This document shows positions 1 through 64,000 of a stretch of DNA of 64,000 nt, in pieces; the first letter of the stretch is position 1, and every line of letters begins with the position of its first letter. A program made the translations under genes and the position numbers. Where the stretch lies: positions 682,001-746,000 of the forward strand of contig WHVD01000026.1 in assembly GCA_015178975.1 (NCBI GenBank), in the 5' to 3' direction. Source of the DNA: Hysterangium stoloniferum (Eukaryota > Basidiomycota > Agaricomycetes > Hysterangiales > Hysterangiaceae). The notes below the pieces were generated by a model. The model was not told the DNA's origin. It saw only the letters and a program-made list of their open reading frames with translations, and searched no databases.

Positions 1-265
1 GAAGCTGATAGCTGAATCTTCAAAGCCTGAATCTGCATGTACCACAGTACACAGCCTCAACACCGTCTTCCTGCTCATTTCTCTCCTTCCACATTGTGAT
101 ATAATGCATGGCTTGACCAATCACCAATCCATCAGTTACAAGCTTGAGCATTTATATTTTACTGCATGTTCTTTCCTTTGCATGGTCACCACACCTGTCA
201 CTCATCTGTCACTGGGGTCTAATTAGATCTATATATCAGCATTGGAGGAACATAGTTACCCTGAC
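1..265 (+). pseudogene. Decayed copy of the last exon of the gene at 54.0-55.9 kb
   Basis: This stretch aligns without large gaps to 55693-55950, the last exon of the spliced gene annotated there. Many differences are CpG in the right copy and TpG or CpA here, for example GATATAATGCATGG here against GACGCGATGCGCGG there. The reading frame is no longer open. The copy starts at the window edge, so the rest of the duplicated gene may lie to the left. Seen directly: the alignment and the direction of change. Inferred: an old segmental duplication or retrocopy that decayed through cytosine methylation or a RIP-like process. Confidence 0.8.
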
Positions 266-1900
266 AAAGGTCTTGCACAATCAATTGGATACACTTCCTA
301 ATCATTTCTCTTCAATTATGCCAACACATCTCAACCAAACCAGGAAGAGCACAATCCTGTTGCCCTTTAATTAATTCACTTTGCAACCTGATTTGAAAAA
401 ATGTATTAAGATACATATATATGTAGTTTGAGCCAATGTAAGAGCACATATACCCATGCTTTGCCATTGCCACAAACTCTGCAGCTTGTACTCATACATG
501 TATTGAATACATTTTGGGGCACTAGCCTTGGCCAGACTAGCATCAGTTGTCACATTAAAACCTATGCTACAAAGTCAGCCAGGTGTTGCTTCCACACAAG
601 CTAAAACATCTAGGAAGCTCACCAATCCTCTATCACCTGCAAAATCAAGTCAAGGAGAGTCTGGACATGAAGTGATTGGCAGAACTTCATGAAGAATTGC
701 ATCAAGTACAGGACTTCAAAAGTTTGGTTTTCAGGCACTCAAAGGCAATCTGATCAGTGCATGACTGACCATGGGAAGACATTGTGGAACTCACTGCATG
801 GGAGAAAGAAGACACAGAAAATTGGGGGAGTCTGGATGCATTTGTGAATGAGTATTTCAGCAACAATATGTACACCAGATTTCCAGATTTTGATGGTGCA
901 AGGGCAATTGGAAGGTTTGGGCAGTTGCAACAGTGCAGTATCCAGGCTGGGTTGGTCAAACTCAGAAATAAAGTGAAATTATCATATTTAGTCCCCCTCC
1001 CTGCACTGATATCATTGACCTCACCAGTGACAAGCCATCTTGTTCATCCAATCCCAGTTCTTCATCATGGTTACCTCCATCTATAGACAGGCATTACAAG
1101 CTTTTGATTGCAACTGGCCATTCCTTTATACTACAAGAAATATATTACCAAGGACACTTCTCAAGAATGGGAGCTACTCTCTCTATTGAGATGTTTCAAT
1201 TAACTGTATTCCTCATTACTCCCTTAAAAGAAAAATAACCTAGTCCTGTCTGTATAGACCAAATGAGGTCACTCGATAACCTTACAGTCATTGTGGGTAT
1301 TCTTCAGCTCTTAATTATTAAATGATTCCACCTGAAATGACCACAAGCTACTTTTCTCTTGTCCAAGGTGAAAGCTTGTGACATGTAGAGAAGTGTCAGT
1401 GTCTTGATCATGGTGTGTCCATTGGGTTGGCCCAACTTCCTGTTCTCCCAAACAAATGACACGAGAATGACTGTGGGACTGCCTTCTTTGAGACATCCTA
1501 GTGGTATTCTATTAAAATTGTTCTCGATATATATGTGATGTGATTTCAACAACAGGTGGTCCTCAGAATATACTCAACACCAGTCTAGAGAACCTTGCAG
1601 CAATCAGTACAAGTAACTATCTTCACTTTTACATTTTGTCAAATTGTGTAATTTATACAACTCTCAAGTCCATATTGTGTTTAAAATGATTGTCATTTAA
1701 ACATGGGATGTCAGTCTAACCATGGGTGGTGCCCCCAACTGTATTCAATGCATGTATGGGATCAATGCATGTAACATGCAGAGCTCATAGCAACCATGAA
1801 AAGGGACTGTATGTATGTGCTCTTATATTTGATCAACCTATGGCAGCTGTCTTGTCATTTTTTCAATGGAAGACCATTAGTTCAAGGAATTCGCACACCA
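266..1900. other. Non-coding or decayed stretch with one coding-like fragment
   Basis: No intact gene is visible. The plus strand at about 784-1000 reads as a plausible protein fragment of some 70 residues (ending around GGLVKLRNK-like KLRNKVK, with EYFSNN and FPDFDGAR in it), which looks like a remnant of a larger basidiomycete gene, but I do not recognise the family. The region is AT-rich and CpG-poor. The rest holds nothing I can support. Confidence 0.4.
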
Positions 1901-2944
1901 GGGGCTACTTAATAAATCCAATCAAAATGTATGAAAAGGGTGAAGTCCCCTGCCCACAGGTCATTGAGCAAGAAAGCTAACGGGAAGCTAAAGGGAACCA
2001 ATGTGATAAATACTAACTTCAAAAGATTCCTATGACAGATCCTTCCTACCCTGCAGCAGTCTTTACTTTGTGGGAGCATTCTTGCATGTGGAAGATTGCT
2101 CAACTTCTCGGACACTATGAACAACCTGTACCTGCATATTGATAACAGTGCCAAGAGGGAGGGTCTGGCTGATGTGCTCAAGGACATTTGACCAGCTATG
2201 CTGTTAATCTCAAGTAACTATGGCCTGAGGTATCTGAGTCCCCATCCTATTCCGGGACATCAATGGATTTCAATCTAATGTGGAAATGTGGCTGAGAAGT
2301 GTGATCAGGAACTGCCCTTCTGTTAGATATATGTAGGATCATTGCCATCTTCTGATTCACTTCCTGGAAGGGGCCTAAGCATCCCAGATATTTTAGGTTT
2401 CTAAGTGGGGCTTCCTCATCATCATGCAATTAGACTCTGAATTGTTGGGGCCCCTTTTTTCTCCTTGAATTGGTTGCATGGTTTCTTGATTGATTTTACG
2501 AGTGGAAAATATATCCTGAACTTGTGAGGAAGCAATGAAATCAGCTGGATTTCCTAACAAACTGCTAATGCTCCAAAATGCTTCAGTCTGTCGGATACTT
2601 GCTCTTTCACATATGTTGGAAATCCAGTGTTGTCGTCGTGTACAAATTTCTTAGTAGGAGTGTGGGGCCCACCAGAAGCAATTAGTTGACTTCTAATTTC
2701 CACTATGGTTGACAAGTGAGGTGGCCTATCTCTAAATGTATCAAAGTGTAAGCTGTGGGGGGAGGGGATACATCGGGAGTGACTAGGGGGTCGTTTTGTT
2801 TAGTGGTGGTGGGGTGGTAGGGTTGTAAGGATATCCTTCCTTGAAATTGTAATGGCCAAAAAAAAAGGAAGGCTAGGAAGTTTTCTATGTCTTCGCAATA
2901 TCTGATAATAAAAATCTCAGAATCCTTTGCTATATAGGTCAATT
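1901..2944. other. Non-coding stretch, nothing recognised
   Basis: Short open frames only. The plus strand near 2030-2150 gives a weak coding-like run (FTLWEHSCMWKIAQLLGH), without a partner exon that I could identify. No repeat ends, RNA gene or regulatory site is supported here. Confidence 0.4.
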
Positions 2945-3582
2945 GGTTGAGTTATCAATCAGTTGATGAGTCAGGTTGTAGAGTCAAGTCAGGAAACTCA
3001 CAGAGGTTGATGAGTCAAATGGTGAGTTGGAGGGACTGCAGGCCCAAGATAATGATGAGGAAGTTGTTCTTCAAGGATGAGAAATAGGATATAGAGTGGA
3101 ATATATGTTAAGTAACTGGGAAGAATCTTAGTTGATTTTCTGACCAGATTGTATGTACAAACATTGCTAGACTATATAGACTTTGGAATGTATGCTATAC
3201 AAAATCTGGTAATAATCAGAGACTAAACAGGGAATCATAAAATGAGAAGTGTAAACACCAATCCTGGTGTTAGGGGTGGAATGGAATAGAAGTGGAGTAA
3301 GAAACTTGACAGGTCATAAGACCATAATGGGGACAGGGCTCAGTTAGAGAGCTGACAGATTGTCCAGGTGGAGTTCAGTGACTGGTACTTGAGACAGAGT
3401 CAGATATAGACAGGTTGACATGTGTGCAGGTCCCAGTGGGTATTCCAATGACTGATACATGAGACACAGAGAGTCGGGCATAGACAGGTATGAGGTCTGG
3501 GTCCCAATGGGTTGTCCAGTTAACTGAAACTTGGTGCATATAAGATTGGGTCTGGGTCCCAGCAGGTTTCCCAGTCATAACA
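2945..3582 (-). mobile_element. Old, decayed solo LTR of the TGTTACGAC family (LTR-A)
   Basis: Read on the minus strand it begins TGTTATGACTGGGAAA and follows the LTR-A copies at 28462-29282 and 62436-63569 through the upstream, TATA and downstream parts; the segment 3100-3230 matches the part around the start site (GATTGTATGTACAA). Divergence is high and CpG is nearly gone, so this is the oldest LTR-A copy in the window. The left border is approximate. No internal retroelement coding region adjoins it. Confidence 0.75.
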
Positions 3583-3724
3583 CTGGGTTTGTTACAACCC
3601 CATCATTCTCAGGGTTTCTCCCTGAATATCTCTCTTATCCCCATCTTAATGATCTGGTCCCATTGCTCTGAACTCAATACATCTGGGGAAGCTAAGGGTG
3701 GTAGCTCCTCCATGCCTTCAAGGT

Positions 3725-3935
3725 ACAGTGACTCACAAAACCTTTTTAATGTTTGGCATTTGCATATTGGCAGGCTGCTACCAGGGGAGATAAAATAGTG
3801 ACAAATATCAAGAAAAACACAGTATATAGCTACACATGTGTAGAATTATGGCCTGGAATATTATTCCATAATATCCATTTTTGGGCATGCTATAAATAGT
3901 TTAGTCAGGTGTGTTCATTGAAAAGGTTTTGTTGC
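3725..3935 (+). mobile_element. Remnant of a Tc1-type terminal inverted repeat
   Basis: Starts TACAGTGACTCACAAAA, the same end as the Tc1 elements at 39470 and 57296, and continues with a recognisable version of their long inverted repeat (GATAAAATAGT in the middle). There is no transposase body next to it. It could be a truncated element or a solo-TIR derivative. Confidence 0.65.
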
Positions 3936-4093
3936 TGATGATTATGATGTAATATATGACACATTAACTGGTCAAATCACATGATTTTGTGGATTGTATT
4001 CAACATGGTCAAGTGACTTGTTGATTTACAGTCAATTTTGATATTCCTACCTCTCTACATTACCAACAATCCAGCATGCACTCCATCACTCCT
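3936..4093. other. Spacer
   Basis: AT-rich spacer between the Tc1 end and the next LTR. Nothing recognised. Confidence 0.5.
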
Positions 4094-4727
4094 TGTGAAG
4101 AGTGGTGGAAGTTATAACCATTCTATATACAAAGAATATCGACCGTTTAGGTATGACACTGAGATGTATTGACTGTCTAAGTCTAATACAGGCCGAACAC
4201 GTATTGACTACTTAGTTCAATACGGTTGAATGAAGTAGCAATCTAAAGTAGAATAGAGAGCTAGAATGAATAAAGAGAATCAACTGTTAAGTATGATTCT
4301 AGATGACTACTCGAGTGTAAAATAGAGTAACGAGAGAGCCAAGTGATAGAGTAATGCGGATGTAGTCCACGTGGATTGAGATAAAGATGGAGTTTTGACT
4401 GGTACAGTTTGAAACTCTGATTGCGTAGATAGTTAAAGCCCGTCTGTGATGGTCAAGACGATACCCCAATCACAACTTACAGGACACAATTGGTGTCTTG
4501 GGTAAGTCATGGTTGCAGGGTAAAAAGTGTCTGAGTTTTAACTATGGGCGCTAGAATACATAAGTCTGGCATGTATGCACCCACAAGAGTCGATGTACTG
4601 TATACATAGGTCATTGAACTAATTATAAGTGTATAATAAAATAGAGAGAAAGTAGAAATAATAAAGGAAATATAGTATGAGCTCATCCGACTATATTTCC
4701 TGAGTATATTTTGCCGTACCTCTCACA
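4094..4727 (-). mobile_element. LTR of a second family (LTR-B), minus orientation
   Basis: A 634-bp unit with TG...CA ends (TGTGAAGAG ... CCTCTCACA). A reverse-complement relative lies at 61070-61654. Directly to the right is a C-rich run (GTGCCCCCCAGG), which on the minus strand is a polypurine tract just upstream of the LTR. That fits the 3' LTR of a minus-strand element whose body would extend to the right. I see no reverse transcriptase, integrase or gag there, so it is best called an LTR fossil of unknown superfamily. Confidence 0.75.
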
Positions 4728-4889
4728 GTGCCCCCCAGGTCAAAGAGCTATGTCAAAGAAGGTGTCAAAGGACACTTGGAACTCTTCCCCATGCGTCCTG
4801 CGATGAACCTCCAAGGTGTAGGATAGTGTTTCCCCAGGCGAGACACTTGGGGTAAAAGGAAAGAGCAATGTCCTACCGCTTCAAAACAT

Positions 4890-5960
4890 CATTGGTGGAT
4901 GTCAACCCATCCAGCTTCTGGATTGATGAGACCCAATGACCGTAGGCCTTCTGGCGCATTCAAATGCTGGTGCGAACACGAGCAGCAGAAGCGTCCATAA
5001 TGTGGGCAATGAGAGGAGGCCAAGGGTGTAATGATGGCAGGGTAGGAGTGAGAAGCGGTGTGGAGCACATGTCTCCACCAGGGGGAATTCCTCCTGAGGT
5101 GTCAGAATCTGACAACAGTTGCTCCAACAAGTCGACGAGGTCCACAGCTGAGTGGATTGGTGCATGCTCAGGAAGAACACAAGAGGATTTGACAAGCAGG
5201 GACGAAACATGGAGAGCTCCACCCATTCGATATCCTCCGATAAACGCAGGTGTTCCTTAGGGTCGTTGACGCATAAGTAAAATGTACTCATGCAGTCTGA
5301 CAACGTGAGAGACCCGTTATACCCTCGAATATGCCTTTTAAGAAGAGGGTGCCGCAGGGTTGGTCCTAGTCACGTTAGCATGTGTCCCACAGTGAAGATG
5401 TCAGAGGGGTAATTAATGGACACATGTATCCAACTTGACTGGAAAAGACAAAAGGAGCCAGTTGTATCCCGAGAGTGAGAGGGAGAGGGCAGTTGTGGTG
5501 GGGGGCTGTGAATGGGGTCAGCCGGGGAAGGGTGATCAACATCCATTAATGTAATGTTAGGTTGTTGAATGGGGCTCCCCAGGGAAATGCAAGGGGAGTA
5601 GGGAGAGGTGGGTGGTGGACTCCGCACTGATGAGGAAACAAGGGAAGTGTCCGACACTGCAGGGAGCAATGGCGTCAGAGTAGAGTGGGTGGTGACAAGG
5701 GGGTCAGGTGACGTGTGGAGGGGTGGGGTTGGCCACAGTGCTGGAGAAGGCTTGGATGTGGGTGAGGGCAGTGGTATGAGAGAATGTCCTGCAGAGGGGA
5801 GGGGTACTGGTATAGGGGGAAGAAAAGGCAGATCGGTGGATGGTTCAAGACGTCCCGGCAACTCTGAAAAGGGTGTAAAGCACTTTTTCTTTTTTTTTAG
5901 TCTTATTCTCCCCTGAGGTGGAGGGTCCACCTTTTTCGTAGAAGAGTCCAAAGAGTCCAA
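4890..5960 (-). CDS. Uncharacterised spliced or broken gene with a Pro/Ser-rich N-terminal part
   Basis: On the minus strand an open frame from 5960 to 5370 encodes about 196 residues very rich in Pro, Ser, Leu and Thr after a short basic run (RIRLKKKKKC). Further downstream, 5303-4902 and the overlapping 5226-4960 frame look coding in turn (VNDPKEHLRLSEDIEWVEL, then AVDLVDLLEQLLSDSD), as if an intron or a frameshift separated them. The start of the Pro-rich frame overlaps the MITE at 5899-6227, so its first codons are probably not original. I do not recognise the family. The position next to an LTR-B polypurine tract leaves open that it is cargo of an LTR element, but no second LTR is seen. 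Confidence 0.4.
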
Positions 5961-6227
5961 AGGGTTTATTTTTTATTTTTTATTTTTTTTATTTGGCTAA
6001 GTTCTAATATTTTTGTGGGGGCAAGAAAAAAAAAGGAGAGATGAGGTGGTAGAAGTTGTGTGCATATGTGGGTATGTGGATGTATGTGGGGCTGGCATCT
6101 AAACTGCCAGATGTCTCCACCCTCGCTAAATTGCCAGCCTTCTTTCTGGCTAAGGTGGACCTTTCTACACAAACTGTGGAGTCTTCTATGAAAATGTAGA
6201 CCATCCACCTCAGGGGAGAATAAGACT
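5899..6227. mobile_element. MITE-like repeat with 23-bp inverted ends
   Basis: The two ends, 5899-5922 and 6204-6227, are perfect inverted repeats that begin AGTCTTATTCTCCCCTGAGG. The interior, read on the minus strand, matches the element at 31567-32068 (GTCCACCTTAGCC, AAGAAGGCTGGCA, CCCACATACATCCACATACC, and the TTAGCCAAATAAA end). No coding capacity. The target duplication is unclear. It sits immediately upstream of the Harbinger transposase fragment and may have landed in that gene. Confidence 0.75.
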
Positions 6228-6239
6228 ATAAAAAGGGTT

Positions 6240-6902
6240 GTCAACCCGGATTGTCTTCAAGAATATGTCAAAGCCATTCATAACTTTGGAGCACCCACAT
6301 CTACAATATTCGGCTTCATCGATTGCACAATCTGTCCCACCTGTCAACCAGGTGAATTTCAGGAGCTTGTGTACACTGGCTACAAGAAGTGCCATGGCAT
6401 GAAGTTCCAAGGCATTGTAGCCCCCAACGGACTAATGGTACATCTCAGCAGACCATTTTGTGCCCCTCAAAATGATGTGGGAGTCCTAGCTGAGAGCGGG
6501 CTCCTAGCGATGTTAGAGCAGAAGGTGATCCAACCAGGATTGACTTTAGATGACCCCCCTGAGTGCCGATACTTTCAGATCTATGGAGATTCGGCGTATG
6601 GCACAAGTCCAGTCATGGTGAGCTCATACACTGCAGTTGCACCACTCTCTGAAGAACAGCATGCATGGAACACAGCAATGGGTAAGGTGCACATTTCAGT
6701 GGAGCATGGATTTGGCCTCGTCCTTCAGGACTGGCCATTTCTCAATTCAGTTTCGAAGCAGAAGATATTGGGGACACAGTGTGGAACGATGTATTGCATT
6801 GGTGTCCTATTGTGCAACACCTATGCATGTCTCACTCTGAATCAAACATCTATTTGTTATGGTTGCATGCCACCAACTGTAGATATATATTTTCATGATT
6901 AA
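6240..6902 (+). pseudogene. PIF/Harbinger transposase (DDE_Tnp_4 type), 5'-truncated
   Basis: The frame is open from about 6240 to the stop at 6902 (about 220 residues). It shows the order expected of a Harbinger endonuclease: FGFIDCTI (first Asp), GYKKCHGMKFQGIVAPNG (the common YKKxHxxKFQ region), GDSAYG (second Asp) and HISVEHGFG (Glu). Known family members carry several hundred residues, so the N-terminal part is missing and was probably in upstream exons now lost or split by the MITE. The usual start is therefore absent; a coding start near 6240 is only where the frame opens. Harbinger elements normally encode a second Myb/SANT-like protein, and a candidate lies convergently at 7030-8157. 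The element is a relic. Confidence 0.8.
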
Positions 6903-7029
6903 TTTTACTCTGTTGTATTCCATTGTATTCCTCACAATAAAACAAGTTTCTTTTATCTTTTTTGTATACAAAATATTATTGAGAAAACTGACTATGATAA
7001 AATCACAAGAAAATGGAGAAAAACAAACA

Positions 7030-8157
7030 TCATCCCAACAAACCCTGTCTCAACACATCAATGAGTGACTTCACAATCTCATCACTGGCAAGTCATGCTG
7101 CATGCACCTCCTCTCATGCTGCATGCGCCTCCAGAACAAACACTTCTGTCTGCTTGCATTGCTCACTGATCATAACCTCCCTCGCATCCACTGAAGTATG
7201 AATGAGGCCGATAATTGACTCGAGTGTGTCTTTACGGCGTTTTTTGCTCTTCAAAGTGTGTCGGCTCATCAACATTGATATGCCAGAGCCAGAGGAGTCT
7301 TCCTGTGCTATGTCAGAATGCCCTGTGGCCGAAAAAAGATCGTCCTGAGTGTGCTTCTTCAGGGATCAGCGTAAATGGCCCTTCATCATCGCATCGTGCA
7401 AGTTCAAGCCAGCAGTCTTCTGAGCTTTGGCTGCCTAAAAAAAGTGAGTAGAATAAAGATATAATATCAAGAACAACATACCAGTTTCACTTTCTCGTGA
7501 TCAGATTCCCTTGTTTCCTCCACCAGTTTTTTGAGAGCTGCCACAGAATCCAAATGACCTGAGATGGCGGTGAAAAGATCTGCATCACAAGCGAGAGAAT
7601 TCCGTGTGCTAACACCTCGAGTCTAATAGAAAAAAATGCACCTCAACAGCTTTCAAGAGACTGTACACCTTGTTTTTCAGTGTATCAGCTAAATGTCCCT
7701 CACACGCATTAGCCTGTTTGACCAAAACTGACACCTCCTGCCACTTGTCATTTGACTCCCCACGTGCACACATCCAGGGGTTGACATTTAGAACTGCACT
7801 CAAAAGTGCTTTGGGGTCATTGGTCGTGAACTCCTCCCTGGGCTTGCATCGTTGTGTCCTCTTCTTGGTGGGTGAAGAGGCATCCTTGCTGCCATCAGTG
7901 AAAATGCATGTGTCTGACTCACCTTCAAACACTCGTGGAGATAATGTGACTGAAGTGACCTGGCGATGGCGTGGAGATGACCTGACCAGAGTGATCAGTT
8001 GGGGGGCATTGACCATGGAAGAGGAGTTGGGGGGAAGAGGGTATATGGGGGTATCCACGTTCATGGGACTATGGGGGTGTGGGACCTGCATGTTGGATGC
8101 TTCAGATAAGTATCTTGCACATTTTGAAGATGGGAGTGTGGGTGTGAGGGGCATCAC
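7030..8157 (-). pseudogene. Myb/SANT-like accessory protein of the Harbinger relic
   Basis: On the minus strand the first exon (8157 to about 7482) has a Pro/Ser-rich leader, a basic run (SPTKKRTQRCKPREEF), then a trihelix/SANT-like segment (LLSAVLNVNPWMC ... KWQEVSVLV). It then continues as DADLFTAISGHLDSVAALKK. A 47-nt intron with GTATG...TTTAG borders (7435-7481) leads into AAKAQKTAGLNLHDAMM and a basic tail. The second exon contains in-frame TGA codons at places where CGA would fit, which points to C-to-T decay. PIF/Harbinger transposons typically encode such a DNA-binding partner to help the transposase enter the nucleus and bind the ends. That link is inferred from family knowledge and proximity. 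A stop or frame change near 7620 also suggests erosion. Confidence 0.6.
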
Positions 8158-8339
8158 ATGTGATGATGGGAGAGGAGGTGAGGCGAGAGAAGGGAAGTGT
8201 GATAGAAGTCAGAAGGTGACACAGTCCTGAATTGGTAGGACATGGCACTCAGAATATGTGGACCTTGCAGATGCGTGTTAGATTAGGGAGAAGGGATATG
8301 GTTTGGATGCACTGAGAAATCTGGAATTGGGAAGAAAGA

Positions 8340-9110
8340 TACCTCTCACAACTTGTACTACAAGTACTTTCCCCATACCATTTTGGCTAGTGACCCAGTT
8401 TTCTACACCAGTATTTTTAGTATCGAATTCTGGAAGCAGCAGTCTCAAGATATGCAATTCATTAATGTGCTACAGACAAAAGCTGTAGAGTCCAAGATGG
8501 GACGAGGCATGTCACTTCTTTTGGAGTTTTGTGGTCATGTAATGGATGGGATTGAGGAAGAGTTGAGATCTAACTCTAAATCAAGGAGTCAAGTTGGACT
8601 TGGCTCATATAAAGGGCACACAAGCCTCCCCAAGGGTAACCCCACAAACTGGCTTTTCTTGATGCTTCTAATGGACCGTATACTGTGCGCACATTCCCAA
8701 GGCACCTTGGAGCTCTCCAATCCCATCCACATTCAAATTACATCAGCATCCACATAGTAACAAGTATGACCGCAATGGTGTGGGGGGGATGCCTGTGTCC
8801 AAGTCTATGAGGGAGCTGTATCTGGGCTACGATGATGCTGTGGCAAAAGCCTTACTCGGCTGCTTTTTCTCTTATATAAGTCAGTCGGACAGTTTACCCC
8901 CCAACCGGGATCTGGATCTGTCCAAAGGGCTAACATTAACGGAAAATATCTCAAACACCAGTCACTCTCCTCCCAGTGAAGAAGGGGTCTATAAGTTGCA
9001 TGGCAACTTGATAAAGCACAGTATCCGACTAGGTGCTCATGCCCACCTGACAAGGTCACTTGCAAATGTTTTTGGTTGGCATCCTCAGCAAAGTTTTTAT
9101 TAATGGTATG
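8340..9110 (+). pseudogene. Uncharacterised coding remnant
   Basis: Two plus-strand open frames look like real protein rather than chance: 8353-8757 (YYKYFPHTILASDPVFY, later FWKQQSQDMQFINVLQTKAVESK) and 8780-9103 (GYDDAVAKALLGCFF, SIRLGAHAHLTRSLANVFG). They are in different frames and separated by about 20 bp, so either an intron or a frameshift lies between. I do not recognise the family. Together with 9217-9627 they may be the front part of the gene that ends in the JmjC domain, but splice joins are not convincing. Confidence 0.35.
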
Positions 9111-9216
9111 TCCCCTCAAGCATGCTTTGTGCAACTTAGGTCTAGATTTAATATTTATTTATCCGCAGTCATTTGACAGCAAATATGTGCAGAATTTGAA
9201 GGAGTGGTGGTCGTGA

Positions 9217-9627
9217 GTGTGTCAACTTTCCAATTTTTTCCCTTATCTGATTGGGTACCATCTTAGGGAACTTAATGAGCCCACAGGGGTTAATGACTGG
9301 TTTAAAGCACTGTTAGAGTCTGAGCCATCGTTCAAACATGAGGTCTGGAAGTTCCCCATTTGCATGGCATTGGCCCATAACCCAATGTTTGTATTGGATG
9401 AACGATGTCACCTGGAGCATTGGCAGAGGCCCAATCATGGGTTTGGAATGAGTAAGTTTGCTGCCGTGAGTCCTTTTCCTTGGTGCAATAACATTAAGCT
9501 GAAGGTTACTTCCTTAGCAAGCACTTTCCACAACCCAGACGAGGTCATACTTAACTCTGTGTGCCGAGCGCTGCATATGGGTGTTTGTGTCGGATATATT
9601 GGGTCACCTTCAAGCACCCTATTTTAG
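9217..9627 (+). CDS. Uncharacterised open frame, possibly an exon of the downstream gene
   Basis: About 136 residues without recognised motifs; parts read like a folded protein (VNDWFKALLESEPSFKHEVW, PWCNNIKLKVTSLA). The neighbourhood is CpG-poor. No homologue comes to mind. It could be an internal exon of a long gene that spans 8.3-12.7 kb on this strand. Confidence 0.3.
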   Translation: MCQLSNFFPYLIGYHLRELNEPTGVNDWFKALLESEPSFKHEVWKFPICMALAHNPMFVLDERCHLEHWQRPNHGFGMSKFAAVSPFPWCNNIKLKVTSLASTFHNPDEVILNSVCRALHMGVCVGYIGSPSSTLF

Positions 9628-9842
9628 GGTGGATTAAAACACTATCTGCATGCTGCCTGCCCTTGGGGTGACTTCAATGTTTGCCCATCAAATTCGAAAT
9701 GCCACATCTGCAGACAACCTTCCAGTCCATTTCACTCATGAACCATGGCCCTCTGAACAGCAGTTGAGGAGCAAGGTACGATATGGGTCACATCAGGCTA
9801 TAACCACTTCAGAGCCTCGACAGCAAAGAGCCGCAACACTTC

Positions 9843-10190
9843 CTTTGTCTACTCTCTTCGTATCATCTGTACCACAAGGGTTACCATTTCCCCTGGAAGC
9901 TTCTCCCAACCAACCTGTTCCTCCTCTCCAAAATCCTCCTCTCCCTAGTACTCCTTCCAGTCACCACCCTCAGCTCATGTCTCTTCCTCATTCTCCCCTC
10001 CCACAATGCTCCCTTTGTCTACTCTCCCAGTGCCGTCTACACCACATGGGTTACTATTTCCCCTGGAAGCTTCTCCCCACCAAACTATTCCTCCTCTCCA
10101 GCATTGTTCTCTCCCTGATACTCCTTCCAATCACCCTCCCCTTGCGTCTCCTCCTCCTCCTTCCCATTCCTTTTCTCCTTTCCCCGCCAC
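9843..10190 (+). repeat. Two tandem units of about 171 bp in a Pro/Ser-rich tract
   Basis: A unit that begins CTTTGTCTACTCTC at about 9843 recurs at about 10014, each followed by ACCACA(A/T)GGGTTAC and TTTCCCCTGGAAGCTTCTCC. The tract is C/T-rich and keeps frames open on the plus strand (9650-10237 and 10006-10635) encoding Pro, Ser and Leu runs. This is low-complexity sequence, perhaps a disordered linker between 9217-9627 and the JmjC part. Confidence 0.7.
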
Positions 10191-10903
10191 ATCTCTCCCC
10201 CTCTCCACATCTCTTCAGCCCTCTTCTCCAATCTTGATAAGGAATCCGAGTCTTACCATCCTCTGGCTCTGTCTACTGATAACCTGGGTGAGGAAGGTGA
10301 CAACAACATTGGGGAGAGCAACAATAACGATAGGGAGGGTGAGAACAATCTCAAGGATGTCATCCTATCCACAGCCCAGGAAGATCAGCACCAAGGTAAA
10401 CAATCTGGTGCAGGCCTCCCATCTACCATGCCCAATGTGGAATCTGGGGATGCACAGGAGGAGCAGCTACTACCTGAGCAGTTTCCAGGTCCTGATGGTG
10501 ATTTACAGCTGCTTGAGTCACATCTTGGTAAAAGAAAGTGGGGTTAGTCTTCTTCCATTTTACCTTCATTTTTGGTGGCTTAGATTCACTTTGATCAGAT
10601 TTGGATCCCGAATCAGAACTCACTGCCCTCCCTGATGATGATCAAAGTCCTGAACCCTGTAACAGCTAGGTGCCACCAATGGGTGACAGTCCAGAAGCTG
10701 TGGGGACTCCTGCCAAGGCCCAAGGTGCATCCATGGAAACACTTCCACCCCCATACATCCTATTCTGTGCAAAAAAGAGTCCGCCTCAATTGGGAACCAT
10801 GCAGTGACATGGTAGAGGTGTCACAAATCAAATCTCCTGTAAGTACATTCTCTGGTTGGGTTTTCACAAGAATGTTTTGTAACCATGTGGTCATTAGGTT
10901 CAA

Positions 10904-12720
10904 ATGAAATCTGGTCAAAAAAATGCCATTGAATCTTACGTTTTCAAGACTTTTGTTAATGATGGAAATGACGTTTACCAGGTTATAGATGCAGAATATG
11001 AACTGGAGTGGTTTAAAGGTTTGGTAAGCTCAGCCATTGGCTCAGTTCTTCACATAGAGACTGATGTTTTATTTAACCTAGGAAAAGGATCGGGAAATTT
11101 TCCAAGATTTATGTAACATTGCACAACCCCCCCAATTGTACAATCCTTGCACCATGTCCAACTCCATCCCAGCAGACTGTACCTGCTTTCCTGCTTTGTG
11201 GTTCAAAGATGTTTTGAGTGATGAAGAAGAGCTGACCCCACTATCCTTGAAGAAATTGTCCCTATTCTGCGACAGAGTGATCATGATCCCCAATCCTGAC
11301 CGTCGGCACGATTTCTTCCAGGATCGGGTCCATAAGAGTTTTGATATTCAACAGTTGGCTTTACAGCAAGGGGTAGATATCCATATGCAATGCGAGGTTC
11401 ATGGTGAGTAATGGCTCATGGTTCCAGTTCTGCAGTGGGATATTATACTTACAAAGGAATTATAGCTCTTGACAGGCATAACGAAATGTATTGTCAGTTT
11501 CAAATCTATCAAAGCTCACTCCTCAAAGTGTTTGAAGAGAAGAGAAAGGCTGTGAATTTTCTGGATATTCCAAGGGCAGTATCTATGCACATGTCCAATA
11601 TTTTACCATGAGTGTTCAAAGACCTGACACTTCTTTAGTCCCTTCTAATCGTGGGCTGGACATCATTCCAGCATGATTTCATATGATACCTTGGCTGGGA
11701 ATCATACTATGAATGGTGCAATGGGATTTCCACAATATGCAATTAGATGGAGGCTTTGTGCCACAGAGGGAGCCTTTTCAAGAGCACACATAGATGCCAG
11801 GAAATTTGCAACTTGGATCCATATCGTACATGGCACAAAGCTATGGGTGGTTATGTCAGGTGACATTGCAGAAACTTCACTGAGGAACCTGAACTATAGG
11901 AAACGTAAATGGACCTACTATCTTTTGGAACCTGGGGACCAGTTGTGAGTGCCGGGAAAGGGAACATCCCTTCAGTTTCCTTTCCCCTGCACTTTGGCTC
12001 TAATTGATATTTCCAGGTTCATGCCAGCGGGAACAATTCATGCGGTAATGACTTTGAATGACAGTTGGGTAGAAGGTGGCCATTTTTATGGGTGAAACTC
12101 TCTACATCTGTCTTTCTTAGCTGGCTTGCGTGAACATCGTCAGGGTCTCACAGATTACAACAAGGAACATCCACATTCTGAATATATCTTGCATGCACTC
12201 TTGAAGACATACTATGGAATATTCCTCTCCTATTTCCTTTACCAGAAGACAGGAGATGTATGCAGTCATAAGTGGCACAATTGAGTCCTGATTCTCACCT
12301 GACTCTGTGGGATGGTGAACAGGGAATACTGATCCTGTAGCATATGAAACTGTCTTGCATAATTGGCCTCCACTAGAGCAGCTGGCCTATCTTCTTGTAT
12401 TGACGGGGCATCCCCACCACTTTGAACCAGAGGCCAAAGAAGGGGACCCTTACCAGTGTTCTTCTACTCTCATCCCCACACACAAAGTTTCACAGAAGCA
12501 GATCTTTCACATTTTAAATTTCTGTCCCGAAATTCAGCAAGATGTATGTCAGATCAAGAATGAAATGTCTCAGTATTTGGATTTGAGGGGAGAAGAGACA
12601 CTTGACAACTTGTGTGATGCTGAGGGAGTACAGATTGCTCCAGATCGGATGGAGGTAGGTGCATCCTTGTCAAGGTCAGATGAGGCACAACTCCCTCCTC
12701 TTGAACTCACTCTACTGTAA
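10904..12720 (+). CDS. JmjC/cupin-type Fe(II)/2-oxoglutarate dioxygenase-like gene
   Basis: Several exons line up. 10904-11022 ends in EWFKGL, then a GTAAGC...CTAG intron leads to EKDREIFQDLCNIAQP and on to CEVHG near 11405. A later exon (11673-11945) carries the catalytic core: AFSRAHIDARKFATW gives the HxD pair, followed by HGTKLWVV and LEPGDQL. After a GTGAGT...CCAG intron of about 70 nt it continues FMPAGTIHAVMTLN, which supplies the distal His. Then come GLREHRQGLTDYNKEH and the 12355-12720 exon. A HxD...H triad in this setting is typical of JmjC-fold hydroxylases, so oxidative demethylation or hydroxylation is possible, but the substrate is unknown. The segment between 11595 and 11672 does not splice cleanly, so the gene may be damaged. 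The start at 10904 is only the first ATG in frame; upstream exons are likely. Confidence 0.55.
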
Positions 12721-13039
12721 CTAGTTGGGAACATTCTGGGATGCTTCACCATCTTTATATATAGATACTCCATGTATTCACACTCAACCTTTACTGCCTA
12801 CTGCCACCTTTATAACCTGTAAGGTGATTGTACCTTTTGAAATAATGTGACAATAGCCGGAGTTTGTGGGAAATAAGGACTCCCTTGGTGTCTTGACAGC
12901 CCTTTTCTCAATGAAATTAAATTCTAAATGAACTACTTTGGGCACTCTGCTTTCACTGAAAACTAATCCACAAGCCAAATGTATGTAACTTGATGTTTCG
13001 ATGTGAAAAGGATGATATTTTTGGGATGGAAAATCATCC
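12721..13039. other. Spacer
   Basis: AT-rich spacer between the JmjC-like gene and the FunK1 relic. Nothing recognised. Confidence 0.4.
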
Positions 13040-13555
13040 AGCGTCCAAATGTCAAATGGGAATGTTGAATTAAGAGTGATGGTCTGTGCAGAGTGCTTTC
13101 AAATAGGGCTTAGGATGTACTGTAAGTGGATATTGATGAAGAAGACTTATTCTGGGGGTCTCCCTGGGAGTTTCAGAATAGATGGACTGCTCAGAGTGTT
13201 TTTTTCAAAGTTGATGTATGATCAATGTGCTCTGTCAGGGTTCTCAAATTCAGCTGGGCAAGTGAGAAAAGAAGAGGAGAATGTGTGTATATGAACAATG
13301 CGGGTGGGATGTTCAGATTTATAGGATAATTCATGGTAAACAATGTTCGGATTATTTTATGTTGGGCAGGCACCCTATAAAAAGGAGGGTGATTAGAAAA
13401 TGGGAATTTCTTTGAATTCAAAGAAGGGAAGTATCATTTTCGAGAATTGAGGGGATGTTGTTCAGACTGAAGTTTTTCTCATGAGAGAGCTGAAGGATGG
13501 CAGGGAAATAAAGAGTGTCTTTCATAAAATATTGAAATGTCAGTTCAACAATTTA
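13040..13555 (+). pseudogene. FunK1 kinase relic
   Basis: This plus-strand stretch is a decayed copy of the middle of the FunK1 gene at 17875-20159. It matches around TCAAATGGGAATGTTGAAT, then loses a block, then matches from the segment before SAGQVRKE (a shadow frame that is shared) to the exon end TTGAAATGTCAGTTCA. CpG sites of the better copy appear here as TpG or CpA. No open kinase frame is left. The catalytic-loop half of the gene is missing. FunK1 proteins are fungal-type kinases expanded in Agaricomycetes. Confidence 0.8.
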
Positions 13556-14840
13556 TACACACACATTCACACATGCACATAAAATGTCTTTTTGCTACAA
13601 ATTATAATAAAAAAGGTGTACCTCCACCTCAGGGGGAAGGTGTTAGAATCTGTCAAATCTGTGTATACATGTATTTTTCTTTAGTTAGTGAATGTTAATG
13701 AATCCTCTTTGGCCTATCATAGATGAGCTGCATACTGTCCTTTCCAAATTCCAAGAAAAACCTGTTCAGGAATGGACTGGCTCAATCCCTGAGCCTGTAT
13801 GACACTTTCTTGAATGTACTCGAGTCATCAATCAGTATTGAGCTCCAAGCCAAGAGGCATCCATTCCATCCAGATGATTCTAGTCATCCAAAACAACACA
13901 AACACAGTCGTACTTCTGTTTTAATTGCTGGCACTGGCTCCTGGAACAGCAGGTTGGGACCCCAGGATTAGGCCTCTTGATTATCGTAACTGTGATACAG
14001 ACCACTGGGTTGAGTGGAACCATGAGCAGTGATACAAGTTATTACCTTCTTCCTTTCTGAACAATTTCTCCTTTCTAAATTCTAAAACTGTCTCCATTTG
14101 TAATTGTTGGAACATGTAGTTTCCAACCCTGAGTACCCATATATATATATCCACAGTCCTTATTCATCCCTTTTGTTCTGTCTATGCTGAAAGAGTATGG
14201 CCGACAGAGGTGCAGCAAAATTGACTGCTAGAGCAAACGTTCAATGATTATGAGGTAATTTTTTCCCATTGGATAAGTATGATAAGTATTGAGTAGCACA
14301 TTGTGCCATTCTATCATGGCATTAAGTGAGTTCACAATTTTCCCCTATGTGAGTGTCACAACCCAGGTTAAATTTACTACCAGACTCATGGATTTTGAGG
14401 AAGATTCCATGGGCCTGTTTTTCCTATTACAAAACCAGCCCTCTTCTTCTTTGAGACCAGCCATTGAATGAGGACATTGTTGACACAAGGGTATATGCAG
14501 TGGACATTTTAGCCTTACCAAGCTACTCTACCCCTATAGGACTCACAAGCGTCATCACCTTAAGATTATTACTGAATGGCCAAAATTCCAACAGAAATTG
14601 GACAGCAAATTACTTGGAATGTTTTTCAGTAATCTCTCACTCTTTTACATGAATTGTATTAATTAAATATCCCAAAATTCATTCCACATCTGTTACATTG
14701 TGGCTATGGAGCCATTGTTTGACCTTGAAATTTTGAAACATAGTATATAATCATACAGAAAATTGCACCAATCAATCACCTTTTATCAAGTACCATCAAT
14801 TGGTCAGGTCCAAGTGCCATTAGAGCTTCATGGCACACCT
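13556..14840. other. Non-coding stretch
   Basis: No supported gene. It contains CA-rich and AT-rich short runs (a CACACATT stretch at about 13557, a TA run at about 14140) and scattered open frames without recognisable motifs. Confidence 0.4.
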
Positions 14841-14906
14841 CTGAGATGGGCATCAATGCAGGGCATCTGCCCCTGTACTATTGCCCAATTTCTAAATATA
14901 CCGCGT
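14841..14906 (+). repeat. Copy of a ~65-bp interspersed repeat
   Basis: The block starting TCTGAGATGGGCATCAATGC and ending CCCAATTTCTAAATATA recurs in reverse orientation at about 31463-31530 with few differences (CpG there, CpA or TpG here). The flanks differ. No family name can be given; it may be the core of a SINE or a fragment of a larger element. Confidence 0.65.
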
Positions 14907-17002
14907 GCATTCTCTTTTTCTGCATCTAACCACCACTCATCTCTTCTAAGTATATCCTCGTATCAGCCTTTATCAATAAGGTTACTTGCATATTTGGTAA
15001 TCGAAACAACATACACTTCTACAGGATAGCAAGGGAGTGACACAAATTAAGCAACCAGGAAACTCTTATTTAAACATTCCAAGCCGATTTGATCAAAAAA
15101 CTTGATATTCATCGCATAGTTTTAATTGTCTCCTGTGAGTTACTTTGACTGGAAAGGGGGTATCCTAGCTTTCAGTGAATCGACCATTGAACCAATATAA
15201 CATTCCACAACATCCCATCGCACAGCTACATCACCCTTCCAGCACACCATGCGTTCCAATAATCATCAGAGAGAGTGAGGTATTGGCGAATATAGTCCAA
15301 TTGCGAAGAATTGTATTTCATGAAACACTCAATAATTAGTGTAGACCCGCAAACTACTGCCAGTGCTTAAGATATCAAAAGAGAGCTAGGAGTACCTTTG
15401 AGGAGATGTTTATGGAGGAAAAGGATGAATATAATATATATATTACAGACTACTTGATTATACCTATAGAATAAGGAGATCTGAAAAATCGAGCCAAGGA
15501 ATTCCAAGTTCCATATTAGCGGTAGAAAACGAATTGGAAAATCAAAACAACGAATCTATTGAAATCTACAAAAATTACTGATGAGTGACTTTGCCCAAAA
15601 ATAAATAGTGTCAGAATATGCAGGTGTTATCCAAAGAATAATTTACCTTGGTCATCTGAAGAGTTCTATCTCATTGGAGTTAATAGCTCATGTTGATATC
15701 TATAAGTTCCTGACCTGACAGGTATTTTTAGTCACAGGCTGGAGCATGTCTAATCAGAAAATCTAAGCATATATACATACATGGGAAGAGGAATACTCAA
15801 AACTGACCAACCTGCCCAAACTCTGAAAACAATCCCATCCAGATTAAGTTTAACAGTTTTGTTATCCCATTCTAGGTGTTTAAAACAATACTATTGTGTG
15901 TAAGAGTCGATAGCAATCATACATATATATACTTCTCCACCACCATAGCACAAAGGGGCATGTAGGGCCATTCTTGCCCAGTAGGATTTGCGGGAATAAT
16001 CTCACAGCTCACTACCAGCCAGTCCTTGGGGTGGCCACCTTGGATACCTTCACCTTGCCTATCTACACCCTGTCCATTCACAATTCCTGTTTCCTTTCTA
16101 GGTTCTTGAAACACTTCCAGCTGTTGATTCCATACCTTCATCACATTGTGGTATTGCTGATCTTTTAGAGCCCCAGAGCTAATACAATTCCAAATCACAT
16201 CCAACTTCATAACACATCCGTATCTTTCATTAAAGTCTAATCCGCAAATCTTGCTGTACTCTGGGACAAGCATCCATACTTTTATTTTTCCCAGTTTTGC
16301 CATTTTTCTAGATTCCTGGAGATTCTGACCTAGTGTTCAAAACCAGCATCCCCACTCATTGTTCTTTTGCATGGAAAAAAAAATTTATGATGGATCATAT
16401 TTTGTTACTCTGCCTGTCCTGATAAGTAAGCTTTGCTTCTCCCTCTTATATCTTACCATAGTCTTACCTCTCTCTATTTTTACCACTTTATCCTCCCACT
16501 CATCACCACATTCCCAAACAAACCGGACACCAAAAATTACCTCAGTTCCTTTTCTTTTTTGAGGGCTTTATTTACACATTTATCAAATAATTTGTGCATG
16601 GTGCATTCACAAATATAGCACAGGGTTTCCATCAAAATACAGCAGGTACTTGAATAATCAACCCAAGCAATAGGGAGAAATATAACCAGGTCATTACTGC
16701 AATGGACAATAGAAATTTAGCAAGTTTTGATCTGTATAATATCGATCTCGCCCCTTCAGCTATCATGCCTATTCCTCTCCGCGACTCCATTTTGCTGTGA
16801 CAACTGCAGGGCCCCCATCACAATTGAACTGTACAGCACATCCTCTTCCCTTCCTTATACACCACCTTGACCCAATAATATGTCCCTCCTCCACTGTCCC
16901 AGAGGCTCTCACTGTACTGTCTTGCACTGGACAAACAGACCACTCCCACTTTCAAATCCTTCCAGGCAATGTCCTTGAGTTAGTGGGCTGCCAGTAGGTA
17001 AA
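14907..17002. other. Non-coding stretch with one orphan minus-strand frame
   Basis: The only long frame is 16303-15917 on the minus strand (128 residues, with MKVWNQQLEVFQEPRKE). It has no motif I recognise and no splice partners. About 65 bp near 15460-15530 resemble 24588-24655 (shared CCTATAGAATAA/CCCATAGAATAA and GGAGATCTG/CGAGATCTG), hinting at another old duplication. Nothing else is supported. Confidence 0.35.
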
Positions 17003-17626
17003 GTCTTCCAGTCATTCTTAATATTTTCTATGCTGAGTGCATAAAGTGCTAGTCTTTCAATTGACATACTCAAAAATGTTATTAACATCACATGTTGCTG
17101 AAGTCTGATTTATTTTGCCTATATTTCAAGTGTAGTCTAACATCCAAAACCAAGGGACAATACAAATCAGAGAAGAATTTCATCTGCAAGCAATCATAAT
17201 GCATGATAAGCTACCACCAGTGCAAATACATTAAACGTTTGAATGATCCCTAAAGCTCAGTGTTGAAAATATCATCAAATACCTGAAAGGTAAGGTGTCC
17301 ATTTAAAGTTTCATGATCGAATGATGGCACAGGCAAACCAATTTTCCAGATCCAGATCATGGTAAGCATGCTCATTGCGACCTCTAAGAATAGCCCCACG
17401 CATAGAGGTAAGGTGCCCTTTCAAGGAAGTGAATTGGGGGGTGAATGTGGGAAGTGATTCGGAAATAAAGAGGGCCTTCCTCGCCCTTAGGCTATTGGCT
17501 ATTGCCACCTAATGTTAACCATTCCTCTAGTGGCGGATTGTGGATTTCTTTACCGTTCTGATAATGAGCTGTGAAAAACATCAAGACATGAAAAAATGAC
17601 TCGAGGTCATGTCAGTACAAGTGCTC
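17003..17626 (-). pseudogene. Left unit of a 624-bp tandem duplication (FunK1 3' end fragment)
   Basis: The unit 17003-17626 repeats as 17627-18250 with the same length and high identity. It contains the last about 375 bp of the FunK1 coding sequence (minus strand) and about 250 bp of downstream DNA. The left unit keeps a short frame (17508-17311) but has no upstream kinase sequence, so it is a dead C-terminal copy. The duplication is young compared with the CpG-poor relic at 13 kb, since the two units differ at few sites, apart from a small insertion near 17490. Confidence 0.85.
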
Positions 17627-17874
17627 GTCTTCCAGTCATTCTTAATATTTTCTATGCTGACATGCATAAAGTTCCAGTCTTTCAATTGACATACTCAAAA
17701 ATTTTATTAACATCACATGTTGCTGAAGTCTGATTTATTTTGCCTATATTTCAAGTGTAATCTAACATCCAAAACCAAGGGACAATACAAATCAGAGAAG
17801 AATTTCATCTGCAAGCAATCATAATGCATGATAAGCTACCCCCAGTGCGAATACATTAAAAGTTTGAATGATCC

Positions 17875-20159
17875 CTAAAGCTCAGTGTTGAAAATATCAT
17901 CAAATACCTGGAAGGTAAGGTGTCCATTTAAAGTTTCGTGATCGAATGATGGCACAGGCAAACCGGCCTGCAGCTTTTCAATGCCATGTTCATGGTCAGC
18001 ACAGTCTGTGTGACCTCTAAGAATGGCCTGGCACATAGAGACAAGGTGCCATTTCAAGGAAGTGAATTGGGGGGTGAGCGTGGGAAGTGATGCAGAAATA
18101 AAGAGGACCTTCTTGGCCCTTAGGCTATTGCCACCTAATGTGAACCATTCCTCTAGCGGCGGATTGTGGATTTCTGTACCATTCTGATAACGAGCTGTGA
18201 AAAACATCGAGACATAAAAAATTAACTCGAGGTCATGTCGGTACAAGTGCTTGACAGGTGAACTTGGGTCCATCAAATCAATAGACATAAAAGGCCGCGT
18301 TCCCGTTTGCTGTTTCAATTCTGGATGGTTTTCCGTCCCATCCACATAGCATGCCATATTGAAATCATTTAAAACACCAAAAATCTCATCCTTTTCACGT
18401 CGAAACATCAAGTTCCCAAGCCTGATGTCACGATGAAGGATTTTTGGCTCTGTGTATAACCAACGATGACCTAGAATTCTACGTCAGGAAATGTATGGCA
18501 TAGATTATGAAACAGTGAACTGACATTTCAAGATTTGATGAAACACATCCTTTACTTGCCTGGCGTCCTTCAGCTCCGTGATGGGAAAAAGCTCAGTCTG
18601 AAGAAGAACCCTCAATTCCCGAAGCTCATACTTATTGGGCTCCTTTGAATTCAAAAAAATAACCATTCTGTAATGAGCGTCCTTTTCATCGGGAGGGAAA
18701 CTACCGAAATATAAAATAATCGGAAGATGCTTTCGGACCCACTTATGCTCTGAATCCGACGAGGCGATCCTATGCGCGTGGTTGATATACACAGATTCTG
18801 GTGTTCTTTTCTGACTTGGCCAGCTGACTTTGAGAACCGCGACAGAGGACATCCATGATACATCAACTCTGAAAACAGACGTACCACGCCCAATTAATGC
18901 ATGTTGACGGAAGATAGTCGCTTGCAAAGTGACGGTGCCGCGATCTGCGAGTTGTATTTTTTGTCCAACAAACAGTCTTGTGAAAGGCCGCCTAGCAAGG
19001 CGGTCTCCTTCGAGAAGAGGGGATATAAATTCCGGGGTTACTTCAGTTGCAAGCCCGCGCCCTCGCCGATCCAACCGAGAGTATCCTATCAGCATTCCAA
19101 CAAATTTTGTCCTATCTGTAATAAAGTCGAGCGCTTGCGATCGCGCATTCAGGGCATGATCATAATATAAAAGTTGTATTTTAAAATCTGTGATCAACGA
19201 ACTGATGATGTGATTCAGTAGATTCCCATTCGAGAACATCTCGAGTGCATAACTGGCGCATTGCAGATCAGTATTGTCAATATCACTATCAGTCTTGGCC
19301 CGTTTTGATGTCTGCTCGGAATTACTAGACGAAGACCGCTTCTTCTGAGATTCAGAGGTATAGACTTCCACCGCTTCGTCCGTTTTTTGTGTGTCCTTTA
19401 TTGTATTTGGTCTTGTACTCCGACGAGTTGGAACAAGGAGGTTCTTTGGCTGCAAATTGGAAGAACTAGTTTTGGCCGGAATCAATTCATTACTGCGAGC
19501 CTGTTTTTCACAACTCGATTCTACTGCAACAGATCAGGATAGAGCTTAGATGTATTAGAAAAAAGCCTACTGAATGCCGTGGACTTCAAGTACTCCACGT
19601 AGCTCTTCACCACCAACTTAAATTCCCAGAAGTCCAAGGCCTCGCCCCAGTGGAACGCATCAACGTCTCCGGGGCCTTTCTCTGACAAGTTATCGGGATT
19701 AAGTCTCCCTCCTTGCTTAAACCCGTCTGCACGAACCCCTATACATCAGGCTTACGCGCCGCATATGACCCCCAAAGGGGAGTCCTATCATTGCGGCACA
19801 GCTGTATTTCTTCCATCCCTATTTGGTAGAAGATATAGTTGACCAACTCCACAAAAGGTGCATAACGGCCCGTTTCGTCAGCCACTACCTCACAGTACTT
19901 ATCCATCCGCTTCTTGAACTCTGTGCGGTCACAGATTTTCCGCGCTTTCGCTCCTGCCTCTGCGTCAATTTTGAACCCAAGGACAATCTCCAAAAATTCT
20001 TCCAACTCGATTGTGGCGCAATTCTGGAGATCTTCACGAAGATACGGATAGTAATCTGATACGTTGGCGTTTGTATTGTAACCTGAATTCTGCCAGCCCC
20101 GAGACTGCACTCAGAGAGTCCGGCTGTGAAGGAGGCGTGATTGGTCTTGCGTTCGTCAT
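17875..20159 (-). pseudogene. FunK1-type protein kinase gene, nearly complete but frame-broken
   Basis: Minus strand. A possible start is the ATG at 20159 (MTNARPITPPSQPD). Exon text then reads YYPYLREDLQNCATIE ... GSYAARKPD, RADGFKQGG ... FHWGEALDFWEFK, an intron of 47 nt (19524-19570, GTAGGC, CTAAT branch, TTGCAG), then the 19485-18525 exon with the ATP-binding lobe. A second intron of 54 nt (18471-18524) is followed by HRWLYTEPKILHRDIRLGN, which keeps the catalytic HRD. Later come GVLNDFNMA, TGTRPFMSIDLM and LYRHDLELIFYV, all typical of FunK1 in place of a standard DFG region. Two frame changes, near 20110 and near 19738, interrupt the frame, so it is a recent pseudogene unless the assembly has errors there. 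A MULE element lies directly upstream of the ATG. Confidence 0.75.
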
Positions 20160-20161
20160 GG

Positions 20162-20170
20162 CTGTTGACA
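20162..20170. repeat. Left 9-bp target-site duplication of the MULE
   Basis: CTGTTGACA, repeated exactly at 24295-24303 on the other side of the element. A 9-bp duplication is the hallmark of Mutator-like transposition. It starts 2 bp upstream of the FunK1 ATG. Confidence 0.85.
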
Positions 20171-23100
20171 GAGGCTATGCATAATCTGTAAGAGTCGAGT
20201 CGTCCTGTCCATTTAAGGAAGTTTAATTAGTTAACTAAATATTAAAATTGAATAATTAATTAAATATTATAACGAACTAAAATAATTACAGTAATAAAAA
20301 ATTTATATCGGTTATTGGTTAGAACGAAGATTGGGAGGGCAGGTGGCAGATGGAAACACAGGCTCAGAATTCGTGTACAGTCTAGATTGTTGGAGGTAAG
20401 ATAAATGAACGTTATAAGAAGATGGAGGTGGCTCCAGTTCAGGAGGGAGTGATGCATAGAAGGGCTCAGCGGATGTGGGAGGCTCCAGTTCAGGAGGGAG
20501 TGATGCGTAGAAGGGCTCGGCGGATGTGGGATGATAAGACGAAGAGGGTAAGGATAGGGATGGGAAAGGGAAATTTTCCTTTTCGGTGGATATTGCAACA
20601 GCTGGTGTTGGAAAGCCTCTCCCAGAAGCTTTGAGATTAATCTTCTTACCACCAGACACTTGTTTCTTCTCAGTTCGTAATTGATTCACATTCTCTATAG
20701 CTATCTTCTTTTCTTCTAATGCTGCTGCCAATTTGATTTCGATATTTGTGACCTCCTTGCATATGCGATCAGCCGTGTCCACTCGTTCAATACATAGAGA
20801 AGTCCGATGATTATTTGAGATGAACCAGTGTGTGAGTGTGTTTTGATGGTTCGTCAAGATGCAGTTTTCCGATGCCAATTGAAGTTCCCGTGAAATCTGT
20901 TTATTGTATTCAAATGCACTGTAGTAATGAGATTAGAAATCTGTGATAATTATAAATCATTCATGTAACTCACCTGTCAATTGCCTCTGCAAGTGGGATG
21001 TGGACACCTGTGGCACGATTTGTTGCTTGATGTGACTGTTTGTTAAGATTTGTGTTGGTTGGTCCGAGATCCCAGTCAGCTGATGGAACTTTTGAAAAAT
21101 GGCGGCACAGTGCAGGGATGTACCATGGATATGCAAGCTTGTTCCGCCACCAGTCTGCAGAACCAAAATAAGTAATAACGGTGTAAGTGTTTTAGAAAAA
21201 GTAAATACCTCGGACTTTCAGTTGTTCATGCCCCAAGCACCAAGCTGTAAATTCATCCATCTTCTCCTGTGTCATGATATATTGAAAGTGAGCAATGCGG
21301 TTGTAATCTTCATGTGAACAAACTGCCTTTAGAAGCTCAAACCCGCTAGAAAGCCAATTAGACCAAAGTCACAAGAAAAGTAAAGATGTACCGTTGGCAA
21401 TGTATGTTGCAAATGCAACTACAATACTGAACTATAATTTGTGGATCCTTTGTCGCAATCCTGCTGACCAAGGGATCATTTTGAGTTAACAAGAAGTCAC
21501 CAAGGCCTTGCATTTGTGGAGCAGAACCGTCCACCATGAAGATAGCATGTTTGCCTTCCTTGTGAAGGGCTTTGAATTTGACGCTTTTGTTAGTGACACG
21601 CTCAATGGCCTTGAACCATTCTGTCCAAATTAAATGGTAGGCCTGTCGAGTTTCACAATTGCCGTAGATGTGTCCTATTGCTACACCTGAGTAACCACGA
21701 AGTTCAATAAAAATAAGGATTAAAGAATAAGTGCACTCATGGCGGCACAAATATGGATGCCATATCACAATCTCCCACTCATTGAATACTCCAAATACGT
21801 GCTTGTATGTAGTATCATGCTGAGTAGAGGTGACATTGTGGACAAGCTCTGCAAGATCAGGGAGCATTGTTACAACAACGTCAATCTGATCATTACCGTC
21901 ATTACATAATTCACTATGCATGGATTAGATGTATCACTCCTGCACAGGCCATTTCAACTCAATATTTTCATACATGTGCTTTACACCTGGTATATTAAAT
22001 GTCAGAACGAGATGAGAATGAATTAAAAAAACTCATACCTGCTATATCCTTTCCCTCGGGATATTGCTTTTGTTTCATCCCACTGAGAATGCGCTGTTTG
22101 ACTCGGTGTCATGTGAGACTGCTGGTGGCCTTGCTGTCAGTGGCCTTTTGTGATGCAAGCAGAGCTTTTGTGGTTGGAGCTACAGCATTAATAATGATAA
22201 TGCTCAATAAAAAGGCAAGTAAATGGAAAGAACCACTGACCTCGATCAATCTGTCCCACCATTGAACCAAGAAGCCCAACCGCCTCAATTGCCTCCACGT
22301 AGAGTTCAGTTGCCTCAAATGTTATTTTTTGCAATGCGTAAGGGGGATGATTGTGGGGGAGTTCAGGTGTGGTTATGACGACAGCTTTTTGAATGGAATG
22401 ATCAATTGGGGTATATATTATAATCTGAGTGGGGCACTGATGCCGGGTGATGAGGCCATTAAGTAATTTGCCGTTTTCAAAATGTACGTGGGCTAGATAA
22501 TAAATTAACAATATATGTGTATATGTATAATAATGAACTGAGACTTACGGCATTTCTCCTGTTTCAAGCCAACAGTTGGTGGGATGGTATAATAGCATGG
22601 ACCTGTGTACTTTTCAGTATCCCGAGATGTGGAACCCTGGGTAGTAAAAATATCATTTAATGTGGACTGGGAGACATGGAGTGGGATTGAGAAAAAAATG
22701 TGGGCATGTTTATCTTCGGCAGGTTGCCTTGCTGAGCATCCAATGAATTGATCCTTGCCAAATGCCGTCATCTAAAGAACAGCACTGTTGAAATGTATAA
22801 ATAAAAAAGAATCTTAAACTTACACGTTCAAAAGTCTGGATGATTGGCTGCCCCTTACATTTTCCGTCATTGAATTTACATGTTTGAAATGCAACACTAT
22901 TATAAAAACTTAAACAAATCTCATTAAAGCTAATGAAGTGAATATAAAGATAAGAAGGACTTACGCTGCAGCCACACCAATAACCAAATCTGCTTCAGCT
23001 GCATTATTGGCCATCTGTGCATTTGGATCTCCTCAAAGGTCTTGAAATTGTCACTATAGCGCTCATATTTGAAGAATAAGGATGAATCCACACGTGAGCA

Positions 23101-24294
23101 CATAAAATGGCCACGGCAAACATGAATAGCTCGTTGAGTTTTGATCTTGCCAAGGGGGAAGATGACAGGGCCAGCGTCTTTGGTTCCACCACTTCCATCA
23201 CCCCAACCATCAATGCACTTACATATAAATAATAATAATAAGATATTAAAATCAAGAATGAGAATGAACATGCCTTGTTCTTAATAATAGCTGCCATGGA
23301 GAGTGGATTACCATTGGAATCAATAAATTTGAAGGCGCTGTTGGTCAGATCAAGAATATATCCTATGGATTCACCTTCCATAGGAATTGGCCAGGTCGTA
23401 GGAATTTCTGACAGTTCAACCAGCTGCTTGACCCATTGTTGGCATGTGATCTGTATCCAGCCAGCATCAGTCATCGCTTGATGTTTGGAATACTGGGCAT
23501 GCTTTTTGGCTGGTGTGCCAGTAGATTTATCTAATGAATATTAGCAAAAATGGAGCTGACTGAGAAAATATAAAGCTTACTTGGGGTCACCCAGGTGATT
23601 GGAGGAGGATATTCAGAAGATCTAGATACTCTCCGCAGTCGTTTATCTCATGAAAATTAGCAAAGAACATCTGGAGGGAATATGAAGCTTACTGGCTATC
23701 ACCACTGAATGCTCAGAAGATGTTGATGATCCCCACTGTCATTTATACTGTCTCAATGGAAGTGCACTTGCAGATGTTGAAGACTCGATGATCTGTGGAG
23801 TACACGGTGTGGGAACCTGGAGCCATTCGACTACAAAATGCTGGAAATTTTCAGCATTCACCCAATTTATAGCATTCTTGTTGGAAAGAAAGTCACCAGA
23901 TGCTTCAATGATACCAGTAGTGAAGTACTGAAAGAATTAACAATCAATTTAGCTGTTGTCCCCACTCCAAGGCGTAAATATTTATACCCTCACTTTTGTC
24001 CGATACGCTCTGATAATGTCATCTCCTGCCACTTTGAGAAGGCTTGACAGGTTGATTGAGCTGGAAGACATCAGTTGAGAATGGAAGCAGGAAGCAGGGT
24101 GTGTGACGTGTCCTGACTGTGATATTGACACATTGTGTCACAGAGATCACACTTTGTTGTGATTTGTTTATTTGTATTTTTACTCACGGGGGTTAACAGA
24201 TCATGTGGGGGTTATCCCAGGTTATCGATGTGGGTGAATGTGGGTGGTCACGTGCATGTACATGACTCGACTCTTACAGATTATGTATATACTC
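20171..24294 (-). mobile_element. Near-complete Mutator-like (MULE) DNA transposon, 4124 bp
   Basis: The ends are about 31-bp inverted repeats with three mismatches, beginning GAG and sharing CATAATCTGTAAGAGTCGAG. The element is flanked by the 9-bp direct repeat CTGTTGACA. Inside, on the minus strand, lies one multi-exon transposase gene, so this looks like an autonomous element or one that was recently so. The short TIRs place it apart from classical long-TIR MULEs. It inserted into the 5' side of the FunK1 gene, which separates that gene from its original upstream DNA now beyond 24303. Confidence 0.85.
20312..24071 (-). CDS. MULE-type transposase, spliced, with a few breaks
   Basis: Minus strand, ATG at 24071 (MSSSSINLSSLLKVAGDD). 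Exons in order: YFTTGIIEASGDFLSN; TDAGWIQITCQQWVKQLV; CIDGWGDGSGG with VCRGHFMCSRVD (about 23200); MTAFGKDQFIGCSA (22771-22556); a segment with PHNHPPYALQKITFEA (about 22350); APTTKALLASQKATD; the core 21921-21360 with HDTTYKHVFG and later MVDGSAPQMQGLGD, which I take as the first and second catalytic acids; DWWRNKLAYPWYIPALC with SADWDLGPTNTN (about 21140-21000); and a tail ending 20312 that repeats TSAEPFYASLPPELEPP twice. Most junctions have clean GT...AG, one looks GC-AG. I see a frame change near 23033 and an in-frame TGA near 22110. The family is common in Agaricomycetes; the MULE assignment rests on the D..D pattern and the 9-bp target duplication. Confidence 0.7.
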
Positions 24295-24303
24295 CTGTTG
24301 ACA
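24295..24303. repeat. Right 9-bp target-site duplication of the MULE
   Basis: CTGTTGACA, identical to 20162-20170. Confidence 0.85.
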
Positions 24304-25083
24304 ACACGTGCGTGTGTATTATACACATCGGAGTTTGAAACTGCGTTCTGAGCCGCTCATGCCGATTAATTCCTGGTATGACAAAGCAAGAATGTAATTG
24401 ATATAGAGAATATACTGGTTCGAACGGTTTTATGGCAGTCTTGAACAGAGTAGAAATCCGTCACACTCACCTGAAAATACGGAATACGTTTTTCGCCCAT
24501 CCGATCGTATGCGAATATACGAATGCATCAGACGAACAATTCCAGAATACGTCGAAACCATCTCAATCAGTATCACACGTACCTGATTATCCCCATAGAA
24601 TAACGAGATCTGGGAAATTACGTGAAGGAACTCGGAAGTTCGTGTAAGATGTACTAGAGACTGATTTATATATTTATAATGAAACACACATATAGCATCA
24701 ATTTCATAACAAACCACATAGTAACCACTTTCACCAGAATATAACTGCAAGAGCCCCCGTCGAGCTCTAAACACAATAAGAATCGCTTGAAAGTTCCGTT
24801 GATACAAAGGGAATCAATAGCAACGTAATTAATCTACATGAGATTTTCACAGGTTGGATTTTAAGCATAAGTCGCCGTTAGGTTACCTACAAGGCCTGAT
24901 TAAGTTAATCGAGATTAATTTAGTTCAAAGGCAAATTTTAAGGAGTTTTAAGTGCTCGCACCAACAAACCAGGCATTGGCTAATAGACCTTTTCGCTACT
25001 ATTGACAGCATCAAGATGGTCCTCACTCGGCCTAGAATGTTCCGCCAGGAAGGAGTGAGAGACAAGAAGGCCTTGGTTCAGTT
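24304..25083 (+). other. Displaced FunK1 upstream DNA, then a coding-like frame cut by the TRIM
   Basis: DNA directly right of the MULE should be the former 5' region of the FunK1 gene. Further on, 24432-24647 and 24854-25083 have plus-strand frames. The latter runs LIDLFATIDSIKMVLTRPR to KKALVQ and, if the TRIM and one CAGTT copy are removed in thought, would read on as FALSGRSHPVYTF. The family is unknown, and I cannot tell whether it is expressed. Confidence 0.35.
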
Positions 25084-25211
25084 TGTTAGATTGAGTAATG
25101 CTAGCAGTGCTTCCCAGGGTCAGGTGGTGTAATGGTTAACACCCCTGCTATATATGCAGAAGCCCTGGGTTCAATTCCCAGTCTGGCCATTCATTTTCTA
25201 CACTTTTAACA
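25084..25211 (+). repeat. Left LTR of the TRIM
   Basis: 128 bp, identical to 25367-25494. Contains the tRNA-like unit at 25118-25189 and a TTTT at 25194-25197 that would stop Pol III just after it. Confidence 0.9.
25118..25189 (+). ncRNA. tRNA-like sequence inside the left TRIM LTR
   Basis: 72 nt that fold as a cloverleaf: a 7-bp acceptor stem (GGTCAGG with TCTGGCC), a 4-bp D stem (GTGT with ACAC), a 4-bp anticodon stem (CTGC with GCAG) around loop TATATAT, a 4-nt variable region, and a 5-bp T stem (CTGGG with CCCAG) with loop TTCAATT. The A box (TGGTGTAATGG) and B box (GGTTCAATTCC) fit Pol III promoter consensus. The residue at position 33, a U in nearly all decoding tRNAs, is A here, and position 27 does not pair with 43, so a role in decoding is unlikely. 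I call it a tRNA-derived Pol III unit, not a tRNA gene. Confidence 0.8.
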
Positions 25212-25224
25212 GGTTATGGGCCCC
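25212..25224 (+). other. Primer-binding site of the TRIM (copia type)
   Basis: GGTTATGGGCCCC directly abuts the left LTR. The same 13 bases lie at the corresponding place in the copia element (minus strand, 48074-48062). It is complementary to the anticodon arm of initiator tRNA-Met, which the copia group is known to use through a half-tRNA primer. Confidence 0.8.
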
Positions 25225-25366
25225 GCTGTGTGCTATAGGGCATGGTTCCTGTGTGTAGAGTGAACAGCTATATTTGTGTGTGGTATAGTGGACAAGTCTG
25301 GACAAAAGAGCCAGAGAGGACCTATATCTGCTTATAATATAGTTGAGTGCTAGCATTAAGGGAGTG

Positions 25367-25494
25367 TGTTAGATTGAGTAATGCTAGCAGTGCTTCCCAG
25401 GGTCAGGTGGTGTAATGGTTAACACCCCTGCTATATATGCAGAAGCCCTGGGTTCAATTCCCAGTCTGGCCATTCATTTTCTACACTTTTAACA
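25367..25494 (+). repeat. Right LTR of the TRIM
   Basis: 128 bp, identical to the left LTR. Preceded by the purine-rich AAGGGAG (25358-25364) and followed by the target duplication CAGTT. Confidence 0.9.
25401..25472 (+). ncRNA. tRNA-like sequence inside the right TRIM LTR
   Basis: Exact copy of 25118-25189, with the same A box, B box and T4 terminator. A Pol III transcript from here would end inside the LTR. Confidence 0.8.
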
Positions 25495-25715
25495 CAGTTC
25501 GCGTTGTCCGGACGGAGTCACCCTGTATACACTTTTCGAACAACCCGTTACCAAACAAGAATAGCGAGGATAGGTCACCCGGTTAGCATTTTCGCCTTGC
25601 GGTGAAGAGAATTTCCGTCATTGGCAGGTTGTGCAGAAATTCTGGAAGGGCTGCCCTGTGCAGGAGAAGAATCCATGGCTGACCTTTTCGATTTCGACTG
25701 AGAGGAATCCAGCTT

Positions 25716-26294
25716 TCATTTCAGGCCAAGCTCCATGACGATCGTGATATACGGACGAGAATTATGTTCTTCGTTTCCCGATGTGAAGTAGCGATTCTTG
25801 ATCTGAAGGAAGATAGCAGACATAACCCAACGGCTCAGGGTCTTTCTGCGATCAAATAATACAGAGAGGACGAAGTCAATGGCCTTTTGATGGTTATGGC
25901 ACTGAATAGCCATTCCACGAGACATGGGTTTCCAGGACGAATTATCATTGATGATACTCGATTCTGCAGCTTTTTTCCAGTGTGTAAAGTAGACTACTGC
26001 ACTTTGGAAGGCATCTTGGGGGATTGGATCAGGGAAATTATCAAATATAGCCTGAGAAAAAATCTTCTTATAATTTTCAGTGAAAAGCATGACAAGGAAA
26101 TGGATGACCGGAATCGCAACACTGAAGTTGATGGGATTGATTCTATCTCTCAGAGATTTTTCCACAACGGTGGTGTCGAATGCCTGTATTAGCAAGCAAT
26201 CGTCCAATAAGTTCACCACGTTCGCCAGGTGTAATGAGACGATTTCAGACATACTCGGAGAGAATGTCTGCAGTTTGAAAGTGGTTGGATACAT
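25716..26294 (-). CDS. Uncharacterised 192-residue open frame
   Basis: Minus strand, uninterrupted. It reads as a helical, folded protein (IPVIHFLVMLFTENYKK, VVYFTHWKKAAESSI, AIQCHNHQKAIDFVLSVLF). No motif I recognise. The frame ends at a TGA that may be premature, because the sequence beyond it, in another frame, still looks coding (KSKRSAMDSSPAQ). The ATG at 26294 lies next to an AT-rich run shared with the repeat at 31.65 kb, so the true start may be elsewhere. Confidence 0.4.
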   Translation of the reverse strand: MYPTTFKLQTFSPSMSEIVSLHLANVVNLLDDCLLIQAFDTTVVEKSLRDRINPINFSVAIPVIHFLVMLFTENYKKIFSQAIFDNFPDPIPQDAFQSAVVYFTHWKKAAESSIINDNSSWKPMSRGMAIQCHNHQKAIDFVLSVLFDRRKTLSRWVMSAIFLQIKNRYFTSGNEEHNSRPYITIVMELGLK

Positions 26295-26345
26295 GCATAT
26301 ATATATAATATAATATAATATAATATAGAAAGAGTAGGCATATAA
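26275..26345. repeat. AT-rich repeat piece shared with 31.65-31.71 kb
   Basis: An ATATATAATATAATA run followed by GAAAGAGTAGGCATATAATTT and TTGACGGGTTC. The same order occurs at 31650-31712, there joined to the MITE interior. It is probably a fragment of the same MITE family or of the element it derives from. Confidence 0.6.
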
Positions 26346-26417
26346 TTTTGACGGGTTCTAGGCAGTAACGCAGTGACATCATATGGGCTTGGCACTCCGG
26401 GAGGGGCACTGCCTTCC

Positions 26418-27002
26418 TTACATAATGCAAAGCGGCTTGTAAGACTTTCCTCTCTGGCATTCATTGGTGAGTTTGGGCGAGCAAATAGACTCTATTGCGT
26501 CACCACCGCTCTTTTTGCGCGACCAGAAATAAATCGGGCCGTGCTCAAGCCAAATGGTTAAGTGAGACGAAGGTCCAGCGGACTGGGAGGTTGAGTGGTG
26601 GGAACGGCCCAATGAAGCCAAGCAGAGGTTAATAATGCGTGTGCAGGAGGACTCAATGTAAAGTTTGTAGGCATCACTGCGCCAGCGCCCTATCAGTTGA
26701 ATTTTGTAGTCAGTAAACCCTGCTTCAGCAGTGAAAGAAGCTGCGCCGCTCTGAAAGGAGTGACCCGCGAAGGTGGTAGGATCGAAACCAGTGGTGTGGA
26801 GGAGGGATCGGAGAGAAGACACAAAGAGAGAATACTGGAGGGGTCCAACATCATTGCAAAATAGGGGTGAATTAAGAGGACATGGGTTTTTGGAGCTTGT
26901 CAGGGGATGAATCAGTGAGTCGAGCGTCAGGTTGGAGGAGCAGTGGCTTGATGATGCCAAGGTAGTAGAAATAGATTGCAGTGGACAGTTAAAGGTTGTC
27001 AA
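26418..27002 (-). mobile_element. Tyrosine-recombinase fragment, fossil
   Basis: Minus-strand frame of 194 residues. The core around FDPTTFAGHSFQSGAAS and IQLIGRWRSDAYKLYIE has the order of a tyrosine recombinase C-terminal domain (GHS box, GRW segment, then the tyrosine region). In fungi such domains come from Crypton or DIRS/Ngaro elements; without flanking domains I cannot choose. It is a fragment and is treated as a fossil. The front of the frame runs into the minisatellite at 26890-27607, so part of the apparent protein is repeat-derived. Confidence 0.65.
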
Positions 27003-27607
27003 GGGGACGAGTCAGTATGTCCAGCCTCGGATTTGAGGAGCAGCAGCTCGATGTTCATTGTAGCTGTAATGAATTTAAGCAGACAATCGAAGACTGTCAA
27101 GGGACGAGTGTGTCCAGGGTAGGGTTTGAGGAGCAGCAGCTCAGAGCTAACGGTAGCAGTAATGAATTTAAGTGACAGTCAAAGACTGTCAAGGAACAAA
27201 TGTGTCCAGCATGGGGATTGAGGAGCAGCGGCTCAGTGCTAATTGGAAGCAGCAATGAATTTAAGCGGACAGTCAAAGACTGTCAAGGGACAAATGCGTC
27301 CAGCTGGATTGAGGAGCAATGGCTCGGTGCTAATGGTAGCAGTAATGAATTTAAGATGACTGTCAAGGGACAGGACAAGTGTGTCCAGTATGGGGGAGCA
27401 GCGGCTCAGTGCTAATGGTAGCGGTAATACATTTAAGCGGACAGTTGAAGACTGTCAAGGGACAAGTGTGTCCAGCATGGGGTTTGGAGAAACAATGAAT
27501 CGGTGCTAATTGTAGCAGTAATGAAATGAAGTGGACTGTCGAAGACTGTCTAGACAAATTAGTGTGTCCAGGATTGTGTTTGAGGAGCAGCTCGGAGTAA
27601 TGAATTT
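26890..27607 (+). repeat. Minisatellite, about 8 units of ~92 bp
   Basis: Units start AAGACTGTCAAGG at 27090, 27182, 27276, about 27357, 27448 and 27542, and contain GTGTCCAGC, GAGGAGCAGC, GGCTC and AATGAATTTAAG in order. Unit lengths are about 81-94 bp. At least one, probably two, more diverged units lie to the left, within the recombinase frame. Divergence between units is moderate. Confidence 0.85.
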
Positions 27608-28144
27608 CAGTATATGAGGACTCGATAGGGATAGGAATACAAAATTGGATGGAGGGGCCTAGCCCAAGATAGAGCAATACAATGTGTGAGTTGTATGAGA
27701 CTGTTGGTGATTGGGATAGCGATAACTAAATAGAATCTGTATCATATGATCCGGACATTAAGATACAATCAATGACATGGCCAAAGAATGAAACGGGTAT
27801 GGGAATAGGACAGCATGCACACATGGAATGTTGGGATCTGGGATAGACGGTCTCTTCAGGTGAAGTTCGTGCAGACAGAAGGGGCATCATGCACCAGACA
27901 TGAGAGGCTGCAAAGAACAAATGGCATTTGACCTTTCCTGCGTAATGTACGTGTGCATTCTCAAGGAGCTCAAGCCTGCTTGAAAGATTTGAAGACTTGC
28001 AAAAATATAAACAGAACTCGAAGTCTTTGAAGATTATCGAATGCGGAATTGAGACGAGACAAGATGGAGAGTGTGGAACTAGGAATTGCCTGTGACAGAC
28101 AACATGTGACAGACGCTTGTTTGATCACCTTGCTTTAACACTCA
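27608..28144. other. Spacer before a FunK1 pseudogene
   Basis: No gene recognised. It may contain the former promoter of the FunK1 gene that starts at 28145. Confidence 0.35.
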
Positions 28145-31100
28145 ATGCCGAAGAACACGATGCCACCTCATGATTTCCGCCCGGAAACACCACCGTCTCG
28201 TCCTACCACGGATCCTACCAAGTGGGGTGCCACCCCCATTTTAAAGAAGGAATCAACATCACAGGTGTATTCTTCCTGGCATGTAGCGAGAGATGAAAGG
28301 ATCACTGCAATGTAGCACAAAATATCTGGGCGAGTAGTCAGACCCGTCAGAGTAGACGATTTCTTGAATGGATATTTCCCTACAGTTCCCAAACCTGTCT
28401 GAAGTGTACCACCAAAACAGGGCAAAAACATAGAACTTTCAGTGCATCTAAAAGCAAGTTTTGTTACGACTGGACAATCCCGCCAGACTCCGGGCACTAA
28501 CCCGTAAGCCCCCACGCACTACAAGCACCAATTGTCTGTTTATAGGATTTCCCACCCAGACTCCATACATCAAGACTGGTTACGTTCGACCTCATTACGA
28601 CACATATCAGTCACTGGACTTCCCCCGGACTCCGTCTCTGTCTATGTCCGTCTTCGTCCCATGCATCAGTCACCGGATCCCGCTCTAATCGAGCCCCGTT
28701 CCATTTTAGTCAAATGACCTGTCATGATTTAGGACTCTGCTCCCGCTCTGTTTCCCATTATGGGTTATGCTTTGTCACGATTCAGACTCCGCTCCATTCC
28801 ATCCCGTTCCTAACACCAAACTTGGTGTTTACTATTCCCATTTTATGTTTTGTTAGTTTCATTTCATCATTACTGGATTTGGTATGTCATGCATTCCATG
28901 GTCTATATAAACTGGCAGATGTTGTACATACAATCCAGTCAGAAAATTAGCTTAGATTCCCCCCAGTAATTTAATAACATTTTCCGCTCTAAAACCTTAC
29001 TTGATTCACATCACTTTCACTAGTCGGAGCCCATGGGCTCCAGCGCATCTATCTCTCTCAACTATCTCAACTCATGACCCACGACCTCTGACTTATGACC
29101 CACGACCCCCAACTTACAACCTACGACCCACGAACCCTGCCCGGGCTCCCCAGGATCCCCGTCTGCCTGTTTGAAATTGGACAACACGATCTAGCGAGGG
29201 TGCAGCCTATAAGCTGAAGCCAAGTCCTACCGGATATCCTGCGGGTTTCTCTCGAAACCCGCCCTGTGTGTGTCTCCTAACAAGTTTGCCATCTACAAGC
29301 CCTGGGTATGTTATTTTGTTGTGCCTTTTGCTTCATTGGAATTTATTTAGGATATAGATTGATTTGGTTGCAAAATTTTGTCCTAACCTTGAACTCGTGG
29401 ACACTCACAACACACCTGCAGTGGATTTCGGAGGGAAACAAGTCAAGCCAGACATACAAATCTATTCTGCCAATTGCAGGCGATCGGGCCTATCAGATAT
29501 GACACAGACAGAAATGATTGTTGAATTTAAATTTGCCCCTGAGGATGACACGTTCAAAGATAATGGACCCGGTTTCTTCAAGCATAGTTCCAATGCTGCG
29601 CATGATACATTGGGTCAGATTACATTATGTGACGGTACACCAAGCTGCACAATTCCGGACACATGTCTTCCTTGTCCTTGTCTTCCCCAAATATGCGAGA
29701 TTCATGTGCTGGGATCACAGTGGGGTCATCATAACGGAAGAAGTCTCTTTTTCAAATCCCTCCTATATCGAGTTCTTCGGGCGGTTCAATCATGCGAAAC
29801 CTGATGTACGTGGTGTCGATACTACAGCCACAGAGTTTCCACACAACCACCCCGTTGCGGCAAAGGCTAAAAGGTCACTTGGTGTCGAGGACGGTGACCG
29901 ACTGTTTCAGGTTAAACTTGATGCAAAAGGTGACACTTATGTATTTTATTGTCCTACGTACATGGCTGTTGGATCCCCCCTTGGCCACTCGACTCATGTT
30001 TTCAAGGCCTACTGCATCGAAACTGGGAAGTTGGTCCTTCTCAAAGATACATGGAGGGTCGTTTCGGCTAGTCAGAGCCCCGAACATATAATATATGAGG
30101 AGCTGAAGAAACAGGGTGTGAGGAATATCTGCACGTGCAAGGAGGGATGTGATGTGTTGGATCAGGTTACAAAGACGCAGGATTCGTCAATGGCAAGACA
30201 CGTTTCTTCGCCATTGAGGTTATTGCGGCACTATCGACTGGTTCTGAATGAAATTGGAAGGTCTCTAACTGATTTTGGGAATACAAAAGAGATGGTGACT
30301 GCAGTGAGAGATGCCATCATATGTAGGTATATATGTCGGTCTCTTAATGGAATTGGGACTGACTCCTTTTCCACAGCCCATGAGGCTGCTTATGACAAGG
30401 CTAAAATTCTTCAGAGATATCAGCTCAGGGTATTTTCTTATCACTGACACTGGTGGTGGATTGTTAATTGACTGGGATCTTTGCAAAAAGCTTCAAGATA
30501 TATATCAAGGACAAGCACACATTGAAAGGACTGTGAGTACCCCCTTACTCTCCGAATGCTATTGGGAAATGTTCTGAACTTTTTTTTGGCATTTTATTAT
30601 CCGTTTCTGTGATTAGGGTACTTGGCAATTCATGGCTGCTCATTTGCTAGTGATTCCCACCCCCGAGGAACAACCTGTGATCCCTGGTGACTTGGAGTCC
30701 TTCCTCTACATCCTTGTCTGGATTGCCTTGAGATATACCAAGCATGGGTTTGTCAAGGGTGTGCTCATTGATATGCTCCATGCCGGTTTTGACCATCACT
30801 ATCTGGATCCTCACGGAGCAGCGAAGGGAGGAGATAGGAAGAAAGTTGAAGTGCAAGCCTCTGACCCCTTCCAAGTTTCTCATTTATTCAATGTCTCATT
30901 GAAGTAGTTGATCAAAACATTGGCAAAAACGATTGCAGTACGATACAGGGAGGTGCCGAATGCAACAGAAATTGCTCAATATAAAGAACTCTTTGAGAAG
31001 CAAGGGTCATCAGATGTCAAATCTGTAGCCCTTGGTAAACCAGTGGATAATAAAATCATTCTTTCTGCACTCCGTGCTGGGGAGTACCTGCATAAGCTAT

Positions 31101-31288
31101 CTGCCTTGGACCGCTCAGACTGGACGGAATTGGAATTAACGACTGCGTTACAGAAGAGTGGTTGGAATGTGCATAGTGGCCGTGTTCAGCACGATCTATC
31201 CACTCCCCCTCCCACACACCCTATGGTGCCAAAGACGGAGTATTCTGAGGGTGGTGCTGGTCCAATCTCAGGGAACCACTTTCACTAG
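28145..31288 (+). pseudogene. FunK1-type protein kinase pseudogene, split by a solo LTR
   Basis: The likely start is the ATG at 28145 (MPKNTMPPHDFRPETPPS). The frame then passes two in-frame stops before 28461. After the LTR it resumes at FAIYKPW, with a 45-nt intron (29306-29350), then AKFCPNLELVDTHNTP and EMIVEFKFAPEDD. A frame change near 29630 leads into QFRTHVFLVLVFPKYARF and LLKDTWRVVSASQSPEH. The catalytic loop at about 30405 has lost two bases, so HRDIS is now split over two frames (AKILQ and RDISSGYFLI). LLIDWDLCKKL follows, then an 84-nt intron (30533-30616) and GTWQFMAAHLL ... GDLESFLYILVW. A TAG at 30905 interrupts LFNVSLK and LIKTLAKTIAVRY. Family assignment is firm; function is lost. 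Confidence 0.85.
28462..29282 (+). mobile_element. Solo LTR of family LTR-A, 821 bp
   Basis: TGTTACGACTGG at the left and TCTCCTAACA at the right, flanked by the 5-bp duplication AGTTT (28457-28461 and 29283-29287). It carries a TATA-like TCTATATAAACTGG at about 28901 and a short version of the 21-bp repeat (about three units near 29076-29140). No interior remains, so it is the product of LTR-LTR recombination or a single-LTR fossil. It lies inside the FunK1 pseudogene. Confidence 0.9.
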
Positions 31289-31454
31289 TGGTGCAAGGTA
31301 CTTACATATCTGTATGCAATCGATTGTGACTCTTAGTATTTTGTTGAATGCCCTGATGTAATATGACTGCTCATATGTTGAAATACAATCTGTCTCAGGC
31401 AAAATATCTTTCTTATTATATTCACAGAGCTAATCCCAGAGGGGATTTGAGCCT

Positions 31455-31540
31455 TTGAGCATATATTTAGAAATTGGGCGCTAGTACAGGGACAGATGCC
31501 CTGCATTGACGCCCATCTCAGAGGGGGGTTCATTTTCTAG
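31455..31540 (-). repeat. Second copy of the ~65-bp interspersed repeat
   Basis: Reverse complement of 14841-14906, with CpG retained (GGCGTCAATGCAGG on the minus strand). It lies shortly downstream of the FunK1 pseudogene end. Confidence 0.65.
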
Positions 31541-31566
31541 AGTGGCATCGTGACTTCTTATCCACA

Positions 31567-32068
31567 GGCTAAGTTCTAATTTTTGCTGGAAAAAAAAAAG
31601 ATGGGTAAATAAAAGTTATGTGGATGTATATGTATTGAAATAATAATATATATATATATATATAATATTATATAGAAAGGGTAGACATATAATTTTGATG
31701 GGTTCGAGAGGTAGTATTCTCCCCTGAGGTGGGGCCTCTACCTTTTTCGTAGAAGACTCCAAACCAGTTTTTGTAGAAGACTCCAAGTTTTTTGTAGAAG
31801 ACTCCACCATTTTTGTACAAGACTTCCATGGTTTCTGTAGAAGACTCCAACGCTTTTGTAGAAGACTCCACAGTTTTCGTAGAAAGGTCCACCTTAGCCG
31901 GAAAGAAGGCTGGCAGTTTAGCAAGGGGGGGGTGCGGTGGAGACATCTGGCCATTTAGACGCCCGCCCCCACATACATCCACATACCCACACAGGCACAC
32001 AACTTTAACTGCCTCGTCTCTCTTTTTTTTCTTGCTCCTGCAAAAATATTAGGGACTTAGCCAAATAA
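31567..32068. mobile_element. MITE-like element related to 5899-6227
   Basis: Ends are imperfect inverted repeats: GGCTAAGTTCTAATTTTTGC at the left and its counterpart CAAAAATATTAGGGACTTAGCC-like end at 32045-32068. The right two thirds match the MITE at 5899-6227 in reverse. It contains an AT dinucleotide run (about 31649-31670) and about six units of a 27-bp repeat with GTAGAAGACTCC (31747-31885). Open frames here are repeat-derived and not genes. Confidence 0.7.
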
Positions 32069-32089
32069 AAAATAAAAAGGGTTTAGGGT

Positions 32090-33374
32090 TGATAAACACA
32101 GCTACTGTGACACATCAGGCACCGCAAATGGGGCTGAGGAGCTCCCCACTGATCTTCCACAGCTCCCACACGGCACCAGATGTGCGAAAGGGTGTGCATA
32201 TATCCCGTGGCAAGACAGACTCCTCTATGGCAGTCACATAATTTTACACCACACCTTGCCTACGGGAGTCTGTCCGCATTGGTATTTCATGGTGGCAGAA
32301 GTCAGGCAAGGAGTGCAACAAAAGGCATTGATGGAGGGGGAGATCCCTGAGCCTGCCCTGGAATGGCTTCCTGAACGGAATGCACATGGTGGAAAAAAAA
32401 TTGCTTAATGGGGTGCTTAGTGTATGCATATGGGGGATCTGAGAGAGATCTGAGTGGAACATGAATTAATTATGAGATCCAACAGACAGATATCCAAGAA
32501 CATTCAATTATAGGTGATTATACATAAATGTAGAATCACAGACAGGTCTCAGTTGTTATATGCTGCGTGATACATCTGTTTTGGAAGTGGTGGAAACATG
32601 AGCCCAAGTCAACCTTGAGACAGGGGAAACTCAAGGTTACTGGGAGTAATGGTCAACAAACGGAGGAATGGTGATCATGAGAGAAGCAGAAGAAGAATTG
32701 CCGCAGATTGAACCTATATACATAATATATACTCTAATCTACGATCTAATTTGGTAAATGTGATTGACATAAAGAGATTGGGGTCCCTATTTCTATCAAA
32801 TTCTCATGTCCACTTTTATCGGATAGCCTGCTAGTTGGTCCTTTGCGTGACAAACATTATTAGACTGCTGTTCCCAATTTACCGATTATTAATATTAGTC
32901 CATAGTAAGTAAGTATTACAGTACTTTTTCAACGAAAGGCGTCATTCTAATCATACAAATGACAAACCAGGTATTTTGTTACAGGATGGATCCTGCATAA
33001 ATGTGAATGAAAGCAACTTTGGACAACAAAAAAAGGGAAAACACAGCAGAAATGTGGACACACGACAGCAATTTAGGGATTATGACATGTGTTACTTGAT
33101 GAGGATCCAACAAATTCTGGGAAAGCTTCTGCAAAAGACGGTAGCGTGTTAAAAATGAATCCCTAGAATATATCTCTGTCTTGTATGATAGTACAACGGA
33201 CTAACTAAGTACCTAGAATATATCTAATACATGTGTGATTAATATAATAGTCAGTTGATATGGGAAAAGATTAGCTTACCTCAGTCTCGTATGATAGTAC
33301 AACTGACTGAGGTAAAACTATGGTATCTGCACAATATATATATGAAAGACGAACAATAGGTAGATGAGTGGCAC
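32090..33374. other. Non-coding stretch
   Basis: No supported gene. Two related short segments, around 33165-33215 and 33280-33320 (both with GTATGATAGTACAAC), suggest a small local duplication. The left target duplication GGCAC of the next LTR is at 33370-33374. Confidence 0.4.
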
Positions 33375-34647
33375 TGTGATGTATCTAGTATATATTCACG
33401 AATTTTCCCTTAATTTTCCAGAATTTATTTCAATTTATTTTATTCTATTTTTATTTTATTTATTAATTCAAGAATTAGGCTATTTTCCTTTTAACTTCGA
33501 ATACTCAAAGCTTCGAATGACATCATATTATGTAATCGAAGCCTAGAGCGGTCGAAATATAAGTATAATAAAGCCGGGTTATCTGATTTCGAGAGACCGG
33601 GTTTTTATTATATTATATTAGTACATATATGCGCATTATTATCGCGCGATCACGTGACATCACGTGACGACGACGTCACGACGTGTTTACAATTCGTCGC
33701 GAGTAGTTTTCGCAGCCGCTGGCCGCGTTTATTTCCGTTTCGGCGCCACGGCTTATTTTGCTTCCACCCTCGGCCATCTCGGGTTTATTCTCTGACTCGA
33801 CCGGTTCGGATCTTCAGTTCGGATCTTCGAGTCGGGTGATAGCTATGACATCATAGCGGAATTATAGAAACTTTTAGAAGCTTCCAATAATTTCCTAATT
33901 AGTTATTTAGCTATTATTAAGCAAAAATCTCTACATGTATAAAAGGAGGCCTAAATCACTGAATAAATCACAACTACTTTACTACTATCAACAGCACCAG
34001 CTCATAAGCTTATCTAATCATCCTAAGGACAAAAATAGCCTTAGTCTGATTTACTAACTGCAAGCACCTACACTTGCAGCATTTTGAACTCTTTCTCAGC
34101 AACTCTTGAACTTAGCTAATTCATCTAAGTTCCCTCAGCTTCCCGGAAAACCTTTAGGCTTACTAATCACTTAAGTAAATCTAAATTCTCATTACTGAAA
34201 TCCCTGCCCGTTTAGGTTATTCAAGAGCCCATTTTAACAGCACAGTTAATTGATCTTTAAACAAATGCTTGGATATTCGACTCTCGGACAATCTCTCTAT
34301 TTATAAATTATTTAACAGCTTGTTAAATCTTTATAAATAGTAAACTAAAAGGCTACAAGAAAGCGAAGGCTTACGACAAGTTTCCGCCAACTTATTGCGC
34401 ATACATTCAGCTCCCGAACCTTTATTCTCAAAGAGAACTTAACTTTCGTAGAGCACGTCACTACAAGTTCATCTGAATTTGTCAAGAGACCAAACAAATA
34501 TTGACTTTAGTTGTTTAAGCTTAATAGCGCAGCTAATTAATCTATCAGTATTTAAATTACTGGACCTTTATTTGTTTATTTCTTGAATCCCTTGCCGTGT
34601 CAACGCTTGTTAATTATTTGAGAGAGTAAATAGCCAGATACCTTACA
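33375..34647 (+). mobile_element. Solo LTR of a third family (LTR-C), 1273 bp
   Basis: TGTGATGTATC at the left, ATACCTTACA at the right, flanked by perfect 5-bp duplications GGCAC (33370-33374 and 34648-34652). A TATA-like TGTATAAAAGGAGG lies at about 33938. Unlike its surroundings it keeps a CpG-rich block at 33640-33840 with CACGTGACATCACGTGACG, so it is probably young or protected from decay. Length and layout resemble gypsy-type LTRs, but no interior is present to prove it. Confidence 0.85.
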
Positions 34648-34792
34648 GGCACAGAGGTGAGACATAGGAACAAAGGGGAATAATGGCACAACGAAGGGTG
34701 TGCTATTTTTGTACCTTTGTTACCATTGTTCGCTTGATTCTGGTAACAGTCAACCCTGATCCATATATCCATATGTGCGGTGTCTTTGTTCC

Positions 34793-36644
34793 TCAACATA
34801 GCATTACTTTTGGAGGCTCATGGACAGGTCGCATTGGATTGCTGCTCCACTGGACATGCTGGGACGCCAAGCTGGTAGTATAATAATGGTAATCATTCCA
34901 CACATAATGATGGAGGGCAGGAGGGGCCACACTCCAGGCCATTGGGTGCGGCGGCGGGGCAGTGGGGTGGGGTTGAGGGGGATAGGAGGATAAGGGGGAT
35001 GAAGTAGGGGATGCTTCATCTAGTGAACTACTCAGTGGGCCGACAGCAGGTGTGGGTTTGTGTGACACCATTGGGAAATTAAACGAGCCAGTGTGGGGCC
35101 GTTGAGACAGGTGGGGGGACACCAGCGACACAGGACGCTATCTGTAGTCTAGTCCACATCTCAGTAATGCAAAAATATAGTAATGAGTGAAGGGTAACAT
35201 ACCTTGTAAATATGAGCGCAGGTCAGACATTGGTGCCATTGCATGGCCCCTTTGAGACGGATGATACGATGCCAGCGACACAGGGCACGGTTTGTAATCT
35301 GATTGCCATCTCAGATATAAAAAAACATAGTAGTGAGTGAACCACAATGGACCTTCAGGATACGAGCGCAGTTCAAAAGGACATGCCATTGTGTGATAAG
35401 GAGAGGTGACGGTGATGGACTCTTGAAGAGGTTGCGGTGAAAATGCCGACATCGATGATCCAGGAGACTCCGCTTAGTCTAATGGGGGCTTAGCAAGAGT
35501 ATAGTGGGGCAGGGAACACCTTATGTTTTGAGCACGAGTGCATCTCGTGTGGGTCCAACATGGGAACGAGTATATGCGCCATTGGATTGTAAGGGTGAGG
35601 TGTGAAGCGCGGTTGGGATGGATAGGGGTGCGTGAGCAAGACTGGAGATGGTGATGGTGTTGGGATGGGGGGCTCGTGTCCTAGAGCTCATGTCATTACA
35701 GAAAAATAAAACTAAGGGAGCAGTGCACAACACACCCTGCAAAATGCTGTCATGTGAATCGAGGGTGGGAGCGCATACAGGAGTGTGATCATGCAGGCTT
35801 GGACGCGAATGGGGAGATAGAGGGGATGCTGGAGACTCTGGAGACGGCGGCGACACAGTCATGTCTCTGTCTAATTGGTTGAGATCAGTGACAGGAAAAA
35901 GACATTAAATAGGTCAGTGAAATAGTACCCTATGAACATGACCTCGTCGATAGTCCAGCTTGCCTCTTGCAGTAATGATGTGTGTCATGAGACGATTCCC
36001 CCCCCACATCCGGGCACCGCGCCTCCACAAGACCTACAGGGCTCAACACATTTGATGCCTTTCTTCAGACAACACTTGCAAGGCTACCTGTGAGAATAAA
36101 ATAAAATAAAGTGTGAATATGCGAATGACACAAACTGAAGTGTCGCACTGGACCTTGTCGGCACGACACCCAGCACAGGCCTTCTTCACCCTCAAGCCTT
36201 GGCCCTTGCCTTTGTGTGGGTTGTCTCTACATTCCGAGCCTGCGTCGACGCAATGTTGACACGGGCGTGCCTGCTCACACTTGATCTGTTTCTGGCGACA
36301 GGGTGCAAAACGGAGCTTTGGACTAGGGAATTGTGGCAACGCCAGACTGAGGCAGCGTATAGCTTAACCTCATCTAATTTGAGCCACTTATCACACCATT
36401 TGCAAAAAGCATGGTGAGGTTCGACGACTAATATGTCAGGATCGTCGTGGAGCAATTGTTTGTGCTCTTCTGCCATAGCAGTCAGTAATGGGGTAGGGGG
36501 AGGGGTAAGTGTGAGGGGGCATGGATCGTGTAGAGGGTGAGAAAGGGTAAGTGATGAAGATGGGAAGTGGGGGGAAATGGGGAAATGGGACTTAGGAAGG
36601 GGGAAGGTATGTGTGAGGGGGGGAAGGAGAGGTGTATTATGCAA
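34793..36644 (-). CDS. Zinc-finger protein gene with CxxC...W..H finger and Zn2Cys6-like clusters
   Basis: Minus strand. A likely start is the ATG at about 36474 (MAEEHKQLLHDDPD), or further up in a Pro-rich leader. HHAFCKWCDKWLKLDE ... YAASVWRCH is a CxxC...W..H finger, also present in the gene at 49.6-52 kb. A second frame (36339-36043) gives PCRQKQIKCEQARPCQHC and VDAGSEC, close to a Zn2Cys6 cluster whose first Cys is replaced by Phe. Then KKACAGCRADKVQCD begins another cluster. The shift between the two frames means an intron or a frame break. Downstream exons are Pro/Ser-rich and include a tandem exon-intron duplication (35139-35437), ending LASQHVQWSSNPMRPV at 34793. A transcription-factor role is plausible but not shown. 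Confidence 0.5.
35139..35437 (-). repeat. Tandem duplication of an exon plus its intron (~145-bp units)
   Basis: Unit 35139-35290 and unit 35293-35437 match along their length; both contain TTCACTCA(T/C)TACTAT, ATCTGAGAT or ACTGAGATG, and a piece encoding PVSLASYHPSQR-like peptide. In the first unit the intron reads GTATGT...CTACAG with clear borders; in the second the donor is altered. A partial third unit lies at 35075-35138. The result is a repeated small exon within the zinc-finger gene. Confidence 0.6.
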
Positions 36645-36761
36645 TTGGCAGGAGTACTAGATGAGCTCCTAGAATACTATGTAGAGAGAGGGGAAACTAG
36701 TCTACGGTATAGCAGTATAAAGTGAGGCAGAAGGCAAGTCTCACCAATGCCACTGGAATCA

Positions 36762-37699
36762 GGGTGACCTTATAAACCCACTCCGACATGGGAATGTTAC
36801 ATTAGGCGACATTAGGCGACAGCACCCACATGCTTTGTAATACATATTCGCGTCGTTCGTGTCGCGTTTGTTTCATCACAGCATCAAATAAAGTTTGTTT
36901 TCATCCAATATTCACATCATTATTATAGCAGAAGCAGTGAAACTAGCTATCAAGCAACTCCTCACTGAAAAAGTATACACTGCAAACCCTCATTGTTTCC
37001 AGTTGCTAGGTGACACTTGGAAGGAATGGTTGAAACTACAATCTCGAAAGACCAATTGGCATCTTAAAAAACATTATGTTCCCAGTATGTTTCCATGTAT
37101 GCTAAAATTGACAAACTGCATTATCTGATATGAACATATTCAGAAAAACACATTACATGGTGAAGTAAATATTTGTGGAAAGACACTTATGAGTGTGACC
37201 ATGCTGGTTCATACCATTGCCAGGCTAACAATGATGCAGGTCCTAGCAAATGATGCCAACACAATACAAGTATTAAATGTGATTGCAATGCAAAGGTACA
37301 TATATATCACAACTTGTGGATGCGACAGGGGTGCAGGTTGAATATCATTGGATGCATAATGGTCATGGTCCATATTTTTAGTGCATTGATAATGTTTTCT
37401 TATAATTGAAGCTTTGAATGATATGAAAGCTTCAAGGCTCTAGCTTATCTGAGAAAGGATATTTTATTAGACAAGCTTGGCTAAACAACAACTATGTAAA
37501 ATATACAATATTTTATTAATATAATAAAGCTTGATAATTAACTTGATACCTTTTTGATGATGAAAATGAACTTTATTTGATGCTGTGATGAAACAAATGC
37601 AATAAATGACGTGAATATGTATTACAAACATGTAGGTGCTGTCACCTAATATCACCTAATGTAACCTTCCCATGTTGGAGTGGGTTTATAAGGTCACCC
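36762..37699. mobile_element. Non-autonomous MULE-like element with ~145-bp TIRs, 938 bp
   Basis: The ends are long inverted repeats (36762-36905 and 37553-37699) beginning GGGTGACCTTATAAACCC. The flanks carry an exact 9-bp duplication CTGGAATCA (36753-36761 and 37700-37708), as expected for Mutator-like transposition. The TIR sequence differs from the autonomous MULE at 20-24 kb, so another MULE family drives it. The interior is AT-rich with one short frame (36895-37128) of no known type. CpG loss is stronger in the right TIR than the left. Confidence 0.85.
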
Positions 37700-37708
37700 C
37701 TGGAATCA

Positions 37709-39467
37709 AATTCCTGTGAATGGAGAGAGATGGAGGAAGATCCCCTTCCTGGAAATTGAACCAACTCTGATCCCCGCGAGCACCGGTGATTGCCGTTAGC
37801 ACTTGGGCTGAGCCATACATGAGCGCGCTCCTTCCAAATGTACGATCCTTATGATCTGTAACTTCTGGAGCATTTCCCCCTCACCAGTTTTCACTCTTAC
37901 GTGAGTTGTCCATGTAGTCTTGTTTGAAGGTGAAGAAAACACCATTACTGCTTTTCCCGATCAGGGGGCAATATGACCTGAGATAAAGGTTCTTCCACCC
38001 TTTGTTCTTGGGCATATCTCCCCAACTCCCCCAGCACCTACATAATCGAGAAAACGTATATAAATGAGGCTACTATTGTATAGTTACACTAGTCTGTTAT
38101 ATGTACTTATCTATGACTCCCTAATAATATGGGTCTTGAATATTAACAGTCTGGTCAGTAGATAGTTTAATAATGAGTAGTGCAGGTTGTCATTTCCAAT
38201 CCCCATGGGAACACAACAATCATCACATTACTGAATGATCGAGTTACCCATCAAGTCACTCCCCATGAACTCCATTGCTTTCCCAATTAGGCAAAAATAA
38301 ATGCACTCATAACTGTATCATACTCTGGCAGTCTTTGCTCACTGATCCTTTGGTGCCAATAGCATGTGGGGCTGTGAGTCATGTGGTATTGATACTGCAT
38401 CCTTTGATTAATTTCCAGAACTCACCCCTGAATGTGGGCCCCTCAGCTGCTGGGAGCCTTTGACGTTGGGCCTATGGTGGTGTTTGTTCTCAGTGCTGTG
38501 ACAGCTTTCTCAGATTGATTACGTATCAGGGCAACATAGGGATCATGTTATGGTGTGAATCACTTGAGTTGGTAGTACACTAACCTTTCACCCTCCGCCG
38601 AGTGATGTGCATAAAATAGTGATTAAAGTAGGTACTCCCTTACCAAGTACTATAGCCAACAACATGGGTGAGTCCACTTTTCACTCTCAAACTGTATATG
38701 GAGAGTGTCTTACTAGATCGTAAAGTTGTTGTGAGGGTATTGAGAATGTCGGAGTCTGTGAGTGGTCATACTAAAAGCTCTTGAACCCCCCACCCCTTCA
38801 AATGTGCTAGGTGACCCCATTTGAGGTTGGTCTTGTTTCACAATGAGCTTATCTCAAATTTCTGCTCACTGTATCACTGGAAAAGCCTAAGGGAGAATAA
38901 TCTGACAGACTTTTGAAAAAATAGCAGCGATGACTCCCCTTCCCCTTCCCCCCCCCATAATTCTGTGACAGGGTGTTTCAGGGAGTGTAATCCAAGGACG
39001 ACTTCAAGGAGGGAGGATAGCATAGGGGGTCAGAATTAAATTACTAGGCAGAAGAGAGCATGGGAATGTTCAAGAATTGTAAAGAAAGAAAAATACAACA
39101 GTGAATGTGGATAAGCACATGTCATTGAGGCCAACACTTTTTAGATACTCAAACTCAATCAAATGTGGGTTGACAAGTGACTTGTTAAATATATCATCCC
39201 CTTTTGATGGCGAAACCATACGATTATCACTGTAAGCCTGGCCACCTTACCACATACAGCATCACCAACCTCTCCCATCAACCATTCATTGTTCCATGAC
39301 TTGATTGTTAAGTAGCGCCCTTGTGCCTGATCATGCGGTTCGTTGTTCTCCCACCACATGATATAAAAACCCATATCCTATAGTGATAGAATCAATCTTC
39401 TCTTCGACCATTAATCCTTTCCCCACTCTTCCTTAGGGAACCTCACATTCACCTTGTATCCTACTGA
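37709..39467. other. Non-coding stretch
   Basis: No supported gene, RNA or repeat end. A run of C at 38949-38957 and scattered short frames only. Confidence 0.4.
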
Positions 39468-39469
39468 TA

Positions 39470-41070
39470 CAGTGACTTACAAAATGTATCCAATGTTTTG
39501 TAGTTTCAGCTAATATATGCTATATCCCAGTAGATAAAATAGTAGAAATCACCAGAATATTTGTGAACATAACCTATCATGTATATATTTATATGGTAAA
39601 CTATATTATGTAATATCCATATATGGAAACACTATGAATATTTCAATGGAGAGCATTCATTGGATACGTTTTGTAACTGACACATTTAGGCAGGAAATTA
39701 CTAGTATTTAGTACTTAGTGTAGCCACCTTTTGCCTTTAATACATCTGAAGCCCTCTAGGCATACTTTCAATCAAATCCTGACACACCTTTGCATCAATA
39801 TTGTACCATTTATCCACCACCCTCTCCCACAACTCTTCCATCCCTGGGATGTATTCTCATACCCTGTCCACCTCCTCTTCAGGTGATTCCATAGGTGTTC
39901 AATGGGATTCAAGTCAGGAGACTGTGCTGGCCATGAGAGAACCCTGAAACCATTTTCTTGGAACCAATTCTGGGCCTTCTTGCAGGTATGCTTGGGGTCA
40001 TTGTCCTGCTGGAAGATGATACCATTGGCAGATTTACCATAGTCCTTAAGACTGGCTTGCAGGTCATCCTCCAGAATCTGGATGTAGAGATCCCCATCCA
40101 TCCTTCCATCAATCTTGCATGCATACCCAACCCCCTCCCACAGCATGCACCCCCAAACCATTAAAGATCCACCACCAAACTTCAGGGTTCCCTCAACCAG
40201 CCTGTCACTCAAGCCCTCCCCTGCCTTTTTCCACACCCACTTCCTGCCATCTGACCCCAGCCTATTAATTTTGGTCTCATCATACCACACCACATTCTTC
40301 CAATCCTCCACAGTCCAATCCTGATATGCCAAAGCAAAATCCATTCTCTCCTTTTTATGCCTCTTAGAAAAAGGAGGCCTTTTCTTCTTTACCACAGGCT
40401 TCATCCCAGCTGCCTTGAGTCAATGATGCACTGTTTGAGGATTGAGTGACTGGTTGGTGATAGTGCAAAGTGCCTTTGTTGCATCTACAGCTGTATCAGC
40501 CTTTCCAGAGCTGATAAGGCGTTGTGCAAAATGGATGTTGGCTGTGGAGAGTTTGGAAGGGTGACCACCAGAGGACTTAGAAAGGTGGGAATGGTATTTA
40601 GAATGAAGTCTAGAGATAGTAGCATAGCTATAGCCAGTAGAAACTGAAATATGTCTGGCAGAATGGCCAGTATCAAGTAGAGAAAGGATCTCATACTGGG
40701 CAGCAGTGGAAAGGGGATGCATAGTTAGAATTGAGGGAATCTTAGCTGAGAAAGCCCTTCAACTTATACTGTAGTATAGAATGATCACATGACATGTTGA
40801 AAAACATAAACAAATGCAAACAATCAACATAGGCATATGGTTTTCATGCCAGAACCTGTCAGTTACAAAACGTATCCAATGAACCCTCTCCATTAAAATA
40901 TTCATAGTGTTTCCATATATGGATATTACATAATATAGCTCTACCATATAAATATATACATGATAGGTCATGTTCACAAATACTTTGGTGATTTCTACTA
41001 TTTTATCTACTGGGATATAGCATATATAAGCTGAAACTACAAAACATTGGATACGTTTTGTAAGTCACTG
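39470..41070 (-). mobile_element. Tc1/mariner-type transposon, 1601 bp, nearly complete
   Basis: Flanked by TA on both sides (39468-39469 and 41071-41072), the target of Tc1 elements. Inverted ends begin CAGTGACTTACAAAA and extend about 190 bp with few mismatches. One transposase gene lies inside on the minus strand. Truncated relatives occur at 57296 and 3725. Low divergence between the ends points to a fairly recent insertion. Confidence 0.9.
39715..40722 (-). pseudogene. Tc1 transposase, DD34E, with one stop and one frameshift
   Basis: Minus strand, ATG at 40722. The N-terminal part has a helix-turn-helix pattern (YEILSLLDTGHSARHIS, YATISRLHSKYHS). An in-frame TGA at about 40417 separates TVHH from LKAAGMKPV. 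Then come [14 protein letters not shown] (first Asp), [15 protein letters not shown] (second Asp) and [15 protein letters not shown] (Glu), with the 34-residue spacing of Tc1. Near 39856 one C is missing compared with the copy at 59.2 kb; after that the correct tail ([14 protein letters not shown] ... [11 protein letters not shown]) lies in the next frame and ends about 39738. With two small lesions it is inactive but young. Confidence 0.9.
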
Positions 41071-41464
41071 TATTTAAAAATAAAGAAAACTTAGTCCTTT
41101 CCGTGTTGACCGAGTTAGGCTGATACCGACAGCTTTACAATCACGGTGAAAATGGCACATCTAGCTGCTTTTCGAGGTAGAGTAGTAAATGTTATAGTAA
41201 AGTGAGCCTTGATCTTAGTGGAGGGCCACTCAATGAAGAGGAAGTAAATCCGACCGACAATATATACAGGAAAGGGTGGTCACTTGCACCGGCGGGGAGA
41301 AAATCCCGAACTCCGGTCATGCTAAAACCCCACACTCATGGAATCGTCAACTTGAAAGACACAGAGCGACAGCATAGCTGATCACCTCTGGAAAAGAACC
41401 ATTTCATATTCGTTTGCAAGGAATAATTACAACAGCGGATTAGTCGGTACTCGGTATACATTTA

Positions 41465-42640
41465 CTTACAATCCCAACTGCAACTGGCAAGCAGTCCCTC
41501 GTCGAATAGCGACTATCCACAGCCTATGACAAATTCCGTATGTGCATCGTGAATATGCATTAGCGACTGCGCAGGAGGGTTAGATGTGGTAAACCACCTG
41601 TGACAGACAATGAGTAACCCTATCAAATCCGGAACCCAAGACGGAAAAAGGAGAAAAATAAAAAAAAGTCACTCACACCCTACACGTCGTATCATAACTT
41701 GCACTGACAATCAAATCCGGACGATGGGGGCACCACTGTATCTTCCGCACTGCATATTCATGTCCTCTAAATTCCTTTTCGCAAATCCCGCCTACCTCCG
41801 GTATTCCCCCAGCTTCACCATCCGGCAATCCCATACTTTAATGGGTTTGTCAACGCCAGCTGACGATATTATAAGGGCGGTATTTATCCCAGTCCAAGGT
41901 CAGTATTTCAGTCACGCTAGCGGGGACTGTTAATGCGGCGTGGGCGGGCCCTCGCGCATCACCTCGGACGGGCGCGGCGGGAAAGGAGGGTGCACGGAGA
42001 TCTAATATCTGCATTGTGCCGTCTGAGGAGCAGGTCGCAATTGTGGAGGGGTGATGGGGCGAGAAGAGGGCTTGGTACACGCATGCTGCGTGCGCGTGGA
42101 GGGTCTGCACGGAGTGCGGGCAGTGCGGCGTCCACTGTCGCAAGCGTGAATGGTGGGTGACGGCGGTGAAGAGCGGGTGAGGTGCGGGTACGTACGAGTT
42201 TGGAGGTGCCATCCCAGGACCAGGAGATGAAGAATTCCTTGTCCAGGTTGGACCAGTCTACCGAGAACACTTCGCGGCTGTGCTCGTGCCAGGCTCGGAT
42301 TGGAAGATCCTAGTCCTTGTGCGTCCGCATCTTACGTTATGGTCATGCTTCTTGCTTGACACATCGGACTCACGTTGAGCATGATATTCCCACAGCTTAA
42401 TGGACCCATCCCCCGAAGCTGTTACTAATCAATTCTCATGTATCTCTGACCATGCGAGATGTACAACCCGTCTTGTGTATCATATGCTTTGTCGAGCTGA
42501 AGTGTGAGAGGGACAAGAGAAACGAGGTGGAGGCGACCATTTCCGAGGAGGCCGTAGTTGGCTGAAGAGGCTAGTGCAAGGTGGCCCGTGTAAAATGGAG
42601 ACCACTTGACTGAATAATGAGCATTTCCTTCTACCTACCT
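41465..42640 (-). pseudogene. PEX7: PEX7-like PTS2 receptor (WD40), frame-broken
   Basis: PEX7 is the cytosolic WD40 receptor that brings PTS2 proteins to peroxisomes. The minus strand gives its landmarks in order: SSANYGLLGNGRLHLVSL, then AWSEIHEN and LVTASGDGSIKLWEY, PIRAWHEHSREVFSVDW, SWSWDGTSKL, an intron, CVYQALFSPHHPS, TVPASVTEILTLDWDKYRP, AGVDKPIKVWDCRM, CEKEFRGHEYAVRKIQW, an intron, and HTEFVIGCGWSLFDEG at the C-terminus (about 41500). Several frame changes (near 42500, 41870 and 41810), a TGA after HEN, and no clear initiator mark it as a pseudogene, unless the assembly is faulty here. Introns keep GTACGT...GACAG and GTGAGT...CGCAG style borders. It sits between a Tc1 element and a copia fossil. 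Confidence 0.8.
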
Positions 42641-43102
42641 TTAGGGTACCTTTTCCCCTAACCGCTATGTATCTTAGTTATGCGACGCGGGGTATATAAA
42701 TGTATTATATACATAAAAAAGGCGGACGTAAACCGGGTACCGGGTCAACGTTTGAGCGTCTATGCCTTGCGTTGCGTTCGGTTCCACATATGTGTCGGAA
42801 AAAAAAATGCCTGTTAATATGGATGAAGCCCAGGTAGAAAATATATCTAATATATTATTTATTGACCCCTTTTTTATAACAGAGCGAGGAGGATCCTCGC
42901 CATACATGCTATTGCTTAAATGAATGGGTTAAAATATTCTCTCTAACTTGCTCTTTGACTCACTCTTCTGAAATATAGATTCCGATATATCGTCGTTAGG
43001 GAGCGTTCGTCTGATTTTCATATACTTAGGTTTAAGGATAGACTTCTCCCCGCGAAGTATGCTATCTCAGGATGCCAGTTCCTGGCGAATCCGGCTTGGA
43101 AG
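42641..43102. other. Spacer between PEX7 and the copia element
   Basis: AT-rich, no gene recognised. Confidence 0.4.
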
Positions 43103-43389
43103 TGTTGAGATTATTTGCGCAGTTCTAAATAATACTCTCAGTGAGTGATAAACCTTCGCTATAACATCTATTGTTATCTACCTAAATATAACTGAATTAA
43201 TAGTAAGCAAACTACTAATGTAAGATGAGGGAAATATGCATACCTCTCAGTGAGTGATAAACTTCACTGAGAGGCTACACGATCAGTCTCCAACATATAT
43301 AGTATCCATAAGTGAAGTGCAACTATGCAGTTGCCCAACACTGCATTCCAGCTTACAAATGTAGCTTACATAACACCATTACTTCAACA
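43103..43389 (-). repeat. 3' LTR of the copia fossil
   Basis: 287 bp; contains the repeated CTCAGTGAGTGATAAA motif twice and matches 48075-48363. Confidence 0.9.
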
Positions 43390-43583
43390 CCCTCCCTTAA
43401 GTGGAACATAGTTCGATGAGGTATGAGAGCCTTTCAACCTTCAGTCTGGCTAACAGCTTCGTTAGCATATCGGCAGAGTTATTGTCTGTGGATACATAGT
43501 GGATTGATACCAGCTGCTTATTAGCAACTTTGCAAATAAAGTGGTTTCAAATATTGATGTGCTTGGTGCGTGTGTGGAATTCA

Positions 43584-45332
43584 TCATTTTTTACGATTGA
43601 TATATTGATTATCACAATAGATTGTGATAGGGCAAGTGATTTTGGCTATGAATGCCCAAATCCATAGGGCCTCCTTCATAGCGTGAGTTGCAGCTATATA
43701 TTCCACCTCTATCATTGATAATGCAACAATAGATTGCTTTTTTGAGCTCCATGAGATGGCACCTCCATCTATGGTAGAGATATAGCCCGAGATCAAGTGT
43801 CTATGTTCTTGCAAGCCCCAATCTGCATTGGTAAAACCTGTCACGAATTGAATTTTACTCAATAAAGTTGAATAAACAATTGAAGAATATTCAACAATAT
43901 TGAATAAAGATGCCTCATTCGATGAAGTATTAATTCTTCCTGTTGATAAAGCGTGAGGCAAAGATAGGACATGGAGGCTCAGGAAAAGTTTGACAATTAT
44001 ATAATACAGTAAATAATATAGTATAGTACAGGTTTTCTGACTGACTTCCTTTGTTCCTATCATTGCCCTTATATACTATATATCATTTACCTATGATGAT
44101 AATATGATATCAAAGTGAAATCATCAATGATATTAACCTGAGACAAGTCGAAGATATTGTTGAAGAATAGTCGAGTCAGAAGTCGAGTCAGAAATTGAGT
44201 CGGAATGTTGAAGGAATGTCGAAGAAATATTAAATTGAATATTATCGAAATTTGAGCTTGTACATTTGTGACAGTAAACCCTCGAGTGCATTTCATGAGT
44301 CATTTCGCCTTCCTCTGAATACCAGCCATTAGTCTCTTGTCCCTTTCAGGTATCTGAGGACCCTTTTTACAGCTTCCCAGTGTGGCCGACTGGGGTTTTG
44401 CATAAATTGTGCAAGGAAGGATATTGCAAACGCTATGTTTGGGCATGTACCGAGTGCCGCATACATAAGAGATCCGATCACCTTGCAATATGGTACATTT
44501 CACATTTCTTCGAGCTGATGTGGTGTGCTGGGTGATTGTGAGAGGGAAAGGCGGTGATGGGGGTCAAGGGGGGTTGATAATGGCTTTGCATCCTGTAGGC
44601 CAAATTGTGTGACGATCTTGTCAATATATGAACATTGTGAAAACGATATTGTTCGAGCTGTGTGATCGCATTTGACTTCAATCCCCAGAGCCACTTAAGT
44701 TCACCAAGATCCTTTATCTTGAATTCCTGTTGGATTTTGTTCTTAAATTTCAAGATAATGGCTTTCGAGTTCCCTGCCATGATCATATCATCAACGTCAA
44801 CTGCAACAATTAATGTGGTTTTGTCAGTATACCTATAGAAGACTGCATGTTTGACTTGGCATCAGGTGAATCCAAACTGGAACATGATCCCACAAAGGTG
44901 TTGATACCACTCGTGACCGGCTTGTTTCAATCCATATATCACATGTTTGAGCAGGCACACCATATACTCTTTTCCTGGAACCTCAAGTCCTTTTAGTTGC
45001 CTCATGTAGATTGTTTTGGTAAGAGGTGCATTCAGATATGCAGCATCAACGTCTGTTTATTGAGTTCCCAGTCGTTCTGTGTGGTGATGGTGGTGATAAT
45101 GCGGATAGCGGTCAATTTTGTGGTAGGTGAGAATGTTTCATTGTAATCTATGCCTTCTTGCTGAGAACCCTTGCACTACGAACCTAGACTTGTAAGCCAT
45201 GATCTCACCATTTGGGCCGTGCTTGTATAGCATGATGACTTTGCTCCCTATAACATTCATGCCCTTTTGCAGTTCAACAAGTTTCCATGTGCCATCATCT
45301 ACATGATGCTGCATTTCTTTCTCCAGTGACAT
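43584..45332 (-). pseudogene. Copia reverse transcriptase and RNase H region (fossil)
   Basis: Minus strand pieces include the start of the RT domain (MNVIGSKVIMLYKHGPNGE), its later part (FKIKDLGELKWLWGL) and RNase H (GYISTIDGGAISWSSKKQ, ALSMIEVEYIAATHAMKEA). The order and the motifs are those of Ty1/copia pol. Broken; no repair is attempted. Confidence 0.9.
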
Positions 45333-45353
45333 TTTCCACTGTGGCCAATCACG

Positions 45354-47074
45354 TCAGGACTTCGCTTCTGCAACATTCGCTGGCAGTTCATCACTATTGT
45401 GTATGATTGTTGCCATTGCATTCTCAAACGATGTCGAGATGGCCAGTAAGTCTTCATTTATCTTGCTCTTCAGTTGATTGTTGATTTTCAGCATTGCTGT
45501 GACAGCTGCAACATCTCGTGTTAAGTCTTTCTGAGGTGTTTCGGGGGGTACTGGCATTCCTTTCGGAAATGCTGGACCTTTCAGTCGTCCGTCTATAGAT
45601 CCCTGGCCAGTATTGATGTCACGGACATACACTGATGGTTTCCATGTTCTTTGTCCTTGTCTGGATGTTTCTGTCTCTTCAAAATCTTCGAGCGGGTCAA
45701 TTTGGGCATGCTGGGTGTCATTTGGGATCAGCGGTTGTTGTTGGGGTATAGGTATCTCATTTTGTGTGGTGTTCTGGTTGTCTGAGATCATATTCCCTCC
45801 CTCAGCCTGTACATCATCTATGTAGAATGACAGTGGTTGATTCATTGAATCTGATGTTATGCTCAACTGTAATGTGGCATTTCCCAGGCCAATAAATATG
45901 GTGGCCTTTGCTTTCATCGCTGAATCCGACCCAAAGTCCTTCATCTGCTTTTGCTTCCAATTTCCCGCATTCTTCCTTGAATATTCAAACTTTTGTGCCC
46001 CATTCCAGAACATTTTCCAGATGCGGTTTTTCGTCTTGTGACACTTCGTAGGGGGTACATCCATCCAGGACACTCGTTGAAGTGTGGTTTTTCAGCCAGG
46101 TTGCATGTTTTATGGCTTTGGTCCATAAAAACTTCAGTAAGTTTGTGGCAATTGTCATGGCATGAACATGTTCTAATAACATGCGGTTTAATCACTAAGA
46201 TACACCGTTCGGTTGAGGTGTGTTATGTATGGTCAATCGTCGTTCCATTCCCTGTAATTTTAGGTATTCAGTGAATACATTTGATAAGTATTCACCACCT
46301 CAGTCTGTCTGCAATATTTTTATCTTTCCATTATATTGCATGCTAACCTATGCTTCATATTCTTTATAGGCTTGAAATGTGTCACTTTTCTGTCCTAACA
46401 TGGGCAAGTGATGACCACTGGGTTTTGTCATCTGCATAACTGGCAAAGTATGTTTTTGTGTTGTAGCTTTCAGGGTTTGCAGGACCCCATACATCCAAGT
46501 GGATCTTATCACCAACATTTGCTGCAATTTCACTGGAGTGCTCTTTTGGTATGGGCAGTTGTGTGATTTTGGCCTGTACACATGCTGTACAAAATGTTGG
46601 CTCACTAGATAAGTCCAGATCGATCCTGAGGATATGACCATCGTGAACTGATTTCTTTGCTGCATTGGGTTCGATGTGCCCTAGTCATCGGTGTAGTTTG
46701 TCAATCGACATTTTCTTTGAGGTCACATTTGCAGTACTACGGTAGGTCTTGTGCTCCATTTTGTATAGACCATCATTGGCAAGGGGAATTTCACCAACAA
46801 GTTTACCATCCGGATCCCTGATCATACATCTCCAATTTTTTAGCAGTGCAGAATAGCCCGATTTGTCACAGCAAGTAAGTGAGATTAGTGTGAAAGCTAG
46901 GTCTGGTGAGTACAGCACATTGTTCAATGTCACATTGACCATTGATTTTCCATTTGGCATAGCGACTTTCATGCTCCCAATTCTGGTTGCGTGAAAAACA
47001 GTTTTGTCGGCAGCTTCTATTGGGTGTGGGGTGGTTTCTCTAAATGTGACAAAATGATGGTGGCTAGGGGACAT
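45354..47074 (-). pseudogene. Copia protease and integrase region (fossil)
   Basis: Minus strand pieces show the protease/GAG-pre-integrase part (NVTLNNVLYSPDLAFTLIS, MSIDKLHR), integrase core segments and the linker with PIPQQQPLIPND. It fits copia order between gag and RT. Broken. Confidence 0.85.
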
Positions 47075-47131
47075 ATGGTTCGATGCAGCCGAATCATATA
47101 CGTCTATTTCAGTGTGTCGAAGTGGACTCGT

Positions 47132-48070
47132 TTACCGGGATAGCATGGTTCTGGAGAATGTGGTTGTAAATGTGAAGTCTGTGCTTGACATTGTTGCATT
47201 TGCTTTTGACTTATCTCCTTTCCATTCACATTTCCCTTGTCCTTTCTTCTTAGGTTTCCAGCATTCGGCTGAAATGTGACCCATAATGCCACAATTCCAA
47301 CACTCCACGTTTTCAAAGGATTTCTCTAATTTCTGCATATTTTTAGATTTCCCACAGTGCTTGGATGCTGACATAGCAGTCTCAGAGGCCTTCAGCTTCT
47401 TTTCTTCAATTGTGAGTCTTTCATATTCTTTGATTATAGCTTTGACCACTTTGTTTGGTTCGAGGGGTGATGCAGCAAATTTTGCAGACATTGATATCAT
47501 GCTAATGGCTGGTCGGTAGGTTTTTGGCAGTGATCCAAGTATAATGGTGACTAGATCATCATTGGATAGACTGGCATCTATGCCCTCAAGTTGGGCCTGC
47601 ATTTTCATGAGTTCATCGAGGTGCATTTTGACTGCTGAGTCATCTTCACACTTCATCTCATACATGCGATGTCCGATATCAATTTTAACTGACAGTGCTT
47701 TACCCTCATGTTTGAGGCATAATGCATCCCACACTGCTTTGGCCATCTTTAGCTTCTGAATATCAATCTGAAGACTCGGCTCAATGGACATGAAGATCTG
47801 GGCTTTGATATACACCTCATGTTGTTCAAATTTGTCCTGTCATTGCTCTGCAGCTTCAACCTTGGCCCAATCATTTTCTGTCATAACATGCTTTGCCCCG
47901 AAAGTCGGCAGCAGTGGCAGCTCCCTTGAAGCTCCCTCAAGGTGTCGTTTTAGACCTCTACCAGCACTGAGTACCATCAGTGTCTGGTTCTTCCAGGTAA
48001 CCCAATTTGATCCATCACAGTTGAGTTTCGGGACAACATAACTCTTGAAACTAGGTTCTGTGGGGCCCAT
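47132..48070 (-). pseudogene. Copia gag region (fossil)
   Basis: Minus strand. Starts MGPTEPSFKSYVVPKL right next to the primer-binding site, passes NWVTWKNQTLMVL and AKAVWDALCLKHEGK (the retrotransposon gag domain), and ends with the CCHC knuckle CWNCGIMGHISAEC followed by a basic tail. Broken at least once. Confidence 0.9.
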
Positions 48071-48074
48071 AACC
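48062..48074 (-). other. Primer-binding site of the copia element
   Basis: On the minus strand GGTTATGGGCCCC, directly after the 5' LTR. Same 13 bases as in the TRIM at 25212. Complementary to the anticodon arm of initiator tRNA-Met. Confidence 0.85.
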
Positions 48075-48363
48075 CGTTGAGATTATTTGCACAGTTCTAA
48101 ATAATACTCTCAGTGAGTGATAAACCTTCACTATAACATCTATTGTTATCTACCTAACTATAACTGAATTAATAGTAAGCAAACTACTAATGTAAGATGA
48201 TGGAAATATGCCTACCTCTCAGTGAGTGATAAACCTTCACTGAGAGGCTACACGATCGGTCTCCAACCATATATAGTATCCATAAGTGAAGTGCAACTAT
48301 GCAGTTGCCCAACACTGCATTCCAGCTTACAAATATAGCTTATATAACACCATTACTTCAACA
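48075..48363 (-). repeat. 5' LTR of the copia fossil
   Basis: 289 bp, about 96 percent identical to 43103-43389. Confidence 0.9.
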
Positions 48364-49005
48364 GTCTCCAAACTGTGTTTCCTATGGTGCTGTTGCACCA
48401 ACGCTGTATATAGGTTCACATTTAAATGCCATCTTGCTTAACCTTGCTTGCTGATGATTGTTCCCACAGTTCTCAGTCAGCTAGCGGCAACCGACCTGTA
48501 TGCTACCAGTACCTGCAGTTGATTACGTGAGCAATCGGTATCTGTCACATTTTGCTCCTGCAGCCAGCTGTACAAACCGGAGAATGGACTGCTCAGGGTT
48601 ATTGACATTGTGATGGGACTGGTTTCTATCTGGGCTTTGCTCTGCTGCTTTGTCTGCACCCTTGTTCGTGTCTGCGTGGTGCGGCTTGATTATGGCTTTG
48701 ATTCCAGGTCGACGAACTACAGTAGTCTTTTGCTGGTTTGATACACCTGGAATTAAGGTGTGATCTTGAGCATGACTGGGATTGGTTTTGAACGCTGTGG
48801 ATGTCATTGTGAAGATGCATGCATCGCCTGGCCTTTTTTAGATAATGGGGTGTGTCGTGACCCATAATACAATGTGGTATATTTTACACCTTGTGCCTAG
48901 AGATGGGAGAAGGGAAGGTAACACCTCAAAAATATCTATGCAATTTTCTCCCTGTACACCTATATCTAAGGGACCAGTCTACGTCAGCTCACCGGAAACT
49001 CTTAC
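48364..49005. other. Spacer
   Basis: No gene supported. Short minus-strand frames (48477-48865) overlap one another in different frames and show no motif. Confidence 0.4.
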
Positions 49006-49592
49006 TGTTACGACTGGAAATCCTGCCTGACTCTGGACACTAACTTATACACACCCACGCCCTATACGCACCCAATATCAGTTCACCAGAATACCCGCCG
49101 GACTCTGTACATCAGACTCATCTATGCTATGTTCGTCTTTGTTACGTTGTGTTTCAGTCACTGGAAAACCCACCGGACTCTGTCTATGTCTATGTCCAAC
49201 CTCGTCCCATACGTCAGTCACCGGACCCCACTCAGTAAACCTGTCTTCCCTCTAACAGAGCCCCGTTCCTATTTTAGTCAAATGACCTGTCACGATTCAG
49301 ACTCTGCTCCCACTCCGTTTCCCATTATGGTTTATGATTTGTCACTATTCGGACTCCGCTCCATTCCATCCCGTTCCTAACACCAATTTGGTGTTTACTA
49401 TTCCTGTTTTATGTTTTGCTCATTTTGTTTCATTATTACTGGATTCAGTATGACATTCACTCCACTGTCTATTTAAACTGGCAGATGTTGTACATACAAT
49501 CCAGTCATTACACCAAGTCCCAGTAAGTTTGTTTCCGTAGCAAAGGCTCGCTTAACCCCCCTTCATCCCTTTTACTGTTCTGACGTCTAACA
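49006..49592 (+). mobile_element. LTR-A variant without the 21-bp repeat region
   Basis: Starts TGTTACGACTGG and follows the other LTR-A copies closely to the TATA-like CTATTTAAACTGG (about 49469) and ACATACAATCCAGTC. After that the match becomes weak; a CGTCTAACA end at 49592 may be its right border. The 21-bp repeat block and the conserved terminal part of the other copies are absent. Flanks CTTAC and CGTGT do not match. The TATA-like box lies about 130 bp upstream of the first frame of the gene at 49604. Confidence 0.75.
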
Positions 49593-49603
49593 CGTGTAGT
49601 AGC

Positions 49604-51945
49604 GTGCGTGCGTCCATTGCAACTGCACAACCCGCCTCACAGACTCCGGAGGCCAATCATAGCTCAAACAACACGTCTGGTCAAAGCGACGCGCTTGTTT
49701 CAGAATCTGCAACCATCCCAGCACAGGAGGCTCCTGAAAGTCTTGTAAGAACTCCCTCTTTCGCACGTCGCGCGTCTCAAAGCGCGGAACCGTCTCACCT
49801 TCGCAGCTCTGACACAGGGACGGCTTCGTCCGCGTCTGCACCAGTCCCGCATATAAAGTAACAATTTAACATATTGTACCCAACATGCTTCTAGTTACTC
49901 ACTTTAATAATCTCTTCAGGATCAAACTGAATCCCAAGGGATCTTCAACAAAGCCTGAAAAACATAGCAGGGTTCAAAAACTATCAAAATCAGCATCGAG
50001 CTTAGGCAGCCGACCAATATTGCTGCTGTCACCATATCGGAAGCAATGCGCAGAATTGGCAGCGCAGCAATCGGGCTCGACCTCTAATGGCACAGGATCC
50101 ACACATGGATCCATGCCGCCACCTATGGAACTCTCTGTTGGAAATACAAGTGTGACACAGTCTATTGACCTTTTGTTTCTTATTGTTCCAAATTGACACA
50201 ATTGTTATATAAATTCGTCCAACCCCTTTTTGTTTAGTGTCTCATCACACTAACCTTGTTTCACATAGCGTTTTCAACAACGTGTTTGTTATTGATCTAC
50301 TTATTTGTACGTGAAAAGACTACATTTCGTATTTAGTCTTTGAGCTAGGTGCATATCACCTCAGACGTTTGCATACTATTTGCGCACGACTGAGATGAGT
50401 TAATGTTTTTCTTACTTATCTACTTGTACTTATGCAACATAGTGTAACTGTCTCATTACAGGTAATTGATAAAGACGTTTGCATACTATTTGCGCACGAC
50501 TGAGTGTAACTGTCTCGTTACAGGTTATCGTGCTTAAAGTCTTTTACTCTCGTCTACCGCTAGGCCTGCTTCTTCACTTTTGTTATTCCCTGCGCGCTGC
50601 CGAGGGATCTACTTAGATGCATGTCACAGCGCCCGCATCCGATCCCACCCGGTTTCCAGAAATGAAGGGGAATCTTTTACTAATGGGTCCGGCGCAATAG
50701 CTGTAGCCGCGATTCCTACTCCAGAACATCTCTCGCTTGAGAGAAAGCCTAGTTATAAGGCCCTCGTGCGTGAACCTTGTTCCGGGAAGTTGGAACCCTT
50801 TCGTGCCTTTTGCACACTTTGCAATCGCTGGGTAGACCTTTCTTCCCGAACCCCTTACAGTTATGGCGTTTGGAAAGGTCACGTCCGGAAATCGAGCAGA
50901 CAGTAAGTGATTCAGCGTGTTCGGCCTACAATCCTCTTCTGCACAGATTGCTCACCTGTTCACAGCAATCGAGCACAGGCTGCTAACGCAGACGAAGAGT
51001 ATGACACAGCAAGCGACCATTCTCACGACGATGTTGCTCCATCAGCAGCGACAGAAGTGAATCGCCCAGCTGACACCCCTAGAACTACATTGCCGCCATC
51101 TATTGCAGTTGTCGCTTTGAAAAATGAGGTTACAGAAAAAATGAAAAGTTCCTACCAAGTGCTGACTGAAGGCAAGGCTTCAGGACGCTACACCTACATC
51201 CATTTCGCAGATCTCGGACATGCTGCCACCGGATGCCCCTTCAGATCCCACTGCCTCCAATCCATTTTCACTGAAAGCCACAACACAAAATAGGTTTGGA
51301 CCACGTCACCAGAGAGAAGAGGATGTCGCGATTGTTGAACAGAATAACGTCTTTTAAGGCGATGTCCCTGTGCTAACAGAGAGCAGCGATGAGGATATTT
51401 CGAAGCAGCCACCACAGAAGCGGTTAGTGTGATTTGATTCCACCCTTTGAAGAGTTCCTAATACTAACGTTTATCTCTTCACTTCAGAGCTTCCATGGTG
51501 GCTCTCGAACGTCGACGACAAGCGATGCTCGTGGACGTTGACGCTTCCATTGTCGAATCTCGTCGCGTCAAATGTGGCATAATACCAGGAGTCGGTGACG
51601 ATGGCGAATTCTAGCGATTCAGAAGATTCGGATGCATCCTCTGCAACCCGTACTCGTCCCACAGCTGTCTTCACGGCGCCTTTGGAGATCAATCTGACCA
51701 AGATGTTCAGACTGCGTCCCCCTTCAAAAGACCTGCCTATACTCACTATTGATGCCGCCAAGGCGAAGCTTGATGCCGAGCTGCTTGTTCACTTTGAAGG
51801 AGTGGCCGAAAGCCTCAGCACCTCTGATCGCCTTAGCAACATAATCAACACGGTCGGAGACGGCATAACCACTGAAGAAAGACTGGCCGAGCGTCGATGT
51901 GCCCTGGTTGACCCTGAAGGAGACCAAAGCGATGGTGGTTGAAAG
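49604..51945 (+). CDS. Spliced host-like gene with a CxxC...W..H finger
   Basis: First exon about 49604-49857 (Ser/Ala-rich, ATAQPASQTPEANHSSNN), a 62-nt intron (49858-49919, GTAACA...CTTCAG) in phase, then KIKLNPKGSSTKPEKHS to ELSVGNTSV. After a gap with a local duplication comes an exon at about 50650-50900 with PTPEHLSLERKPSYKALV and the finger FRAFCTLCNRWVDLSS ... YGVWKGHVRK. Further exons encode ADEEYDTASDHSHDDVAP, SIAVVALKNEVTEKMKSSY, then SMVALERRRQAMLVDVD (about 51490) and a tail with SSDSEDSDASS and LDAELLVHFEGVAESLS to 51942. The finger matches that of the gene at 34.8-36.6 kb. Function unknown; perhaps a nuclear DNA-binding protein. The region keeps CpG, unlike the TE fossils. No initiator ATG is clear in exon 1, so the start may lie in the LTR-derived DNA. 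Confidence 0.5.
50364..50527 (+). repeat. Local direct duplication (~110-bp offset)
   Basis: GACGTTTGCATACTATTTGC with CGCACGACTGAG occurs at about 50364 and again at about 50474, and GTGTAACTGTCTC with GTTACAGGT or ATTACAGGT likewise twice. It lies in what I read as an intron of the zinc-finger gene. Confidence 0.75.
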
Positions 51946-52164
51946 GCTGTTGGTATCAGTCTCACTCAGTCAGCAACGGACAGGACAAAGTTCTCTTTGT
52001 TGATCATAAGGGGAGAACATGATAGCTATCTGGTAGGGGGGTGGAATAACTAACTACCCTCAGAAAGGACAATTGTCAATCTAATATACCTGACTTAACA
52101 ATGGGATGATGGAAATAAGGTTTAAGGAATTATAAGTAGAACAAAAAGATGATCAAGGCAGAGA

Positions 52165-52290
52165 GATAAAATAATAGATCTTGATCAGGTCGGAATAATG
52201 TAGCCAATGTGTGGTAAGACGGGCAGGATAGAATAATAGATCTTGATCGGGTCGGAATAATGTAGCCAATGTGTGGTAAGAGGGGCAGGA
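52165..52290 (+). repeat. Two tandem units of ~64 bp
   Basis: AATAATAGATCTTGATC(A/G)GG, then GGAATAATGTAGCCAATGTG and GGTAAGA(C/G)GGGCAGG, twice in a row. A third partial unit may precede. Non-coding. Confidence 0.8.
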
Positions 52291-53080
52291 TTACAGTGGT
52301 CCTGAATGTGGTGAAGAAGCACGACCTCAACGACCTTCGCCAACGCCTGATCCGGAAGCATGGATCCCACGCAAGCGTACACGAGAAGAAGATGCCGAGT
52401 TCGATTCATTTTTCAATAAAAGGGCACGACCGGAGTCTCCCATACCAAAGGGCAAACTACGCGTATGCAAGCTTGACAAGGGAGCCATGCAGGCGATAGA
52501 TTAGGGCTGGTTAGCTCCTTCGGTTGTGACTCGTTCAGACTATGATTCAAGAAGTCAACCATAACTAAACTATGTCTGATAGTGTCGCATGACTTCCATC
52601 ATATAGGCTTGCAATATTTTACATATCTTCTGAATACCCTGTCCAATTATAATTTACAATTGAACTATTTGATCCTAGATGTTGTTTTCGTATATTTAAG
52701 GTGCGGGAAGTTTAGTATGTACATCCCTGCAACAGCAACATGTACATGTGTTTGCCGGTAATCAAACATTTTAGGAGTAGTTCTCCGGCTCAACAAAACC
52801 TCGAAATAATGCACGAGATGCTGCTATTCGACCGATATGCATGAAATTGTCGGTCTTTCCTTTACAAACTTTCTGAGTAAAATGCAACCTGATGTCGCTT
52901 CTCAGACAGTTATCCGTTGATTTCGGAGTTTTTTTTCTAAAATACAACACAAGTACCTCTGCCCTGAATTTCTGCAACACTGAATTAGAACTCAGGGATG
53001 GTGTAAGCCTGGCACCCCAGTCTTACTCATTGTCCTTTTGTTCCACTCCCTTGTTCCACTCCTTTTGTTCTACCATGTGA
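52291..53080. other. Non-coding stretch
   Basis: No gene that I can support; short frames only. Confidence 0.35.
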
Positions 53081-53443
53081 TCACAGCATATAAAGCCTAG
53101 GTAGTTTTCCTTCTCTTTTCTTACCGTACACTGCATCTGCCTGTATCCTGTTCTTGTTCTGGACAATACACTGTGGTCCTGTCAACTTGTGTGACCACCA
53201 GTGATCCCAATTGACAACAGGATTACAGATGGCTTCAGAGAAAGTATCTGCTAGTTTGTTTATATTGATCTTTTCGTTAGCCTTCACACCGGTTGCTTCA
53301 TTATCTTCTTCTAGCTCGTGCTCGTGCGCCGAGTCATTAGCAACTTCATTTGTAGGGTCTTCTATCTCAACTGAAGCCTTCTCTGTTGTATGCCTTTGCG
53401 CAATTGCTGCAGGTAGCCTTGTCACCTTTTTTTGCCCTTGCAC
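53081..53443 (-). CDS. Uncharacterised 120-residue open frame
   Basis: Minus strand. Charged N-terminal half (HEHELEEDNEATGVKANEK) and a more ordered C-terminal half (NPVVNWDHWWSHKLTG, CIVQNKNRIQADAVYGKK). No recognised family. Probably one exon of a larger or truncated gene. Confidence 0.35.
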   Translation of the reverse strand: MQGQKKVTRLPAAIAQRHTTEKASVEIEDPTNEVANDSAHEHELEEDNEATGVKANEKININKLADTFSEAICNPVVNWDHWWSHKLTGPQCIVQNKNRIQADAVYGKKREGKLPRLYML

Positions 53444-54038
53444 ATTTCCATTTATTGGAGTTACTCGGAGCCATCAACTCAGACTGTTGAGAATCTGATT
53501 GTACTGGCCTGGGTGTTGAGACAGGGGTGAAATTGCGAGTCTATGAAAATATTAACAGCCACAAGCTGTTACAGGACATATGAACCACCTTTACAAGTAC
53601 TGTGTGGGGCTCATTCTTCTTGAAAAAGGAGAATTGGTAAGTACCTGTGAAATTTACAAGTTGGAAGTAGAGTAGGAAGCATCTCAGGGGACACCCACCT
53701 CCTCTGCTGACTGAGACAGGTGCCCTTTTAGCTGTGGAAGATCCTTGCTCCTTGCTCCTCCTTGAGCTTGGGTCCTATCCTGGAACAAGGTGAGTATGAA
53801 CATACACTACGCTGTGGACAAGAAGTTACACAGGGCGCAGATCCTCGAGCACACGTTGTAGGGTGTCTATAGTATGTGAAAACCACATATATAATTGCGT
53901 TAGTATTCTGTTAATGTTGTGACGACGCGAAGGACGAACAGTCAGACATCCAACATGTTGTTTGGTTGTTTGGTTCAGATAGTGTTTGTAGACGCGTTGT
54001 TTGGTTCAGATTGTTTGGATTTGTAATAATTTCCTGTT
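53444..54038. other. Spacer
   Basis: No gene recognised. Likely holds the promoter of the gene that follows. Confidence 0.35.
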
Positions 54039-55945
54039 TTGGCAAATGTCATAGTGGGGGGCGCCTGTGTTCGTTTGAATGAGACGAGTCCGAGCAAGCA
54101 CGATATGGTACAGTCTGAGACCCTTCTCGAGGGGGTTGAGAAATCACCACCCTTGTTTTTAGCGCAGGAACGGGAGCAGATCATTGAGACGGGAATGAGG
54201 GAAAGATTCCGGTTGAAGCTCAGAGAACGATGGAGCTGTAACGAACCCCGGCACGATGTATGTTATCGGGGCTCCGATGGCGACCAGCACATACCACTGT
54301 CTAAAAATGATGTGGAAGTTTGGGTAGAGGAATGGGTGTGTACAATGAAGTGTCCTTGTTACGTGCATTGCTGACAAATGCGATATGTTCAGTGCCAAGG
54401 AGAAACAAATTGCCACGACCCACCGACTATTGTCACCACCAATACCACATCCTACCTCAGCCCATATCGCAGTCATGATGAAGACTGGGGTTTGGTCTCA
54501 CAGCATGTTGACACATCCTCAAGTATTGAGATTGGACCCGGGTACTACTGTGGAGTCGGCTTGGAAAAGATTGGGATGAAAGTCCTCTACAATGCAAAAA
54601 AAGCGTCGCTGATGGCAAAGTTGTCGATATACGAGCGAATTGCGCGTGGGTCGCATCAAGACGAGAAGGTCGTTAACAAGCTAATACATAAGTATCTCAC
54701 GCCGCCAAGACTGGGCAGACTGATACAAGAGACCATTGATTTACTGAGGTGGGGATAATTCAGCATCAATCAAAGAAGACACTTGAAATACTCACGTCTT
54801 CGTAGACCCACACAGTCACCTGAAATTCGGGAGCGAGCGTCGATGATTTTACAGGAGTTCGGGTGGTATTCACCTCATATACAGCGGAGGAATGAAAGCC
54901 ATACCACCCAGCTTATGACATCTTTGGGCTGGGCCTTCATGTGGTGTCCCAGCGCTCCATTGTCAAATAGAGATGCGTCACGGGCAATTATGCCATCACT
55001 TTATAATTCTGTCATCAAATCAGCACTGCACACCAACTTGGATGAGGTTGTATCAACATTTATCTTACAAATCGCCCGCACTCTAACAGGCTCTGGTAGT
55101 CAAGGTCCCATCCTTATTGCCAGTCTTGCGTATATCGTCGAAATCATCTGCCATGTGCGTCAGCTGTCTGTAGAAGAGCTTACTGTCATCAGAGATTACT
55201 TAGAATTCTGGTTACAACCGTATGTCGCGACATCATATCTCTATATTCTCCTGACGACACCCATGACAGTCAGAATCGCCAGAGACGACGTTGCTTTTAT
55301 GCATATCATATACAGCTCCTCTTGCATTACCTCCAGCAAGAAGCGCGGTTTCGAGACTTTTCTACAGCTGTATTGAATGTTATAGTGGACGACATAAATA
55401 TCACTATGGCGTCGTTGACACCTCATATTGACTTGGACACATCCCATTCACTATGGACTTATATCTGGATCATGCAAATCTTGTTCGACAGCACGCTTCT
55501 TACCAATCAGATCGACCCGCTGAATGTGGTTTCACCGTTACTTGGGGCTCTTCTTCGGTATGTTTCCAATGATTTACCTTCTAGCATCATCTCACACCGT
55601 CCATGAAACTATCTAAACAGCCTGATTCTGACGGATACGAGTCCAAATTGGGCTCTCCTGGCGTCTGGTGAGCGAATAATCGCGTTGGCTCTGAAGCTGA
55701 TAGCTGGATCTTCCGACTCCGAATCGGCGTGTACCACAGTGCGCAGCCTCAATATCATCGCCATTCTCGCTCGTCTCCTTCCGCATTGTGACGCGATGCG
55801 CGGTTCTACCAACGACCAATCTATCAACATCTGCCGTCAACATTTAGATCTCACAGCGCGTTCTTTCCTATGTGTGGTCGCCACACCTCTCACTGGTGTG
55901 TCGGTAGCGCTCAATTCGGACGTGGCATCAGTGTTGAAGAAATAA
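54039..55945 (+). CDS. Spliced host gene, helical protein of unknown function
   Basis: The 3' two thirds splice cleanly. AKLSIYERIARGSHQDEK to QETIDLLR is followed by a 57-nt intron (54749-54805), then PTQSPEIRERASMILQEFG to ILLTTPMT, a 47-nt intron (55269-55315, GTCAGA...TACAG), LLLHYLQQEARFRDFS to LLGALLR, a 63-nt intron (55558-55620), and LILTDTSPNWALLASG to SVALNSDVASVLKK with stop at 55945. All joins keep frame. The predicted protein is helical, perhaps ARM or HEAT like, with no catalytic motif. The 5' part (54039-54590) is ambiguous: one frame has a TGA at 54372, another (HSMLTHPQVLRLDPGTT) looks equally coding, so exon borders there are unknown. CpG content is normal. A decayed partial copy is at 1-265. 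Confidence 0.6.
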
Positions 55946-57295
55946 GGTTGGCGTCGGGGAGGTTCTGGTCCATCCATTCGATACGATTTTTAGTCATCTC
56001 GGATAACCCTGTTATTGTGTTGCAAGCCGTTGAGAGTGCTCACGGTCTTACTACGCCTTTTTGTTTTAACGTAATTTATTTAGTACGTTACAGTAGCTTA
56101 GTGATGTGATATAAATCTTGTCCGTCTTTATTATACTGTCAACATCTAACAATGCCGGCATATCACAATCAATCTAGGACATCATTGTCCCTTATGTATC
56201 CGAGTTATGCTTGCTATAATTGACCCTTAAAATTATCCATTTCCTTACATAATCAGGATAGACGCACGTAGTAGTATTGTTTTACATGTTTTGTTTGTGT
56301 TTGTCTGCTCGCAACTTGATGGGACATAGTGACAATCAATATATGTGCTATAGAGTAGCATAGATAAAGATGGCAGAATCCTGAGATGAGGGTAAGATCA
56401 TAGCAGAATGAGGATGAGAAGACATACTACAAAGTGTAAGGCAGGATCATGTCACAATGAAACAGAGCAGGCAGAAATTATAAAAAATCAAGAAGATATA
56501 ATAAAATGAAATAGGAAACATTTCAACAACTCTGTTGTGGCGTTACCTTGAAAATCAGCGCACTTTCCTGGCCAAGGGCTAACATCTCGTTACCAAACTA
56601 TTTCTATCCTATTTTTAGCTATTTTACCCAGAAACTACTGGAATATTCCAGAAGTTTCTGCTACTTTCCAATTTAGCATATATGATTATATAATCTTCCC
56701 GTGTGTCGTGATTTTACTGCATGTCACAATGTGTCAGCCATTTGTGACAATATTCCCGTGTGTTGTGCAATAAGTGCCAGCTGACCGGTTTGCAGACATA
56801 AAACATATAGTTAAAAAAGAATAAAATCTGTATCTTTGTCAATTTAAATGATAGAAATAAATTGCATAAATTCTGGATAATTCTGAAGAATATTGTACAG
56901 TAATTTTGTAGCAATACAAATACATTTGAACTTCTTTTTTATCGATTTAATTGGGGAAATTGAGGAAAAATGGAAAAACCTTAGAAATACATAACAAAAA
57001 CATACACATCAAACAGGTGATGGGAGAGCATTAGGATGGAGATGGAATGGGATGGCTAAAAAGGAAATATATAAAGGGACAGGTGTTGGGGTGCTGCAGT
57101 TGGTGACACCATGGCCGGGGATACTGATAGTGGGATGATGGAGAGTTACAAGGGTGAAGCCAAGTTGTAAGGGTCTGAAATGATAGGATCCTAACACTAT
57201 AGTTCTTCACTTCTAATTTTGACTTAGATAATCCTTCTTTGTTGTAAAGTCCCTTTGCTTTCTTCTCATTCTCTTGAAGACATGGACAACTCTTA
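55946..57295. other. Non-coding stretch
   Basis: No supported gene. AT-rich after 56200. Two nearby GTGTGTCGTG/GTGTGTTGTG-type segments near 56700 and 56757 hint at a small duplication. Confidence 0.35.
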
Positions 57296-59515
57296 CAGTG
57301 ACTCACAAAATGTATCCAATGTTTTTCAGTTTCAACCTATATACCTTATAGCTCAGTAGGGGGAGTACTAATCACCAAGATATTTGTGAACATACTCTAT
57401 CATATATAGTTTGATATGAACACAATGCCATTATATTATCCCCATATGGTAACAATATGAATATTCCAATAGAAAAGTGTTATGACTGTGTCACAACCCT
57501 GTCGCAACCCAATGGCCCCTGATGATATTATCATCTGCCTGCATTTTCAAGTTAATAGCCAAGTCATCATCTCGGCAACTGTCAGTAAACCGACACTGAC
57601 ATATACCTTCATGGCAATCAAACCCCATCTACGCCCCTGTCAGGTTATACTTGTACCATCTGGTTATGCTTTGATATGTCCCCTTTTATTATGATGATCC
57701 ATTCTACTCTATGTTTCACATATGTCTGTATATACTTGTAGCTCTCGGTTAATCACAGCTTCCAATCATATCATAACCCTCCGGTTTCTAGTCAAAGTTT
57801 ATTTGTCACTAATTGGACATTTCTGCTCTTACCTTAGATAGTATTTTGAGATGCTGATAACTAGTATTTAAGTCCAACTGTAATGTTGTAATGTATTATT
57901 ACTATTTAGCATACTTGTAAACTCTTTTTCCTTGAGTTAAGTAGTGTAGCTTGAGAAAGGAGATTCAAATTCAAATTAATCTGTATGTAGGAGTTTTGTC
58001 AATTAAATCAGTATCCACTTTTATTCAACTATGTGCCCATGTCCCTTTTCTTAGGAGAAAGCTCAACTCAAGGAAACAAGACAGTCAACAGATTGGCAAG
58101 GAGAGTACTCGACTTAAGCACAATGTGTGGACCTGGTAGGCAAGTGTAGCTAAATGAGCAAGTGATGTGATATTGAATGATATCCTAAATACATGGTTTG
58201 AGCCTGTATTTATACTAGTCCAGGATCCTGCTTACTAAGTAATGTGACTAGGAGAATGAGTCAGTATTTCCCATACTTGACTCATACGTGTATTTCAGAG
58301 TCATCCAACCAGCTATGACTATGTATCTGAGTCATAGCTCTGATCATAACTCATTGCATAGTCATATTGATATGACTCACCAATGAGTCATCTCCCTCAA
58401 TATGTAGTCAAGGAGATGGGTAGATTGCATACTATAAGGGCTAGAGATACCTTATTAGTATGTAATCCATGACTCTGCTGGTTTCCATGCAGTGCCACCT
58501 AGCTACTTAGGGTTAAGATATGCTAATTCTAGGGTTTAGAGCTAGCAATAAATCTTATGTTATCAGAACAATGACATCTTAACCTCTTGAGCCAAAGTTA
58601 AAGGATCCAGTCCTCTACTATTTGACTAATGTTGCTTAAAGGTTAAACAAAGAAACAAAGTGATAAAATATATGAAAAATATAGCTACAAGGCAATCAGA
58701 ATATCGACTCAGAACACTCATACACATCTCTCATAGTCTCACTCTAAGTATTCCACTCTCTGCCTTTGCTTGCACTGGCTCACCCTCAGTCTCCAACCCT
58801 TCAACCTGACTCTCAACTTATCCTTTGGTGCCCAATTGGTAACTCACCAAGAGGTACTAGATAGGACTAGTCTTCACCTGCCCAAAATTTAAGGACACAT
58901 GATGGTAACTTGCGAGGGCACAGCCCATAAGCTGAAGCCAAGTCCTTCCATTCGGTCCCCATTGGTCTACTGACATCAGTCAGTTTTCTGTTCTTAACAA
59001 GAAGATTCATTGGACACCTTTTGTTTCTGACAAGGTTTGGCAGGAAATGACTTGTATTTAGTACTTGGTATAGCCACCATTTATCTTTAATACATTTTCA
59101 ACCCTCCTAGGCATACTTTCAATCAAATCCTGACACACTTTTGCATCAATCTTGTACCATTAGTCCACCACCCTCTCCCAAAGCTCTTCCATCCCCTGGG
59201 ATGCATTCTCATACCCTGCCAATCTCCTCTTCAGGTGATTCCATAAGTGTTCAATGGGATTCAGGTCAGGAGACTGTGCTTGCCATGAGAGAACCCTGAA
59301 ACTATTTTCTTGGAACCAATTCTGGGCCTTCTTGCAGGTGTCCTTGGGATCATTAACCTGCTGGAAGATGACATCACCTGCTGATTTACCATAGTCTCTG
59401 CAGCTGGCTTGTGGTCATCCTCCAGAATCTGGATGTAGAGATCACTATCAATCCTTCCATCAATCTTGTATGCATACCCAACCCCTTCCCACAGCATGCG
59501 CCCCCATATTAAAAC
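57296..59515 (-). mobile_element. Second Tc1 element, right-truncated and split by an LTR
   Basis: Left inverted repeat at 57296-57477 (CAGTGACTCACAAAATG, preceded by TA). The body resumes at 59005 (ATTCATTGGACACC) and carries the 3' half of the transposase on the minus strand up to about 59515 (SWPAQ-like region, [14 protein letters not shown]). The rest, including the right TIR, is gone; copia DNA follows. At the site where the copy at 39856 lacks a base this copy has the extra C and so the correct local frame. The 1522 bp between the two parts is an LTR insertion. Confidence 0.85.
57478..58999 (+). mobile_element. Old LTR inserted in the Tc1 element
   Basis: Begins TGTTATGACTG and ends TTCTTAACA. 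Flanks AAAAG (57473-57477) and AGAAG (59000-59004) look like a target duplication with one change. The last about 95 bp match the end of LTR-A (GCGAGGGCACAGCC, ATAAGCTGAAGCCAAGTCC). The middle part is longer than in other copies and does not align well, so it is an old or divergent relative, possibly with something nested inside. Confidence 0.7.
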
Positions 59516-60470
59516 AGTTGAATAAGGCTTTGCAGAACACCCTGTGAGTGTGTGATTGGAAAGTAAACACTAAGGAGACTTTTCCACACCCACAGTGGAG
59601 TATTCTACAAATATGAGAAAAATATAGGAAGAAATATAGATAACATAATAGACTATATTAGAGCATAGTATCATACTCTAACACTCCCACCTGATGAGAC
59701 AGCTCTATGCTAGTCCCAACAATTTTCTCAAATATTCCACCTTTGGCTTAGCTAATGGTTTTGTTAACAAATCAGCAGGCATCTCTGATGTAGGTAGATG
59801 GATAACTTTAATCTTCCCACTATCAACCTCCTGCCTTAACCAATATGTCCTCAAATCAAGATGCTTCATTTGACCATGGTGTTCAGGATCTCTGGCAACT
59901 GCAATAGCAGATTGGTTGTCAAGATATAAGGTGGATGCAGTCTTTTGAGGATATCCCAATTCCTCAAATAAGTTCCGCAACCATAATACCTCTGCACCTG
60001 CTGATACTGCTGCAATATACTCTGCTTCAGTAGTAGAGAGGATTACAATAGTTTACAGTTTACTCTGCCAGCTAATTGCCCCAGTACCCATTTTAACAAC
60101 ATTTGCACCAGTAGATTTTCCAGTGGATTTGTCACCTCCATGATCAGCATCTGAATAGGACACAAACAGTTCGTTGTCATTACTAGGGCCATAAGTCAGA
60201 CCCAAGTTGAGAGTGCCTTTGAGATAGCAAAAGACATGTTGAACTGCTAGCCAATGAGCTTTTCCTGGATTGCGATTGAATCTGGCCAATACACCAACAG
60301 TATAAGGAATATCTGGATGAGTGGCAACAGCCAAATACATAAGAGATCCAACAGCATGGATGTATGGAATGTCCATTTTCTCAGGAACTGCAGTATATTT
60401 GGACAGGAAAATTACGGCGCATGACCTGTCTATATGGTGGCCACTCGGTGATCTATGCTTCTGTATCAAA
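59516..60470 (-). mobile_element. Copia fragment with LTR end, reverse transcriptase tail and RNase H
   Basis: Minus strand. An LTR edge ending CTCTAACA at 59683 is followed by a polypurine tract on the minus strand (GGTGGGAGTG). Next come RNase H segments (STLYLDNQSAIAVARDPEHH, HLPTSEMPADLLTKPLAKP) and GSLMYLAVATHPDIPYTVG of the RT/RNase H junction. It differs from the 43-48 kb element, so it is another copia family. Fossil, broken and truncated. Confidence 0.85.
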
Positions 60471-61069
60471 CTTTCTATCCCATTTGGGCCCTCAAGGGAT
60501 TGTGGGAAAAGGTATGCATTTCCTACTTGTGTACATATTCTCCAACATATTTATATACGTCCCTTCAGTACCAAATCCCTCTTGACGGCTGTGAGACACG
60601 TAATTGGTCTGATTGGTTTCTCTTAGTGACTATTCCGTATTATTGAAGTTATGTCTTCTACATCGCTCATCGGGGAGTTTTCATTTGGAGGCACGAAACC
60701 AGTCATGAATAGAAGATGATCATGAATCATAATGGGAATTTACTGGCGCGTGTCTATGCCATCATGCCTTCACGGCGGTATCTCCTCTCATGGCTGGTGA
60801 TCTTACTCCTCTCTCGTTGTGTTTGAACTGGGTTATGAGGCTGAATTCTTCCAATACTGGAGCTAATGTTCTCCGAGATAAACACAAACCACCGAGACTG
60901 TGACTTGACTTCCCAACACAAATGTATATGTCCCTTGACTATTCTTTCCTCTGTGAACTTTTAATGACAGCCACCAAGGTAACCATACTTTGGACGACAT
61001 GAAGTGCTGTGTATGTCTAGGATTTAATCATCTAAACTATACGCAAAACAATTTCCTCAGGGGACACTG
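60471..61069. other. Stretch left of an LTR-B copy
   Basis: No gene recognised. The last bases, CCTCAGGGGACAC (about 61056), look like a polypurine tract for the LTR to the right, so part of this could be a remnant of the LTR-B interior. Confidence 0.4.
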
Positions 61070-61654
61070 TGTGAGGAGTATGCTTTTACCACAGTTTCAT
61101 TGTAGTAAAACACTCCTTTTATTTCATTTATATTTTACATACATATTTTACTCACATTTTCCTATCCTTTACATTCTTCAACTATTGCACCATTTCATTA
61201 GTTTGAAGCTCTGTGTATACTTGTGGGCACTCTCAGTGCCAAATAATAACAGACACGTTTTACCCTGTAACCACGACTTGTCCAGACACCCACCTAGTGT
61301 CCTGCAAGTTGTGATTGGGGTATCATCTCGACCATCACAGATGGGCTTTAACTGTCAGCGCAACCACAGTTTCGAACTATACTAGTTGAAACTTGAACCA
61401 TTATCTCAATCTGTGCGGACTATATCTGCACTACTCTGTTTGTTCGACTCTCTTGTTGTTTCCCTAATCACTAGAGCAGTCACTCAGAATCGCACTTCAA
61501 AGTCAATTATCTTTTGGTCATCTTAGCTATCTATTCTAAGATATCTAATCCTTTTAGCCATATTGAACCAGATAGTCAATACATCAACGTGTCATACCTA
61601 AATGGTCGATATTCTTTGTATATATAATGGTTAGAACTTCCACTACTCTTCACA
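61070..61654 (+). mobile_element. LTR-B copy, plus orientation
   Basis: 585 bp, reverse complement of 4094-4727 with scattered differences (shared AACCATT, GGTCGATATTCTTTG, TTGTGATTGGGGTATC). Begins TGTGAGGAG and ends CTCTTCACA. A polypurine-like run lies directly upstream, which suggests a 3' LTR. Confidence 0.75.
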
Positions 61655-61659
61655 CACTG

Positions 61660-62285
61660 GAGCCTGGTCTTTACTTAATTTCAAGTTAGGCACCATAGGT
61701 TTACCAATCGGGTTGCAGTCAGCAAGACCATAATGTTTTACCATGTCCAAAATGCATTGTTGCTGTGACAAAGTAATAGTTCTCTTCGCCCTGTCTCTCT
61801 CAATACTAACACTTGAAGAGGAGGTATACTTGGAACAACCTGAGGGTTTTCACCAAGGTGCTTGTGATGAGTTTTTACTTCTCCTAAAAGGACTTTATGG
61901 TTTACACCAGTGACCTCGTATCTGGCACAAGAAGTTAAATGCTGTATTGCTCAGTTTGGGTTTCAAACAAGTGCTATGTGACCATAGTATCTGGGTCTTC
62001 CAAAAGGGTGATGTCAAAGTTATTCTACCAGTGTTTGTAGATGATATGACTATTGCATCCAAATCTAAGGAGGCTATCAAGAAGGTCAAAGATGATCTGA
62101 AGTGCCACTTCAAACTGCATTATCTTGGTCCAATTACTTACTTATTGGGTTCACCATTTAAGAATGGTGAAGAGATATCTACACTCTCAAGTTCCATATC
62201 ATCTAGTGCAGCCAGTGCTAGAACAGCATACAAAGTAGCCCATTTGGCAGTTGGAGCAAAGGTATCAGTGAAGTCAAAACCTGGT
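61660..62285. mobile_element. Two copia reverse transcriptase fragments in opposite directions
   Basis: On the minus strand about 61660-61815 reads as an RT piece (LDMVKHYGLADCNPIGKP). On the plus strand about 61830-62200 reads as another RT piece (KGLYGLHQ, VLPVFVDDMTIASKSKEAI with the catalytic VDDM, HYLGPITYLLGS). They meet head to head, so an inversion or two separate insertions occurred. Fossils. Confidence 0.8.
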
Positions 62286-62288
62286 TGC

Positions 62289-62435
62289 TGTTAGGATACA
62301 CACACAGGGCGGGTCTCCAGAGAAACCCGCAGGATATCCGGTAGGAGTTGGCTTCAGCTTATAGGCTGCACCCTCACTAGATCGTGTTGTCCAATTTCGA
62401 ACAGGTGGACGGGAATCCCGGGGAGTCTGGGTGGG
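62289..62435 (-). mobile_element. LTR-A copy, minus orientation, first part
   Basis: Reverse complement of the 3' end of LTR-A (TGTTAGGATACACACACAGG on the plus strand). It stops where the plus-oriented LTR begins; the rest continues at 63570. Confidence 0.9.
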
Positions 62436-63569
62436 TGTTACGACCGGACAATCCCGCTGGACTCTGGGCACTAACCTGTACGCCCCCACGCGCTACAAGC
62501 ACCAATCGTCTGTTTATAGGTTTTCCCGCCCGGACTCCGTTACGTCAAGACTAGTTACGTTTAACCTCAATATGACACATATCAGTCACCGGACTTCCCC
62601 CGGACTCTGTCTCTGTCTATGTCCGTCTTCATCCCACACATCAGTCACCGGACCCCACTTAGAATCCCGTCACCGCTCTAATCGAGCCCCATTCCCATTT
62701 TAGTCAAATGACCTGTCACAATTTAGGACTCTGCTCCCGCTCCATTTCCCATTATGGGTTATGCTTTGTCATGATTCGGACTCCACTCCATTCTGTTCCG
62801 TTCCTAACACCAATTTGGTGTTTACTATTCCCGTTTCATGTTTTGTTAGTTTCGTTTCACCATTACTGGATTTGGTATGTCATTCACTCCATGGTCTATA
62901 TAAACTGGCAGATGTTGTACATACAATCCAGTCAGAAAATTAGCTTAGATTCCCCCCAGTAATCTAATAACATTTTCCGCTCTAAAAACCTTACTTGATT
63001 CACATCGCTTGCACTAGTCGGAGCCCACGGGCTCCGGCGCATCTACCTCTCTCAACCAACTCAACTCACGACCCACAACCCCCGACTTATGACCCACAAC
63101 CCCCGACGTATGACCCACAACCCCCGACTTACGACCCACGACCCCCGACGTACGACCCACGACCCCCGACTTACGACCCACGACCCCCGACTTACGACCC
63201 ACGACCCCCGACTTACAACCCACGACCCCCGACTTACAACCCACGACCCCCGACTTACAACCCACGACCCCCGACTTACAACCCACGACCCCCGACTTAC
63301 AACCCACGACCCCAAATTACGACCCACGACCCCCAACTTACAACCCCCGACCCCCGACTTACAACCCACGACCCCCGACTTACAACCCACGACCCCCGAC
63401 TTACAACCTACAACCCACGAACCCCGCCCGGACTCCCCAGGATCCCCGTCCGTCCATTTGAAATTGGACAACACGATCTAGTGAGGGTGCAGCCTATAAG
63501 CTGAAGCCAAGTCCTACCGGATATCCCGCAGGTTTCTCCGGAAACCCGGCCTGTGTGTGTATCCTAACA
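62436..63569 (+). mobile_element. LTR-A copy, plus orientation, nested, 1134 bp
   Basis: TGTTACGACCGG at the left, TATCCTAACA at the right. It sits inside a minus-oriented LTR-A; target duplication GTGGG (62431-62435) and GCGGG (63570-63574) differ by one C/T change. It is longer than the 28.5-kb copy because the 21-bp repeat is expanded. TATA-like TCTATATAAACTGG near 62894. Looks whole as an LTR; no interior. Confidence 0.9.
63069..63415 (+). repeat. 21-bp minisatellite in the LTR, about 17 units
   Basis: Unit ACCCACGACCCCCGACTTAC plus one base, repeated with small changes. The plus strand is C-rich and G-poor, the minus strand has many GGGGGTCGTGGGT runs. The unit length is divisible by three, so long frames stay open on both strands; these are not genes. 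The copy at 28.5 kb has only about three units. Confidence 0.95.
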
Positions 63570-64000
63570 GCGGGGTTCGTGGATCATAGGTCATAGGTCG
63601 GAGGTCGTGGGTCATGAGTCGAGATAGTTGAGAGAGGTAGATGCGCCGGAGCCCGTGGGCTCTGACTAGTGAGAGCGATGTGAATCAAGCAAGGGTTTAG
63701 AGCAGCCAATGGATTAGATTACTGGGGGGAATCTAAGCTAATTTTCTGACTGGATTGTATGTACAACATCTGCCAGTTTAAATAGACCGTGGAGTAAATG
63801 TCATACCGAATCCAGTAATAATGAAACGAAGCAAGCAAAACATAAAACGGGAATAGTAAACACCAAATTGGTGTTAGGAACGGGACGGAACGGAGCGGAA
63901 TCCAAATTGTGACAAAGCATAACCCATAACGGGAAATGGAGTGGGAGCGGAGTCCAAATCGTGACAGGTCATTTGACTAAAACGGGAACAGGGCTCACTT
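63570..64000 (-). mobile_element. LTR-A copy, minus orientation, second part, runs off the window
   Basis: Continues the LTR begun at 62289, from the repeat region (GGTCGTGGGTCATGAG) over the start-site region (GATTGTATGTACAACATC) to the upstream half (AACGGGAACAGGGCTCACTT at the edge). Similarity to other LTR-A copies is high. Confidence 0.9.

Follow-up and report, generated by a model that had tools for sequence, protein, structure and literature searches.

A Helenus-type TRIM family of Hysterangium stoloniferum with a tRNA-like unit in each LTR, and its hybrid insertions with other LTR elements including Copia

TRIMs, or miniature LTR elements, whose LTRs derive from tRNA were named Helenus by Kojima (2024, PMC10886601), who reported 113 families from Pucciniales alone. 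According to the accessible text of that paper, fungal Helenus elements are flanked by 5-bp target-site duplications (TSDs), and most fungal families carry a primer-binding site (PBS) directed against a tRNA anticodon loop, mainly that of initiator tRNA-Met (iMet). The same text considers that these elements are probably moved by Copia retrotransposons, the fungal partner being assigned from PBS and interior similarity, and that they are expected to be transcribed by Pol III, which was not validated there. A search of the literature from 2024 on for Helenus together with tRNA and LTR retrotransposon returned Kojima 2024 only, and the retrieved text of a paper dealing with Hysterangium stoloniferum and transposable elements (PMC7550596) does not mention Helenus.

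Other described systems share some of these features. Cassandra (PMC7215508) is likewise a TRIM that bears a Pol III gene in its LTRs and forms tandem LTR-interior-LTR arrays, but it is found in plants, its gene is a 5S rRNA and not a tRNA-like unit, and its autonomous partners are called unknown in the retrieved part of the paper. Some complex elements of Triticeae (Sabot and Schulman 2007, PMC1950507) comprise three LTRs within one 5-bp TSD, an arrangement attributed in that paper to co-packaged RNAs; there, similar elements switch within R, whereas the hybrids described below join unalike LTRs at the PBS. Dasheng/RIRE2 of rice, as cited in PMC5473765, associates a non-autonomous element with an autonomous partner and includes some chimeric copies, but the relevant extract mentions no Pol III unit. 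Template switching between co-packaged RNAs and chimeric pairs of non-autonomous and autonomous elements are not new ideas (extracts of PMC1950507 and PMC5473765).

The window, i.e., the whole stretch of 64,000 nucleotides of H. stoloniferum DNA analysed here, contains at positions 25084–25494 (plus strand) a 411-bp TRIM that consists of two identical 128-bp LTRs with TG...CA ends (25084–25211 and 25367–25494) separated by a non-coding interior of 155 bp (25212–25366), the whole being flanked by the TSD cagtt on the left (25079–25083) and on the right (25495–25499). The interior begins with the PBS GGTTATGGGCCCCGC (25212–25226), of the half-tRNA primer type, and ends with the polypurine tract AAGGGAGTG (25358–25366). 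It is too short for a notable ORF, and the ORF scan of the window found none of at least 150 aa overlapping the element. A 72-nt tRNA-like cloverleaf is located in the 5′ LTR (25118–25189) and in the 3′ LTR (25401–25472). In the 5′ LTR, the cloverleaf includes an A-box-like TGGTGTAATGG (25125–25135) and a B-box-like GGTTCAATTCC (25168–25178), both recognised by eye, and is followed by a first T4 run (25194–25197), which is a candidate weak Pol III stop, and by a second one (25204–25207), 4 nt upstream of the LTR end. The first-pass annotation, made from the letters alone, had described the same length, identical LTRs, TSD, PBS, purine tract and lack of coding capacity, and all of these are found in the sequence.

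With its two LTRs, its short non-coding interior and its length of 411 bp (<1000 bp), this element belongs to an apparently new Helenus family, hereafter F1, in a new host order, the Hysterangiales. In the accessible text of PMC10886601, Helenus elements are likewise below about 1 kb, with a tRNA-like sequence including A and B boxes in each LTR, a 5-bp TSD in fungi, a PBS to the iMet anticodon loop in most fungal families, a Copia-like PBS region and several families per genome. F1 differs from them by its host (those of that text being Pucciniales, Agaricus, Coprinopsis and Amylostereum), by folding into a cloverleaf whose pairs survive shared changes and by its Copia hybrid insertions, which were not found in that text. 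The possibility raised in the first-pass annotation that the tRNA-like LTR is a parallel invention is rejected, since Helenus, with the same type of LTRs, was already in print in 2024 (PMC10886601, as far as its retrieved text goes).

The PBS GGTTATGGGCCCCGC is the perfect complement (15/15) of GCGGGGCCCATAACC, a part of the anticodon arm, including the anticodon loop, of all three initiator tRNA-Met genes found; these genes were recovered with a second search pattern, a first one having given 0 matches. The tetranucleotide AACA immediately before this PBS, reduced to its 13-nt core, occurs at 214 further places in the genome, against 0 for the control; these places were examined among the 100 matches listed, and 12 stretches were read. 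In BLAST comparisons, the sequence that F1 was seen to share with the other elements is limited to the PBS and a few LTR-end bases (17–22 nt). Within the window, a decayed Copia (43103–48363, minus strand; gag PF14223, CCHC zinc knuckle) that lies 18 kb from the TRIM shares 13 nt of its PBS, the core being at 48062–48074, and carries ttaagggagggtg at the place that matches the polypurine tract of the TRIM; both PBS core and purine tract are thus common to the two elements. The LTRs of this Copia (287 and 289 bp) are not flanked by a matching TSD (GAGAC vs CTTCC). The window also harbours ORFs of FunK1-type fungal kinases (PF17667; 17875–19533, minus strand, and 29518–30447, plus strand) and of DDE transposases (6192–6902, plus strand, PF13359; 39772–40419, minus strand, PF13358 with a Tc3-like HTH), as well as a 21-bp tandem repeat (63022–63459; 16 overlapping registers) that is open in frame and would encode PPTYDPR-like units. 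The best named matches of one of the kinase ORFs are proteins of H. stoloniferum (78% and 62%), a false truffle.

When compared with its own genome (111 Mb, 554 contigs), the 411-bp sequence gave 45 matches, at least 43 of them dispersed full-length copies (spanning positions 1–411), a lower bound obtained by scoring the best 40 of 513 first-look candidates. The first-pass annotation had proposed this search and had named, among the outcomes that would refute its reading, a simple tandem duplication lacking matching copies elsewhere; the window element is not a lone tandem duplication, since the query matches 45 places. The LTR-PBS junction matches 84 places with at most 2 mismatches (reversed control pattern: 0), not all of which are F1: the junctions of C257 and C334:1138440, both read, belong to other elements, that of C154 has the same letters as C257, and several others are truncated copies. 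The LTR start gave 296 matches with at most 3 mismatches (reversed control pattern: 1), whose places are known among the 100 matches listed. A perfect 5-bp TSD flanks 25 of the 30 F1 loci that were fetched, or 26 of 28 once L009 is merged with L020 (common flanks) and the tandem L021 with L022 (matching outer ends). The two LTRs show no difference in 27/30 loci and a single one in 2/30, while in L020 a 1-bp deletion put the two LTRs out of register in the comparison. The F1 family is therefore young, as had been proposed for the window copy.

Closely spaced junctions on the same strand were found at five loci, with a spacing of 283–284 bp on C16, C66, C510 and C517 and of 220 bp on C520. C517, the sole one of these loci with outer ends read, has the structure LTR-int-LTR-int-LTR with one TSD. 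At another locus (L018, C141:37301–40711), an F1 copy flanked by the TSD GCAGG has landed in the tRNA-like unit of a second F1 copy, which is inverted, a single case that is too little for a claim of targeting. It had also been suggested that the tRNA-like unit may guide where the element lands; targeting to tRNA genes finds no echo in the genome, as none of the 84 junction matches lies within 3 kb of the 65 tRNA matches listed, the nearest being 3,096 bp away. Many clustered intron-bearing tRNA-Lys(CTT)-like genes of 94–95 nt were noticed on C112 (around 0.91–1.22 Mb), C68, C526, C98 and C410 (L036–L060); some are spaced by about 370–430 bp, and they may represent either tRNA genes in tandem arrays or a further repeat that bears a tRNA.

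The tRNA-like unit is called as a tRNA in both LTRs by ARAGORN (tRNA-Ile TAT) and by Rfam (RF00005, 49.2 bits for a gathering score of 29), at 25118–25189 and 25401–25472; running a tRNA finder had been proposed as a check in the first-pass annotation. At the gathering threshold, Rfam gives only RF00005 in the F1 LTR and no 5S rRNA. The minimum-free-energy fold of the isolated 72-nt unit is the cloverleaf (−27.3 kcal/mol, z −2.36, 1 of 200 shuffles being as good), in which 20 of the 21 stem pairs are formed, the exception being C27-A43; the best fold of the whole 128-nt LTR is not a cloverleaf (z −1.37). The A box, B box and 72-nt cloverleaf that had been placed in each LTR are thus recovered, the boxes as A- and B-like sequences by eye and the cloverleaf by ARAGORN, Rfam and folding. 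The anticodon loop, TATATAT, lacks U33 and departs from that of a standard functional tRNA, so decoding is unlikely, in agreement with the initial opinion.

A second Helenus family, F2, was found among the listed matches to AACA followed by the PBS. Its LTR is 252 bp and its interior 67 bp, and its tRNA-like unit is called tRNA-Tyr(ATA) or left without a defined type. It also forms tandem arrays, such as a three-LTR tandem with CCATA on both flanks (C182). The part that can be aligned between F1 and F2 (80% over 100 bp) is limited to the tRNA-like unit, LTR tail and PBS. The F2 unit taken alone gives no stable cloverleaf (z −0.30). The F1 unit shares with it 55 identities over 72 nt (score 26.0), more than with the best of 20 sampled host tRNAs (Met, 18.5), and the F2 unit is equally near to the host tRNA-Cys (score 26.4) in this sample of 20, which leaves out many isotypes. 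A tRNA-Gln-type pattern, taken as a possible source tRNA, has 0 matches in the genome. These comparisons do not single out a source tRNA, so that stem positions at which F1 and F2 differ on both sides of a pair are not evidence of compensatory change.

Among F1 copies, diversity was calculated from 62 LTRs of 52 loci, after removal of eight duplicate loci and of LTRs lacking a near-full-length match; this set includes 38 distinct LTRs and 27 distinct interiors. Variable sites amount to 33/72 in the tRNA-like unit and 56/155 in the interior, and pi is 0.060 in the tRNA-like part vs 0.055 in the interior. The first-pass annotation had stated that a cloverleaf mutating as fast as the rest would count against it. 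Raw pi does go against it, but this equality is not taken as a refutation because post-insertion differences are expected to be neutral, and changes shared between loci tell another story. Those common to at least two of the 52 loci keep a stem pair in 7 cases, make one in 1 and break none (2.14 broken under the null, P=0.039), whereas private changes break a pair in 11 cases and keep one in 2 (9.83 broken under the null); the difference between shared and private changes is significant (Fisher P=2e-4), for few events that are mostly C-to-T (G-C to G-U) and with a null that preserved the type of change. By region, the tRNA-like part and tail show no significant deficit of shared changes relative to the first 34 nt of the LTR (Fisher P=0.43). 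As shared stem changes break no pair and private ones mostly do, these data suggest that the F1 lineages that spread keep the cloverleaf. Together, the pattern of shared substitutions and the stretch over which F1 and F2 align point to a constraint on the tRNA-like unit.

The T4 stop that had been attributed to each LTR proved more complicated. At least one run of four or more T is indeed present in each of the 62 LTRs, but there are two such runs per LTR and either can be broken: among 29 other copies, T113A interrupts the first in 14 and T124C the second in 2. In the last 26 nt of the F1 LTRs, the longest T run is 4 in 60/62 and 5 in 2/62. For comparison, the T run found within 40 nt of 40 host tRNA calls is at least 5 in 34, 4 in 5 and absent in 1, at least 5 being found in 13/17 once the calls from Lys/Leu arrays are set aside. 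This suggests a tuned weak T4 stop that would allow Pol III to read through the 5′ LTR, which would suit an element needing a full-length RNA; it is put forward as a suggestion, since the first T4 is missing from half of the copies and T4 also occurs at some host tRNA genes.

Alternatively, Pol II could transcribe the element, using either host promoters or the short 5′ part of the LTR, and the tRNA-like unit would then be a passenger, an RNA structure acting in packaging, dimerisation or strand transfer, or a TFIIIC/insulator site. The shared substitutions lend some weight to this rather unlikely alternative, as they keep cloverleaf pairs, including those of the acceptor stem that an internal promoter does not need, and hence favour a role of the RNA shape; the loss of one or the other T4 run in some copies goes in the same direction. 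However, the LTR has sequences resembling A and B boxes and at least one T4, the F1 unit has only 34 nt of LTR upstream of it, with no TATA-like run seen there, and the similarity between F1 and F2 is confined to the unit, tail and PBS. Transcription by Pol III thus appears preferable.

The movement of these elements can be approached through hybrid insertions, in which the LTR of one element directly precedes the interior of another. The loci were chosen by junction type, so the hybrid counts given here are not rates. Both ends were read for 14 hybrids, nine of which are flanked by a perfect 5-bp TSD (about 0.01 would be expected by chance), and all hybrids counted are joined at LTR|PBS. The truncated unit at the left of L096 was excluded from the TSD assessment and C35:906611 was dropped; the interiors on C124, C58, C533, C135, C259, C35 and C14 were read in part, and that on C2 fully, in adjoining pieces. 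Two further F1 hybrids, C24 (L116) and C290 (L118), are outside the 14, their outer ends not being resolved. C140 (L122) and C527 (L123), whose 5′ sequences are not recognised LTRs, were excluded from the hybrids. At L122 (C140:64700–65700), an F1 interior follows directly on the last part of a Copia pol coding sequence, in place of an LTR, with the joint TTTAACA|PBS.

The F1 hybrid C124 has the structure LTR_D–int_D–LTR_D–F1 int–F1 LTR and the TSD ACAAT. In C533 (TSD TGAGA), the structure is LTR_E–F1 int–F1 LTR–Copia E int–LTR_E, in which the Copia E interior encodes RVT_2; C58 (TSD AATAC) and C135 (TSD GCCAT) have the same layout. The first bases past the PBS of the C533 Copia E interior nearly match those of the window Copia at 43–48 kb, which is a relative of element E, although LTR_E and the LTR of this Copia are alike over their last 49 nt only; the 3′ LTR of C533, partly read, contains an extra stretch of about 80 bp. 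Among F1 partners, a reverse transcriptase is shown for E only. Slices of the partners D and Y have no pol similarity, the interior of partner C is 1.2 kb by coordinates, and these three may be non-autonomous too, which would imply that co-packaging also takes place among non-autonomous elements.

F2 is associated with another partner, Copia B, whose gag-pol frame on C2 is uninterrupted in the pieces that were read (PF22936, PF13976, PF00665, PF25597, PF07727). The F2 interior is preceded by LTR_B, and not by its own LTR, in at least 10 of 42 junction matches, all 10 having been read; reciprocally, an F2-type LTR end precedes the Copia B interior in 5 of 58 matches, of which four were read and confirmed. 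Simple LTR_B–F2 int–F2 LTR units have a TSD in three of six cases: L074 (TTTAT, provided that the last LTR bases are TA for CA), L096 (CTGTC) and L099 (AAAGA), as opposed to L097, L098 and L101. Larger F2 composites have one on C2 (TTTTT, of low complexity) and C259 (ATCAC), and no TSD was found for the F2 composite on C35 or for the reciprocal F2 LTR–int_B–LTR_B on C14, both ends of which were read.

These hybrid insertions point to co-packaging and PBS-mediated strand transfer. They could also have arisen by DNA recombination after integration, for example by insertion of a one-LTR TRIM circle into Copia copies at the PBS, in which case they would have little bearing on co-packaging. Units of the X LTR–TRIM interior–TRIM LTR–X interior–X LTR type have the ends of X, so that their TSD could date from the original insertion of X, and five of the 14 hybrids have no TSD. 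In contrast, units with unlike ends that carry one perfect TSD (L074, L096, L099 and C124) are hard to make by later recombination, a common stretch of 17–22 nt offers little for homologous recombination to act on, and all counted hybrids break at LTR|PBS, all of which makes such an origin improbable. Finally, although ARAGORN and Rfam both call a tRNA, the idea that a cellular tRNA gene pair or a duplicated tRNA pseudogene was taken by chance for an LTR element is refuted by the dispersed copies with TSDs, PBS, polypurine tract and identical LTRs and by the absence of U33, and has virtually no chance of being right.

The most credible reading, in which we have good confidence, is that F1 is a Helenus-type TRIM transcribed by Pol III, packaged by Copia, primed by half of tRNA-iMet and able to form hybrids through its PBS, the PBS identity, the TSDs and the hybrids being observed. 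Its lifecycle could be drawn as follows. Pol III would start, most likely, close to where the tRNA-like unit of the 5′ LTR begins, would often pass the short T4 runs of this LTR and would stop at their counterparts in the 3′ LTR, yielding an RNA with a tRNA-like stretch at both ends that would act as the R region. This RNA would be packed into particles made by Copia elements, as the PBS identity, TSDs and hybrids suggest; reverse transcription would be primed at the common PBS by the 5′ half of initiator tRNA-Met, and integration, presumably by Copia enzymes, would generate the 5-bp TSD. Since many LTR elements of the genome have this PBS, plus-strand DNA whose synthesis has reached the primer-derived PBS could anneal to the PBS complement on the minus strand of another element. 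One such transfer would give X LTR–TRIM interior–TRIM LTR, a second one would give X LTR–TRIM interior–TRIM LTR–X interior–X LTR, and tandem insertions could be produced in the same way. A broader proposal, quite possibly correct and still tentative, is that a single half-tRNA-iMet PBS makes many unrelated LTR elements one exchange pool, in which Helenus travels in the particles of several Copia families, hybrids and tandems form in one step, and the cloverleaf is selected as an RNA shape and not as an A/B-box promoter alone.

Judged from genomic sequences, the hybrid insertions would be strong indirect evidence that F1 is mobilised by Copia, and unusually direct evidence, for a genome, of who copies it; as far as literature searches show, such evidence is new for a TRIM that bears a Pol III unit. 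As to which elements move TRIMs that carry Pol III genes, hybrids with single TSDs name concrete partners, and PBS-mediated strand transfer between co-packaged RNAs is proposed as a testable mechanism. With two Helenus families whose partners seen so far are different, the genome of H. stoloniferum offers material in which to ask how a full-length template could be produced from a Pol III promoter with short T runs.
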